64,000 nt of DNA, from contig CAJVGD010000001.1 in NCBI GenBank assembly GCA_910890315.1, forward strand, positions 1,550,001 through 1,614,000, given 5' to 3'. Positions 1 to 64,000 of the stretch are shown one piece after another. The stretch comes from Serendipita indica DSM 11827 (Eukaryota > Basidiomycota > Agaricomycetes > Sebacinales > Serendipitaceae). The notes beneath the pieces are model-generated. The model did no database searches. It was not told the origin of the DNA and worked only from the letters and a program-made list of their open reading frames with translations. Position numbers and translations under genes: made by a program. Every line of letters begins with the position of its first letter. Position 1 is the first letter of the stretch.

Positions 1-186
1 CCAAAGCTATCCGACGGATGTGCTTACCGCAGAGTATCAGAAGTATATGGATTATGAAAAGGCACTGAAATCGAGTAAGCTGAGTGTCCCAATCTTATCC
101 AGCAACTATGACATCGTGAGCCAGTTTATTTTCTACGACTTGACACTGATTTGCTTCAGAAGCTCAACGGCACCTTCAAACTATGA
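1..186 (+). CDS. Metacaspase-like protein, 3' end only (cut by left edge)
   Basis: Only the C-terminal tail is inside the window. The open frame ends in a motif reading VPILSSNYDI. A clear intron follows (GTGAGC donor at about 115, TTCAG acceptor at 159), then a last exon of nine codons ending TFKL and TGA at 184-186. The same architecture, a [IV]LSS motif, an intron and an 8-9 codon final exon, closes the two complete metacaspase genes at 613 and 6040. This is why I assign the fragment to that family although its catalytic domain is not visible. It would be the first member of a tandem group on the plus strand. Reading through the intron gives a longer frame to 289, which I consider unspliced read-through. 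What is seen is the tail similarity; the peptidase identity is inferred. Confidence 0.6.
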
Positions 187-464
187 CAATTATCATTATT
201 TCGAGCACCTCGACGCTATGTACGGTGTATTGTATACTGTATCACAAACTCATTCCCTCTGGCAATCTGTTTACGAGAAAGGCTTATGATGTGGGAGTAT
301 GTATTCAGTGATGTCCATGGCATCATGCAATTGATGCCGTTGGGCAAGCTGGTAGATTGTCCACCATCATAGAAGAGGCTTCTGGCCGCGGCACAATTCG
401 AAAGGACTGTGGCTCAACTATCACGCCGTTGAATAAACGCGATAATTATCGACGGGCTTCTGCG

Positions 465-517
465 TGATTGGCTGCTCGGGCTGACCGTTAGGCAGCGCCC
501 TCGCTCATGATTGGCTG
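465..517. promoter_or_regulatory. Pair of CCAAT boxes upstream of metacaspase A
   Basis: The 10-mer TGATTGGCTG occurs twice, at 465-474 and 508-517. Its complement contains CCAATCA, the consensus of the HAP/NF-Y complex. The copies lie about 140 and 100 bp before the ATG at 613, a normal distance for a fungal promoter. The rest of 187-612 shows no coding signal. Function is inferred from position and consensus only. Confidence 0.45.
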
Positions 518-612
518 AGAACCCAGCCCATATGCCATGGTGTGCCGTACTCAACCAGCTTTGGGCACCTCATAGACGCTGAGGGTTGCTCTCAACCTCG
601 TCCTCGCCCTGC

Positions 613-2609
613 ATGCCCTCTTTAACCGAACGACATTCTGCCGCTCAAAATGACAGCACTGCGCACCGTAGGAGTATCAGTATTCCTTACAAACCAGAAA
701 CTCGACGAACAAAGGCACTTTTGGTACGTCTCCACACGCGCTTGGGCGACTGGCTGACGAGACCCATAGATTGGCATTGGGTATAAGCGTAAAACTCCCC
801 CCGGACCGCAGAGAGCTGCAACTTCTAGTACTGCGTGTACAGATCTCAGTGAAATCTCCACCCAACCGTCGATATTGTCAGCCACCTCCTATGCTCCGAC
901 CCTGGCGTCGACTTCCACTGCGCATGCAAGCGACATATCAGGCTGGGGGGCGCTAGAAGGGCCTTGGGGGATATTAAACGCGTCAAGTCCTTCATGGATG
1001 GTCTGTCGATTTGTTGATGAGTTTACCGGTGCTGACGCTTCTCGAAGAGAGATGGCGGTACACTGACGTACATATGATATCTGATGAAAACGAAGCGCTC
1101 GAATGTTCTCGAGAAAACATTGTAAGTCACCTGTATAGGTCGCTCGAACTCGCTAACACTCCGTAGCTCAAGGAGCTAGAGTGGCTAGTTCAAGGCGCTG
1201 AAAAGGGCCACCGCCTCTTCCTTTACTGTAGGTTACTGTAAGAACCATTATTTGTAACCGACGCGTCATCAGACTCTGGACATGGATTCCAGCGTCCTAC
1301 ACGAAGCCCTACAGAGGATGATCACATGGATGAAGGTGAGTCGAGCCAGCTTACACCATTCAACCATTTAATTGTGATAGGGATGGTCCCTAGGGATTGC
1401 CTGCGACCAGCGCTCCGAAACGGCAAGGTCACGAAACCCTGCCCGATTGATTGCTTGTGCCCACCCGGAGCGAACTATTGCTGGAAGCGAACATATCAGG
1501 GGATGATCCGAGACAATGAGCTCTACAATATATTGGTCAAGAATTTGAATGGGGCGAACCTGCTGGTAAGCCTGTTGTCATCGTTCCAACTCGGCCGACC
1601 ATTCTAGGCAATTTTCGACTGCTGCCACTCTGGAACCATATTAGACTTGGGTTTCGAGTATACACATACAAGTGACCAGAAGGCAGAGGTCAAAAGGAAA
1701 AGTTTCCGCCGACAAAAACCGTGGCCGGTTGAGGGCACAGAGAACAAGCTTTCACCCAACAGTACTTATTCTCGCGTTCTGAGCGCTAGCTTAAGCGCTG
1801 TTTCGCTGGTACTTGATGGAACCGGTAAGCCAGATGGCCCCTCACGCCCAAGTATCGCTCTCTCGACTGGGACCACGAGGATACTGGATGGTCCAGTCTA
1901 TGAAACGCCTATCGAGGTTTATCCCCCTAAGGACCCTTGTCAGGATGATCAGGAAAGGATCAGCCAGGCTGTTTGCGATAGTTTCAGGGAGTACCAGAGG
2001 CCAAGCACTGGTGGTAAAGTGGTAAGTCAATCTTCGCGACTATAGATTCTGGCTGAACTACTGCAAGTTGACAATCTCTGCCTGCTTTGACGATCAATCA
2101 GTGTGGGAGGTGAAGACCTTCTCTACGCACAATAGAGCGTTCCTTAGTGTAGGGTTACTTACGCATGTCAGTACCTTCATGACTCTAGAATACCAACCTA
2201 ACGGCACTGTAGGCATTTCTCCACGCATTCGAAGAAAAAGACACCCTCACACGACGCCAATTGATTAAACGCATGACGTCCGTACTACTTTCCTTTCCAT
2301 GAAGTTTTCAGGCTGATCCGAACCCAGAGAGATTATGAAAGAGCAATTTTACGTGCGAAGAAAGTTACTAGACCAAACGCAACGCCAATATCTGGACAGT
2401 CATTCCCGTACTCTGATTCCCCCCGTATTTGATGACCCGGACAACTCGACCGAAGATTATTTTCAGTTTATGGAACGCGGGGAAGAGCTCAAGAATAGTC
2501 GACCTAGTATCCCAGTACTTTCCAGCACGCACTCCCTTGTACGGATTTGTTCCCTGCAATTCCCCCGACTGACGTAGAACAGGATATGGACGCGCTTTTC
2601 AAATTATAA
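613..2609 (+). CDS. Metacaspase-like cysteine peptidase (paralogue A)
   Basis: Caspase-fold (C14-type) peptidase, expected to cleave after Arg/Lys and act in regulated cell death or proteostasis. The catalytic His lies in YSGHGFQRPTR (about 1270-1300, across an intron). The catalytic Cys lies in IFDCCHSGT (1611-1637), and TYQGMIRDNEL is the family block between them. Translation starts at the ATG at 613; the open frame upstream has no earlier ATG. Verified introns include 720-770, one ending at 1167 before LKELEWL, one just before the catalytic Cys (ending about 1608), and 2278-2327 (50 nt, phase 2). The last intron precedes an eight-codon exon reading DMDALFKL. Intron positions before the catalytic Cys and near the C-terminus match paralogue B. 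A Ser/Thr-rich insert near the N-terminus is absent from B. The exact splice structure at about 1330-1440 is uncertain. Confidence 0.8.
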
Positions 2610-2807
2610 AGTATACTCATAGCGCCATAGCGTCAGGATAATGTACTTTGTCAAGACCCTCTTAATGCTCAAGTCAGCTGGATCAAGTCTAGGCTACAAA
2701 TGCCAACGGCACTACAACAGGCTATCCGACGAGCAGCGAATACCGAGTCTGGAAAACGAGACAGGGATGAAAAGGACGAACGACGATTTATGGATGCAAT
2801 ACCAAAC

Positions 2808-4200
2808 TCAAACTGACACCGAAGCCAATGCCTCGTTCACCTTGTTGATCATTTCTCGACGATACGCTTTGTTCGCCTGTGCGAGCACGACACCACGACG
2901 GAAGCTGAGCCTGGCATGCTCGGCAGCGAGGCGACGGTTAATCTCTGCTTGTGGCGTATCTCTTCCTCTGAGCCACAAGCATGCGCGCTCGGGACCTTCG
3001 AGATGGAAGAGGTCGTGGTAATGGCGCCCTCTTGTCACAGCACGGTCTGCCATGGCTTCAATTGTTTCACCGTGGGCGTTGGCGAGGTGAACCTGCTGAG
3101 CAAACAGCACGGCTTGTGGACAGTGGCGTATCAAGAGCTTTGCCTCTGCGCTTTGAGGAGCGGAAACGGTGCAAACGATCCTGAAGGCAAATTCGCTAAC
3201 AGTCTTGTTGGAGAGGCCGAGGAGGCCAACAGGAACGTCGCGTGTGGCATGTAGGGCGAGAAATTGCGACGAGAAGGTGGTGTTTGGCGGGGATGGCATG
3301 CTTGGAATGGGTTGGGTGTTCAAAAGAGTGTGAGTGGCGTGGTCGACTGGGGTCACAGCTTCAGGATCCTCTGTTACGTTAGTGAGAAGAAGGGTGTGAG
3401 CATTCTGTATATACAGCGATGGAGAGCATACCCTTGCTTTGAGGCGTGGTCTGATATTGCTCATCATTCTCGCGATCAATGAGCGGCAGAGCGGCGTTCT
3501 GAATGGCTCGAGAGACGAGCTCAAACTGGTACAGAGCATTCTCTGGGAAATAAACTTGGTTAATCGGGCATTGGTAATGGTGGGAGGCACGTACTGCAAG
3601 ATACTTGGCCATGTGAGCAGATACACATGTTTCAGTGAGGAATTTCAACTTACACATGTTATATAACTTGCTCGGGAGAGTATACGACACTTTGTGAATT
3701 TGCCGAACAAAGTGGCAAACGGCAACGAGGGAACCAGAGAGTTGTAATCGACAAGGGATGTGCGGTAACTTTCTGCTTGGACTTGATAGGGGGCGAAACC
3801 GCTACAGACTCTACAGGAGCAAGTGGCTACGAACAAGGCTGGGTTCAAGAAGCGAGGCGAAATATACCATCATATCATTAGGCATACCAAACACACCGTC
3901 CGTGTTCGTACTTTGGAAGATTTCTTGAATGGTGGATTGGCAGCCGGGTTTGGTGAACGCTCGGTGGTGTCAACAACTCTGGACCTGACTCCTTCCAGCT
4001 TGGCTAGGCTTTGCGTACTTGGCTTCCCGGAATCTCAACCAGCAAGATTGATGGAGTGCATCTGATACTTCGGACTGTACATGTGCAGCATCCGCATACC
4101 AAGACCATTTGCTCTCCGTTTCAGCCTCGTTCCCAAGAAATCGGGACACATGTGACGTATCAAAGGTACTAGTACGTGAGATTAAACGATTCATAATCAT
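2808..4200 (-). CDS. Hypothetical protein, divergent from the DUF6535 gene
   Basis: I do not recognise this protein. It starts at a real ATG (4198-4200 on the plus strand) and can be followed through about five exons to a TGA at 2808. Segments that join in phase are: the first exon to about 3990, an exon containing QSTNTDGVF, an exon with the Cys cluster ATCSCRVC (about 3820), an exon with CPINQVYFPEN, and a long last exon from about 3370. The intron at about 3371-3431 has a good GTATGC donor and a CTAAC branch point. The last exon encodes a charged, probably helical region with PERACLWLRGRD and a C-terminal KAYRREMINK. There is no signal peptide or membrane segment. Its start codon is only 99 bp from that of the next gene, so the two may share a promoter. 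Confidence 0.5.
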
Positions 4201-4254
4201 TTCGCCAAGGCGACCTCCATCGGCTTGACCACCAGCAACTTGGCGTCTTACGCT

Positions 4255-4260
4255 TATAAA
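4255..4260 (+). promoter_or_regulatory. TATA box between two divergent genes
   Basis: TATAAA, 40 bp before the ATG at 4300, within the 99-bp spacer between two divergent start codons. The frame of the downstream gene is open upstream of 4300 but has no ATG there. The TATA position would give a very short 5' leader. Confidence 0.4.
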
Positions 4261-4299
4261 AAGAGGGTGCGCTCTTGCTCTATCTTCGGTCCTTCACTC

Positions 4300-5548
4300 A
4301 TGCAGAGTCCAAATATAGGCAAATCACGCAAGGCAGAAGATAATGACTGCCTCTCAAGAGAATACCTCGCTGTTGCTACCACCGCCGCGGACGATGGGGT
4401 CCGAGAACAAGTCAGAAGCACTCTGGCAGCTGTCTTAATCTATGTAAGTCCACATTAGTCACAATTTCAAATGACTTATGCCCCTATAGTCTGCAATACT
4501 TACTGCAGTCGTCACGCCGGTATTCATGGAATGCCTCAAATCCCTCAGCACTGCCGATAAAGAGAATGCGGACTTCGCGCACGTTGGTCACTGGATTGTT
4601 GGATCAGTGGGATCAAACTACACCAATGTTCTCTTTCCTGATCATTGGCTCGTCTGGGTCAATATCGGTCTTCTGACGTCTATGGCATCCAGTATCGTCT
4701 CGGCTATAGGAGCATTTCTACTCACCAGACGCTCCCGTTTACTCAATGTGGGAATCAGCCTCGAAGACCAGGCCATTTATCAGTTTCATCGTTCCACCAG
4801 GCATACCCTCGACTCAATTCATGTCGCCACCAAGATACTTCCCTCTCTTCTCATTTTCGCCACTCTCAACTTCCTACTTGCAATCATCACATGGGAAATT
4901 TGCACGAGCGGATTAATCGTTTTATGCTGGCCATTGATATTCCTCTTCCTCTTCTTTGTTATCCTTCCATTACTCGGGAAACTCTTCACCAAGACTAAAG
5001 AAGCCTTTCAAGGCAGGTTTATTTCACAATGCATTCGCCAAGCAAGACGTGATCACGAAGATATTGCAAGGAGGAAAATGTACGAGGTCGTCCTCGCCTC
5101 TATCTGCCGTGATGTCATCCACTTCACACCACATAGGCGTATAATTACCGCACTGCGCATCGCTCGTTCCAGCGACTTCGATACCCAAGAGACCAACTCG
5201 CATTGGTCCGAAATCTTCTCCGCCGTGAGGCGAAGATTCGACCGCAAGACTCAACCGTCACATTATTCAGACGAGGATATTGCTCTCCTTGAACAAATTT
5301 TGCAATCATATTTACTCAACAGGCCCTCCCCAATACACCAAGCCTTTCTTCCATACTTCCATCATTTACCGACGGACAACGTCGTCTCTAACGATGCGAT
5401 TCCTGCCATTGTGCATACCCTTTTGGATGAGCGGTCAAAGGATTCGATTCCTCCTACGTACGAGGCGACCGCAGCCCTCGGGTCGGCTGAGAGAGAACAG
5501 GAAGATAACATCGACGCAAGAAACGGGTCAAATAGTGACCAGAGATGA
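4300..5548 (+). CDS. DUF6535-like multi-pass membrane protein
   Basis: Predicted membrane protein of about 390 residues with two exons. Exon 1 starts at the ATG at 4300 and ends with LAAVLIY. A 48-nt intron (GTAAGT donor about 4445, CCCTATAG acceptor about 4490) leads in phase into SAILTAVVTPVFMECL. Four hydrophobic segments are visible: the one spanning the intron, WVNIGLLTSMASSIVSAIG (about 4660-4720), ILPSLLIFATLNFLLAI (about 4840-4890), and a strongly hydrophobic stretch rich in Leu and Phe (about 4905-4980). This order, and the WVN-type second segment followed by a basic TRRSR turn, resemble DUF6535, a family expanded in Agaricomycetes with no known function. The C-terminal half is soluble, charged and rich in Arg. 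Family assignment is by pattern only. Confidence 0.6.
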
Positions 5549-6039
5549 CAGCATAGAGTTAAGCAGGTGCAAAATCCTGTATATACCGACCAAATTTTAT
5601 CATTCTCTCCGTTTTCAGAACGCGGTGCTGCATCATAGCCAAGGGATTTCCACTTAGATGACTGGCCTTGTGGTTACTGCATGTACTCCCCGCCCGATTT
5701 CCGACGTAGGACTCACTTCCACCTCGGGGTACCAACCACTGATGTAGTACGCGCTTCGGCCTGGTTAATATACAGTCTAGGTGCGTCTGGACATCAGTTG
5801 CAGTGAGTCTGTCCCAGAGTCATGGTCATACGATGACTACCTCAGCAACCTGGTTGGCTCCTTCGGGCGCCTGTTCCTGCTGGCTGACAGCCTCAGTAAT
5901 GAACCCGCCAGGTTTGCGCCTTCCAATTCGACGGGCCACCAGAAATAAAACCGCCAGTGTCTGTCACCATAAACTTCAAGTTTTCTTTTCCTTCCAACCT
6001 TTTCTTCACCCCTCCGGCTAGGGACAACGTACTTGCAAA
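5549..6039. other. Intergenic region, nothing recognised
   Basis: About 490 bp between the DUF6535-like gene and metacaspase B. Short open stretches occur but none has an ATG, splice sites and a recognisable product. It must hold the terminator of one gene and the promoter of the next. Confidence 0.5.
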
Positions 6040-7697
6040 ATGAATACCACGCGCAGATCCAAGGCTCTCATTGTGAGAATTTGGGCTATATTAGGTCACG
6101 GTATTAACTGGCGTTGGTAGATTGGCATTTCTTACCAGAAGCCGAATGCACCCCCTTCGTCAAATAGATGGGAAGAGCTCGATGGAACAGTGGATGATGC
6201 AGAGCGAATGCGTTCCTTTCTTCGAAGTAGATTTACGCCTATCCCGTATCTTGATAGCATGCTAACGCATTTCTAAGACAAGCTTCATTACAACGAGGTA
6301 GTTGCCATTACCGATAAGACGAATTCTGCTGAAGTATCTCGACGGAATATTGTAAGTGCCCATCTTGCGCCTATATGACATGTGGTTTGACATTCATTTA
6401 GCTTGCAAAACTTAATTGGTTAGTCGAAGGTGCACGAGAGGGAGACATATTGTTCTTGCACTGTAAGTAACTCACAAAATTAATGTGTATCGATGGAATC
6501 TTAACAAGTTTTATAGACTCCGGTCACGGATGGCAGCGTCCAACAAGAAGACGCACTGAAGAAGACGGCCTTGACGAAAGTATGTCCATAATTTCCAAGT
6601 TTATTTAATCAACTGACTTGTTCACAGCCATTGTACCCGCGGATTGCCCATGCCCCGCTAAGCGACAGTCTGTGGACGAGACGATCCCAGAGTGCCATCT
6701 CAACTGCTCATGTGCGCCAGATGACCCACGATGCTGGCAGTCGGCCTACCGCGGGATGATTCGTGACAATGAGTTGCGCGACATTCTTGTGAAGCCTCTT
6801 GTACAAGGCGTACGTCTGGTGGTAGGTTTTTCATCGGCACATGCACATGCACCTCTCATATCATCCTAATCATTCGTAGACTCTGTTTGATAGCTGCCAC
6901 TCAGGGTCAATCCTCGACTTGCGGTACCACTATCTTCCACGTGGGGCTGTACGACCCATGTTCTCACCGAAAGGCTTGACGACGATCCCACCTGAGCTAC
7001 GAGATTTGGCAAAACCTCAGTCGAGACTCGAGAAGTTCCGGGACCTACTCCACAGAGAGTCGTCACCTTGCGCTTTGGGTGAAGCCTTGGGCAAGTCTGC
7101 TGAGATGGCCTTCGGACACGGTATATCTTCCGCATCTGTGTAAGTCACTCCTGTTTGAAGAATAGCGCTAATACCCTGCTGATACCCCACAGCCGAATGT
7201 TTGATGATCATATGCACGCAATGCGGAACGAGTCGCAGAGGGGTGTGGCGGTAAGTTCGCCACAATGGACACACCGAGATACTGAACCCCTCTTAGGTAT
7301 CGCTGTCCGCATGCATCGATCACGATGCCGTGTTTGAACTCGAAGGTAGTAGGGGGATGCTAACAACGGTACGTGGTCTCCCACTATGGCGGAAGATTGT
7401 ACTCATATTTCGCTCTAGTTCTTCCTGGACTCGATGAAAAAACACAAGTTCAAAGTCCGTGCCGAGGTCTTGATCGACGAAATGTAGTATGTACAGTATG
7501 GTTAGCCCTTCGCTCTCCAACTCATTCTATCACAGTCCTCGCTTCCATTCTGAATGGGAGAGAAACTGGTCAGATAGGCTAAAGTCATCTCCCTATCCCG
7601 TTTTGTCCAGTAATCAACTACTGGTCCGTCTTTCTCCAATCTTTGAGGGTTCATTACTAAGTTCCCTTAGGATTTGAGTTCAATTTTTCTAGTTTGA
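6040..7697 (+). CDS. Metacaspase-like cysteine peptidase (paralogue B)
   Basis: Second complete metacaspase-like gene. It starts at the ATG at 6040; exon 1 codes only for MNTTRRSKALI before an intron (GTGAGA to GTAG at 6120), after which IGISYQK begins the caspase fold. The catalytic His is in YSGHGWQRPTR (about 6515-6545, codon split by an intron). The catalytic Cys is in TLFDSCHSGS (6881-6910), with YRGMIRDNEL before it. Further exons carry SLSACIDHDAVFEL (about 7300) and FFLDSMKKHKFKVRAE. The tail reads PVLSSNQLL, an intron with a GTCCGT donor, then DLSSIFLV and TGA at 7695-7697. There are about eleven exons. The introns directly before the catalytic Cys and before the last exon sit where they do in paralogue A, so the two arose by duplication. 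The N-terminal Ser/Thr insert of A is missing here. Confidence 0.82.
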
Positions 7698-7938
7698 AGC
7701 TCGCCAACATCATTTATTCCGATAGTTTGGTCGATTACAAGTAGAACCAGGAGTCCACAGTTTATTCTTCATTCAAACTTATCAAGTTACGATCATTGTA
7801 CTATTATCTATCGATTTAGTGTCGCAGAGCGCAATGTAACGATTAGAAAAAGGCGTTGGTGTTTTCAGCATAAAAACGATACATGAATTCATGGTCACAG
7901 TAATCTTAACTAGTGAAGCACAGAACACATATTAGAGC

Positions 7939-10900
7939 TTACTTAGCGAACCCAATAGATAAAAAGCTGGAGTCTGCAGCCGTTGGCTCTGCTCCTGGTG
8001 TCAAGATGGACGAATCTGCATACGGAGTATCCTTCCGGATGTCAGCGCTCAAAGCGAATAGAATCTCTTGAACTTACAGGAGCAAAGGTACTCCGCTCAT
8101 TCTTGGCGCCGTTTACGAACACGCCCAGTGGATCCTGCGCTGTGTCCATTGCGTAGTGATGACCATTAGAACTTCCAATAGACGAAGCGGGAGAGTGAAG
8201 AGTCTGCTGAATGGGAAGTTGTTGGTGATGGATTACACTAGAATAGACCTGTTGCATCCATTTTGCCTGCTCAAAAGCCTCTTCGTACGCAAAAGAGTAT
8301 TGCTCGAGGCCTTTAATGCAGGTTTTGACTTCGGGTTTGCCATTTCGTGCGAGGAACATCCCTGCTGCGTAGGTACTGAAGTGGAGGATATTGGGATCGA
8401 GTCGTAGATAACCATTCGAGGTCAACACGCTTGTCTGCACCATGGTAAATGGAAAGGTTTAAAATTTGGAAAATGACCGCACCAGACCGGCAATACGGAG
8501 AGCGCCTTGTAATGCCTCCTCAAATACCTGCCTTTCCAAGTCTCGCATAACCTCGTACGATAGTTGGCCTTCCTTGGCTTCTCGAACTTGGAATTCTTCG
8601 AGTGCAGAGTGCAAGATGACCCACATGACATGATATTGGGCATCACAAGTGCCTGAGAAACGTGAGTCATGGCCAATAGCAGTAATAAACATCCTTCACA
8701 GGCAGAGACGGCGGCGACGAAATCCCAGTCCGCTTGAAAATTATTGGGGACGCCAACAATGTTAAGATACTTTTCCTTCCATTCTCTGAGCGACTTCATG
8801 GCAGTCTCTAGAACGCGTAGGGGTATCCCGCTCGTGGTGACGTCTGGGCGGGAGAGATTGCGTGCAAGATGCCGAGCTATGTCTGCCATATGGAGAGAGG
8901 ATATCCAACTTTGCTAATTTGAGAGGTTCAGTATCGTGTCTGTCAATGAAACGTTCTCACCATGCTCTAAACAATGTCAGAAGAGAAGTGGTGTGGCGGA
9001 AGCGTAAACTCACCTCTGGCGATGCAAGCTGACTATCATGTGGCAGAAACCCTGGGTCACCCATGAAACTAAAGTCATAGTCATCGTCCTCTCTATCATA
9101 AATGAGCACACGTTTCGAGTTTGAATGCTCGCTCACATGACAGGTTTTTTCTGCGACCAAGTCAGCAAGGTTGGCTATCCCAAATCGACAAGCACTCACT
9201 CTCCAATATACCGACGCATAGGCATCTGCGATACAAGCTTGAAACCAAGCGTATGTCATCCTTCCTCGAGTCTGTTCATCTAATTCGATTAACCGCGCCT
9301 TGCGATTCATCTAGGTACTTTCTTTAGCCGGACAAGCGAGGAACACGCCTCGGTGACCTCACCCCGAGCTCGAACAGGTGCCGAATGCCACAATTGAGCC
9401 AGAAGCCCCTAAATCCTGTGCAGATTTGTAAGAAATGATCGGCTGACCCTGTGCACTGCCAGCTCACCATCGGGATCAGAAGGATTGTCTAGAACCATTG
9501 TTAGCGCCAGATAATTAATGAGATTTTTGATGCGCACGGCTCTGGAGCGGCTCCAAAAGGAGCGCACTGATCGCGTTGTCAACTGATGGTAGTCGATGAA
9601 TTTTCTCGCCTTCGGCAGCTTCCCGCGCGCGCTTAGTGAGAATGCGACATATCCTGCTTCTTCCAGAGTTGACAGAGCGATCCATCACGAGCAGAGGGTG
9701 CTCGGAGAAGCGGGAACCCCATGCTATCACGGTCGCGAGGAGGGCGGCAGGCAAGGGCAGAATCGTTGGGTCTAACGCGGTCTCCGGATAGAGGTAAGCC
9801 TTCAATCGGGTCCGAAATTCTGCCGGATCTAGCAAGGGCATGCGGCTGTGGCCTAAGTTTGATGTTTGAATCTTGGCAAGTGTGGTCCACGGAACCGGGC
9901 TTACATATCTGAAAGTAGACTTCTACGAGGTCGTTTGCGAACCTGAAATGTACACATGGCGTGAGATGAAGCACGAGTGACGGGTGGAACTGGACAAGCT
10001 CACTCAGTCCGAAAGTCATCTGGTTGCAGATGCTGTTTCAAGTCTGTCCAATCGGCATCCGTAGGTCGGGCGACTGCGATTCTAGAGCGTATCATGAAAC
10101 TGCGGTACCCAACCGAGTCTGCACCTCCCACGAACGGCGGGACCGCCACGCCATCATCCGGCGGAGAGAAGAGCCAATCAATGAGCTGCAGGGTCTGGTT
10201 CGTACGCGTGCGTGTCGTGCCAAAGAGCGCTTGATCCGGCGTATAGTGTGATTTAGAGTCGGGCTGAGAATGGGATTGCCTGCGAGTGGCCGTCCCGAGG
10301 GGTGTGTAACCACTTTGGAGTTTGGGGAGTGCGCTGTGTAACAGTGATCAGAGACGGCTCAATGTGGCCGCATGGCTGCACTGACTCCTGTGGGGACACT
10401 TTCGAACGTCGAGAACCGACAGCCCTGCGCTTTTCGCTGGTGATTTGCTGGATCAAATGGCTAATGACCGGTGATGAATTAGAAGTCTGGACCAAGTGAT
10501 TGATAACTCACAGGCACTCTGACCCCTTCAAGATACAGTGCTACAAGTGTTTCAACCACGAGAATCGTTAGACCGCTGCCCTGAGTGATGTATCACGAAA
10601 CAGAGACGGTACCTGGCACTGCGGGCGGCGGCGGTCAGTAAACATTGATTGCAAAATGCGATAAATTTCACCTTTGACTGTCCTGGGACTTGGAGACACT
10701 TGACCTTGCGGGCCCTAAGAATCCAAAGTCAGTCCGGGTTTTGTCATCGATTGCAGGACGCGACCGCTCGGGTCCGAGAGCAGCGGCTATGTGCAAAGGA
10801 GCCGGCGATGTCGAGGACGTCGAGGACATGGAGGGGTGAAAGAGCTCACCTGCATGCGTCACATGCAACATTTTGCTTGCGAGTGGGTGCGCTCGAAGGT

Positions 10901-10977
10901 GCGAGTTGGGTGCTGCCCAGTACGTCTGAGGGAGGTGTCGTCGTCGAATTGTCACTCGGCTGGCGTTTTATATCCAT
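7939..10977 (-). CDS. Zn2Cys6 fungal-specific transcription factor
   Basis: Starts at the ATG at 10977 (MDIKRQPSD). Splicing gives a canonical zinc cluster, CDACRARKVKC, eight residues, then CQHC, six residues, C: C-x2-C-x6-C-x8-C-x2-C-x6-C. The cluster is spread over four exons, one of only 6 nt (10613-10618). Downstream, FANDLVEVYFQI (about 9930) and the segment beginning MPLLDPAEF (about 9840) are typical of the fungal transcription-factor middle homology region (dimerisation/regulatory domain). Later exons are near 9300, 8880 and 8440, each rich in Leu and Ala helices. The last intron (GTAAGT donor to CGGAAG acceptor near 8042) joins in phase to DTPYADSSIL and ends in SIGFAK and TAA at 7939. 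It should bind CGG-type half sites as a dimer in the nucleus; the target pathway is unknown. Exon limits between 8900 and 9900 are approximate. Confidence 0.8.
10613..10618 (-). other. 6-nt micro-exon encoding a zinc ligand
   Basis: On the minus strand TGCCAG is flanked by CCGCAG on its left and GTACCG on its right. Including it joins QSK and HCILKGSEC in phase and restores the fourth Cys of the Zn2Cys6 cluster. Skipping it also keeps the frame but leaves only five of the six ligands. Confidence 0.65.
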
Positions 10978-11164
10978 ATTTTGCTGATTATTTGCGTTCT
11001 AGGTCTCTTATAGACTCCAGCGAGCCGTCAGAGAGGCGCCAGCGCGTTGAGGGAATCGGCGGTACCGAAGGGTTGGGAGCAAGTTCTGACTGCCACCAAA
11101 ATCTCAATAAATACATAGGGGCAAGGGCGTATATTTGCTACATGAAAAGGGAGTATACAACAAT

Positions 11165-13018
11165 TTATAAACGATCGGGATCATCCAGCAGCTGTAGGAA
11201 CCATAGTAGCTCACCATCGTCGTCCACCAGAGAGAGATTACCCATCGCATCGTCAAAGGCACAAACGCGGAGAGACGACTGCACAGAGTCACCCTTCATC
11301 AGCGAGACAAAAGCACGGGTGTATCGCACAGGGAGATTACCGTGCTTTGGATCGGGCAGTCTCCGCACGATCAGGTGCTCTTCAACCTCTCCATTTTCGC
11401 CTAACGTTTGGGACTTCCAGTATGCGACTGCAGTACCAAACGAGCCTACGAGACTTCCCCATACACCCTCTGCAAAGGGAAGGTGAGTCTGCACCCCTAC
11501 TCGATCCTCAAAGGAATGATAGCCTGGTCGACAGAGGTTGGGACGCATGAGTTCGGAGTAGATTCGTTCAAAGTCGATTGTTCCAAGCTCATTTGCGACC
11601 GGCTCGAAATCGAACACGGCCATATCCTCCTCTTCGACATCGTCGGCTCGTATCGACATTTGTATGCGCCTGTGAACGCAGCCACAGTGCTGGTTCGTCC
11701 TCACCGGTTCCATCTGGCAGAGCGGAATGAGCTCTTCAGGCCCTATCGGATTACACCCCACGGCAGGATTCTGGTGCTTGATCCGGAATGGTGGATACCC
11801 AGGTAATAACCGTACTGTGGGTATCGATGGCGTGGTCGGGAAGAAGAGACAACGGAGCGTCTTGCTGCCGACAATTTGGTAGATTCCGACCCAGTCATTC
11901 AGCACAAGTACATGAGCGTAGCTTGGCATCTGTCGTTTGAACTGGACCTCTTGACTATAATCTTCTACTCCTTTGAACTCTTCGAGACCGAGTCCGTCGA
12001 CCATGATACTGAATGCGTCGCCTGTCCGCCAGTTCAAACAAGTGATAACGGTCGCGAGCCCGTTGCCGAAGACGAGACCGGTCGCAATCGTGTCCCCCAA
12101 ATCGACACGTGTGAATGCGTCTTTCCAAAAGACTTGTGCACAGGTTCTGAATTCTGGTAACGCACCCGACGTGAGGTAATCCTCAATGTCAAGTGACCGC
12201 ACCTCGAGCGAGTTTCGCCGAGACCTTGAAGATCATGAGTTCCAATAAAAATCAAGAGCTTTGCAAACCTACTTGTCCACCCAACCCGGCCGGCGGATAC
12301 TGGCTGCAAACACTAGTCTTTTGTATCTACCCTCCACAAAGGCCCAGGTAAAGTTCCAGTCTATTATGATGCATCATTACACGTCGCGAAACCTATTAAT
12401 TTTACGAAGCATACCTTGCAGGTCGCCTGAGCCCAAATCCCATATGGCCAGTTTCCGAAGAGGGTTGACTTGATATATCGCGATATATCGAATATGTTCA
12501 CGTCCCCCGTCGCTGAGAATTAGAAGCGCCAGGTCCGGTCCTGCAAAATAGTGAACATCTTGGACCGCCGAACCTACCCTCAACGGCCCCAAAATTAGTT
12601 TTATGCCCGTTCTCAGTTCCAAACCACGAACCAGGAAATTGGTCCGAGACGTGGAGCGGCTGCGGTCCGAAAAAGCTGGCATCAAAATGACCGATATTTA
12701 GGTGGTGATGAAGTTTTGAGGCGTGTTTTATTGCCGTCCGAATGGCTGCGGCGGTCAGGGTGTCTTCGGTAAGATGGACGGGTAGAGGGAGTGGTTTGCC
12801 AGCGTCATCCCAGGTCCTTGCTACAGAGATCCAAAGGGACTTGCTACGCGACAAGAGGGTATGATAGCGACGCGACGCCTGTGGAAGTCTTCAGTCCCTG
12901 CTCTCGGGGAATCGGGGCCACGATAGGTACTTACTTGGGACCACGAGAGTAACGAGCGATAATCCAGGTGGAATCCAATCTCAAGAAGTACGTCGTCGCT
13001 AAGGTTGCTGAAGCTCAT
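11165..13018 (-). CDS. F-box protein
   Basis: Starts at the ATG at 13016-13018 with MSFSNLSDDVLLEIGFHL, a standard F-box opening (the L-x-x-D-V-L-x-E-I pattern) that binds Skp1 in an SCF ubiquitin ligase. After introns near 12930-12850 and 12420-12200 the protein continues in the 12685-12420 segment (IYQVNPLRKLAIWDLGSGDL) and a long last exon (12202-11165) with no recognised repeat. That last exon has several beta-strand-like stretches and phrases such as YAHVLVLNDWVGIYQI and MAVFDFEPV, as in Agaricomycete F-box proteins whose C-terminal half forms a WD- or kelch-like fold. Substrate unknown. The gene lies 187 bp downstream of the start of the Zn2Cys6 regulator, on the same strand. The F-box call is secure; the C-terminal fold is inferred. 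Confidence 0.7.
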
Positions 13019-13161
13019 CGACGCGAACGTGGTAGGGGGCGAAATTGCAAGCGTACCCGGTGGTTTACCGTGGTACCTCATAAACTCTCAGCAAGAAGAC
13101 TCGTGTGAAACCCGGGGGTGTGGAGGGATACTGTCGAATAGGAGTATTGAGTACACAGATA

Positions 13162-15128
13162 TTAAGCAGCTTTGCTCTGGGGAACCATTACGACCACCGG
13201 GTCAATGCTCCAGAAGCCCGAGTAAAGGGCACAACACATTACTGAGAGAAGGCGCCGAATGAATTCGAGAACATCAAAGACTTCTGCGAGCCAGGCAAGC
13301 TTCACTCGTCGATCGGGGTACGAGAGCTCAAACGGCAGGCGCACGCCCAATGCCGTTGCAGCTTCAAGTCCGGCTGTAATGCCGTCTTCATGAAAGGCAA
13401 ACCCCATCCATGCACCCGCAAACGAGATTCCTCTCTTGTTCTGGATGGACGGCATGTCCTTTTGCAACGCAAGGGCCTGTAGGTCGGTTCAGGGTCACGA
13501 GATTATCGATAATGATGGTACCTTGGCGTCAAAGGTTGGGTGGGAGTATTCTATGCGTGCTTGGACGAGACTTTCATTCAGAGGTCGTGAGGGGTTGAGG
13601 GTGTTGAGGATGGGTCCATAATGGTGGATATCAAGATGTTGTAAAATGTTCATAGACGCTACACCTCGGTTAGAGCCGGTGACGCACAAAAATACGTCAT
13701 GCATTACATGTTCTGAGTCAGTAGGAATGGTCAGAAAACCAATGGGATAAAGGGACACGATCAAACATACACGGTTACCTTGTCATCGTTCATTCCGGCT
13801 GGTCCGTTTTTAGTAAAGTAATTCCACGCGGACCACGCCACACGGTTCCGGGGCATACACTGTAAACAGTCGGCAATCTGGCTTTGTAGACTCCGCCAAC
13901 AAGACTCACAGACTCGTCAGCATGCAGGACCGCCTCATTCTTTGTCCAACTGAAGCCACCGAGAATTCTCTCCTCTTCTGGTGTGATAAAGCCCCCTTTC
14001 TTGAGGATGTCGCGCGAGGCGTATGACTGACATGCCATGATAACATGATCGTACACTTTTGACACTCCAGATTCGGTCGTCACTGTGAGAGCTTGCTTTC
14101 CATCTTTGATTGTTGGTGCGACAGACGATACACGAGTTGCGAGTTTGAGGGCGTCGGGAGGAAGGTTGGATGTTATCTGGTGTACGTAATGATGGCTATG
14201 ATCGTTGAGCACATGTGCATCTGACGACCCTATACACATGCCTTCCTCCGGCGATGGTCCGCCACACCGGCTTGCCGAATATCTGCAGCATGTGATGATT
14301 ATGCAGGTACCGAAGTACAGACTGCATAGTATAGTCTAAGAGATTACGTTAGGCAAGGCAGTCTACTCCTTGCCGACGCACCATTGGCACAAACATTTGG
14401 GGATGTCGACCAGATTGCAGCAGTCAAGGGCTAGAATAGTGGTGAGCGTAGACAGCATGGGCTACTCCGCATACCAATAGATAGTCGTCACGAAACGTGT
14501 CCGAATAGCCATGTAGGTTGAGATAGTCGCCTATCGACATGTTATTGACCGTGTCGGACGTCTCACAGGTCGCAATGAATCGACGGGCTGAAGCGTTGAA
14601 ACGCATAATGTCCCAAAGCATCCTCCACAGCCGCGAGTTGAATAAATTTGCAGACTGGCTGAACAGCGTGAAGACGCTATGGGACGCCCATTCAAACTCG
14701 CCCTCATTCCGTGTGACAGACCAGCTCATCGACGTGTCCAGCACATTGACATTGAGCAGTCTCAGAAGACGAGTAAAGTTTGGATAAGCCGACGGGGTGA
14801 AGACCATCTGTAGTTCTTGAGCGAGCTACGGATATCCTTTATGCAAACCTACAAACGCACTAGGGTTCATCAGCATCTGATGTATACACGCATAGTATCA
14901 CCATACGTATCTACCATCACCTCTTTGCCATTCTGTGGGTTGATAAACTTCACTGAGTGGGCATGTCCACCCGGCGTGGCGTCGGCTTCGTACAGGTCCA
15001 CCTGGTGGCCACTGTACTCGTTGAGAGCCTGGTACGATCAGAGCGATGTAGAGGTTGGTCGGGGTACGAGAACGAACCCAAGTTGCGGCAAGTCCGCTAC
15101 ACCCAGATCCAATCACGGCAACCTTCAT
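13162..15128 (-). CDS. FAD/NAD(P)-binding amine-oxidase-like oxidoreductase (paralogue A)
   Basis: Starts at the ATG at 15128 with MKVAVIGSGCSGLAATW, the Rossmann G-x-G-x-x-G loop. After an intron, YEADATPGGHAHSV is the FAD-binding GG motif. Next come SAYPNFTRLLRLLNV, FEWASHSVFTLF and LWRMLWDIMRFNASARRF, the pattern of COG2907 predicted NAD/FAD-binding proteins. In bacteria these sit beside cyclopropane-fatty-acid synthases. Further exons include a region around HVIMACQSYASRDIL and WTKNEAVLHADES. The last exons end with NKRGISFAGAWMGFAFHEDG, PFELSYPDRRVKLAWLAEVF and a hydrophobic C-tail to 13162. A full-length paralogue lies at 22769 on the other strand, with start codons facing away from each other. 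The reaction is unknown; lipid or amine oxidation is inferred from the family. Confidence 0.8.
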
Positions 15129-15592
15129 TTGTAGGGTGATTGGGGCCAGATTCGTAGAGCGGTTGCATCTTATGTAGGTTTGATTGTACTGGCTCTGCCT
15201 GATAAATGATGAGTACCAAGGTCGGTCAATATCTGGGCAGAGTTCGTGCGCACATCGGCACGGACTGAACCACGAAGTAGACACAGTTCGCCGGCCCGCA
15301 CCATAGCTGTGAAGGGATATATAGGGGGCGTGAGGACGTTTTCAGCGATTCTGAGATTGGATCAAGTGGTTCAGCCGGAGACGATACGCGAATGGCTCAG
15401 GCAGTAGCGCTCACGCTCGCTCTGTTCGGTGAGGCGATTCGTTCCCATATGCTTCCATATGCATTTTCAGATTATGCGGGATGCCATTGGCTGGGTATAT
15501 GAGAGGTGATGGATTGCGGGATAATGAGCGAGCTGATGAATTAGACAACATGTAATTCGCCATATAGTATGTGAACAAAAGCTTAGAAACCG
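15129..15592. other. Intergenic region, nothing recognised
   Basis: About 460 bp between the start of FAD paralogue A and the end of TOM22. I see no coding exon. It should contain the promoter of the FAD gene. Confidence 0.5.
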
Positions 15593-16078
15593 GCTGGTGT
15601 GACTGTGTCTTTTCGCTGCTCGTCTTTACTGGGAAGCATCCCGGCGGGGCCCATCATCTGTGCAAACGGCAGTGTGAGCAAATATAAGAAGAGTGCCAAT
15701 ATGTCATGTACATACCCCTATTTGACCTGGCTGTGATCCCATCTCTCGCTCGGCCTGGGTAGCCTTTGCCTCGTCATCAAGAGCGAGTGCTAGCGGTACA
15801 CCAACGAGTACGACGGATGTTGCAATTACCCAGAGAATGTTTCCAAAGACTCTGCCTGTCGTATGTACTTTTGACGCGACGCTCGACACCGTGGTCGAGA
15901 TGTTGTGTCTCGTCTGTGGAGGAACGATGTCGACGAGTGCGACTATTCTGTCTAGGATGGTCTCTTTCTCCACGTCAATGTCGGAAATCACAGACGCGAG
16001 CGATTCTGACGAGCCAGACGCCTCCGAGGCTGAGCTGCCATAGGGCGATTCATCTGGAACTTCCTTGACTTTGACCAT
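15593..16078 (-). CDS. TOM22: Mitochondrial import receptor subunit Tom22
   Basis: Central receptor of the TOM complex in the mitochondrial outer membrane; it takes presequences from Tom20 and anchors the Tom40 pore. The ATG at 16078 opens MVKVKEVPDE, a conserved start. An acidic, Ser-rich cytosolic domain follows, then ETILDRIVALVDIVPPQTR (Tom22 signature), a single membrane span (WVIATSVVLVGVPLALAL) and a short intermembrane tail. An intron at about 15655-15714 (GTATGT donor) joins GSQPGQIG in phase to MMGPAGMLPSKDEQ, ending in TPAGF and TAA at 15593. The length of about 145 residues matches the family. A 50-codon upstream frame lies just before the start. Confidence is high because domain order, membrane span and C-terminal GQIM-like motif all agree. 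Confidence 0.92.
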
Positions 16079-16093
16079 GTTCGTTACGCGTTT

Positions 16094-16246
16094 TTAGGGC
16101 TCTTCGAGTCGTTGAAGACGTTGGTTTGGAGGGAGACGAGTTTGCCTGACAGACGAAAACTTGTCCAAGGCTTTGGTGGCTGTGCTCCCGCCTCCTTTGA
16201 CCTCTTCATCATTGACCTTGACATCTTCAACGTCGATAAACGCCAT
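16094..16246 (-). CDS. 50-codon upstream open reading frame before TOM22
   Basis: An ATG at 16246 opens 50 codons (MAFIDVEDVKVNDEEVKGGG at its start, RLQRLEEP at its end) closing with TAA at 16094, only 15 nt before the TOM22 ATG. It is in a different frame, and no splice pair joins it to TOM22. Composition is protein-like: acidic then basic. It could be a translated uORF controlling TOM22, an independent micro-protein, or chance. I cannot tell from this one sequence. Confidence 0.35.
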   Translation of the reverse strand: MAFIDVEDVKVNDEEVKGGGSTATKALDKFSSVRQTRLPPNQRLQRLEEP

Positions 16247-16494
16247 TATAGTCCCTAGGGACACACTTATTTCTCCAAACGGTGCCCAAAGGACGCCCTA
16301 ACATTGTGACGTGAGTGGTCGAACAGCCTCTTCAGATCAGAGCACAATAGAACAGAGACCGACTAGTTAATCTCGAGGACTTGCCCCTTTCTGAAAGCAG
16401 ACGCTGACTCTTGGACTCAGAACTCGCAACTTGGACTCTGCCACTCCTTCTCGTTACACGTATTAGCACTCTTTCAGCAAGGACTCTGAATCAA

Positions 16495-17781
16495 ATGGAA
16501 CCTAATCTGCAAGATTTACGCAGCTCCAAACCAAGCAATTACACTATGCCCGTCGACGCAAAAGCTTCACTAGAAAGCGAGCCAATCTGGTGTTCTCTCA
16601 GTCCGACATGCGCTCCTCCTAATGAGCCAAGATGCTTTCACAGTCTTCAGGACCTGCAGGCTCACTACGCGTCGTGTCATGCCTTTGTCTGTCCAGAGGA
16701 AGGCTGCTCCTGTCTGTTCAACTCGGAGCATTTTCTGCGTCTAGTAGGTCTCAAAAATTTGCCGAGAATCGTTCTAATATGCTATATCAGCACAGAACGG
16801 AGATGCATGACACCGGTGCAATGCGACGTAAAGGCGCCGGAGAATCAATAGTAAGAGCTTGCTCCTGTCATGCAATCGTGACTAAATGTGCCACAGTATC
16901 AATGTTTACTCGAAGATTGTGGCTTGATCTTTGTCTCACCGGCACAGCGTAAAAAGCATCTTCTCGGAGAGCATGGGTTCGAACAACGATTCTTCTTTTC
17001 AGTGATCAAGTATGGTATCGGCGAACACCTTCGCGCATGGGCTACACAAAGCTCGGACTCTCAACCAACGGAGCGACTTCAACCTCGCGCATCCAAGCCT
17101 AACAAGACGTCTCCCACGCAACAACGAAGCGAGAACAGACGTCAGATTCACGGGAATACTGTCTCAAATCCCGGCACCGTTAACGGATCAACCAGCCGCT
17201 CTCGCGCTCCTCAATACGCATCATCCATGACCAGTCTCACCAGCTCCATGTCCAAAGTATTAATCCACGCCCGTGATATAAGCGCTCCTGGCACAACGTC
17301 CATGGGTCGTCTCCAGCGTCGTGTCTTTACACAGAACCGCAATGCATCGGCACCAGATATGCATGTACCCGTCTCCGACATTGACACAAACTCTACGACT
17401 GAAGAGGATGACGACCTGGAGACAGAAGAGGCAGGCGAGTCGAGTCCTGAACGAGCTGGCGTGCGATTTGCAGAAGAGGTGGCAATTCGATTCCTCAGCC
17501 CCGTGGGTCGTCGATATGATCGTCTTTCACGCTCGCGCGGTGGTAATGGCAATGGTACGGGGAACGGGGTAAGACGGGGAGGTCAGGCAAACCGTGGCAG
17601 TGGGGGTGGAGGAATCGGTCATCATTCGAAACGCACGGGTCGCACCGGCGGAGTGCATAGCGATAGTGAGACGAGTGGGCGTCGTGTTTTCAGTGAACAT
17701 CGTCAGCCTGGATATAGAGGTCGCACCCGAACGCGAAACCGGCCCGCGCCGGATCGAACACAGCAACAGCAGCACTCATAG
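16495..17781 (+). CDS. C2H2 zinc finger protein, ZNF511-like
   Basis: The ATG at 16495 (MEPNLQDL) is the first in frame. Two introns, about 16748-16790 and 16852-16897, join three exons in phase. The splice products complete two zinc fingers: CPEEGC followed by a His pair ending HRTEMH, and YQCLLEDC with KKHLLGEH. A looser Cys/His pair precedes them (about 16590-16680). This spacing, with about 20 residues between the fingers and YQCLxxxC in the second, is that of the ZNF511 family (nuclear, function poorly known). FFFSVIKYGIGEHLRAW follows, as in homologues. The C-terminal two thirds is low-complexity, with Ser/Thr stretches, an acidic block (about 17400-17440) and a Gly/Arg/Asn-rich end. 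It is convergent with the next gene, with 109 bp between stop codons. Confidence 0.75.
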
Positions 17782-17890
17782 AGATCTCGGACTCGTGTAG
17801 GTTGCCCATGTACTATCACAGTGAACCTAGTCATACGAGGTGTAAACGTATAAGTGATAACAAATTAGTGATAATCTACAGTGCCGTCTA

Positions 17891-19039
17891 TCATGTCTGT
17901 TGCTTCTGATCCTGTGCGAGTTCTTTGCGTAGTCGCACTCGAGTTTGTTCAATTGCACGCAAGAGCTCTGAGCCGACTTGTTGTGGCAGCTCGAGTCGTG
18001 TGACGAGTCCCGGAACATCTTCTTCGCGAAGCACGAGCTGAGAGTCGACCATTGGGTCGAATTCTGCGTGTTTGGATGCAGGGTCACTGGGCGAGGGTGT
18101 CGAATCCGAAAGAGAGTCCGAGGAAGCAGACGAAGGTGCGCCAGAGGAGTGTGAGGATGCCGATACAGAATCCGATAGTGATAAGTTAGATTGGGATACA
18201 TTCTTCGGGCTGTAAATCGTGTCTAGTGCAGCGTCGGCGGTTGGTTCAAAGTAGTCGATGGTGAGGAGTTGGTTCAAATAAATAGTCGCACGCCACGCTA
18301 AGGACGAGTTAGAGACGTGTTGACGCGTAGACAATGTGTCCCACCTTTCCAGTGGCACCAGGCACGCCAAGCACAAAAGTAAAAAGGCACGTTTGGGATG
18401 ATGGGTGCAATCCCAATAGGGGCTGTCACTGGCAATCCTAATGACCAAAGATAGAAATATCTAGAACAGACGAGTTTAGAGCAGCAAGGTTGATGAGGAG
18501 CGGACGCACCGTTTGTGATACGGCTCTCGGAGACGAACATGGGACTTCCAGTCCTCGAATACTTCAAAGGAGAGTCCCTTTGGATAAATAAAGAGTGCCT
18601 TGTCATCTTTTGAACCGAGATTGAACTCTGGCTTTGGTGCATCCGGCCTAAACGACGTGTTGATGGCCTTTAACGCGTTTTCTTCAAACTCTATGCGGTC
18701 CGCGACGCGCTCACCCCATGCATAGAGTTTAAACTAGATTAAATTGCAGGAAATCAGCGTCATACATGCGATCATAGCCGAGAGTCGGCTGACCTTCCAC
18801 GACGTCTTTTCGGCCTTGCCAAACTCGGTCCACGTTCCGAGTGCCTTGTCCATCATCTTTTTAAACAGATGGGGGTTCCTTGACGGTGGTTCAGGAGGAG
18901 ATTGAACATGATAATACACGATGGCCGGTCGGTCGTTTGCCGTTGTTGGCTGTGCGGGCTTGGAAGCGACTGCTGAGGGTAAAATCCGAGGTTTACAGAG
19001 GGGAAACGCGTATACACGTAGCCGTTTGATGGTCGACAT
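17891..19039 (-). CDS. Mitochondrial K+/H+ exchange-related protein (Mit_KHE1 family, MRX19-like)
   Basis: Starts at the ATG at 19039 with MSTIKRLRVYAFPLCKP. After two or three introns it continues in FGKAEKTSW and KLYAWGERVADRIEFEENAL (about 18700). Then come LFIYPKGLSLKYFEDWK, YFYLWSLGLPVTAPIGIAPI and FYFCAWRAWCHWK, the core of the Mit_KHE1 domain (Pfam PF10173; yeast YDL183C/Mrx19). Such proteins are inner-membrane components linked to mitochondrial K+/H+ exchange. The hydrophobic run around PVTAPIGIAPIIPNVPFYF fits a membrane hairpin. The C-terminal third (18200-17891) is Ser/Pro-rich, then charged and helical, ending in DQKQQT and TGA at 17891. No neighbour hints at a more specific role. 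Confidence 0.8.
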
Positions 19040-19671
19040 ACGCCCCAAAGATTGTGGGCGGCTCAGAGTTGGAGACACCCATCACCACGCGTCATCGTCG
19101 CCGAGTTCTGGGACGAGAATTGTACAAAAAAAATGATGGAAATACAAAGAAATCCAATATGTATTCAGAAAGAGGACATATTGATGCGCAGAAGGGGCAA
19201 TTTTAGGTAGTTGAAGAGATGTCCCCTCCACTTGCCCCGCAGATTGGCCCCCACACTTCCTAAGCCCTAGGACGCGTGATACGGATTGGAGACGGATCAG
19301 GACAACGTCGAGCTCGCACGGCCAGCCACTATTGAGGTCGCGTCGCGAGACGGGTGGTGAGCCGGCCAACGACAGTCTGCGCTTTACCTAAATGGCGCAT
19401 AGAGTCGGCATCTTTGAGTTTCAGACGCGATGGCTTCGCTGGAAGGACCTTGGTGGGTCCCGTGGTGCCCTCCTCGTCCAACGCCTGGTGAGTTGCTTAT
19501 CCCTCGTCTAGCAGTTAATATCTCACACATTATAGCATCACTAGATTCAGATTGCGGATCTTCGGCGGCGTTATTCAGTCTTTATCCCACCAGTCACTCT
19601 GAATAGCGGCAACCTATAAAGGCAGCGACCCTCCACATCCCGAAGCGACACACACTTGATTCCCCCCTTCG
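19040..19671. other. Intergenic region, possible 5' leader exon
   Basis: About 630 bp between two divergent start codons (19039 minus and 19672 plus). A short open stretch from the ATG at 19391 runs to a good donor at about 19488 (CTG followed by GTGAGT), which could be a leader exon of the next gene. I see no recognisable product. Confidence 0.35.
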
Positions 19672-21416
19672 ATGGCGACCCCTACGATGGACACTCTCCA
19701 ACGCGCACGCAGAGCATCCCAGGACGTTGCTGGCTTGCCGCTCGAGTATGTATCTGCTTTTTTAGTCCAATCGTCCCGACTTGACAACGCCCGTGCAGAT
19801 TTCTCGATGCGACCTGCTACTTTATCACCTCGTCTGCGTTTGACACACTCCTACAATGTACATCGAGCCACTCGCCGCTCCTTGCTGCGATGCAAGCAGA
19901 ACCGGCGGCGAGTCAACCGCGCCGACGGCTCTCGATCTCGACGTCGACGACTCACTTTTTCACTGGCTCTCTAGTCTGCACAAATCCGCCACTCGTGCTC
20001 GCCACCGGTACTTCTGTCGACGTGCTCGAACGCGACTGGGCAAAATATTTCGTCCTCGTCGACCTGAACAACGTTGCACCCTCGGGACACTTGCCGTCCC
20101 TCTTCAGTACCGTATCTTGGTACGTTTCCTTTCTCTTTCTCGACCCCCTCCCAAATTTCCCCGATTACGCATTCCTTCGACGCGGCTATCGCGATCACTA
20201 TCCAATTCTGTTTCTTTTTTCGGTTCAGTCACTAATCAGTCTTCCTTTCCGATAAATCCCCACCGACATATCGCCATGCCTGCCGGGAATTCGCCATTGA
20301 TTTCCTATGTGTTTTGCCGACATTGCCCGCGTTCCCTCGAGCAGCCTGCATGCCATCTCCAAGGGCTACCGTTTGGGCGTCTTCGGCGAGGTCAATTGGA
20401 TGCTACTCGAGGTTGCACCATTACGGAAACACATACCCTCTGGCGCAGGTTCGAATGGGAGCTGTGCAATGAACAGCAGCAACAATGCGCAGGCCACGAG
20501 TCTGCCTATCGCGATCCCTCCAACCTCTTCCTCGTTATTTGCGGACGTCATAAACGGCCGGAGAGGTCGATCAAATAGCCTTCCATTGGTTCAGACACCA
20601 GACGAGTATGCCAGCGATAACGGGAGTAGCGATAGCTCGCATGTGGCGTCTTCGCCCGAAGAGGTAGAGGGACCAGAAACTTGGACCTCATCGTCATCGA
20701 CCTCGTCCTCCACCGGCGCACGGGGATATTTTTCTCAGCAACGAACAAGGAGCCCATCGATGGCGTCGAGACACAGAGATGAGTGGAAAACGCACCCAGA
20801 GCTGAACCCGTCACATTCGGTCTGTTTTGATTGGACGCAAGCGGCATCGTACTCGCCTGGGTCGCAAGAGCCATCGAGAATGGACAAGAAGAGGAGACGG
20901 TCATCTATCATGGCACGTCCGACGTCGATCCACTCGATCCACGCCCTATTGCGCGCACGCCTCTCGTGCCTGTACACCCCTTATCGCTCGCGAAGTCGAA
21001 TCTCCCTGCGTGTCTACTTTGGACGTTCGACGACTCATGGAGAGCAATGGAGACTGGACGATGGACTGCTGGTGGCCGTGGACGATGGACGGCCGTGCGG
21101 AGACGATTGCTGGAAGCTAGGCGGGAACGGTCGAGAATATCTCACAAGCGACGACGAATACGAGTGTACGCTCACGTCTGGACTCGTGGCGGAGGGCGTA
21201 CTGGAAGATCGACCGGCCGCGACCATGCGGCGGGTCCGGTTGATTCGAAGGAGTGGAAGCTGGGAAACTGACGTGGAGAGGGTAGTACCGCAGGTCTTTG
21301 TCGAGGTGGAGGACCCAGAAGAGGATGTATCGTGCACGCTTGGCCCTGTCCTGTTTGAGCCCGAGGGGATTCGTGGGCGTGAATGGGTGGGCGAGATTCC
21401 GACGCTGGTGTGTTGA
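19672..21416 (+). CDS. Hypothetical protein, splice model unresolved
   Basis: I do not recognise this protein. Exon 1 starts at the ATG at 19672. An intron (GTATGT donor about 19748 to GTGCAG about 19799) joins GLPLE in phase to FLDATCYFITSSAFDTLL. Exon 2 continues through VLATGTSVDVLERDWAKYF to a donor near 20119 (TTG followed by GTACGT). A long open frame from about 20290 to the TGA at 21414-21416 carries SKGYRLGVFGEVNWMLLEV, a Ser-rich acidic middle and a C-terminal PQVFVEVEDPEEDVSC. How exon 2 connects to it is unclear: the best-looking acceptor leads into a stop. Around 20831-21070 another frame looks more protein-like (VIYHGTSDVDPLDP), so an intron or a base error may lie there. Existence of a gene is likely; its exact sequence is not settled. 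Confidence 0.5.
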
Positions 21417-21751
21417 TTCCCCTTGATGTTTGTCGTGTTTGTCGTGTATGACTAGTTTGTGATAATATCCAGTCTCGCATCGCATCTCTTCTTTGTTTTT
21501 TTTTACCTGTGCACATAAGTCACAAAGAAACAATGATATAATTGCTATGGTACACATATAATGATAAGACATGATACACGTGTTGTAATTGACGTTCTAG
21601 TTATCCGTGCAGCGACGGGACGGGATGCGAGATGCGCCCGCGGTTTCGTCTATCAGCCTCGACGGCTATGGCGAGTGTATATCTAGCGAAAGTGTCACGT
21701 GGATCAGAAATTGGGCTAGGGGAGGAAATATGGGCACGAGGGTTGGAAAAC

Positions 21752-22356
21752 TCACTCAAACTGGTCTAAAAGTGTTTCGTCCATTTCGAGTCCTTCCGAA
21801 GCATCCTTGGCGGCCTATATCTGATTGTTATATGATGATGTATAATGTAAACACGGAATACCTTGATTTGGTAGATAACATTGTGGATCTACGACATTGA
21901 GAGACAAAGACTAGAGGGGGGCGGGTTCAACGTACCAAGCGTTTCAGCACGTCGTTTTTCGTCATTCCTACTTGTAATGCTTCGTAATGAAACTGGTCTT
22001 GATGGACTCTGGCAGCTTGAATCTCTTGGGGAAAGAGGACAGCATGAGCATAATCGACGGCTTCCCACATCAAGTCTAGACGCTCGTATACGGCAAAAGG
22101 TGTCGAGGATAGGTTTGCGTTGGAGGATAGGAGCGGTTCTAAGGATACGTTGGGCTGTTGAATAAGACCCCTTTGAAGAGTCGATCGACCTACCGAGGAT
22201 GAGTTGGCTGGCGCGTTCGTATGCATCGCCGCCTGTGCCATCTGAGATTTGGTACTGGCTGTAGTGAGTGTATGGAAAGAGATTGTCCTCTGAGCGTGAA
22301 TGGTGATAGAGGGGATGAGAGGCTACCAGGAGCGGGAAGAGCCATAGAATGATCAT
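21752..22356 (-). CDS. Small secretory-pathway protein, unknown function
   Basis: The ATG at 22356 opens MIILWLFPLLVASHPLYHH, a signal peptide with a short hydrophobic core and a likely cleavage after Ala-Ser. Two introns resolve in phase: about 22143-22194 (GTAGGT donor, CCTTAG acceptor) joins SQLIL to EPLLSSNANL. A longer one of about 90 nt (GTACGT donor after LKRL) leads to AAKDASEGLEMDETLLDQFE and TGA at 21752. The mature protein is about 135 residues, His/Tyr-rich at its N-terminus and helical afterwards (YERLDLMWEAVDYAHAVLF). There are no cysteines to stabilise it, so it is not a typical small secreted effector. It may be an ER-lumen or vacuolar protein. I do not recognise the family. 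Confidence 0.55.
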
Positions 22357-22386
22357 ATCATGGGCATATTGTAGATTGATGATGGG

Positions 22387-22403
22387 ATATATATATATAT
22401 ATA
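22387..22403. repeat. (AT)n microsatellite
   Basis: Eight and a half AT units in the 412-bp spacer between the secretory protein gene (start 22356, minus) and FAD paralogue B (start 22769, plus). Apart from this repeat and the two promoters it must contain, I see nothing in the spacer. Confidence 0.8.
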
Positions 22404-22768
22404 ATATGTAAAGCCAAAAGGATTAGCTAGTGTCGGAGATTGACCCTGTCGCCAAGTAACAGAATAATGGTTGCCTCACGACTGGCTCCGCAATTTGACT
22501 GCGTGTTTTTCCAACAGTACTGGAGAACAAGGTCAAAGAGATTGCACCCGGAATAGTGTTCCAAGGTGACACACATAAGCGGCTTAAAGTCTCGACCTTC
22601 GGAAGCTCGGCAGCCCTGAAAGAGCGATGGGCCACACACCGATCAGCACAAAGTGACGACGTCGTCGATCTCGGTCAGTCTCGTCGAAGTCGATGGGTAC
22701 ATATAACCCTGACCATACTTTGGACGGTATCTCTTCCGCGTTTATCTCTCCCCTCTTCACATACTCAT

Positions 22769-24713
22769 ATGAAAGTCGCCGTCGTTGGCTCTGGATGCGC
22801 CGGCCTCGGTGCAACCTGGGTATACTGCTTTGATGGCATCTAATCACAGACTTCTAACTCGATTCCAGGCCCTCAACGAACACAGCGAGCACCAAGTCCA
22901 CCTCTATGAAGCAGACGCACGACCAGGAGGCCATGCAAACACTGTTCCCTTCAAATATACTCCAAAGTCTACAAAAGCCCAGGAGAGCAACCACAGAGCG
23001 TCCCCGTGGACACTGGTTTCATTGTCCTCAATCCACGCACTTATCCAAACTTTCTCCGCTTCCTCCACCATGCCGACATCCCCATCGTCAAGAGCTCGAT
23101 GACCTTTGCCCTCACCCGTGACAACGGCGCCTTCGAATGGGCAGGCGACACTATTTTTACCCTATTTTGTCAACCCCGGAATCTCTTGAGCGCCAGAATG
23201 TGGAGGATGATTTGGGACATCCTCCGCTTCAACGCCTCTGCCAGGAAGTTGATCGTCGAGCAGGAACGCCAGATGGAGGGAGAATCCGTAGAGGCAAACG
23301 AAATCACGATTGGAGAGTATCTCGACAAAAATGGATACTCTGATGGCTTTCGAGATGACTACCTCATCGTATGTTTCTCCCTTTTTTGATTCATACCAGC
23401 GTTAATCTTCACGTAGCCAATGTGTGCAGCCATATGGAGCACGCCACCCAGCACATGCGCACAAAGTATGTTTCCACCGACATCATCATTGGGTCATTTG
23501 AATTAACGCATTTATAGCGTTTACCGCCCGTTCTCTCCTTCGCTTTTTCCACAACCATCATCTCCTCCAGATCATCGGCAAGCCAGATTGGTTGACCATC
23601 AAAGGTGGCAGGTTCGTTTCCCCATTTTATCACACCTCTAAAATTTTTTTGACATTGGCGGTGATTCTAGCATTGAATACGTCAAACGCATCACCAACGC
23701 ACTCCCACCAGGCGCACTCCGCTTATCGGAACCCGTCGTCTCCATCAGCACTGGTTGCACGACATCCCCGGCTACGAGCTCTGAAGACCTAGGGTCGAGC
23801 GATGAAGCTGCGAGTAGCGGGAGTAGCAATGGAGATGCCGACGAACGTCCGCTCATCTCAGATCTCGACCAATCGTCAAACCCCAGTCTTGCACCCACTT
23901 CATCCAAAATTCGATTGTGTACCGCGACTGGTAGAATTGAAGAATACGACCACGTTGTGTTGGCATGCCATTCGTCGACCGCACTCGAGATGCTCCGCAA
24001 CGGTGGATTCATCACTCCAGAAGAACGGTCGGCTCTAGAAGGCGTCGGTTGGACAAAGAATGAAATTGTTTTGCATAGTGATGTTTCGGTAAGTGTTCTG
24101 CGCAGATATGCGATCGGACACTCATGGCTCCGGTTATAGGCTCTCCCTCATAATCAGAACGCTTGGTCTGCATGGAACTTTGTTTCAACATCTATCAAAG
24201 ACGAAAAGGGCACTACTACAAAGGCTAATAGTGATCAATTTGCATTGTGAGTCTCAATCTTTCGATACCCACATACCCTGACATGTTTGGCAGGAGTTGT
24301 ACGTTGAACCTGCTTCTACTACAGTGCCCCCTCCTAACCAGATGATTCTAGATTTGATGAATACCCTTCAGCCACTACCCCTTTCGCAATACGGGCCCAT
24401 CATCTGCACGCTCAACCCGACCTTCCCCATTGCACCCGACACAATCCAAGCACGGTTCGAGTACGCACATCCGACATTCAACAACCGTGCAGAGCAAGCG
24501 CAAAGAGCGATGAAACGCATTCAAGGCAAGAGAGGCATTTGGTACGCAGGGGCGTGGATGGGATATGGATTCCATGAAGATGGGTTTACCCATGGGCTAA
24601 AAGCTGCGATACAACTTGCGACGACCTCGACGGACACTGCTGCCTCGACGGATGGCCAAGGGAAGAAGAGCGTCCGCTTTGCCGAATCGAGGAAGAGTAC
24701 ATTTGCCGTTTGA
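22769..24713 (+). CDS. FAD/NAD(P)-binding amine-oxidase-like oxidoreductase (paralogue B)
   Basis: Paralogue of the gene at 13162-15128. The ATG at 22769 opens MKVAVVGSGCAGLGATW. After an intron come YEADARPGGHANTV, DTGFIVLNPRTYPNFLRFL, FEWAGDTIFTLF and MWRMIWDILRFNASARKL, all matching paralogue A and COG2907 proteins. Later exons give HVVLACHSSTALEML, GGFITPEERSAL, GWTKNEIVLHSDVS, ALPHNQNAWSAWNF and GIWYAGAWMGYGFHEDGF. About seven introns are present. The frame that carries these motifs closes at 24713 (KSTFAV). Just beyond, in another frame up to 24837, lies the counterpart of A's C-tail (PFEIRAPDRSVDRVWLADVF and a hydrophobic end). No plausible intron joins the two. So B either has a shortened C-terminus after a frameshift or the sequence has a base error near 24640-24695. 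B also carries a Thr/Ser/Lys-rich stretch of about 25 residues there that A lacks. Confidence 0.8.
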
Positions 24714-25010
24714 GATACGAGCGCCCGATCGAAGTGTGGATCGAGTGTGGCTTGCAGATGTGTTTGAAGTTCTCGAACGAGCGCGTAGATTACTTTCATT
24801 TTTCCTATTTTCCGTCTTGTTTTTTGGCTGGTCATGATACCCAAATCAATCCAAACTATTCCACCTATTCTATGTCCATTCATTCTTTGAACTTGGTGAC
24901 GCGCGGAGTGTCGGACTCTGAATTGCGCGTGACCAAACTCGACTCCAACCACTTCAGGCCTCGGTCTTTGGAAATCCTCGTAAAAATCTAGAAGAGGATT
25001 TACAGCACGT

Positions 25011-26294
25011 ATGAATACTCCACAGCGCAGAAAACGCGTCGGCTCGCCTGCTGAAGGCGACATGAGCGGGCTGAGTGCCGGTATTGGTGTTGAGCTCTCG
25101 ATGGAGGACAAGGAGCGGTTGATTGAGAATCTAGACATTGAAGGTACACTCTTCTTCCTCTTCTATCAGATTTATCGCACATCTTGGTATGATGGCTGAC
25201 TCTTTTTTTGGAAAACTCTAGTGACGAACCACCGCCGACGGTTTGAGGCGTTTTTGGAGCAGCTGCTCGAGGGCTTTTCGCTCCGACATGGGATGGAAAT
25301 TTCAAGAATTCCAAAGGCGATACGAAATATGAAGATGAAGGATTTCGACGCGTTTGGTGGCAATGTTCAACGGTGTGTGCAGGCCATGGCACGACAGCGT
25401 GTCGCAGAGGCTGATGGGGACGCGAATGCAAAGAAGAGGTTAGTATGGGATGTTGGGAGTCTGGGTTGTGGAATTTTGACGCGTCGTAGGAAATGGCAGG
25501 CAGCGATTCAGGAGGAAGAGATCGAGCGCGCGTCAAAGACGCGTAAGTCGTTTGCTTTCTATTATGAAAAGGTTAGAGTACTGATACTGATGCCTCTAGC
25601 GCGCGTCGCACCACCCTCTCCTGTCAAGACATCCAAGCCCTCTTCGCAGGTGCCAAACTCTTCGCGTGCAAAGGGCTTGTTCCCTAAGACACCGACAAGG
25701 AATATGAACAATGTCAATCCAACCAAGACGGCTTTACATGGCAGCGCACGCAAGGTCATGCCGTCCCCTTCGAAACGCGCTGTCTCCCCTACAAAACCTC
25801 AAAACATGCCCACTAGCTCTACTTCATCGTTTAAACCCGCAAGTACGACATTTAACCCTGTGCTGCCTCCCAAAACACCCACCTACCCACGACGAGTCGC
25901 GCGTGCGGATGAAGCGGTCATGAGCCTCAACGGGACCCCACTGAAATTCCCATCTGCATTCATGTTTCCGCGTGGAGTGGCTCCTATTGTGGATGAAGGC
26001 GAAGAGAGCGAGCACGACTCACACGCCAAGTCGACCGGAGTAGGGCCGGCGTTTTTGGTCCGACGAGATCCGTCTACAGTCTCGATGGGTTCCTCGAGCG
26101 CGTCGACAGCCGTGTCCTCTACAGGAACGCTGATTACCATCTCGACGAGCAAAGGACAGACTGTGCAATTTGACCCGTTGATGGCTAGCCCAGGGTCGTT
26201 GGATCGGATACCAGATCTGACAGAAAGTGCGAAGAAACAGGTCCGTGAAGACACGGCTCGGATCGTGCAGGCGTTGCACAAGTGGCGGTTATAG
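25011..26294 (+). CDS. Borealin-like chromosomal passenger complex subunit
   Basis: Likely the borealin/Nbl1 subunit that, with survivin and INCENP, brings Aurora B kinase to centromeres. The ATG at 25011 opens MNTPQRRKRVGSP. The conserved N-terminal Borealin domain spans exons 1-2: LSMEDKERLIENLDIE, an intron ending at 25221, then RRRFEAFLEQLLEGF and MEISRIPKAIRNMKMKDFDAFGG. The block with RIPKAIRNMKM is diagnostic. Introns at about 25438-25491 and 25543-25600 follow. The remaining 250 residues are disordered, with SP/TP sites (likely CDK/Aurora targets), and end in a short helix (ESAKKQVREDTARIVQALHKW) that resembles the C-terminal piece of other fungal borealins. Stop TAG at 26292-26294. 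Confidence 0.82.
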
Positions 26295-26740
26295 TTTCTG
26301 GATTTTGTGCAGTTTTTGATACATGTGTACTAGTGGCTGGATATCACTACAGTTTATACTCTAGAACACCGCGCGGAGCGGTGGGGGGTTTGGTGGTAGG
26401 CGTTGGCAGTGCTCTGTTAGCGCGTGGCTAAACGGGGCATATGGCCAGATTGGTGCACTTTTCTGTTTGCTTGTATGGAAAGCGTTGATTTCGATAGACC
26501 TGGAAATCGGGCGTTATGTTGTCCGTTTTCAGGCGTGTAGAAAAGTAGCTTCTGGGTTTGTTCTCCAGGCAAGAGGAAATCACCAAGGTCGGCGAGCAAC
26601 GTCCCCTACTCAGTAAGTTAGCATGGCAGCCCTCCATCGCCGACGTTGGCGACCAGGCGACGGACCGTCCCTCGCGACGGGGGCTCCGTTGCCGACGCGT
26701 ATAAGATGTCCTGGACGGACGGACCCAAACAACCAACTCT

Positions 26741-26820
26741 CTTTCCTGCCTCCCTTTTCTTTTTCCTGCCATTCGTTTCTTTTTCTCTTCCCTCCTTTCA
26801 TCTCTCTTTTCCCCGCTCTC
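26741..26820 (+). promoter_or_regulatory. CT-rich tract upstream of the cupredoxin gene
   Basis: About 80 bp almost purely of C and T on the plus strand, ending in CTCTCAG. A TATA-like GTATAAG lies at 26699-26705, roughly 40 bp upstream. CT blocks downstream of a TATA element mark transcription starts of strongly expressed fungal genes. The rest of 26295-27022, about 730 bp, shows no gene. Confidence 0.4.
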
Positions 26821-27022
26821 AGTCTGTCCTTGGGTCGATCCCTCTGCCACTTTGGTACGTTGCTCCATCACCTTCAACAACACAACAGACGCTCACACGA
26901 GTCTTGTCTAGATATCAAATCCTCTTTGAGAGAGATCCCCGTCGCACACTACCCTCTGCGAGGAATTTCATCAACTTTTCTGGGCTTTTCCCTTTCAAAT
27001 CACACTCACAGTCTTTTCAACC

Positions 27023-28552
27023 ATGGTCCGCTTCGTCACACTTGTTGGGGCTGCCGCGCTCCTTGCTCAGTCTGCATTTGGTGCTGCCGGTACGTTTGGG
27101 TGGTTTTGGTTCATTAAGGCTCGTGGGTATTGATCATCTTCTAGTGCCCATGCGAAGAACGAACCAAGACTCGAACCTTCCCGAGAACAATTCGTATAAT
27201 CAACAGAATAATCAGTACCAACAGAACAACCAGTATCAACAAAACAACCAGTACCAACAGAACAACCAGTACCAGCAGAACAACCAATATGAGCAGCCGC
27301 AGCGAAACCAGTACAATAACAACTATCAGCAGCAACAGCAGCAGCAGCAGCAGCACCAGACCACGACCTCGGCCGCAATGGCGCACGAGACCACGACCGC
27401 CATCGGCCACGAATCGAGCGTCATGCAGATGGAACAATCATCTGTCATGGCCCATGAGACCACGACGAGCGCTATGGCGCACGAGACGTCTGTCTTGGCC
27501 ACGGAACAGTCGTCCACCAGCGCCGAGTATGCCATGCCGACGTATGGCTCTGGATCCAGCCAGTGGGGCAACAACTACAACGACTGCGTTTCTCGTGCGT
27601 TTTTACGATGATTGGTCAAGATTGACGCTAATGTTTCATAGAATGCATGGCTCAATTCGGAGCTCCGCCAAGCACGATGACCATGCACATGCCACCTTCC
27701 GCCTCTGCAACCGAGAATGTGTCTGGTTCGGTTCACACCATCATGGTCGCTCCCGATGGTGCCGGCCTCCGCTACGTTCCGTTTGCCGTCAATGCATCGG
27801 TTGGTGACACCATCCGCTACGTCTGGACGACGCCAAAGAACCACACTGCAACTCTCTCGTCCGCACTCGCCATCTGCAACAGATCTGGTATCGCCGAGCA
27901 ACGCAACTTTGTCTCTGGCGTCCGCAACGCAGAATCGGGCCCACAGACGTTTGACGTCAAGGTCGAGACTGATCAGCCGCAATTCTTCTACTGCAGCGTC
28001 GCTCAGCATTGCGAAAGCGGCATGTTTGGCATGATCAACCCCGCCACTTCCTCTGGCTCTGCGTCTGGTTCGATGACCGTCGGCGAGATGATGTCCCAGA
28101 TGGTTCAGTCGAACCCATCGATGGAGGCTGCCTACCGCTATCTTACCCGCAACATGACCGGTGGCATGGCTGCGTCGCAGTGGGGAATGAGCATGTCGCT
28201 CGAGGGTATTCCCGAGTCGAGCTATCCCGACGTCGCCGCCAACGTGCTCTTCACCCAGGCGTCGTTTGCTGCTAACCCGGGCATGATGGAGAGCAACGGT
28301 GCTCAGACACCCGACAACTCGCCCATTGCTATCCCAGCCGACTTTAACGTGCTCCTCTCCAACGCTGCACTTACTGTACCCACCTCGACCACTCTTGGTG
28401 GTGAGGCTACCGCTACGTCGCGACCAGCTTCCTCGGCGACTGGCAGCCTTACGCCAGTCAACGCCGAGTCGAACAGCGCGCTCTCTGGCAAGCAGGGCGC
28501 CGGAATCTGGATTGCTGCCGTTGTTGGTGTCGCCGGATGGTTGTTGATCTAA
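27023..28552 (+). CDS. Extracellular GPI-type cupredoxin with Asn/Gln/Tyr repeat
   Basis: Cell-surface blue-copper-type protein. The ATG at 27023 sits in CCATGG and opens MVRFVTLVGAAALLAQSAFG, a signal peptide. An intron (GTACGT to TTCTAG, ending about 27144) follows. Exon 2 holds five perfect-phase 18-nt repeats (27201-27290), a poly-Gln run (27331-27360) and Thr-rich MAHETT units. After a 47-nt intron (GTGCGT, ending about 27641) comes the cupredoxin domain. It has one His ligand in TPKNHTATLS and the Cys, His and Met ligands in FYCSVAQHCESGMFGM, so the type-1 copper site is intact. The C-terminal part is Ser/Thr-rich and ends in WIAAVVGVAGWLLI, a GPI-anchor signal. The fold matches the 'extracellular serine-rich protein' family of Agaricomycetes. 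The role (adhesion, copper buffering or redox) is unknown. Confidence 0.82.
27201..27290 (+). repeat. Five 18-nt tandem repeats (QQNNQY)
   Basis: Copies start at 27201, 27219, 27237, 27255 and 27273. Consensus CARCARAAYAAYCARTAY encodes Gln-Gln-Asn-Asn-Gln-Tyr, and differences between copies are mostly at third positions. The array lies between the signal peptide and the cupredoxin domain. It is likely to vary in copy number between strains. Confidence 0.9.
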
Positions 28553-29177
28553 ACAACCGAACCTTTTTTTCGCTCGGTATTAGTTTATATTGCATCCGCC
28601 TCCACGACGATACCCACCTCGCACATGCATGCACGGCATCACGACGACGACTTTTGCGTACACATACACACGACTGCATCTGCATCTGCGCCCCCTGCTC
28701 ATACCCTGCCCAATCGTTACTGGACTCTGTTCTCTGTTGAATCATTCTCGGACACTTCAAAAAGCCCACTTTCCAAGTTCCTTTTCAACTTTGCTTCACA
28801 CTTGCGCACGGACGACTTCTTTCATTCCTTTAACTTTGGTATCAACTTCGACCTCTTTTAGACCAGAGAGCAGCCTTCTTTCCGCACCCGCCTTTTTGAC
28901 GCACGCGCATATGCTGCGACCTTTGCGTCCATTTAGTTTTACTCTCCCTTCGTAACTCTTTGTATCGCTATCAAGGATTACTTGTGATAGTAAACCTGTT
29001 ACCGACAGTCTATTCTGAGAAAACGAACCTGAGCTGGTGTGACTTGGATTCGACCCTTTAGCACACAAAAGTTGTCGACTAAACCCACTGGGAATTTTCG
29101 ATACTTTCTCATCGCCACCTTGTTTTTGGACAGTCTCCAGTGACGATGACGCTTTGCAAGGGCTTGTCTCCTGCACA
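28553..29177. other. Intergenic region, nothing recognised
   Basis: About 625 bp between the cupredoxin stop and the ATG of the nuclease/helicase gene. It is pyrimidine-rich on the plus strand in its first half. Open stretches have no conserved motif. It should hold the 3' UTR of the cupredoxin and the next promoter. Confidence 0.5.
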
Positions 29178-32100
29178 ATGAGCAGTCATCTGTCACCCAC
29201 CAACGTTGCGACTTTTTATCACAACCAATGCGACCTTTATCTTCACAAATCCTATCACCGACCTCCCAGCTCTTCGCCTCGAGCGCAGGCAGTCTCCCCG
29301 CTCGCGGCCGCGCACTATAAACGCGGATTACAATGGGAGGCGTACCTCTTCCGAGAGCTCCAGCGGCGCAAGCAGTTTATTCCACTCCGAAAGACCCATC
29401 TCTACAAGCCCAAAGAGATTCGGGATGCGTTGCTTGACGCTGCTGCACAACTTCGCCCTCGTACGAGCGATGAAGAGGAGGAAGACGTGCGATATATTGC
29501 CTATCTCTCGTTTCAGTCCCCCGATTTTGCGAGAGAACTCGCGCAGCACGGCTCTCCACCTCGGAGTGTGGCGTTTGGAGTTGCCAAACCAGACCTCGTC
29601 AAAGTCTCACTTGGAGACCAGAAAGATACTATAGTGTGGGAAATCATCGACGCAAAGTCCTCTACGGCCGTCAAGTCGAGCCACAATGCGCAGACTGGGT
29701 TCTACCACCTCTGTCTCCGGTCGATGTTTGAAGATTTGCCCCATTTAAGTGGTAAGAAGCTTGTTCCTTCTGACAAGGTGTCTATATGGCTGCCCAGCCG
29801 GGAGACCGATGAAGCAGGTATAGAAGACAGAGTATCACTCCCCTCTTCCATGCCAACGTCCCTTTTACTTCAACCACTTAGTACCTTTCTCTTCAAAAAG
29901 CTCCCTATCATTCTCTCGAAACCCCGCGACCAAGTGGAATGGTACCTCAACCCGTCTTGCCAGGGTTGCGAGTTTCTCGATGCCTGTCGAGATAAGACAA
30001 GACAAGAAAAACGGCTTGGTATGATTCCGAACCTGTCTGGGTCGGATGCTCGCCTACTGCGCGAGGTTATGGATATTGTGCAGAGACAGAATCCAGACTG
30101 GAACGCAGTGACAGACATTGAGGCTCTGGATTCACTGATCAAGTCGCCTGATATGATGAGGAAGCTGGAAGTGGCATATGCGCCCACTACGAAAAAATTC
30201 AAGCGGATTGCGGGCGTTCACAGATTCTCCGGCCGGGGACCTGAGCTTTTCAGCCCGCTCATTGACGCAGCATTGACACAAAAGCCCCAGGTGTGAACGA
30301 TCTGATCCATTCGTAGCTTTATCTGACAAACGGATAGCTGACTCGACGACGTGTGTTTTCCTTTCCCCGAAACGAGGACGTCGCTATATTCATTTCGGTC
30401 ATCATCGATATCTCGAAAGATCCAAACGCAAGTGATGGAAATATAGGGGCATTCTGCGTGTCCGTGGTTCGTCTTTCTACGGCCGATCACGGTACTGGTC
30501 GCAGAAAGTCAGCAGGGGCACCAATGGTAATGGCCCATGTCACAGGCCACCCAAAAGAATTCATTCGCTTGGTTGCATCTCTTCTGGTTGACATAGGAAA
30601 GACGCCTGGCGCAAGGACCCAGGTGTACACCTACTCTCTGGCTGAGAGGAATGCAATCGTCAACCATCTTATTCATGCGGCACTCTCTTCGCCTCCTTAT
30701 ATACCTGGAGAGAGCCTGGCTACAGAAGGGACGAGCCAAGGGAGTTTCGAAGAGAGTCCAGGAGATATAAGACTCGTTCTTGGCGCGCTCTGTGATGGCG
30801 CTGCACTTCTTGTGACTGCGTATCAACCACAGCTCCTGTCGGGCGTTTTGCTTTCATTTTTGTCCAAGAAGAATACATTATCAAAAGCCCATCTGGAAAC
30901 ATGCTGTCGACGACTCGGGTTGAGCGGTGAAGGCACCACTGAGGTTCTTCGCAAGCGGCTCGAACAGGAACAGTGGCGCCTGGCAGAAATTGGTGGAAGG
31001 GGAATAGGCGCAGGCGTGGCGAGACGAGAGGTTGGACAGCTGAGCAAGATTGTGGTACTCAAGAAAGAAGTAGAGCGACTGATTGCTCTCCCTGTGGAAG
31101 GATTTATTGATTTACCTAGCACTGCGCAGGTACTGCTCGACCCATCTGACAGAAGGAAGAGCTCGATTGGACAATGCGAGCCTGACGATGTCATCTTTGG
31201 CGCATGGATGGCCAGGGGCAAGAAACGCTTTCCTGGAATCTCTGGAGACGAAAAGCCTGTTATCAAATGGGAAGATGCGCTCAAGACGCGGAACCGGGTA
31301 ATGCGAGCTGTGCTAGACAATGTGCGCAAGCGAATATCGGATGCGGGGTTGAGTGAGCAGATCCTCCTCAACGAAGCAAAGCCTATTGAGTCTGGGATGC
31401 TCGATCTCTGCGAATCGGATAAGCTACGAAGGCTCATGTACATGACCCAGGTGTGTCTGATCTGGTTTCGTGAAGCGTCTCTTGTCACACTTTGTCCGAC
31501 AGTTCGAGGTGGTCCTTCGCCTTCAAGAAATATGGCAAGAACGTTTGGATGGATGTCCCAATGCCCCTATACTCCGCTACGTGCGTGCAGAAAAACGAGG
31601 CACGTCATGGCTCCAAATCTTTGATGTCGTCTCTGGAGTGCTTGAGGCTCCGGTGGAGGAACGACCTTTTTACGATTGGTTGCTCGTCCCTGACGATGCT
31701 GGTGATGGTGTTCCACCCGAAGTTCACTTTGACGACCTTAGCCGTACGACCTTAACTCCGCTATATATACTCACGTATTGACTAAACAGCGCAGTGTGTA
31801 GCGTCGTAGTACGTCCCAATAAATTCGTTCGGTCACGATGGGACGAACAGCAACCAGTCGTCAAGCAAAGCATCACCATATCAAATATAGTGGATGTCCG
31901 AATGGAAAAGACGCCGACAGAAGATGGACGCTCGCACAAATTGTGCTCACAAGCAGTACTTGAAACATACTATACGGGCAATCATCTTACTAAAGGAGCA
32001 CTCTATCGTATCTCACCTCGCCTCGTCAATTTTAATTTCGAGAAAATCTTGCTCAATCTGATCACGATGGATTTTCAGCACACTGTGGCAAATAATCCCG

Positions 32101-33871
32101 TCCCATTCATTGACCTCATCGACAATCCTGAGGCGTTTGCACAATCACCCACCTTCTGTGGGGAGCTGGAGGAGCGCAAAGAGAAGGAAATTGTAAGAGG
32201 ATTGAACGAACTGGCTAAACTCGGAGTCGAACACGCCTCCTCCCTCATTCTCAAAGCTTCTCAGCACCGAGCGGCGAAGAGGATGATGATGAAGCGTCTA
32301 AGTGTCGTTTGGGGGCCTCCAGGCGAGTGTCTGCATGGTCGTGCGCCACGTTGACTGACAGTATGTAGGCACTGGCAAGACATATACCCTTGCCCTATCC
32401 ACTTTGAGAATACTTGAAGTTCTTGGACGGCGAGCTCCTGATCAATGTCCCGTCATTCTCGTCACCGCAATGACGCATGCAGCTATCGAAGCTATCGTTG
32501 GTAAAATTGAAAGCTTAATCGGAAAGTATCTTGCCATCAAAGACCGCGACTCTTTATGGCTTAACTCGGTGGATCTTCAGCGTGTTCGACAAGGTAAAAC
32601 GCACCCACATCCAGTCCTCGACAACAACAAGGTGTACATATTCGCTGGAACAACATACCAGTTATATCGCTTCTGCGAGAAAGCCAAACTCCGAGCAAAT
32701 GTGGTTATCATTGACGAGGCAGGTCAGCTCCCTTTGGAGACCGCCGCTTTGGTGATTCGATGGCTTTCTTCCACAGGGAAGCTTATTCTCGCAGGGGATC
32801 ATGAACAGCTTGCTCCAATCTTCATCGGCACGTATCCTGAACCTGAGGATCTTCCTTTGTTTGGATCTGTGTTGGACCTGTTGATGGGTGGACGCAAGCG
32901 TACGGGATTAGCTATTGCAGCTACAGAAGATGAGAGCCAACACTTGTATGACGCCCCGGTTGTGCAATTGCTGGAGAACTTCCGGTACGACATCCCTTTC
33001 ATCACGGCATTCCTTCTAATCGAGCCGCAGCCTCAACGAGGACCTCGGAACGTTTGTCCAGATTATATATGCCAAGAAGTTTATTCCTCAGAAATCCCAA
33101 GACGACCTCGGAGACTTACGACTCTGGCTCGAGTCGAACAAGTCGACCAATCGAATCATGGAGGATGCTCGCCTCTTTCTATTGGGACTGACAGAAGCAA
33201 TGTCAAATAAGAAGAGTCATAGTTTCAAACTAATGCGACCACAACTACCCACGAGCTCAGGGCTTGAAAAACAAGCCCAGAGTCAAGCAGTGTCGCTCGC
33301 GCTCATTCGCGTTCGCGTGACAAAGGGCTCCTTGTCACCCTATGAGGAGCATGTATCAGCCGAAGCCAAACTGGTCGCCGCTCTCGTTCACTGGCTCAGA
33401 GAGGCTTTCCCCGAGGATAGCATCTTCGTAGCTTGCCCACATCGCATCCAGCGCAGTGCAGCGCGGCAAGCCATTCTATCTCCTCAAGAAATTGAAACAG
33501 CAGAGCGCGTAGCAGGTGATGAAAATGTCGACAATCTTGCCGCCGAACTTGCAGCCTTCCACCTCTCAGAGAATGGTCTCCGCATCGATACAGTCGAACG
33601 GTTGCAAGGCTCCGAGGCATCATTCGTCATCTTCCCGCTTTCCCACACCCATCAGCCATCCCTGAGTAGCCATCTGGGGTTCTTGCTTTCACGTCGGAGG
33701 CTCAACGTTGGCATTAGTCGAGCCAAGAACCTCTGTATCGTGATCAGCTCTAACCAGGTGCTTCAACCCTCGTTGGAAGTTCTCACCTCGGAGGAGACGC
33801 GGAAAGGCTTGGAGTTTTTGCGAGCCTACGAGGCGCGGAGCTGGAGTGGCGATATCAGTTTGGAAATATAA
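29178..33871 (+). CDS. RecB/TM0106-like nuclease fused to SF1 (DNA2/UPF1-type) helicase
   Basis: A large protein of about 1,450 residues. The N-terminal 370 residues (29178-30292) resemble Cas4/RecB-type PD-(D/E)xK nucleases. They show YKRGLQWEAYLFREL, AKPDLVKVSLG, VWEIIDAKSST (catalytic D-x-K) and a Cys group, PSCQGCEFLDAC, like the iron-sulphur clamp of these enzymes. A middle linker follows after a short intron. The helicase core has Walker A (WGPPG, intron, TGKTYTLALSTL), motif II (VVIIDEAGQLPLE), motif III (GDHEQLAPIF), motif V (DTVERLQGSEASFVIF) and motif VI (LSRRRLNVGISRAK). Introns near 30292, 31450, 31752, 32322 and 32986-33032 join in phase. Bacterial proteins with a TM0106-type nuclease before an SF1 helicase have the same order. 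A role in DNA end processing or repair is inferred. It is not the canonical Dna2, which lacks this N-terminal type. Confidence 0.75.
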
Positions 33872-34008
33872 TCCTCGTGTATCTTGATGTGTTTTTACTT
33901 CCGATGTATTGCTGCCGTTTGGTTATCGGAAGCTGGATGAGACTTGGACCCTACCTCATTGGCCGCCTAAGGCAAGTGCCCGCACGAATGCAATCCACCA
34001 TCTCTTCA

Positions 34009-34981
34009 ATGTCGATACCGCGGGATGTTCAAGAATTCTTGCTGGAATATCCTGGTGTCTCCGATCAGACACGCAAGCAGCGCAACCTCGAGTTTTATAG
34101 AAATGTTAGGCGCTGCCAACCAGATAATATGCTCATTGAGGAGCTCTTGCGGAATTGGCAAGATGACTTCGAAACGTTAGAATACGAGCATGGCTTCATA
34201 CAATGGCTGTAAGGCCTTATCCACCGGTTTGCCACCACTGCACTCACGGCTTCGCAGATTTCCGATTCGCGAGTTCGGTATGAATTACGACTCGCAGCCG
34301 CTACAAAAACACGAAATAGAGGCAATGAAGGGTGACGAAGTCGTCATGCAGCGACTCGTCCGCTCGTACAGGCTCATGCTCTCGTTCTATGGAATGGAAC
34401 TCCTCGATGAGGAGACTGGGCTTCTCAGCCGCTCACTCCAAGAGTCTCAGTATCTGAGTGGAATCGTATCACATGACGGATATCGATCTCGTTACAGGAA
34501 TCTCGTCAGTGAGTGGCGACCCGCAAGCCATAGAAGCAGGCTAATATACTATAAAGGATCACCACATAACTATCTACGCATTTCTAGAATTCTTAAATGC
34601 TTATCGGAGCTAGGCATGGAGCATATGAATGCCGGGTTCCTTCTCCACGTCCTCTGTGAGCAGTCGGACCAGAACAAGCTCAACGCCCAACATTTGAGGA
34701 ACAGTATGGACCGCTGGTGGATCAACTGCATTAGAAATGAGCACGAGAGACTCTTCATCAATGAGCTTGTCGCCCAAGTTCGCGGAGGTGGGAGAGTGTT
34801 CAACAGAGCCGACTACGAACAGTTACTCGCCCAACGGAAGGAAACAGGAAGACTCCAGTGGCCAGAATCTGACACACTTGATGCCATATATCCTCAAGAC
34901 CAGCCAGAGTCCGAAGAGCAGGCCGGTGCACCAAGCGAGGGACACAGGAAGCTCAAAAAGACCAAAAAGGGCGTAGAATGA
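34009..34981 (+). CDS. Opioid growth factor receptor (OGFr) domain protein
   Basis: Contains the OGFr conserved domain (Pfam PF04664), found across eukaryotes with unclear function in fungi. The ATG at 34009 opens MSIPRDVQEFLLEYPGV; the frame also has in-frame ATGs at 33904 and 33937 that would add a basic N-terminus. Hallmarks are NLEFYRNVRR, YEHGFIQWL then, after an intron (34210-34256), FPIREFGMNYDSQPLQKHEI, and RSYRLMLSFYGMELLDEETG. A third block, HNYLRISRILKCLSELGMEH, lies after a 52-nt intron at about 34504-34555. The C-terminus is charged and ends in KKTKKGVE, a possible nuclear signal. Its stop codon is 25 bp from that of the convergent GRASP gene. Confidence 0.85.
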
Positions 34982-35006
34982 GAACACGAAATGTACATAA
35001 AGTAAC

Positions 35007-36615
35007 TTAATCCACACTGGTGATGCTCCCACCAGGACTTCCTGGTACCCTGCTCGTACTATCGCTCCCTTCGTCGTCATCGTCATGCCTTGTACCAGTG
35101 TGAATCCCTGGTGGTGCCGAAGCCTCTGGCGATTTCACTCGTGTCGGTGTACCACGTCCAGAGTTGGCAGGAGAGTGAACAATTCCACCTCGCATTCGAG
35201 CTCGTGGCGATGTCGCAGAGGCTGGTGGAGAGCCCAGTTTTCTTAATGGTTCAGGTTTTGCGATACCATTGAAACTACCGTTGAGGCTGTTTCGTAGAGA
35301 GTGGCTCAATGGAATGCCGGATTGGGTAGGTGTCGACGCACGTGGTGGTGGTGTGGTCGCCGAAGTTGATTCCGACTTTAGGCTGGATATACTGTCACTT
35401 CTCCGGTCCATTGGAGCCCGTGGTTTCGCTTTCGTTGGAGGCTGTGGTGAAGGAGAATGAGAGTGCGAGTGGTCGTGGCTATGGGAGTGTTGTCCGTGAT
35501 CGTGCGAATGCCCATGATGGTCTCCATAAGAGTGTGATCCCCCAGTATGCCCGCGGTGTGTCTCGTCTGATCGTTTCGGTGGGTCGTTTACCGCATGCCA
35601 ATGGGCAACCGGTGTCTCATCAAAGTTCTCCGACGATGCCGAAGGGTGTGTATCCTCGTCAAATCCCTTTGGTTGACCCGACACGCCTCCAAATTCAAAG
35701 TTGTCGTCGTCCGCGGGTATGAAGAGAGTCGTTGACTCGTTGGCATGCGGTCGCTTCTCGTCGAATGGATCTTGTTCGTCGTAGGGTATATTCTGCTTGA
35801 GGATCGTGTCCATTGCTTCCGAGTTGACTGGCTGGGGAGGTATCCGATGTAGAAGTCCGTAACCGACCCCACAGCCAAGCAAGCCCTCGCCTCCCCACTT
35901 GCGATTTGGAACCAATACTACCTCTCGTATGGTACTGAAAGGTCATGAGGTTGACTGCTGGTTCGGAATATGCCACGTACTCAAAGTCGTACGAATAGAC
36001 GGTTGCTCGCAGCGGCTTGTCAATATGCGCTTCTACAAGCTCGTAGAAAGCATTTTCTCCTGACAATGCACCACCACTCCAACCGATGATCCAGTCTCCG
36101 TACGGCACAAGCCCTGCGCTTTCAGCAGGCGAATTCTCGAGAACTTCGAGAATGTGCCAGACATTTTCCAGAGCATACTCTGGTGTACATAACCTCATGC
36201 TGAGACCAAGGAGAGAAGGTGCGTCTTTTGTCCAGGAACGCGATGGAGTAACTGGTACAACTATTCGTCTCGTCTTAGCACGGCCATAAGAAAGTAGAAT
36301 AGTGGAGGGATACCTCGAAATTGTCTATACTTGGCACTCCATATGACCAATGGCAACTCCTTGCCCTCATGTTGTTCCACGAGTTTGCCTAGAGTGGCCG
36401 CATCGATGTTCTGCATAGTATTGGTCTGATATAAGCGTGAATTTGACCTTTCAACGTACAGATGATAGATTGCCATTGTCAATGCCGACCACGAAATCAA
36501 AGAACGGCTCAATCACATAGTCTGCTGGCGAGTCTGGTGCAACACGAAGCACATGGAGCGCCTTTGCAGGTGGAGACGGACTATTTGTGTCCAAAGAGGA
36601 CGAAGCAGCGCCCAT
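35007..36615 (-). CDS. GRH1: Golgi reassembly stacking protein (GRASP55/65, Grh1-like)
   Basis: Peripheral Golgi/ER-exit protein for stacking and unconventional secretion. The ATG at 36615 opens MGAASSS, an N-myristoylation signal (Gly2, Ser6). Two GRASP-type PDZ domains follow. The first has [20 protein letters not shown] and [11 protein letters not shown]; the second has [40 protein letters not shown] and [21 protein letters not shown]. Introns lie at about 36415-36463, 36261-36308 and 35915-35940. The C-terminal half is disordered. It has an unusual His/Asp/Ser stretch at about 35456-35535, then Ser/Pro-rich sequence full of SP and TP sites (likely mitotic phosphorylation) and an acidic end. 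The gene is divergent from AOS1 with only 57 bp between start codons. Confidence 0.88.
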
Positions 36616-36672
36616 TAGGATATTTGAAGCTGCAGGGCAACAGAGTCGAAGTCAAAGTTCAAGTCTTTGCTC

Positions 36673-38047
36673 ATGACCACTGCAATCACAGAGGGCAAGT
36701 CGCGGATTGGACGAATTTAATGTTTGAATTATAACTATTCATAGATGAAGCAGCACTCTATGATCGTCAAATACGCCTGTGGGGACTGGAGGCCCAGCAA
36801 AAGTGTGCACCTTTGCTGCTCAAAAAGCAAAGAAGCAACTAATTTATTCTACCAGGATGCGAAACGCTACCGTGCTAGTTGTTCGCCTACGGGGTGTTGC
36901 GACAGAGACTATCAAGAATATCGTACTCGCTGGGATTGGCAAACTCATTGTTATAGACGATGCAATAGTTCAGCCCGAGGATCTCAACGCCGGTTTCTTC
37001 TTCCGTGACGAGGACATAAACGCGAAGAAACGCGTCGATGCCGCCAAACCGCATATACAGTCTCTCAACCCACTCGTGGCCGTCGAGGTCTCGCATGATC
37101 TCTCAATTCTTACAAATGAAGACACTCTGACAGAGCTACTTCGTGAAGTCGATTTGGTGTGCTTGACGGATACAGATCAGGCAACGGCGGTATGTCGCTA
37201 CACAAAGCCAGGGTTGCTGTGACACCTGCTATTAGATACGCGTCAACGAAGTATCCAGAAAGCTAGGTAAAAATTCTACTGTGGCGGCTCTTTTGGGCTA
37301 TCTGGCTATGTGTTTTGCGATCTGGGCGAGCATCAGCATGTTGCGGCGTACGTACTCAGAATCTAGACTCGTGACACATTCACCTTTTCCTGTGATAGTC
37401 CCCGATCAATAGCTAAGGAAGGCGCCACCTCTCGGCTTGAACAGTTCAAGACGTCCTATCCACCACTTTCTCGAGCCCTGCAGCATTCATGGAAGGATAC
37501 CACAAGTAACGCGACCAAGGTTCTTCGACCAACGACTGTCTTCTCCATTCTTGGTGCGTATTCTTTGTAGAGGAGAGCGCCACCACTCATCACTAGTAGC
37601 TTGTTGGGAATACCAAACCCAACATGGCAAGCCGCCATCTTCCGAGAGCGCTGCAAACGATCTCGAGTCTATAGCAAACCGACTCCTCCGCAAGGGCCAG
37701 GTACGACAAAAGGTTTGCACGTCGGTACCACGGGAAATGATAGAGTGCGTCACTCTGCGCGACAAATCTTATTACACGAGAACTGACACCCTCTCGCTAG
37801 ATATTTGTCAACCAGGGCTGCGCTAGAATGGTCCCCCAGCTGTGCCGTGGTGGGCGGGATGCTTGGACAAGACATTCTCAAAGCATTAGCCGCACGCGAG
37901 CCGCCAATGGCAAACTTTTTCTTCTTTGATGGGCAAACGTGCAACGGAACCGTTGTCAGAATGTCAATGGATGCAGCTCCACAACCAGCACCTCCGCCGT
38001 TGTCGTCGGCTGGGGTAGCCGAGACGACAGTCCTCGAAATTGACTGA
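36673..38047 (+). CDS. AOS1: SUMO-activating enzyme subunit 1 (Aos1), with a frame break
   Basis: Non-catalytic half of the SUMO E1; with Uba2 it adenylates SUMO in the nucleus. The ATG at 36673 opens MTTAITE. A GC-AG intron (36695-36744) leads in phase to DEAALYDRQIRLWGLEAQ, the family signature. After the next intron come MRNATVLVVRLRGVATETIK, IGKLIVIDD and LNAGFFFRDEDI. Exon 4 has IRVNEVSRKLGK, then, in a different frame, FYCGGSFGLSGYVFCDLGEHQH. The change of frame falls in AAAAA at 37269-37273; one more A would restore it, and a stop codon in the second frame excludes splicing as the cause. Later exons give GATSRLEQFKTSYPPL, LRKGQVRQKVCTSVPREMIE, GGMLGQDILKALAARE and NFFFFDGQTCNGTV, ending at 38047. 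Because the gene is essential in fungi, an error in the assembly is the simplest explanation. Confidence 0.9.
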
Positions 38048-38465
38048 CAAGTCTCATTGAGGGCGTCATATATCCTTTTTCGCCACGGTCAGCTTACAAG
38101 AAACGTGCCATAATCGGTTACGTATAAATCAATCTCCGATATATTCACTACAAGTTGTCCACAAACCCAACTACCGAGGTAGACTGCAATGATCCAATGC
38201 AATAACCTAAAATCCTTTGAGAGAGTGAATGAACGGACGGGGAGGTGGAAGGTGAGATGTAGGTAGGTCTAAATAATAAGGGGAAATGAACGGATAAGAC
38301 GTCAAAACATCTTCGTTATCTTTCAAATAGTATGGATAAGGTAGAGAGTATTTGCTGCCCAAGCTTGTGATAGTATTTTGCTGCCGACGATATCGACGGA
38401 CAACCATAGAGGAAGTTGTCCGTTGCCAGTGAGAGGATGAAAGAATGACGATTGCGCCAAGAGCC
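38048..38465. other. Intergenic region between convergent genes
   Basis: About 420 bp between the stop codons of AOS1 and the Pro-rich membrane protein gene. AT-rich 3' UTR-like sequence; no coding signal recognised. Confidence 0.5.
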
Positions 38466-39809
38466 TTAATTAAGTCTCTCTAGTGATCGTCGGTGGTAGC
38501 GGTGCTGAGCAAAATGTTCCGCGCGTTCCGTGGGTAAGGCAAATTTCGCAGACTCGGTTGGGAATAAGTCTGAATGATCTCTTCGCGCATGGAGTGATCG
38601 CTTCGTCTCAACTGCAAGTGGAGCAATGAGCGTGCGAGACGTGCCGCCCGCAGCCGCCGCCGCGGTCGTGTGCGGAGCAGTCGAGATTTGCGACTCGTTG
38701 GCAGACCCTCCAATGGCAACAGGGAGCGACGGTGCATTGTTGTGTGTGAAGTACCACCCGAAACCGATACCAGCGCCAATGGCCAAGAGCAAGAAAATGG
38801 AAATGCACCAAATCCAGCGTGTCATGCTCCGACTGTTTCCCATGGTAGACGATAGCCATTTGCTAGAAATAAAACCATTCAGTTTAATAATATGACGGAA
38901 AACAACCAGGGATCACCCACCTCTTCTTTCGTTTCGGGTCTTCCTTGGCGACGACGCTGAACCTGCGCCAGAACTCTTCACCCTTTGGTGTGTTTCTTGG
39001 GAGCAGTGTTTCCTCAGAGTTACCACGCATAATCGCATCTTTGGCGAACTCGACCTTGCGTTCCGGTTCTTGGAAACTGGGCCGCGCGAACACCGGCGTG
39101 ATGGGCGTTGATGGCGCGTTCAGGGGATGCGGATTTAGTGATGGCGACGGGGAAGGCGAGTGCATGAATGCAGGCATTGGTGCGCGTGGCATCCCAGGCG
39201 GCGGGACGTCAACTCGGAGTTGGGCGGCGGCCGGGCGCTGTACACCGGTGCGCTGGGACCCGCCTGCACCCTGTTGCTGTTGGCCGTTTTGAGGATACTG
39301 TGGCCGGTCGTAGGAACCTTGGCGAGTGGCCGCTCCAGGCGCGGCCGCAGGAGCCGGTCGTGCTAGGGGTTGTGTTTGCAGTATGCCCCTAGGCGCGTCT
39401 CCATTGTTAGGTCGCTGCGACCCAGGATTGAGATTGCTCGACTTGGCCGGTGCATTGGCCCTGGGTTGAGCGCGTGCGGGTGGAGCGTCTTCGTCGTCGG
39501 AATCATCCAATCCTCCATTCATCAAGCCCATTCCAATACCTCCCGCACCCGAGTTTGGCCGGCTGTCCTTGTCGGTGTGAAGGTAGTTGTCCCAACTGTT
39601 AACGGGGCCGTGTCAACGAAGTGAACAACCACGAGTCTGAAAATTACATACGCTTGATACATAGAGTCGCTGCGAGCATTCTGGGGTGGCTGCGGTTGAC
39701 GCACCCTGGGCTGAGCAGCTGGCGGATTGTTGTATACACTATCGTCCTCGTCAGTCGCAAAGGGAGGGCGACCAGCAAGTGGAGGATCTCTGCGTTGTTG
39801 GTTTGACAT
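38466..39809 (-). CDS. Pro/Gln/Ala-rich single-pass membrane protein
   Basis: I do not recognise a named family. The ATG at 39809 opens MSNQQRRDPPLAGRPP. An intron (GTATGT donor after SDSMYQA, acceptor TTAACAG near 39598) leads to WDNYLHTDKDS, and a long disordered exon rich in Pro, Ala, Gln and Asn follows. The conserved-looking block is near its end: FAKDAIMRGNSEETLLPRN and GEEFWRRFSVVAKEDPKRKK. After an intron, MTRWIWCISIFLLLAIGAGI gives one membrane span, then a Thr/Ala-rich tail with several Arg/His. With a long N-terminal cytosolic part and a short outer tail, a type II topology is likely. The gene diverges from SAS10 (224 bp between the chosen start codons). The mix of a basic block before a membrane anchor suggests a membrane-tethered scaffold, but no function can be assigned. 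Confidence 0.6.
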
Positions 39810-40032
39810 TGTTTATTGGGGAATTATCGAGGGATCTGCGTGGGTAAGAGGGCGAGATGGAAGGTCGGAGCGAGGGCGGAGGCTCGTAATCGTAGGTGAA
39901 AGCGAGTGAAATGCCAGTTCAAGGCGCCAGTTTCCCAGTTGTGGGCCGTTGGAGAGCTTAGTGTCGGCGCTGGGCAGCACGACGAGGAGATGGGAGAGTC
40001 CAAAAGGGATGTCTCTATTTGGACTCGATCCC

Positions 40033-42273
40033 ATGCGAACCAAGCGCCGCAACGCCCTAAAAAATGCCAGAAATCAAGGAAAACCAAGGAGCAATGTTAG
40101 AGCAGGCTCTATAAACAAATGGAAGCGGCGCGAGGACATTGAACTCGACGAGCAAGACGCTTGCAAGTGTTTCACCAGTCGCTAATTCAGACGGCTGACA
40201 TCCACGCTAGTCCATGAAAACCGCGATAAAATTCTATTAGAGGGTGAAGAAAACGATATCTCAGACGACGACCTCGGAAACGAAGTCTTTAGTCTCAAGG
40301 GCCTGCCACAGGACCAAGACTCTGAACAAGAGTTTGAAGAAGGTCCAGACGAGACAGACGAAGGTGAAATAGAGGACAAGGTGCCATCAAAATTGAAAAA
40401 GGCGACGAAAGAGAGCAAAAAGAAGTCGAACGCCAGGACCAGTCCAACACCATCATCTTCTGACCAATCCGAAGAAATACAAGAATCCTGGGGACGAAAG
40501 AAGAGCGCATACTACTCTACAAACGCGAAGGACATTGACTCGGACGACGAAGAGGCCCAGAAATTGGAAGAGGCCGAAGTCTTGAGGCTACAGGCTGAGA
40601 CTCGCTCTGGATTGGATGAAGGAGACTTTGGGCTATTGGATGCACCACGCACCCTTGTTTCACCGGCAATGTAAGAGCTACATACCCTTCCTAAGTCAAC
40701 GAAACCCACCCTTCTCAGTCCAGACGCGCCGTCCGTTGCCACGGTTCTTCCTCAAGAACCCGCCGCGCTTGTTCGGCATCTCGAGAAGACAAGTCCAGAA
40801 ACATTGGCTCTTGCGCGTGAATGGGAGGATGTCGTCTTCGATTTGGCGCGGTCTCAACAAGCAATCAAAGAGTAGGTTGCTTGCTCCACAATCCGAACTA
40901 CAGACTAATACCTATTAGACAGGACGCGGAAGCGTCTGCAAGTCCCGCTGCCGGCATGCTTCAACTCTATCATCGTGTGTCCAAGCTCCTCCATGTGGCT
41001 CGTGGGGCTGAAAACCTCTCTAGAGACCTTGCTCACATACGCTACAACACTTGCATTTTATCTACATATGCGTGCGGACCGCAAGTATGCGAGCAATCCC
41101 AGTCTTTTGCAAGACCATCCAATATTGTCACGGCTCCTCACGCTGAAGCAAGCAATGTCGTCTCTCGAGAAACTAGACTTCGGTCCCGATTCAACTGGGG
41201 GGGAAGATGAGTTTGACTCCGAGGATTATGAGGACGATATGCAAGACTTGTGGGGGAATCAGAGCCTGGCGGAGATGGACGAGGACGAATTCCTGGCTTT
41301 GGTACAGGAAGCTCGACAAATGAACGAAAAGGCTACCGCTGCAAGTCAGGACGACAATGAAGAAGACCTGATCTCTCCTCCAGCCAAAAAGGAGAAGAAG
41401 AAAAGGTCCAAAGACAAAGAGGCGAAAAAGGCAAAGAAGCAAAAGGAAACTCAGCCAGTATTTGATCTCCAAGAACCGGAATTCGTCTCCGCATCGAAAA
41501 GAGGCCATCAGCAAAGGCTATGGTTTCCACTAATATTACAGCCTATGGCGAACAGACCTCTTTGGATAACGTGGACGCACTCGATAAATCAGCACGCAAA
41601 AAGTCGCTTCAGTTTCACACCTCGAAGATTGAAAGCTCATCTGCGAGACGTGCCAAGGCCCGTGGCGCGGCGATGGGTGGTGACGATGACATTCCTTACC
41701 GCGAACGAGAAAAGGAACGAGAGTTGCGTTTGCAGAGAGAGAATGCAGCCAAAGTCAAGAAACTTGGCCAAAGTGGCGAGGATTTGGAGGATGCGGAGGA
41801 TGAGCCCAGAGTTGGCAAGAAGCGATCTCGAGAGGACAATGATGGCGATACTAGTCATGCGGACGTGGATGGCTACTACGATCTCGTAAAGCGACAGAAA
41901 AAGGAGAAGAAAGAAGAATCCAAGGCTCATTATGAGGCTGAAAGGGCTGCCGAGAGGTGTGTAGGCTAATAGTGGGGTCCGCATCGTACTGAGATTCTCT
42001 AGGGCTTTGCGAGAGGGAGATCTTGACTCGGCTGCGGATGGACCACGATCCTTGACCCGCGCCATCCTTAAGAACAAAGGTCTCACGCCAACAAGGTCGA
42101 AGAGCGTGCGCAATCCTCGCGTTAAGAAACGTATGAAGTATGACGAGGCAAAGAAGAAGCTCAAGTCTCAAAAGGCCATCTTTAAGGGTGGATTGGCCAA
42201 TACTGGAGGGAGATATGAGGGTGAAACCAGTGGTATTAGCTCCAAAGTGGTCAAGAGTGTACGGCTGGGATAG
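40033..42273 (+). CDS. SAS10: Sas10/Utp3 small-subunit processome protein
   Basis: Nucleolar factor of the SSU processome needed for 18S rRNA maturation. Start at the ATG at 40033 (MRTKRRNALKNARNQ); the ATG at 40009 is an alternative. A GC-AG intron (40163-40210) joins DEQDA to FHENRDKILLEGEE. Acidic stretches follow, then GMLQLYH and, after a 49-nt intron (about 40970-41018), QTLLTYATTLAFYLHMRAD and DHPILSRLLTLK, which form the Utp3/C1D-like domain. Later come KSLQFHTSKIESSSARRAKA and DDDIPYREREKERELR. The C-terminal Sas10 domain reads RAILKNKGLTPTRSK, NPRVKKRMKYDEA, and GETSGISSKVVKSVRL. At 41460-41503 the frame changes: either a weak 44-nt intron (GTATTT to AAAAG) or one missing base in AAAA. 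The stop is 8 bp from that of the convergent gene. Confidence 0.9.
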
Positions 42274-42281
42274 TCTCCAAT

Positions 42282-43048
42282 CTATGTTGATGTTGAAGAT
42301 GATACATTGACTGTATCTTTCTCCTTGGTCAGTTTTTGAAGGTCTTGCTCTACAAAGGGTCAAGCGAAAGTCGAGGAGCTAAAATGATACTCACGAAGGC
42401 CCCAGACGTGTGCTCGAAGGTCGAGAAACTCTGGGGAAAGTGTAAGTATCTCGAACACGTCCTTCGAGGGACATACCGATATGAAGACCATCATACAGCT
42501 GCTTCATTTCGGCCCTCAATTTCGAGACATCATTCTTCTCCGCTGTCCTCTCGGTCAATGCTTTGAGCTCCTTTTCTACAGTCTCTATACGTCGAACGTG
42601 CGCAGAAACCTGGCTAGTGGTCAGCACGCTGGACGGAATGCCCGAGGTCGAAATGCCTTTTGAGTGCTTGTTTGCAGCTCCTGGAAGGGTTTAGAGGTAT
42701 ACAACAGAGAAAAATAAGCGGCATACATGAATACTAGATTGTAAGACCGCAGAAGCCAGCCTATACTCGTCCAGGAGGGCATAACTCGCATAAGCCGAGG
42801 CTAGCGAGAAGCCGAAAAGAAAGCCAAATATACTGACGAGTCGAGGTCAGCTATATTATGTATATAAACCTGGAAATAGTATTGTACCCTCCTCGAACGC
42901 CTCCTACTCGTCGCGGCGGTGGTGCTGGAGCGATTGGCTCTATCGGGGCGACTTTGGCGGCCAACGACTGAGAAGTTGGCGAGTTTAGAACTCGAGTAGA
43001 AGTTGCAAACGAGCGTTGTAGACCACGAGAGCAAAGTCGGCCGCTCAT
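42282..43048 (-). CDS. Predicted mitochondrial membrane protein with coiled coil
   Basis: About 160 residues in four or five exons. The ATG at 43048 opens MSGRLCSRGLQRSFATSTRV, an amphipathic Arg/Ser presequence for mitochondria. After a Pro-rich stretch an intron (GTACAA to CGTCAG, about 42835-42888) leads to IFGFLFGFSLASAYASYALL, one membrane span, then DEYRLASAVLQSSI. The next exon is a coiled coil: AHVRRIETVEKELKALTERT and DVSKLRAEMKQLYDGLH. Two short exons (EFLDLRAHVWGL and DLQKLTKEKDTV) finish the protein at TAG, 42282. The plan resembles small inner-membrane proteins conserved across fungi without a known name. It is divergent from the Mei2-like gene (127 bp between start codons) and convergent with SAS10. 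Confidence 0.6.
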
Positions 43049-43175
43049 GGTTGACGACAAGTTGGACGCAACCCCTACAGAGAATTTTTCACGAGTATCC
43101 GCGCGCACGTCCCAAAATCAAACAGAATTTTTGAAGACATTCAAGACGAGGAAAGGAGTCTAAATCTTGAGGAAT

Positions 43176-45591
43176 ATGCACCGACAACATCCGTACGCTG
43201 GCTACGGCCCACCGCCAGGTCGCAGAGGGGATTCACCGACGGGGCCTGGGCCTGATCGCGGGAGGATGCCAGATAGAGGATTTCGAGGACGAGGGCGAGG
43301 AGTGGGAGGTCCTCCCCCTGGATCGTATGGTTATGAGCCACCGTATCATGGGACTGGAGGCGACAGTCAGTATGGAGACGATCCTTATGACTATCGAGGA
43401 AGCCAGCGAGACGATTATTATCCCCCTGAACATGATCTAGGTATGTAGTTCTCCCCCGAAAGCCTTGCGTCTTGCAAAAAAACAGCGAGCACGCATAAAA
43501 CAATGCACAAAGACCCCTTGGCGCTAAGGACAGTTCCTCGAACATATCCTCTGAAGCACGCTGTGAAATGAGCTGTTCAGCGCATCGATCTATGTCTCTT
43601 TTCCTCCTTGGCTCACGACGACGATTGAACTCATCGTAAATCGCGAATTTGTAGAACAACGAAGACGTCCCCAGAGACTTGAAGAGAAGGCTCACGACCC
43701 GTTAATTGAGGAAAGACTTCAGCGTGAACGGCCGTGTCGCACCCTATTTATTCGCAACATTAAAGTGAGTTGATTCTCTGAACCTATTCGTCGTCTCGTA
43801 GGCTGCCTCAGCAGTATCCTAACAAGTATTTTCTCTAGTATGAGACAGACAGTGCCGAGTTCCGCCGCAAATTTGAGGAATTCGGTGAAATTAAAACGTT
43901 CTTTGATCTCATCAGTCACCGTGGCATGGTTTTCTGCACATACGTGAGCGAATTGATGGTTTCTGTATTCAACGCTGAGCAGGCTGTTAACAGTACGACA
44001 TGCGCGCTGCGGAGAGAGCCAAAGATCGGCTTCAGGGAACAGAACTAGCAGGTCGGCCAGTAAGACTTTTCAAATGAAAGCAGAATGGCTCTCAATGCTT
44101 TCCAGATCGACGTACATTACAGTTTACCGCGAGAGGATCAGAGAAAGTCAGTCAAAACTTTTAGTATCACCAGCAAAATCTCATTGAGAAATAGCGAACC
44201 GAATCAAGGTATCATCATCGTCACACTGATTGATTCACCCTCCAAATCAATCGACGACGTCGAACTCCGTCGCAAACTCCAAACCTTTGGAGATGTCAAG
44301 TCGATTCAGCCAAACAACGGCAGGCCAGAGTAGGTTGACCTTATCACTTTTATGTGTCTAACGACTTATTTCGTAGCTCGCGGATGATAGAATTTTATGA
44401 CACGAGGGTATGGCAGTCTGTTTGTGCGCTACCTGACTACTCACCACTCACAGTCTGCGGATGAAGCACATGGAAAATTGCGGCATCAACCTCTCCAAGA
44501 TGGAATAATGGAGACTGAGTTTGCATTTCTTGGAGATTACATGCCTCCTGGGCCTGCTATGCAAGAGTATGTGCGGGTTTTATGCCAAGGGAGACCCTAA
44601 ACATGTTCTAGGCGTGCGCGGCTAGAGAGAATGCATAACAGAGGGCGAGGACGTGGCAGAGGAGGACGAGGAGGTGGCGGAAACTATGACGATCGTCGAA
44701 GCCGTGATTGGGACGACGATCACTATGGACGAGATCGAGGTCGCATGTCTCCACCTCGGAATGTCGATAGATGGCGTGGTCGGTATGCTCGACTCTTCTC
44801 ATACCTCACTAACAAGATTTTCAGAACGCTCTCCTCCACCACGAGCCAGGAGCAACGGCGATTCAGGAGTGAGCAATTTATTATTACTAGTCAGGTACGA
44901 CACTGAGCCCTCGTTAATAGCCTGAACGCGAAAAGTTGGATCAAGCACGCAAAGTCCAAGAGGTAAGGTGTCATCACCATACCACGGCAGTTTTGCTCAA
45001 TGCATCTATAAGTTACTCGCTGCTCTGAAGCAAACAGGTGGCGGTGGTCCCCCGGCCAGTGGACCTCCACCATCTCAACCCCCAATGCCCTATTCACCAC
45101 CACCAAACGCCACTGGTCCGCCACCACCGAATCCGGCACTCCCACCCAGCATGGCTCAACTCGCAGCTCTCTTGACCCAAGCCGCTCAGCTCCCACAGGC
45201 TCAGCAAGCACAAGCAGCGGCAGCAGCTATTCAACAGTTCCAAGCGGCAGCAGCTACCCCATATCCTCCCCCACCTCAGGGAGGATACAGCACAGCCGGT
45301 CCTCCACCAAATCTATATGGATCACCTCTTCCGGGCCCAAGTGCACCTTACAGTTACCCACCTCCCCCAAATGCAAACCAACCCCCGTACGTTGGTGGTG
45401 GTGGTCCCCCGAATCTTCCACTGCCTCCAGACACCGCGCGATACAACTATCCCGTGCCACCTGGCGGGCCGCCACCACCAGGTGGACAATCCAACCAGAG
45501 TCTTCAAGACATCATGGCTTTATTGGTGAGTAACTGGTAACTCGGTTTTGTAATACCACTCACAAATTACTAGAAACGAACTAACGCGTAG
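43176..45591 (+). CDS. Mei2-like RNA-binding protein with two RRMs
   Basis: The ATG at 43176 opens MHRQHPYAGYGPPPGRR, followed by an RG-rich segment (FRGRGRGVGG). Introns near 43441 and 43768 lead to RRM1: PCRTLFIRNIK, FRRKFEEFGEIKTFFDLI, SHRGMVFCTY, then YDMRAAERAKDRLQGTELAG and IDVHYSLPRED. The RGMV...YYDMRAA pattern and a following SxPRED are those of the first RRM of Mei2/TEL-type proteins. RRM2 has GIIIVTLIDSP, LRRKLQTFGDVKSI and MIEFYDTR. The third RRM of Mei2 is absent; instead an RG/GGG box (about 44635-44690) and a long Pro/Ala/Gly-rich tail follow. The last exon is five codons (KRTNA) after an intron ending about 45573, stop TAG at 45591. A role in meiosis- or differentiation-linked RNA control is inferred. 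There are about ten exons; the small ones near 44800-44960 are approximate. Confidence 0.8.
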
Positions 45592-45728
45592 TAGTACTAG
45601 ATTGACAGATCGAAAATGGAATGCTTTTGAGAGTATATATGCGCTGTCTAACGAGGTACATGAATGCAGGGTGTAAAGTAGAGTGACAATGCAGGAATGT
45701 CCAAGAATCTGATCATAAGATGCAAGAG

Positions 45729-48700
45729 TTATGGTCCCGGAGCTGGTGAACCAGGCAGTCGATTTCGAGCAGGAGGTGCGCCTCCGCGACCAGCTGGTCT
45801 TGCTGGTAGACCGCCTTCGCCAGGCTTCAGTCGCTTTGCCAACGCACCAGGGTCGTTTGAATCGTCCTCATCTCTTGCACGCTTTTGACCAGATGCGCCG
45901 AGTATGCTGAGCTGCCCACTTGGCGACGCAGGTGCACCACCCGCAATGGCTTGATTAACCGCGTCGAGTACAGTGCCTCTTCCCGTACCCGCCGGAGCAG
46001 CTCCTCTTGCTCGAGTAGCTGGTGCACCTCTTGGGTTTGCAGCACCACGACCACGTCCACGAGCCGCCACTGGCGAGGCTGGCAATCCAGCGGCAACCGG
46101 AACAGCAGGTAAAGTCGCGAGAGGGCTCGCCGCAGGCTCAACTTTAACCGGGGAGGGTACAGCCGCTGAAGGCGGAGCGGCATTAGTGGTCGCAGGCGCA
46201 CTGCCGCCTGGGGCCGCTACAGGCTTGGATGCAGCCGTACCTTTGAGTTGAGCAAGCTCGGTCTTGACCCGATTGAATTGCATGTTGAGCATCTTGAGCT
46301 TGGCGTCCGCTTCTCGTCGACCATTCTCCGTTGCCTGAGCGAGCGCTTTGTTATGTTCCTCTTGGATAGAAGCAACCTGCTCGGCAACTCGAGTTTGAAT
46401 AATTGTCTCAAGCTCTGGGTTTTGCGGTAGGCCTTCTGGTCGCTTTGCTAGTTGCTCTTGCAGTGATCGAATCTCAGCTGCTTGTTGTTGCAACTGAGCG
46501 ATATTTGGTTGAGCGCTCGCCAGATTGTTCAGCTGCTGCTGTAACGGTGCGATAGCTGCCGCGACGGCGGCATCCTTTTCCGACTGCAATTGCGCGGTAG
46601 CAGCTGCGACGCGCTGAGCCACAATCGCTTCCACGTCTGTCGAAGTGGATGCGGAAGATGCTAGCGCTGCCTTCTCCTTTTCCAAATTGGTCTACATGAA
46701 ATTCAGGATCATTCGACGACAGGTCAAATGGACAGCTCACGATTGTCTCCCGCTGCTTTGATAAATCGCCCGCCATCTTCCGGGCTCGTGCTTGGAGATC
46801 CTAACAAACTTATAAATACGCTCTCGGCCACAAGACTTTGACCTACTGCAAAGTCCCTTGCGGCTTTGGCGACTTGTTCACCGGTCGCACCAGTGCCCGA
46901 GGGCGCCCCTTTGGCGACCTGCTCCTTGAGAGATGCCAATTCTGTTTGGAGCAAAGTATTCTGCTCTTTAAGTTGGGCGACTTCGGTTCGCAGAGCCTGA
47001 GCCTCAGAGTCGGAAACGACAGGCTTGGATGCATTGGACTTGGTTTGCTCTTCCAACTCGGCGCGCGCAGCCTCCAGGCTTTTGGTGACCAGCTCTAACT
47101 GGGATGTCGCAGAATCTCTTTCCGCTATGAGGGCAGACTGGCGCTCTTTGGCTTGCTCTGCAGTGCTCTGCGCATTTTGGGCCGCGTTTTTCCATTGCTG
47201 TTGAGCATCTTTCCATTTTGCGACCTACTCAGAGTTAGATGCATACGAACAGATAAGGGGCCATGTACCTGGTCATTTGACTTGGAGAGTTGCGCCTTGA
47301 GGGTTGCGACTTCGGCTTCCAATCTCTCGGCTTCAGCCTTGACTTGTTCGTGGACTTCTGGATCGATGCGTTCGAACTGTAGGACGTCAGGATAGTGAAT
47401 ATATAGGGACTGTCGGAACCATACTTTTGTCATGATCGAAGTTGCACGCTTTCGCCACTGGTCAATCGATTCTTGCAACTTTTCGTTCTCAACTTTGACG
47501 TATTCAAGTTCGCTGCGAAGAGTGATGACCTCTTGTTTCAATGGCGAAATTTCCGTTTCTCGAGCGATCAAGTCGTCGCTCTTCTTCTGCAGACGTTGCT
47601 CGAGCTGAGCTTTTTCTTCGCGAAGCACTCGGTTACTTTCGATCAGCGCCGCATTCTCCGAGACCTTTGAAAGCAAAGTCTGTTGGTCATTGGGATTGAG
47701 TGCCGCCTTTGAGGCCATTTCACGCTCCTACAGTTCAATTTTAGTATCCAGCACAAAGCATGCATGGAGAGATACTCACTTCTGAAAGACGTTGACGAGT
47801 AGACTCGAGTTCGGACGTGAGACGGCGTACGTCTCCGTTTATACGAGCATTTTCGCGCTTCAGAAGCTCGCACTGCCCACGAAGCAAGTCTGCATCTCTC
47901 TGGACATGTTTGATAACTTGCTGTAGCTCTTGAACCTGACTGTCGTTGGATGGCGCTTGGATTGCGGCCACAGCGGTCTCTGATAATTCGCCAAGTCGTG
48001 CAGCTTGAGAAGTGACGCTGGCCAGCTGATTGTGAAGGAGAGTGTTCTGCTTCATGAGATCGTCGTAGCTGCAAACTGTCAACAAAGAGTTGGCGAAAGG
48101 CTATAAACCACTTACCGCGAGCGAATCTCGGTAACTTCTTGCTTCAAACTCTCTGACTGAACCTCCCAGCTCTTTTGAGAGGAGGTGAGGATATGTTGAG
48201 CCGACCTTGCTTCAGCTGCGTGACGTTCGGCGGAAACTTGTAAATCTTGAAGCTGCTGCCTGAGGTTCGTGCACTCCTCGAGAGCCTTAGAATGATCGAC
48301 GAGGAGCGCCTGGTACTTGGTTTGCGCCTCCTGTTATGTAAATTAGACCAAGAAGAAGGAAAATCGTATATGATACGTACGTGCGTTCTTTGAGCTTCGG
48401 CGCGGAGCTCTTGATGGATATCTTCCTGAGCCCGTACGGCACGCTCATCAGCGCCGCGAACATCTGCAACAATATCCTCAAGGAACTTCTTCTCCTCGGC
48501 GAATTGAGTTGCCTTGACCTCCATCTCTGACTCGAGCGCCTTCTTTTGGTCGGCAAGCGTCGCCCTTTCTAGATCCAGGAGAGTTACTTTCTCTTGCAGA
48601 GACAAAAGCTGAGCCTAGAGATATTGATCAATGGCAAGATTTGTCAAGCATCAGCGTCACAAACCTCCTTCGTCGCCAGGTCTTGTTGAGTCTTGGCGCT

Positions 48701-51700
48701 ATATTCATCCGTAGATCGCCGCAAGTCTTCGAGTGCCTGTTCTGTTGTCTGGGCCAATTCTTGGTACATGACTGCATTAGCTTTTTCGTTGGTGAGCTCG
48801 AGCTGCACCGTCTTCAACTCAGCACTGAAAATAGTCAGAAAGGAGAGTAATATGAGTATCTCGAACAGACCTAAGTTCGGCAAGTTGGGCGCGGAGGTTC
48901 TCCTCTTCTGAACCACTGGTCATTGCAGGAACAATGCCAATTGTTCCCGGACGACGTTCAAAGACGGCCAATTTCTCCAATGCACGTTGGAGTTGCTTGT
49001 TGAGATCGTCTGCCCGAGCTTGAAGATGACTTTGGTTTGCTTGAGCGACAGCAGCAGCCTCTCGTGACTTGGTACTCTCCTCGGTCTGCACATCACTCAG
49101 ATATAGTGACTTTTGGTTTAATGAGAGGACTCACGAGTTGGGAAAGGCGATGACTGAGATCCCTGATTTCCGCCTCCTTTTCATTGAGTCTTGATCGAGC
49201 AGCGGCTCTGTCGGTCATAATCTCGTCACGCAAAGTAGCACTATTGCGTCGTCAGCTCGTATTCAGAGGCCCAGTACAGAAACACTGACACTTCAGACAT
49301 CAATCTCGTCTTTTCTTGCTCCAAGGACTGTTTGTTCTCTTCCCAAAGCAATGAGAGCTCATCCTTCATGCGGCGATAGTCCTCCAGAGTTTGATTGTTG
49401 CGAGTACGTTCTGCATGCAACTGGCGATTCTCTTGTTCCAAGCGCTCTTCTCGAGACTATAAGCAGAGTTAATACACATCGGCTTCTACACGAACAATAT
49501 ATCTCACCTTTTGCAGAGCCTTTTCGTTTCGTAGCAGCTGCGATTCGCTCTGTGCTTTGGCGAGTGTGCTAGAATACTCTGCAAGCGTCGAAGAAAGCTC
49601 GCCAATCTTGATCTCTGCTTGTCTAACATGAGCTTGGAGCTCGTTATTCCTGGCTGAGAGCGTCTTCAATTCCTCGGTCTGAGCAGTGGTTGTTGACTGG
49701 AGAAGACGATAGCGTTCTACACAATTGTTAGTTGCATAGCCCTGCCACGACTACAAGCACTGACCAAGATGGTATTCATTGGTGGCACGGGCCTTTCCAA
49801 GAGCGACGTGGGCATCCGTAGACTCGGCCTGAGCCTTCTTCAACTCCTTCCGGAGCTCCTCAAAGTCTCTTGCAGTCTCCCGCTTGAGTGCATCCAATGC
49901 GGCGTGCTCCTCGTCGTACTTCTGGTGATAATCGACGCCGCCGTCGATCACCATGACATTGCCTGCCTCAGACGCGCCCGATCCCTGTCGTCGAGAGGCC
50001 ATGGCCTTGAATACGTCTCTTTCCTTGATATACGCCTCCATCTTGGCCTGAGAGGTCTGCAATTGTGTCTGCAGGCTCTCGATAACGGCTCGTGCCTCTG
50101 CCATCATTTCATTCTCCTCATCCGCCGCTGCCTTGCGATCTCGTTCCTCGAGCTGCGATGCAAGAGACCTCGTGAGACTGAGCAGTGTCTGATTTTGTTG
50201 CTGAAGATGTGGAATGCTGCGGAAGAGGACCAAATTGGACGTGACAAAGCCATCACCATCGAGGAGCTCATCGGGTTCTCCAGAAACGTCCTCGACAAAC
50301 TCTTCAGGGAGAGTTGGGTCAAGGGCACGAGCAAGTTGATGCATCAGTCCACGGACTTGACGACTGAGATCTACTTGTTGCTTATTGAGCAGGTTGACTT
50401 CCTTTTGCTTGCTGGCAAGGGCATGTTGCGCCTCGCGTGCCGCACGAGCTTGCTGATCACGGTCCTCCATGACCTCTGAGAGCTGTGTAGCAAGTTGACG
50501 TGCTTCTGCCGAAACGCGCTCGTACTCCAAACGTTGCTGAGTGAGAACAGGTGCCTACGACATATAAGCAAAGAAGTAATAGCATATAGCCCAAAGGTAC
50601 TCACCCTATCCTGAATCTCGTTGAAAATATCGTTGAGCGTTGTTTCGAGTCGCTGTTTCTCCTGCTTCTCCTGCTGAAGTTCTTTCTGAAGTCGCACATA
50701 GTCGGCATAGACTTCGGTGATAGATCTGCCTCCTCGTTGGAGCTTGGACACGATGGAAGCAGTCGGGCTGAGCATCAAGGAAGAAACTCCACCGGGCGCG
50801 GGCGATCCAGGTGTCATGGCACGGTTGAAGGATGTTTCGGCCATGGAGAATTCACCTGCCTGTGCACGCTGCAAAACCTCCTCCAACTCTTCCACCTTTC
50901 GTTCTGCGCTATCTGCTCGCTCTCGTTCGCGATCTGCCTGGGCAAGGAGCGTTTCCTCGCGCTTCGTCAACTCTCTCCTAATAATCTCCTCCTCCCTTTC
51001 AATCTCGGCTATACGCGTCTTTGCATCGTCTGCGATTCTCTCATACTTTTCGAGCAAATCTTTGCAAGCTTGCATTTCCTCTTGGAAGGCACGCTTGTTG
51101 GCCGCTTCTTCGCTCTGCAAGTCGCGGTTCTTCTCGAGAGCTTCGTTGAGCTTGCGTTCCATTTCGTGATTGGTCGATTGTATAGCCCGTAGACGTTCTG
51201 CTTCTCGATCATAGTCGCTTGTCTTTTGGTCGAGTTTGCTTTGCAGCGTCGTCACTTCCTCGGTACGCGCTCGTCGCAACTCTGTATAGCGTGATAGCTG
51301 GTTGGAGAGTTCGTTGTTGAGCGAGTCGTTGCTTTCCTGAAGTAGATTGATTTGTTGCTCGAGAGTGGAAATCTTAAAGTGCTGGGTGGCCTCTGAAGAC
51401 GATGTTTCGGCGAGTTTTGCTTGCAAGTCTGCGACGAGTTTTTTGACATTTTGAACTTCGCTCCTCAACTCTGTATTTTCACCTGTCATCAAATAAGATT
51501 TGAGCGTCCTCGCATATTTAGCCCATAACATACTGTGCAGTCGCGTTTCTCGATTGAGAGCCGCGTCGAGCGTGTCTGTCAATGTCTTTTTCTCCCTCTC
51601 ACGCTCTTCGATTCTGATTCGCAGCTGCTCTGTTTCGTGTGTAGAAGTTGTGGACGTTGAGGCGAGCGTGGCGAGCTGATCTTGGATGGCCGCTCTGCTC

Positions 51701-52053
51701 TGCGCGAGCTCTGCGTTTTCCTTTTTGACGGAATCGAGCTCTCCCTTGAGTGACTCGAGCTGCTCGGTGTATTCGACGCGAAACGTCTCTTGCTGGTGCA
51801 AAGTTTGCTCAATGTCAGCGTCCTTTTGAGCCAACCGCTCCTCCCAGTCTTGAAAGGCGGCATCAAACTGCTCCTTTTGGGAGATTAATAGACGATAGAC
51901 GGCGAGTATTGTGTCCGGAGAGGGCGCGGACCAGTCGTTGGGCCCTAACAAGGCGTCCAAGGATGATGTTGAGACATCTTCTGGGAGCTGTAGCTGGATA
52001 TGTGGTGATGACTGTTGTTCTTGTGCTTGTGCGTGACGCGTCTGCGGGGCCAT
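45729..52053 (-). CDS. MLP1: Nucleoprotein TPR / Mlp1-like nuclear basket protein
   Basis: Very long coiled-coil protein (about 1,950 residues) forming the nuclear basket; it tethers mRNP surveillance, SUMO protease and spindle checkpoint factors. The ATG at 52053 opens MAPQTRHAQAQEQQ. Almost the entire length is heptad repeats rich in Glu, Gln, Leu and Lys. The Tpr/Mlp1 signature is at about 50640-50740: GGRSITEVYADYVRLQKEL, followed by LETTLNDIFNEIQDR. Roughly fifteen short introns interrupt it (for example near 50555-50610, 49680-49765, 48320-48380 and 47225-47270). The C-terminal 200 residues (46200-45729) are disordered, Ala/Pro/Gly-rich with RGRGRGAANPRG-type boxes and a final PGSPAPGP, as in other fungal Mlp proteins. 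It ends 138 bp from the convergent Mei2-like gene. Confidence 0.85.
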
Positions 52054-52189
52054 GAGCTCCCGTCTGTTGGCGTCGAGTCCAAGACAACGTTGGCCTCTAT
52101 CAACCACCGGCGCAGCCACTCGGAAGGGCAATTAAACACTCGGAAATGTTATTTCAACATGGAAATACAAGTAATAAATTGCTCTCAAG

Positions 52190-52873
52190 TTACCAATTCT
52201 TCCAGTCCTGTGTGCCACCCGTCAGGAGTGAGGTGCTTGCCTCAGCCAAAGGACGTGCAGCGAGCTTTCTGGGTGGTCTAGGATGACCTCCTCGTCTACG
52301 ATTCACTGCTATCCACGGCGTTAGGGCATTGGGAGGGACGACGCTTGTGCTCATAAACGAGCTCGTGCAACTGTCTGGTTGAGCAACTCTGGGGGGAAAG
52401 AGAGATTTCAAGTAACTCTCTTTTTCATCCTCTTTGATCCTGAGTAGCGTCTGGAGGTGCGTAGGGGTGACATATGGCTGGAATGTCGATGCCGCTTGCT
52501 GAGATGGATGCACATCTTCAGAATCCATTCTGGTGGCCGCGGGAGGCTCAACCATCCTTACTACTGCCTCTACGTCCGAGTCTGAATCCTCGAGGGTCAA
52601 ATCCACGATTTCTGGTGCCTGTGGTAGAGCACAATTGCTGCATTTCCACGCCTCGATGGCGCCTGGCGAGGCTTGGAATAGCTCGCGGAGGGCATTGGTT
52701 GTGACGGGTGGTTCATGACACACTATTAATTACGTTGTTATATGCCAATCGTCCTTGGATAGTGGTTGGGAGTGCATACGCGTGTGGACCCACGACTTGC
52801 AGCCGGAACATCTCAGTAAAAAGTTTTGGAATGAAGACTGTGTCGAATGACATTTTCTACATTTGCTCGCCAT
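52190..52873 (-). CDS. Small PHD-finger protein
   Basis: The ATG at 52873 opens MASKCRKCHSTQSS. The first exon supplies KCRKC, LRCSGCKSWVH; a 60-nt intron (GTATGC to TTAATAG) leads to LCHEPPVTTNALRELF and EAWKCSNCALP. Together these give the eight ligands of a C4HC3 PHD finger, which reads histone H3 tails in chromatin. The rest of the 210 residues has an acidic SUMO-interaction-like motif (EIVDLTLEDSDSD), two helical segments and a basic Pro/Arg tail (RRRGGHPRPPRK). The stop is at 52190. It lies 136 bp upstream of TPR on the same strand and is divergent from the desaturase gene, with 179 bp between start codons. No catalytic domain accompanies the finger. Confidence 0.75.
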
Positions 52874-53052
52874 TTTCCTGGAATAACGGCCAACACGGGA
52901 GCAGAGGCGATCACCACGATGCCACGATGCAAATGAATAGTCGAAATTTGCCCGCCCCAAGTTTTTGCTTTGCCTCGCCCTCGCTCCCTCTAGTCTGGAC
53001 CCCGCCTCGTCTTTCTTTTCGACTCTCCGTCCATCACAAAATCCCCTCAAAA

Positions 53053-54881
53053 ATGGCTCTAAGACGCCCCGCTGCTGCGCTAAAGCAAGCCACGACGCCA
53101 GAAGACGACGTCGCCACGTTTGTCGTCCCAGACCTCTCCGTCAAGGACCTCCTCTCGGTCATTCCGTGCGTCTACGACCGCGTTTGCTATCCCTCCGCTC
53201 ACCTCTTGCTACCTACAGTCAGCATTGCTTCAAGCGATCCGCCCTCAGGTCCTTTTCCTACGTGTACGAGCCACCCCCACGCGCCTCTCTCGTTTCCTGA
53301 CCATTTTCACAGCGTTTGGGATTGCTTCCTACTTGGGGCCATCTACAAGGGCACCAAGTATGCAGAGGCTCAGCTGCTGCCCACCATTGACTACCCTCAC
53401 CCTTACTTCGAGACGGCCGCGTATTATGGCCTATGGAGCCTCTACGGGTATGCGGCCGGCCTGGTGGCTACCGGTATCTGGGTAATTGCCCACGGTGCGT
53501 GATTCCGACGGGATTGACATGCGGAACTCCCACTGACAGCCCTGGCCAAATCTCCCCAGAATGTGGGCATCAAGCGTTTTCAGAGTCAAAATTCATCAAT
53601 AACACGATGGGCTGGATCCTTCATTCTTCGTACGTCCTGGATAAACATTTCATAAAAGACATTGGCTCCTGACAACTGCCTTTTGCTCGTTAGACTCGGC
53701 GTTCCCTATCATTCCTGGCGCATCAGCCATGCGAAGCATCACGCCAGCACCGGCCACATGAACTTGGACCAAGTCTTTGTCCCCAAAACCCGTTCCGAAC
53801 TCCGCCTCCCTCCTCTCGATCCCGCCAAGGACGACCCACTCGGCATCAAGGTTTCCGACGAGGTCATGAAGGAAATGTGGGAGGCCATTGGAGACTCTCC
53901 CTTCAGTGCCGCCACGTATGGTGCCCTCCAATTGGTGAGCCCCCAATCTTCCTGTGGCCGATGGGCTCAGCCGACTAACCCCTTCCCCATCAGCTCTTCG
54001 GTTGGCCCATGTATCTAATCCGCAATGCCACTGGACAACGATCGTATCCTCGCTTCACAAACCACTTCCAGCCCTCATCGGTCATCTTTGCCCCCCACCA
54101 GCGGGACCAAATCCTGCTTTCCGACGTTGGTGTCCTTCTCTGGATTGCCGCATTGGTCTATTCGTCCATGACATTTGGATTTGGAACCATGATGCGCGTA
54201 TACGGCGTTCCCTACCTTTGGGGTAAGCCTGTCATCCTCCGATTTGATATCCATGTCACTCACCATCCACAGTCAACTCCTGGCTCGTCTTGATCACCTT
54301 CCTCCAACATACCGACCCCATGCTCCCCCATTACCGCGCGGCTGCATTCAACTTGTGAGTCAAACCCCAACCCATTCTTCGGGGCAAATGCTCATTGTTC
54401 GCAGCCAACGTGGTGCGCTTTCGACCCTTGATCGTAGCCTTCTCGGTGGTGCCGGTCCCTTTTTCGGCTGGCTCGGTGGATTCTTGACGCACGGCATTTC
54501 CGAGACCCACGTTCTCCACCACGTCTGCTCAAAGATTCCCCATTACCATGCGTACGTTTTCTTTGTTTTTCTAGGATGGCATCATGCTTATTTTACCAGC
54601 TGGGAGGCTTCCGACGCTCTTCGCAAGCGTCTTGCTAGCGCTGGCATCCATCTCCAGGGTGCTCCAGGAGGATGGTCCGAGGTTGTCAAGACCATTCGTC
54701 AATGCAAGGTGAGAATCATTGCCGCCACAACTTTCAATCCCGAGCTTATGAAACTGCCTAGTTTGTCGAGGATGAGGGAGATGTCGTGTTCTACAAGAAC
54801 GCGTACGGCAAGGCTGCATGCAAGGCCGTCTACAACGAGCCTGTCAGCGATTCCGGTCTCGATATGACCGCCGACTCGTAG
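53053..54881 (+). CDS. FAD2: Delta-12 fatty acid desaturase
   Basis: ER-membrane di-iron enzyme that turns oleate into linoleate. The ATG at 53053 opens MALRRPAAALKQATTPEDD. After two introns come VWDCFLLGAIYKGTKYAE and AYYGLWSLYGYAAGLVATGI. All three His boxes are present: HECGH (formed across the intron at about 53495-53560), HAKHH followed by ASTGHMN, and HVLHH after SETH. Membrane-spanning pairs are visible around LLFGWPMYLI and VGVLLWIAALVYSSM. Introns include 53632-53694, 53935-53995, about 54221-54272, 54355-54403, 54549-54600 and 54708-54759. The C-terminus has FVEDEGDVVFYKNAYGKA and ends in MTADS, TAG at 54881. The length of about 440 residues is normal. The TGHMN following box 2 matches delta-12 rather than delta-15 enzymes, though that is weak evidence. 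Confidence 0.9.
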
Positions 54882-55065
54882 ATACGTGGTGGAAGCACCC
54901 TTTTTTGGATGAATTGGTGTAGCAGGAGCGACTGCTACGTCGACTGGTGCAACTCTTAACGACTCCTTTCTCTCCTCTTAGAATAACGTGCTTGCGCGAG
55001 AGTTCCCCTCTATCAAATAGATGACGACCTTTTCTTGCACCTTGGCCCCTGACTCTATTTGAACG

Positions 55066-58000
55066 ATGCCAGTGAAAAGACGTGATAAAACGACGCTTTT
55101 ACCTCAGGCGTTGCGAGAACAATTGGAACAACAAGGTTTATCCATTTGTCTGGGCCGTACGCATCAAAGAAACTGAGCAGCGGACTTTTAGGGTACAAGA
55201 CGGGCCACTCGCATTCGAAGAGGCAAAAATCTCGAAAGGAGAGACGAACAGAGGAGAAGATTGCAAAGAAGCAACGGAAGAATGAATATTATTCACACAA
55301 CCTGAATAATACACGGTCGTCGGAACCTCGTCCAGATGTAGAGCCACCGAAAAAGAGGAGAAAGCTCGACGAGGGTAACACTATTTCAAAACCGTTGGTT
55401 ACAAAACGCTCGGACAAAAGTCTGAAAACGCTTGAGCCGGTGAAGAAGGATGCTGTCGCTGGCCCAAAGCCTCTTCGAGTAAAAATGGCAGAGGGGGATG
55501 GTCTGTTGAAAAAGACGCGATCGCAGGTGGAAATTGATGAAGATAAGGAGATTGCGTGGTTGGAGTACCAACTTGGTCTGTCTGGCAAAAAGCAGGGCAA
55601 GTCGTGGAATAAGATGTTACAAGAGGATGGGCTTGACGGTGTGTAGAGTCAGGTGACTGATGGGGGAAACTGAGAGTGAGTAGATCTATTGGACGGACTG
55701 GACGACGTACTTGGTGGAGTGGGTGGATCGGAAGACGATGTGGAGGGTCCTGCAGAGGATTGGGACACTGAGCAAGAAAGTCAAGACGAAGAGGATGAGG
55801 ACAAGGAGGATGAAGAGGAAGAGGATGACCACAGCGTCGAAGAAGATGAACCATCCAAGGACGGCAAATCCGATGCTTCCGATGTAGAAATGGATGACGC
55901 TCAGGCGGTTCAGGTCAGTTCAGTGACTTTCAAGGCAGAAGGTATGCTCCCGCTGTTTCTTGTGAAACGACCTCTAATGCCCTGTAGTCGCGGATGGATC
56001 GAAATATGTCCCTCCCCACCTTCGAGCAGCGGCTGCAAACGATCTGGATGCTACCCGCGCAAGACTCCAACGACAAATACGTGGAATGGTGAACAAGTGA
56101 GACAGATCCTGTAGCAGGGATGTATTATACTGACGTCTCTACAGATTATCGGAGCAAAATGTTGCGACGATCCTCAATGAGTTGGAACAAGTTTACCGGG
56201 ACAATACTCGCAACGGTGACGACATATATTTGAATTTTATCGTGTCTGACGTGTTTAGCTGTCACTACACTACTAACAACTGTTATTCTGGACAGCATTG
56301 CTTCCAACTCCAGCCTACTCGATAGTCACGTCGCGCTGATCGCAACGCTTGTGGCATCCCTGTATCGAATTATTGGGATTGAGTTCGGTATGTCTACTTG
56401 ATACCGCACTGTGCCCACTCACTGCTCGTAGTGGCTCATTTCGTCCAAGAATTGGTCGAAAAGTATGAAGTAGCGTACGAAAATGCAAGAAAGAGACCGG
56501 AAGACGATACGATGGATGCTGTGAGCAAAGAACCACTCAATCTCATCGTCTGTCTGGCCGAACTCTACAATTTCGGAGTCATCTCCTGCGTCCTTGTGTA
56601 CGACATCGTCCGCCAACTTTTCAAAGAAACGATTGGGGAACTAGAGGCCGAGCTCCTTCTAAAGATACTAAGACGTACGTCGTCGAGAGCATCAGCACAC
56701 GACTAACAAGAGTAGTATCTGGACAGCAACTACGGCAAGACGATCCCCTTGCCCTCAAGGATATTGTGCAAATGGTCTTGGACAATGTCGCCCATCGCAA
56801 AGGGGATCTAAGGTCGGTGCTCCCCCTCTATTCTCAGGCGGTAATTGATTCTCCTAGCTCTCGAACCCGCTTTATGATCGAGACCTTGACCAACCTCAAG
56901 AACAATAAAGTGAAAAAAAGCGATACCTCAGCGATGGAAACGGTCGAGCGCATGAAAAAGTTTTTAGGGACCCTCAGCAAGCGTTACCATTGTGTGTTTT
57001 CACCGTTTCATACAGTATGTACACACTAACAGTGACAAGCCTCTACAGAACCTCTCCGAGTTACCTTGAGTGACCTTCATTCCTCGGAATCCAAGGGAAA
57101 GTGGTGGTTGGTTGGCGCTGCGTGGGGTGGCGACCCTCTTGTTGATCACAAACTGGAGAAGTCTTCTACACCGACGCACCCGGAGAGTAAACTAGCGAAC
57201 CAGCGTCTGCTACAATTGGCCAAATCTCATGGGGATGAACACTGATATACGACGGAGTATATTTGTGGTCCTTATGAGTAGCGAGGTTAGTTTTCATTCA
57301 TTCTTGCATCGTGCCCGCTGATAAGCCTCTAGGACTTCTTCGATGCGTGCGAAAAATTGGGCCAGCTCTCGCTAAGTGAGCAACAGCAGCGCGAAATCAT
57401 CCGCGTTTTGTTGCATTGTTGCGGTAACGTAAGAAAGATTGATCACTCCCAGGAAGCATCTGATGTCCTCTACAAAGGAGAAGACGTATAATCCATACTA
57501 CGCACTTGTTGGTCTACGTCTGTGCGAACAATCCCATTCGTATAGAATTACTGCTCAATTCTCTCTATGGGATTTCCTCCGGGAGCTCGGGGAGGACGAC
57601 GTGGGTGGCTCTGAGTTGCTCAAATCTCAATCGCGGGACGCAAATCTCGCGGAGCAGACTATCCCAAAGGAACGCATTCGGAATACGGCCAAACTCTACG
57701 CATGGTGGATTGCGCATGGCGCATCCAATCTGCTCATACTCAAGGCAAGAGTACCCCCGTTATGAACGAGTTGTTGTGCTGATTCTGAAACAGCCTCTCA
57801 ACTTTCTTCAGCTCAAAAAGCAAACACGCAGCTTCCTTGATACCCTCTTATACGAGGTATTTGTCGCTTCTCAAGTCAAAACCCCCATCATTTCTCCTGC
57901 CCAGCTCTCTGCCGTGTGGAGACAGAAGCCCAGGGATCGTGAGGCGTTGGAGAAGGTTGCCCTGCAGGTATTGAAGCACGCGCAACTCACTAAAGGATTG

Positions 58001-58150
58001 CTTCTGTATCTTCCAGGGATGGAAAAACGCAAGTTGCATAAAGCACCACAGCCAGACGAAGCGGGCTTTGTTCAGTGGGCCACGACTGTTATGCGCGACG
58101 CTCTAGAGACTGGAACCTCCCTTGGAGTTCATGCATTGGCAGGAGAATAG
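55066..58150 (+). CDS. SGD1: Nucleolar MIF4G/MA3 protein (Sgd1/NOM1)
   Basis: Pre-40S ribosome biogenesis factor. The ATG at 55066 opens MPVKRRDKTTLPQALREQLE. An intron (about 55135-55190) joins QQG to YKTGHSHSKRQKSRKERR, a basic N-terminus. An acidic block at about 55690-55890 follows, then KYVPPHLRAAANDLDATRAR, the hallmark before the MIF4G domain. MIF4G helices run from RLSEQNVATILNELEQVY to LIVCLAELYNFGVISCVLVYDIV, and RFMIETLTNLKNNKVKK. The MA3 domain is marked by RRSIFVVLMSSEDFFDACEKL, YYALVGLRLCEQSHSYRITAQF and LYAWWIAHGASNLLILK. The final block includes TLLYEVFVASQ and LLLYLPGMEKRK, ending TAG at 58150. There are about twelve short introns, and their positions between 56880 and 57480 are approximate. 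Its presence with SAS10 in the same window is coincidental as far as I can see. Confidence 0.88.
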
Positions 58151-58157
58151 CCAACCT

Positions 58158-58435
58158 CTATGTCCTGGGATCATCGCTCGGAATCCTCCAACCACTGTCA
58201 GTGTCGGCGGCTTGATGGTGGCCGTGATCATGGTGATTCTCCTGTACAGCTAAGGACATTGAATGGGTGATGTACCCTGTGATCTCGCACTTGACAGACT
58301 TGGAAGGCGGTTCGGGGCTGGAACCAGCATGCCCTAGGCCACCGTTTGTATTCTTATTTCGATCACTGTATAATTTGACAGGGACTTTTCTATCCAAAAG
58401 TTTGGAGACGGCGCTTGAAAGGGTCTAAGAGATCT
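58158..58435 (-). CDS. Possible short minus-strand exon, unknown
   Basis: On the minus strand an open stretch preceded by a CTCTTAG acceptor-like site reads TLSSAVSKLLDRKVPVKLYS at its start and WRIPSDDPRT at its end, with a His/Asp-rich patch (NHHDHGHH). It would be the last exon of a gene whose earlier exons overlap the start of the CENP-B-like gene. A different minus-strand frame up to 58632 is also open. No ATG or family is visible. It may be chance, since it lies in the 390-bp spacer after SGD1. Confidence 0.25.
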
Positions 58436-58538
58436 TGGACTCTAGCCTCGTTATCATTGGAAAACGAGGGCGCGGCTACATCGTGCGTTCCAGAGTCGTT
58501 GAACAGACTCTGCAGCGTACGACTTGTATTCGACGTTG

Positions 58539-60190
58539 ATGGACGGCTTGGGCCCACAGGACGGCCTCCAGCGCCAGTCGTCATCTCTGTTTGACTCTCC
58601 GTACTACAACACATCGCCAAATGGCCACGCAAATAGCACCTCTATGAACTGGAATGTTCATACAGCCCATTTTTCGGCTGGTGTGAGCCCACATCAAGCC
58701 CAAACGCATGCTCTTCCACCGTCGTCGGACGCTCTGGCCGCGATGTCAAGCTCGAGTGGCAATGTCGGCCAAAGTACTCAAAATGGGACTCAGGGTATTC
58801 TCACTCGACGCCAACGAGCTGCGCTCAGCGTCGGTCGGGGCATGGAGAGTGCTACTGCTCAGGCAAGTTAGGATCACGCTGATTTCAGGCTAACTTCTAA
58901 CGTCTTCGAAGCAGATGTTTTCTATCGGAGACACTATGCAGTACCCGTCCATGTTTGCAATGTCCGCATCGCTCTCGTCGCTGCCGACGCACGACACTCG
59001 GGCAATTTCACCCTCCGCCAGTCTGAGTGCAAATCCGGCGGACATATCACCGCTTGCACGGCGTGCTCACTCACGTCACATCTCATTGAACTCTGCCTTT
59101 GAGCCCGAACCCCTTACCCTCAGCCCTACGTCAACGTATTCTCGAGGGTCCCGGCCATATGTTCGCGCGAGCTCGCCAGCGTCTAGTATCGCCAGTTCAT
59201 CCGTCACATCAATTAGTGGGAGCATAAGCGCACATAGCCAGTCAACATGGTCATCGACCAATGAGTCTTCGCCGTCACGGGTGCTCGATGCAGACGACCT
59301 ATCCTCGAGCGCTTCTCCGGACGGGAACAGGTCTGCCCGTGAGAAGCACACGAAGAATAAACTGCGGAACGCGGATAGGAAAGCCATGTGCATCTATGCA
59401 ACTGAGAACCCAAACGTCCGTCAAGAAGATATTGCCGTTCGATTTGGCGTTGAACGAAGCACCGTCTCCAAAGTCCTCAAGGTATGCATATCAGTCATTC
59501 ATTCTACATCTCACTCATGTTTCATAGAACAAGGCGCAATGGCTAAGCATAGAGGACGAGGAGGAACTAAAAATCGCTAAGCACAGGTTAGCGCGCGCCT
59601 TTGTTGCCGAAATTATACCATGACTGACGCTGAGTAGGCCAACCAAGTTTCCCGAGATCGAAAAGGACGTTCTTCAATGGGTCCAAGAACGAGTTGCGGC
59701 CGGCGAAATTGTGTCAGATGCTGGGCTCAAAGAACAGGCGAAACTGTCGGCACGACGATATGGAATTGGCGAGGACATGTTCAAGGCGTCCGGCGGTTGG
59801 ATAGAAAACTTCAAGAACCGGAATCGTATAAAACGAGGGCGAATCAACCCACCGCGGTCGGAGCGCTCTCGATTGCAGACGTCTGACAGCGTTTCCATCG
59901 CATCACCTGCCGATGATCCCAAGTTTGTGGATTCGGTTCGGCCCATGTTCAACGCACTGTCCATGGGGGACCCTTCGAGGCTTGCCCACGCGACGCCTGT
60001 CGAGCACGCTTATGCGACACGGAGCAAGACAATCAACGCTTATGAGCTGCAGCAATCGGTTGAAACCTTGAACACCTTTCTCTACGAGGTGTATCCAGAG
60101 GGCTTCACCGCCGAGGAGCGGAGCGTTTTCAACGCCATCAAAGAGCGAACTGCACGATGGGCCATAGAGCAAATGCGAACTGGCCTTTAG
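58539..60190 (+). CDS. CENP-B-type HTH DNA-binding protein without transposase domain
   Basis: The ATG at 58539 opens MDGLGPQDGLQRQSSS. A GC-AG intron (58863-58914) joins MESATAQ in phase to MFSIGDTMQYPS. After a Ser-rich region the DNA-binding part begins. First is a psq/CENP-B N-terminal HTH (KLRNADRKAMCIYATENPNV, QEDIAVRFGVERSTVSKVLK, then an intron and NKAQWLSIE). Second is a Tc5/CENP-B-type HTH (KFPEIEKDVLQWVQERV, GLKEQAKLSARRYGI, GGWIENFKNRNRIKRGR). These two domains are those of pogo/Tigger transposases, but no DDE catalytic domain follows. The C-terminal 110 residues instead have a helical module (YELQQSVETLNTFLYEV, ERTARWAIEQMRTGL). It thus resembles host centromere or ARS-binding proteins (Abp1/Cbh-like) derived from transposases. 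A nuclear role is inferred. Confidence 0.8.
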
Positions 60191-60317
60191 CTGTCTGAGT
60201 TTTTCGTCTAGTCTATTTTTTGTGTGTACACCGGCTCTAGGATGGTTTGTCGGAGTTTGAACTTGAGCATTCTTGAATCCCAACCACATCGTCGTCGAGC
60301 CGGCCCTCTGACGCGTC

Positions 60318-63030
60318 ATGAGCGACACGACTCCTGAAAATATCACGTCTAATGTGTTCTCCATGACCGATGAATCGCTGGCCAACCGCTACAAATTTGT
60401 GAAAGAGGTGTGTGCTGGTGACAATAAAGCGTGGATAACGCGCTCATTTACTTGTGTCTCCGATAGCATGGTGTAGGAAACTGGGGGTGAGTACTTTTGG
60501 ACGCGTTATCGAGATCTGTTGGCAGCTGCCTGCGCGAGGGCGTCGACGACGGCGTGCTAACGCTCGGATAATTGCAGGAGCGTCTGGCTAGCTACCGACA
60601 AGACATCTGCATCTCAAGCTGAAGGTCATCCCAAAGTTGCAATCAAGGTTGTCCATCGCTCCAAGACGCAGACAACAGCGGCGCGAGTGCGCGCATTGTA
60701 CGTGTTCAGGATCCGGTGCATTCTCCTACTGACTCGCACAGGTGGAATGAGATGAAGGTCGTACGCTCCTTCAAGGAAGACTGTCATCCCTCGATTGTCA
60801 AATTTCATGAATTTATTATTTCCCCAAGCTATGCTCTGATCGTCATGTCAGTGCTATTCTATGCTCCTTTTTTGAATGCGCACTCAAGAGTTATGCAGGG
60901 AATTTTTGCCAAAAGCGTTGCCCGTGCCCGCCGCTGAAACACAAGCCAAAACGTGGTTCGTGTCACTGAGTTCGGCCGTTCACTTCCTTCACGAGCACGG
61001 GGTCGTGCATAACGATATCAAGTGCGCAACACGCTGTACTCATTGACAGTATTGACGGTATCATAGGCCCGCAAACATTTTATTGTCGAAAGAGGGTGTT
61101 CCAAAACTGGTCGATTTTGGCTTCTCCGAATGTTATGGTTTATCCACACCGGACGCGTTTCGGTCGTCTCTTGCTTATGGAACACCTGAATACCTCAGCC
61201 CCGAACGTGCTCGAGGCCAATTTCACGATTCTCGCAAGTCTGATGTATGGGCACTGGGAGTCACCTTTTTCGAGATTATCATGGGTCGTACGCCATTTGA
61301 AAGCGATCGTGGCGAGCAATTCATCTCCAAGGACGAGCTGGATATATATTGGAAGCGCACCTACAAGGGCAAGTGGCTAGTCTCAAACAACGAGAGCATT
61401 CGCAAGAAAATGAGCAGGCCGTTGGAATCTCTCTTACGTCGAATGCTTGCTCCAAACGCCGATGTTCGGGTTACAGCCTCTCAAATTGTCTCTGACCCTT
61501 ACTGGTCAACTCAAAGTATGCCTTTTCTGTCATTCGGGTCCAAGCCTGACCGTAGTATGCATAGCCATCGACTGCTTGATACCATCCAGTGATTCGGAAA
61601 CGGTAACAAAACGACTAGGCAACCCTACACGAGCAACTCTCAGCTCAAAGTCCAATGCAAGAAATTCGGGTCGAGCATCCGTCAACAAGACTCGTGCTTC
61701 GAATGACTACTCTAGTGGCAAGGAGAACCGTCCGCCACAACCAAAGTCGCCAACCCTTCGCCATATGGGTTTGAGTATCAACGCTGGTTCTCGTAACGTC
61801 GAAGGTACGCCTGCAACCAGCTTGATTCCAATACCTAACCCTGTCATAGTCCGATCACCTTCACTTTGTAACCAGGAATCCACGGGTGTCAGGGAGATTG
61901 CTGAAAAACACGTAAAGCAGATCCCTATTTGTGAGGATCAAGTCGAAGGTGAATCCCATTCTTATCGCACGGTAGGGTCTTATGTCTTTGCAGGAGCTGC
62001 TCAAGGAGTCAAGGATGCAGTCGCTGGGAGTACCTCGCAGTCATTGCCACCACTTCCAGCGATCGGGATTCCCTTTCATACCCGCATGCGTGCAAGCGAC
62101 GCTATCATCTCTGCAAGCACTCAACCTCGTGCCGTAGGATTCTCAGTAGATCTGAACTCACCTCAGCAACTCCACGGGCGTCGCGCATTGCGACATATGG
62201 CCTCTGATCAGTATCCCTTCAATGAAAGGTCCATCGACGGTGCTCGTGTAGAGGCCACAGAATCCCGGCATAGCTTGCGCACTGTTCGGAGGACGAGGAG
62301 TGATATGGAGATGACTCAATCGAGCCAGCCTAACGGCACCACGGCCAATGGTAAGTAGCTGTTGTTCCTGTGTTGGTCCCTATTGACACGTTGGATAGGC
62401 CATTTGCATAAGCGTACACCGTCGTACAACTCGTTGGCCATTGAACGCGCCAATATTGTCGCCATTCCAGAAGTTCATGTCGAGGAAGCAGACGATCTGA
62501 ATACCGTAGTCGCAACGGATTCTGATGCAACGAGAAACGACGATTCTGAAAGCTAGTGAGAACAAGCGTTTATTTGATGGGCTGAAGCTGACCCATGAAC
62601 TAGCTATGATCGACTCTTGGTCGAAAGTCATGACGTTGAACGAGTCGGTAAAGGATACCAATCCAACCTATGCACCCGCAACGACCACAAAACGAGCCGC
62701 AAATCTGCTGCGCCATCCTCCTTCAATGCCCCTCCATCTGAACTCAAGAAAAAGATTTCGACGTCCCAATTTTTGAATAGTGTTCGTGAACAAGCAAGAC
62801 CCCGACGAAAGATGCGCCAAGCAGCCTCGTTTGATGGGATTGGGGTTATGCGCCGACAAGAGACTCCAAACCTTGCTCGCCCGAGACCAGTGTCAGCCAA
62901 CTTGGAGGCGATGTCAGCTCATAATGACCTTGCGAAGAGCAAGGAAAAGAAGAAATCCGTGGCTGGAACGATGTACAAAGCCCTGCTTACCCTAGTGGGT
63001 GCCAGAGAGAAGCCTCCCAAGGCACACTAG
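60318..63030 (+). CDS. Ser/Thr protein kinase, non-RD type
   Basis: The ATG at 60318 opens MSDTTPENITSNVF. Short exons then give the Gly loop HGVGNWG and SVWLATDK, the VAIK lysine (PKVAIKVVHRSK), WNEMKVVRSFKEDCHPSIVK (alphaC Glu), and FLHEHGVVHNDIK followed by PANILL. In the catalytic loop Asn replaces the Arg of HRD (HND), so activation-loop phosphorylation may not be needed. DFGFSE and GTPEYLSPERARG mark the activation segment, and SDVWALGVTFFEIIMGRTPF is subdomain IX. The domain closes at about 61510. After introns, about 400 disordered residues carry Ser/Arg-rich and KEN-like (GKENRPP) motifs. The last intron (62555-62602, GTGAGA to AACTAG) joins in phase to YYDRLLVESHDVERV, and the protein ends in AREKPPKAH, TAG at 63030. 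The KEN motif suggests cell-cycle-regulated degradation (inference). Substrate unknown. Confidence 0.82.
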
Positions 63031-63673
63031 GGTTCTGTGCTTATCACGCGCAGCCTCTTCCATCCATGAAACGATAGGCGAGTGTGACTCGTGATGCTAC
63101 CCGAGCCACGATGCCGCGCCACGACTTTTTTGCATGTCCGAGGATGATCATAGCAACACCATAAACGACCTCGTGACCACAGCCATAATATTATAGACGT
63201 CTACCGTGTCCTCTGCTGGCTGTCTGGAGAGCCATCTCGGCGCCGGTGCGAGCCTGGCCGCACTCCTCCTTACATGCACCCAGGGCAGACTTATTAGCAG
63301 TATGTATTCTCGTCCACTGCCTTATTCTTGACATTATGCCGTAACTGTATCATCTTCTTGCCCACCCCACCCACATCTCGCTCCGCAGTGCTGTATTCTT
63401 GGAGTTTAGTCTTTCCACCACAAATACAGTTTTTTATTTTCGCATGACCGAGTCCTTGTCGCCGCCTGATGGGCAGCCAGCCCGCTTTCGTCGCGCCGGA
63501 CGGGCCCTGCCCTAAGTTCGGCCCTGATGCCCAGAAAGGTACATTTCTATCACTTCCTGGACCGCACCACACTCGTTCAGATACCCAGTGCCCTCCAAAA
63601 ATGGGCTTTTATCCAGTAAATATGACCTCTGAGGTCCGCTACACCTCTGACGAGTGATCTAGTTCCATATTAG
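63031..63673. other. Intergenic region and unresolved 5' end of the antiporter gene
   Basis: About 640 bp after the kinase stop. The far end must contain the start of the antiporter: an ATG at 63469 followed by 20-odd codons and a GTACAT donor at 63540 is one candidate, an ATG at 63601 another. Neither joins to the exon at 63674 in the needed phase without a further unseen step, so I leave the start open. Confidence 0.4.
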
Positions 63674-64000
63674 TGTGGCGATCATTACCTATGTCGTCCT
63701 CGGCGGCTTTACCGTGTTTGTGAGTATCTCTAATATTCTAAGAACGCCATTTTCGATGATTATACTACCGTCGACGCTCATGCTAACTGTTGGCCGCTCT
63801 AGTTTGGAATGTTCAGTTTGCTTATCCGTGAAAAAGTACGCACCACGCTCGTCCACGGCCCAACGCATACTCATCTGCTATACCAGCTCTATCTCGGAGA
63901 GTCAATAGTAGCATTCCTGTTCGGTGTCATCATTGGTGCGCCCACCACCTTTCGTCCGTTTCTCAGCCCGCTCACATTCACACCTCACAGGCCCATATGG
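63674..64000 (+). CDS. NHA1: Na+/H+ antiporter, NHA1 family (5' part, cut by right edge)
   Basis: Three internal exons splice cleanly. They are 63674-63719 (VAIITYVVLGGFTVF), 63803-63835 (FGMFSLLIREK) and 63887-63935 (LYLGESIVAFLFGVIIG), then a fourth from 63991 (PY...) that runs off the window. Joined, they give the first transmembrane segment and the REKLYLGE...GVIIGP block that opens the fungal plasma-membrane Na+/H+ antiporters, which expel Na+ and K+ in exchange for protons. The intron 63836-63886 removes a stretch that would otherwise interrupt this conserved block, which supports the model. The start codon upstream is not resolved. More than 90% of the protein is outside the window. 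Confidence 0.75.

Follow-up and report, generated by a model that had tools for sequence, protein, structure and literature searches.

The question raised by this locus is whether six bases on the minus strand, TGCCAG, are spliced as an exon of their own and so supply one of the six zinc ligands of a fungal Zn2Cys6 regulator. The window, by which we mean the whole stretch of 64,000 nucleotides (C1:1550001-1614000), belongs to a genome of 24.7 Mb in 55 contigs, and the analysis rests on this one genome, taken to be fungal from its Zn2Cys6 genes (16 matches) and its short introns. Checked on the sequence, TGCCAG, its acceptor and donor flanks and its reading frame were found as an earlier note had described them. 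Joining exons 1 to 5 (Table 1) gave a translation of ...ACDACRARKVKCLQVPGQSK-CQ-HCILKGSECLHLIQQITSEKRR, with cysteines at residues 39, 42, 49, 58, 61 and 68. The claimed arrangement C-x2-C-x6-C-x8-C-x2-C-x6-C was thus confirmed by translation of the spliced exons. The consensus spacing of Zn2Cys6 clusters is C-x2-C-x6-C-x(5-9)-C-x2-C-x6-C, and the spliced model falls within it. With 6 nt between two GT-AG introns, TGCCAG also lies well inside the length range of a micro-exon, at most about 27-30 nt. Translation without the six bases bore out the further statement that skipping preserves the frame at the cost of the fourth cysteine: Cys58 and Gln59 disappear and a five-cysteine product is left. 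Retention of intron 3 leads to a stop shortly past CQ; with intron 2 retained, the frame shifts and runs into a stop. When intron 2 (10619-10671, minus) is read through in frame with exon 2, it encodes FCNQC, a Cys-x2-Cys that looks accidental.

Table 1. Exons of the hand-built gene model and the introns of the zinc cluster, in the order of transcription (positions are those of the window).
Feature	Length	Positions	Strand	Content	Splice sites and motifs
Exon 1	128 nt	10850..10977	-	presumed start codon to CDACR; Cys39 and Cys42	
Intron 1	135 nt	10715..10849	-		GTGAGC...TCTTAG
Exon 2	43 nt	10672..10714	-	ARKVKCLQVPGQSK; Cys49	
Intron 2	53 nt	10619..10671	-		GTGAAA...CCGCAG; CTGAC 20 nt before 3′ splice site
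Exon 3	6 nt	10613..10618	-	putative micro-exon TGCCAG, Cys58-Gln59	flanks CCGCAG / GTACCG
Intron 3	72 nt	10541..10612	-		GTACCG (weak donor)...TTGTAG; CTAAC 31 nt before 3′ splice site
Exon 4	29 nt	10512..10540	-	HCILKGSECL; Cys61 and Cys68	
Exon 5	75 nt	10386..10460	-	begins HLIQQITSEKRR	
Exon 6	330 nt	10004..10333	-		
Exon 7	38 nt	9905..9942	-		
Exon 8	315 nt	9538..9852	-	part of weak Fungal_trans match (protein residues 211-423)	
Exon 9	21 nt	9468..9488	-		
Exon 10	53 nt	9363..9415	-		
Exon 11	111 nt	9200..9310	-		
Exon 12	14 nt	9137..9150	-	omission breaks frame	
Exon 13	79 nt	9014..9092	-		
Exon 14	6 nt	8961..8966	-	second micro-exon candidate AGCATG, Ser-Met	
Exon 15	214 nt	8700..8913	-		
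Exon 16	170 nt	8483..8652	-		
Exon 17	357 nt	8078..8434	-		
Exon 18	93 nt	7939..8031	-	contains stop codon	acceptor ends AAG, uncertain

Beyond the cluster, exon borders were placed by visual inspection of open frames and GT-AG sites, guided as well by a presumed resemblance to related basidiomycete proteins. The resulting model comprises 18 exons (10977-7939, minus) and encodes 693 residues, its frame staying open from the presumed ATG to the terminal stop codon; its six shortest exons measure 6, 6, 14, 21, 29 and 38 nt. Of the 17 introns, all but two (introns 1 and 3) have lengths of 44-61 nt, and skipping of TGCCAG would create a joined intron of 131 nt against this range. Pfam Zn_clus (PF00172) matched the whole protein with 27.3 bits and a 59-residue piece with 32.3 bits, both above the cut-off of 21. 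Fungal_trans (PF04082) gave a weak match to the middle of the protein (18.4 bits, E 0.0012), under its cut-off of 23. A self-trained gene finder called no gene across 7939-10977. Rfam at the gathering threshold returned no match in the window, and a search for U1 RNA found none here and none in 14 control genomes either, an outcome that carries no information. Elsewhere in the window, two open frames have domain matches, one to a TPR-like nucleoprotein at 50371-52131 (minus) and the other to the N-terminal part of Nbl1/Borealin (43.9 bits) at 25221-26294 (plus); the AT skew is opposite in sign at 40001-44000 (0.161) and 48001-52000 (-0.166).

The strength of the splice sites was evaluated with a small self-trained model of 119 introns from 264 kb, started from a seed with a purine at donor position 3 and G at position 5. 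An unseeded training run yielded 22 introns with G, A and C at position 5 in 59%, 32% and 5%; the seeded run yielded 41 introns with 85% G at this position, and served as the starting point for the 119-intron model. The preference for G is thus partly imposed by hand and the scores are partly circular. GTGAAA would be less odd under the unseeded run, whereas C at position 5 and G at position 6, as in GTACCG, are rare either way (5% and 5% unseeded, 1% and 3% in the 119-intron model). The GTACCG donor of intron 3 scored -0.5, below all 119 training donors, and the CCGCAG acceptor of intron 2 fell at about the 2nd to 3rd percentile of the training set. The outer sites were stronger, with 5.7 for GTGAAA (21st percentile) and 8.1 for TTGTAG (87th percentile). 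G occupies donor position 5 in 14 of the 17 model introns, the exceptions being GTGAAA, GTACCG and the GTGAAG of intron 15. This last donor scored -0.7, as low as GTACCG, so that introns required by the frame may likewise carry weak sites, if the gene model is right there. A branch-like CTNAY motif precedes the 3′ splice site in 12 of 16 model introns examined, introns 2 and 3 among them; since 69 of the 119 training introns also carry it, its presence around TGCCAG is weak support. The weak sites on both sides of TGCCAG render skipping plausible and fit inefficient inclusion. Two other attempts at a splice model were dropped: one built from the coding scores of flanking sequence proposed 23 introns that shared no clear consensus, and self-training with too low an intron penalty produced thousands of nonsense introns.

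TGCCAG is not the only very short exon in the model. The AGCATG of exon 14 (8966-8961, minus) sits between two 47-nt introns with exons 13 and 15 outside. The donors of these introns are good (9.9 and 7.9), the acceptors middling (5.8) and weak (2.3), and the second intron is without a CTNAY motif. In 20,000 shuffles of this 100-nt stretch, a 6-nt exon flanked by YAG and GTRAG as acceptor and donor, a criterion picked post hoc, arose in 0.045%; the rate was 2.3% for 6-nt exons of any kind and 8.6% for exons of 3-18 nt whose length is a multiple of three. Because omission of AGCATG keeps the frame, its inclusion is unforced. Omission of the 14-nt exon 12 is a frameshift, and the gene, if expressed as modelled, therefore relies on short-exon splicing anyway.

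A search of solved structures aligned Cys58 with Cys28 of Gal4 and with cysteines of Lac9 and Put3. In Gal4, the thiolate of Cys28 is common to both zinc ions. As the equivalent of this residue, Cys58, and with it the exon, would be needed for DNA binding. Removal of the exon weakened the match to Gal4 (1d66) from E 0.014 to 0.044, and two Put3 matches (E 0.023 and 0.036) were gone from the list at E ≤ 1; the Lac9 match was no worse without (E 0.0018) than with the exon (0.0023). A search of the same genome with the cluster (4 matches, 3 candidates scored) retrieved a single further locus besides the gene itself. That locus, at C1:147539-147655 and 47% identical, reads RCKHCISLGVPC unbroken, against KCQHCILKGSEC here. 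With the middle region as query, only this gene matched (4 matches, 2 candidates scored). The genome contains 16 Zn_clus matches in unspliced frames, a search that leaves out the TGCCAG gene itself, and Cys4-x2-Cys5 is unbroken in 15 of them. The remaining one (L006, G000:C14:393782-393847) ends two residues past Cys4; the rest of its cluster may sit beyond an intron or be absent. A break just before Cys4 was seen in none of the 16, in a search that by its nature misses split clusters. Two of the matches (L001 and L029, G000:C17:14940-15029 and 15342-15443) lie 402 bases apart, both with a 461-residue open frame, and possibly represent one regulator with two zinc clusters. The 12-base CQHC pattern occurred at 68 places (34 per strand), compared to 40 for a reversed control. 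Queries with the middle region and the cluster against viral contigs, and with the cluster and the C-terminal part against genome contigs, gave pattern matches of which none was confirmed; these collections cover viruses, bacteria and archaea, and the outcome says nothing on fungi.

We then considered how else the fourth cysteine could be obtained, or be dispensed with. All paths from exon 2 to exon 4 were enumerated in which introns begin with GT or GC and measure at least 35 nt and no more than one middle exon is used. Of the resulting 207 paths (67 without a middle exon and 140 with one), 45 were open and in frame, and among these a loose six-cysteine pattern was produced by three with GT donors only and by six more with a GC donor. 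The three GT paths use either the 6-nt exon, which leaves exon 2 uncut, or a 16-nt (10612-10597) or 22-nt (10618-10597) exon joined to exon 2 shortened to 10679. The earlier note had held that the pattern appears only if TGCCAG is an exon; that exclusivity is lost, while TGCCAG stands as the best of the tested six-cysteine paths to the fourth ligand. The two longer exons retain all six cysteines with a middle spacing of C-x9-C or C-x11-C, their Zn_clus scores reach 29.9 and 29.0 bits, and their second donor GTGATA (0.9) is slightly above GTACCG. These scores are nevertheless lower than the 32.3 bits obtained with TGCCAG, the highest among the four forms scored (the three GT paths and the skip), and the splice-site sums, 12.4 and 11.7, fall short of the 14.6 reached by the 6-nt path, the donor GTCAAA (1.4) replacing GTGAAA. 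That the cell takes its fourth cysteine from either of them appears highly improbable. Constant skipping, giving a five-cysteine non-canonical cluster or marking a decaying gene, would use the two better outer sites and one intron fewer; the skipped form has a site sum of 13.8 for its single intron and, at 25.7 bits, still exceeds the Zn_clus cut-off. After a charge for the additional intron, the sum of 14.6 for the two introns of the 6-nt path gives inclusion no advantage over the skip. Against constant skipping stands the rarity of such an exon in randomised sequence, for which the 131-nt interval separating exon 2 from exon 4 was dinucleotide-shuffled 20,000 times (outermost six bases fixed, introns of at least 40 nt). 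An in-frame 6-nt exon of any content arose in 11% of the shuffles, one starting with a Cys codon in 0.66%, and an in-frame exon of at most 60 nt giving the strict six-cysteine pattern in 1.07% (3.2% for the loose pattern). These rates of 0.66-1.07% indicate that the TGCCAG exon is unlikely by chance, at about 1 in 100. Furthermore, the reading frame is open everywhere else in the model, and we judge constant skipping to be very unlikely.

A different possibility is that inclusion of TGCCAG is varied, so that the gene makes one form that binds DNA and another, almost as long, that has five cysteines and cannot bind. The frame-preserving skip, the weak sites on both sides and the glucose-dependent 20-nt micro-exon in Xlr2 of Trichoderma virens (PMC11121469, in its available part) all speak for regulation of this kind; weak sites do not by themselves demonstrate regulation, and we regard it as unlikely here. 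An extended version, in which the six-base cassette toggles the zinc ligand Cys58, one gene giving both a regulator that binds DNA and a partner of almost the same length that does not, and in which the AGCATG cassette could bring the number of in-frame isoforms to as many as four, appears distinctly unlikely. If it were true, the non-binding partner could titrate cofactors or dimer partners.

The reading that we favour, at a probability of roughly 0.7 on the DNA evidence, is that in this fungal Zn2Cys6 regulator TGCCAG is a real micro-exon and is included most of the time. The need of the frame for the 14-nt exon 12 and the open frame of the model count in its favour. The spliceosome would recognise not the exon but the two short introns beside it, introns 2 and 3 (53 and 72 nt), and would remove them in succession. 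At an intron length near 50 nt, splice sites would pair across the intron and exon size would carry little weight; such intron-wise recognition would allow a 6-nt exon to be tolerated. In the available part of a review, splicing efficiency under intron definition follows the length of the intron and not that of the exon (PMC8624252). Similarly, for micro-exons of C. elegans, the accessible text describes a dependence on PRP-40 that is relieved by a longer exon or by shorter flanking introns (PMC8378409). The exon would be needed for the DNA-binding protein, and transcripts that skip TGCCAG or retain intron 3 would be non-binding by-products.

As far as the accessible parts of the reports go, both very small exons in fungi and a micro-exon within a Zn2Cys6 cluster have been published before, which lowers the novelty of the present case. 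The closest parallel is Xlr2 of T. virens, in which a 20-nt micro-exon holds two of the Zn2Cys6 cysteines and is included without glucose; it too lies within the cluster and bears cysteine codons, and it had been missed by the annotated gene model (PMC11121469). The Xlr2 exon differs in that its length is not a multiple of three and that it carries two cysteines, whereas TGCCAG has 6 nt, one cysteine and keeps the frame. Xlr2 is also documented, in the same portion of that paper, by glucose-dependent RNA-seq and conservation in the genus, whereas TGCCAG is known from the DNA of one genome. Judged by titles in the open-licence literature searched, Xlr2 was the only fungal regulator with a micro-exon, and no precedent for a frame-preserving loss of a single zinc ligand was met in that literature, part of which was accessible in excerpt. 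In Fusarium CYP621A, a 1-nt exon has read support and many orthologues, and the same excerpt mentions an 8-nt exon in Phanerochaete (PMC12940212). CYP621A resembles the present case in that a tiny exon lies in a conserved motif and that an overlong apparent intron serves as an argument; it differs in that its exon has 1 nt and belongs to an enzyme gene, for which a switch is not proposed in the part available (PMC12940212). The P450 genes of Phanerochaete chrysosporium contain micro-exons of 2-10 amino acids with a shortest exon of 6 bp (PMC1184071, available in part). They share with TGCCAG the exon of 6 bp and a fungal gene family with small introns; as described there, they have no role as zinc ligand in a DNA-binding domain. 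The suggestion that six bases come close to the smallest exon a spliceosome can define was overstated in view of the Fusarium and Phanerochaete exons (PMC12940212, PMC1184071). Plant micro-exons in AP2 and K-box domains, as described in the accessible section of PMC7714060, are likewise placed in transcription-factor domains, but in plants and in other domain families. Two further papers (PMC3990503 and PMC4014442) were set aside as precedents because the term, in the passages available, concerns an aligner setting.

If our reading is right, annotation pipelines discarding exons of this size would label the regulator broken or assign it a non-canonical zinc cluster, and similar regulators would be miscounted. 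TGCCAG would then offer a clean case of how splicing in a fungus manages a 6-nt exon whose sites are weak, and would bear on whether the loss of a metal ligand through splicing serves as a means of control.
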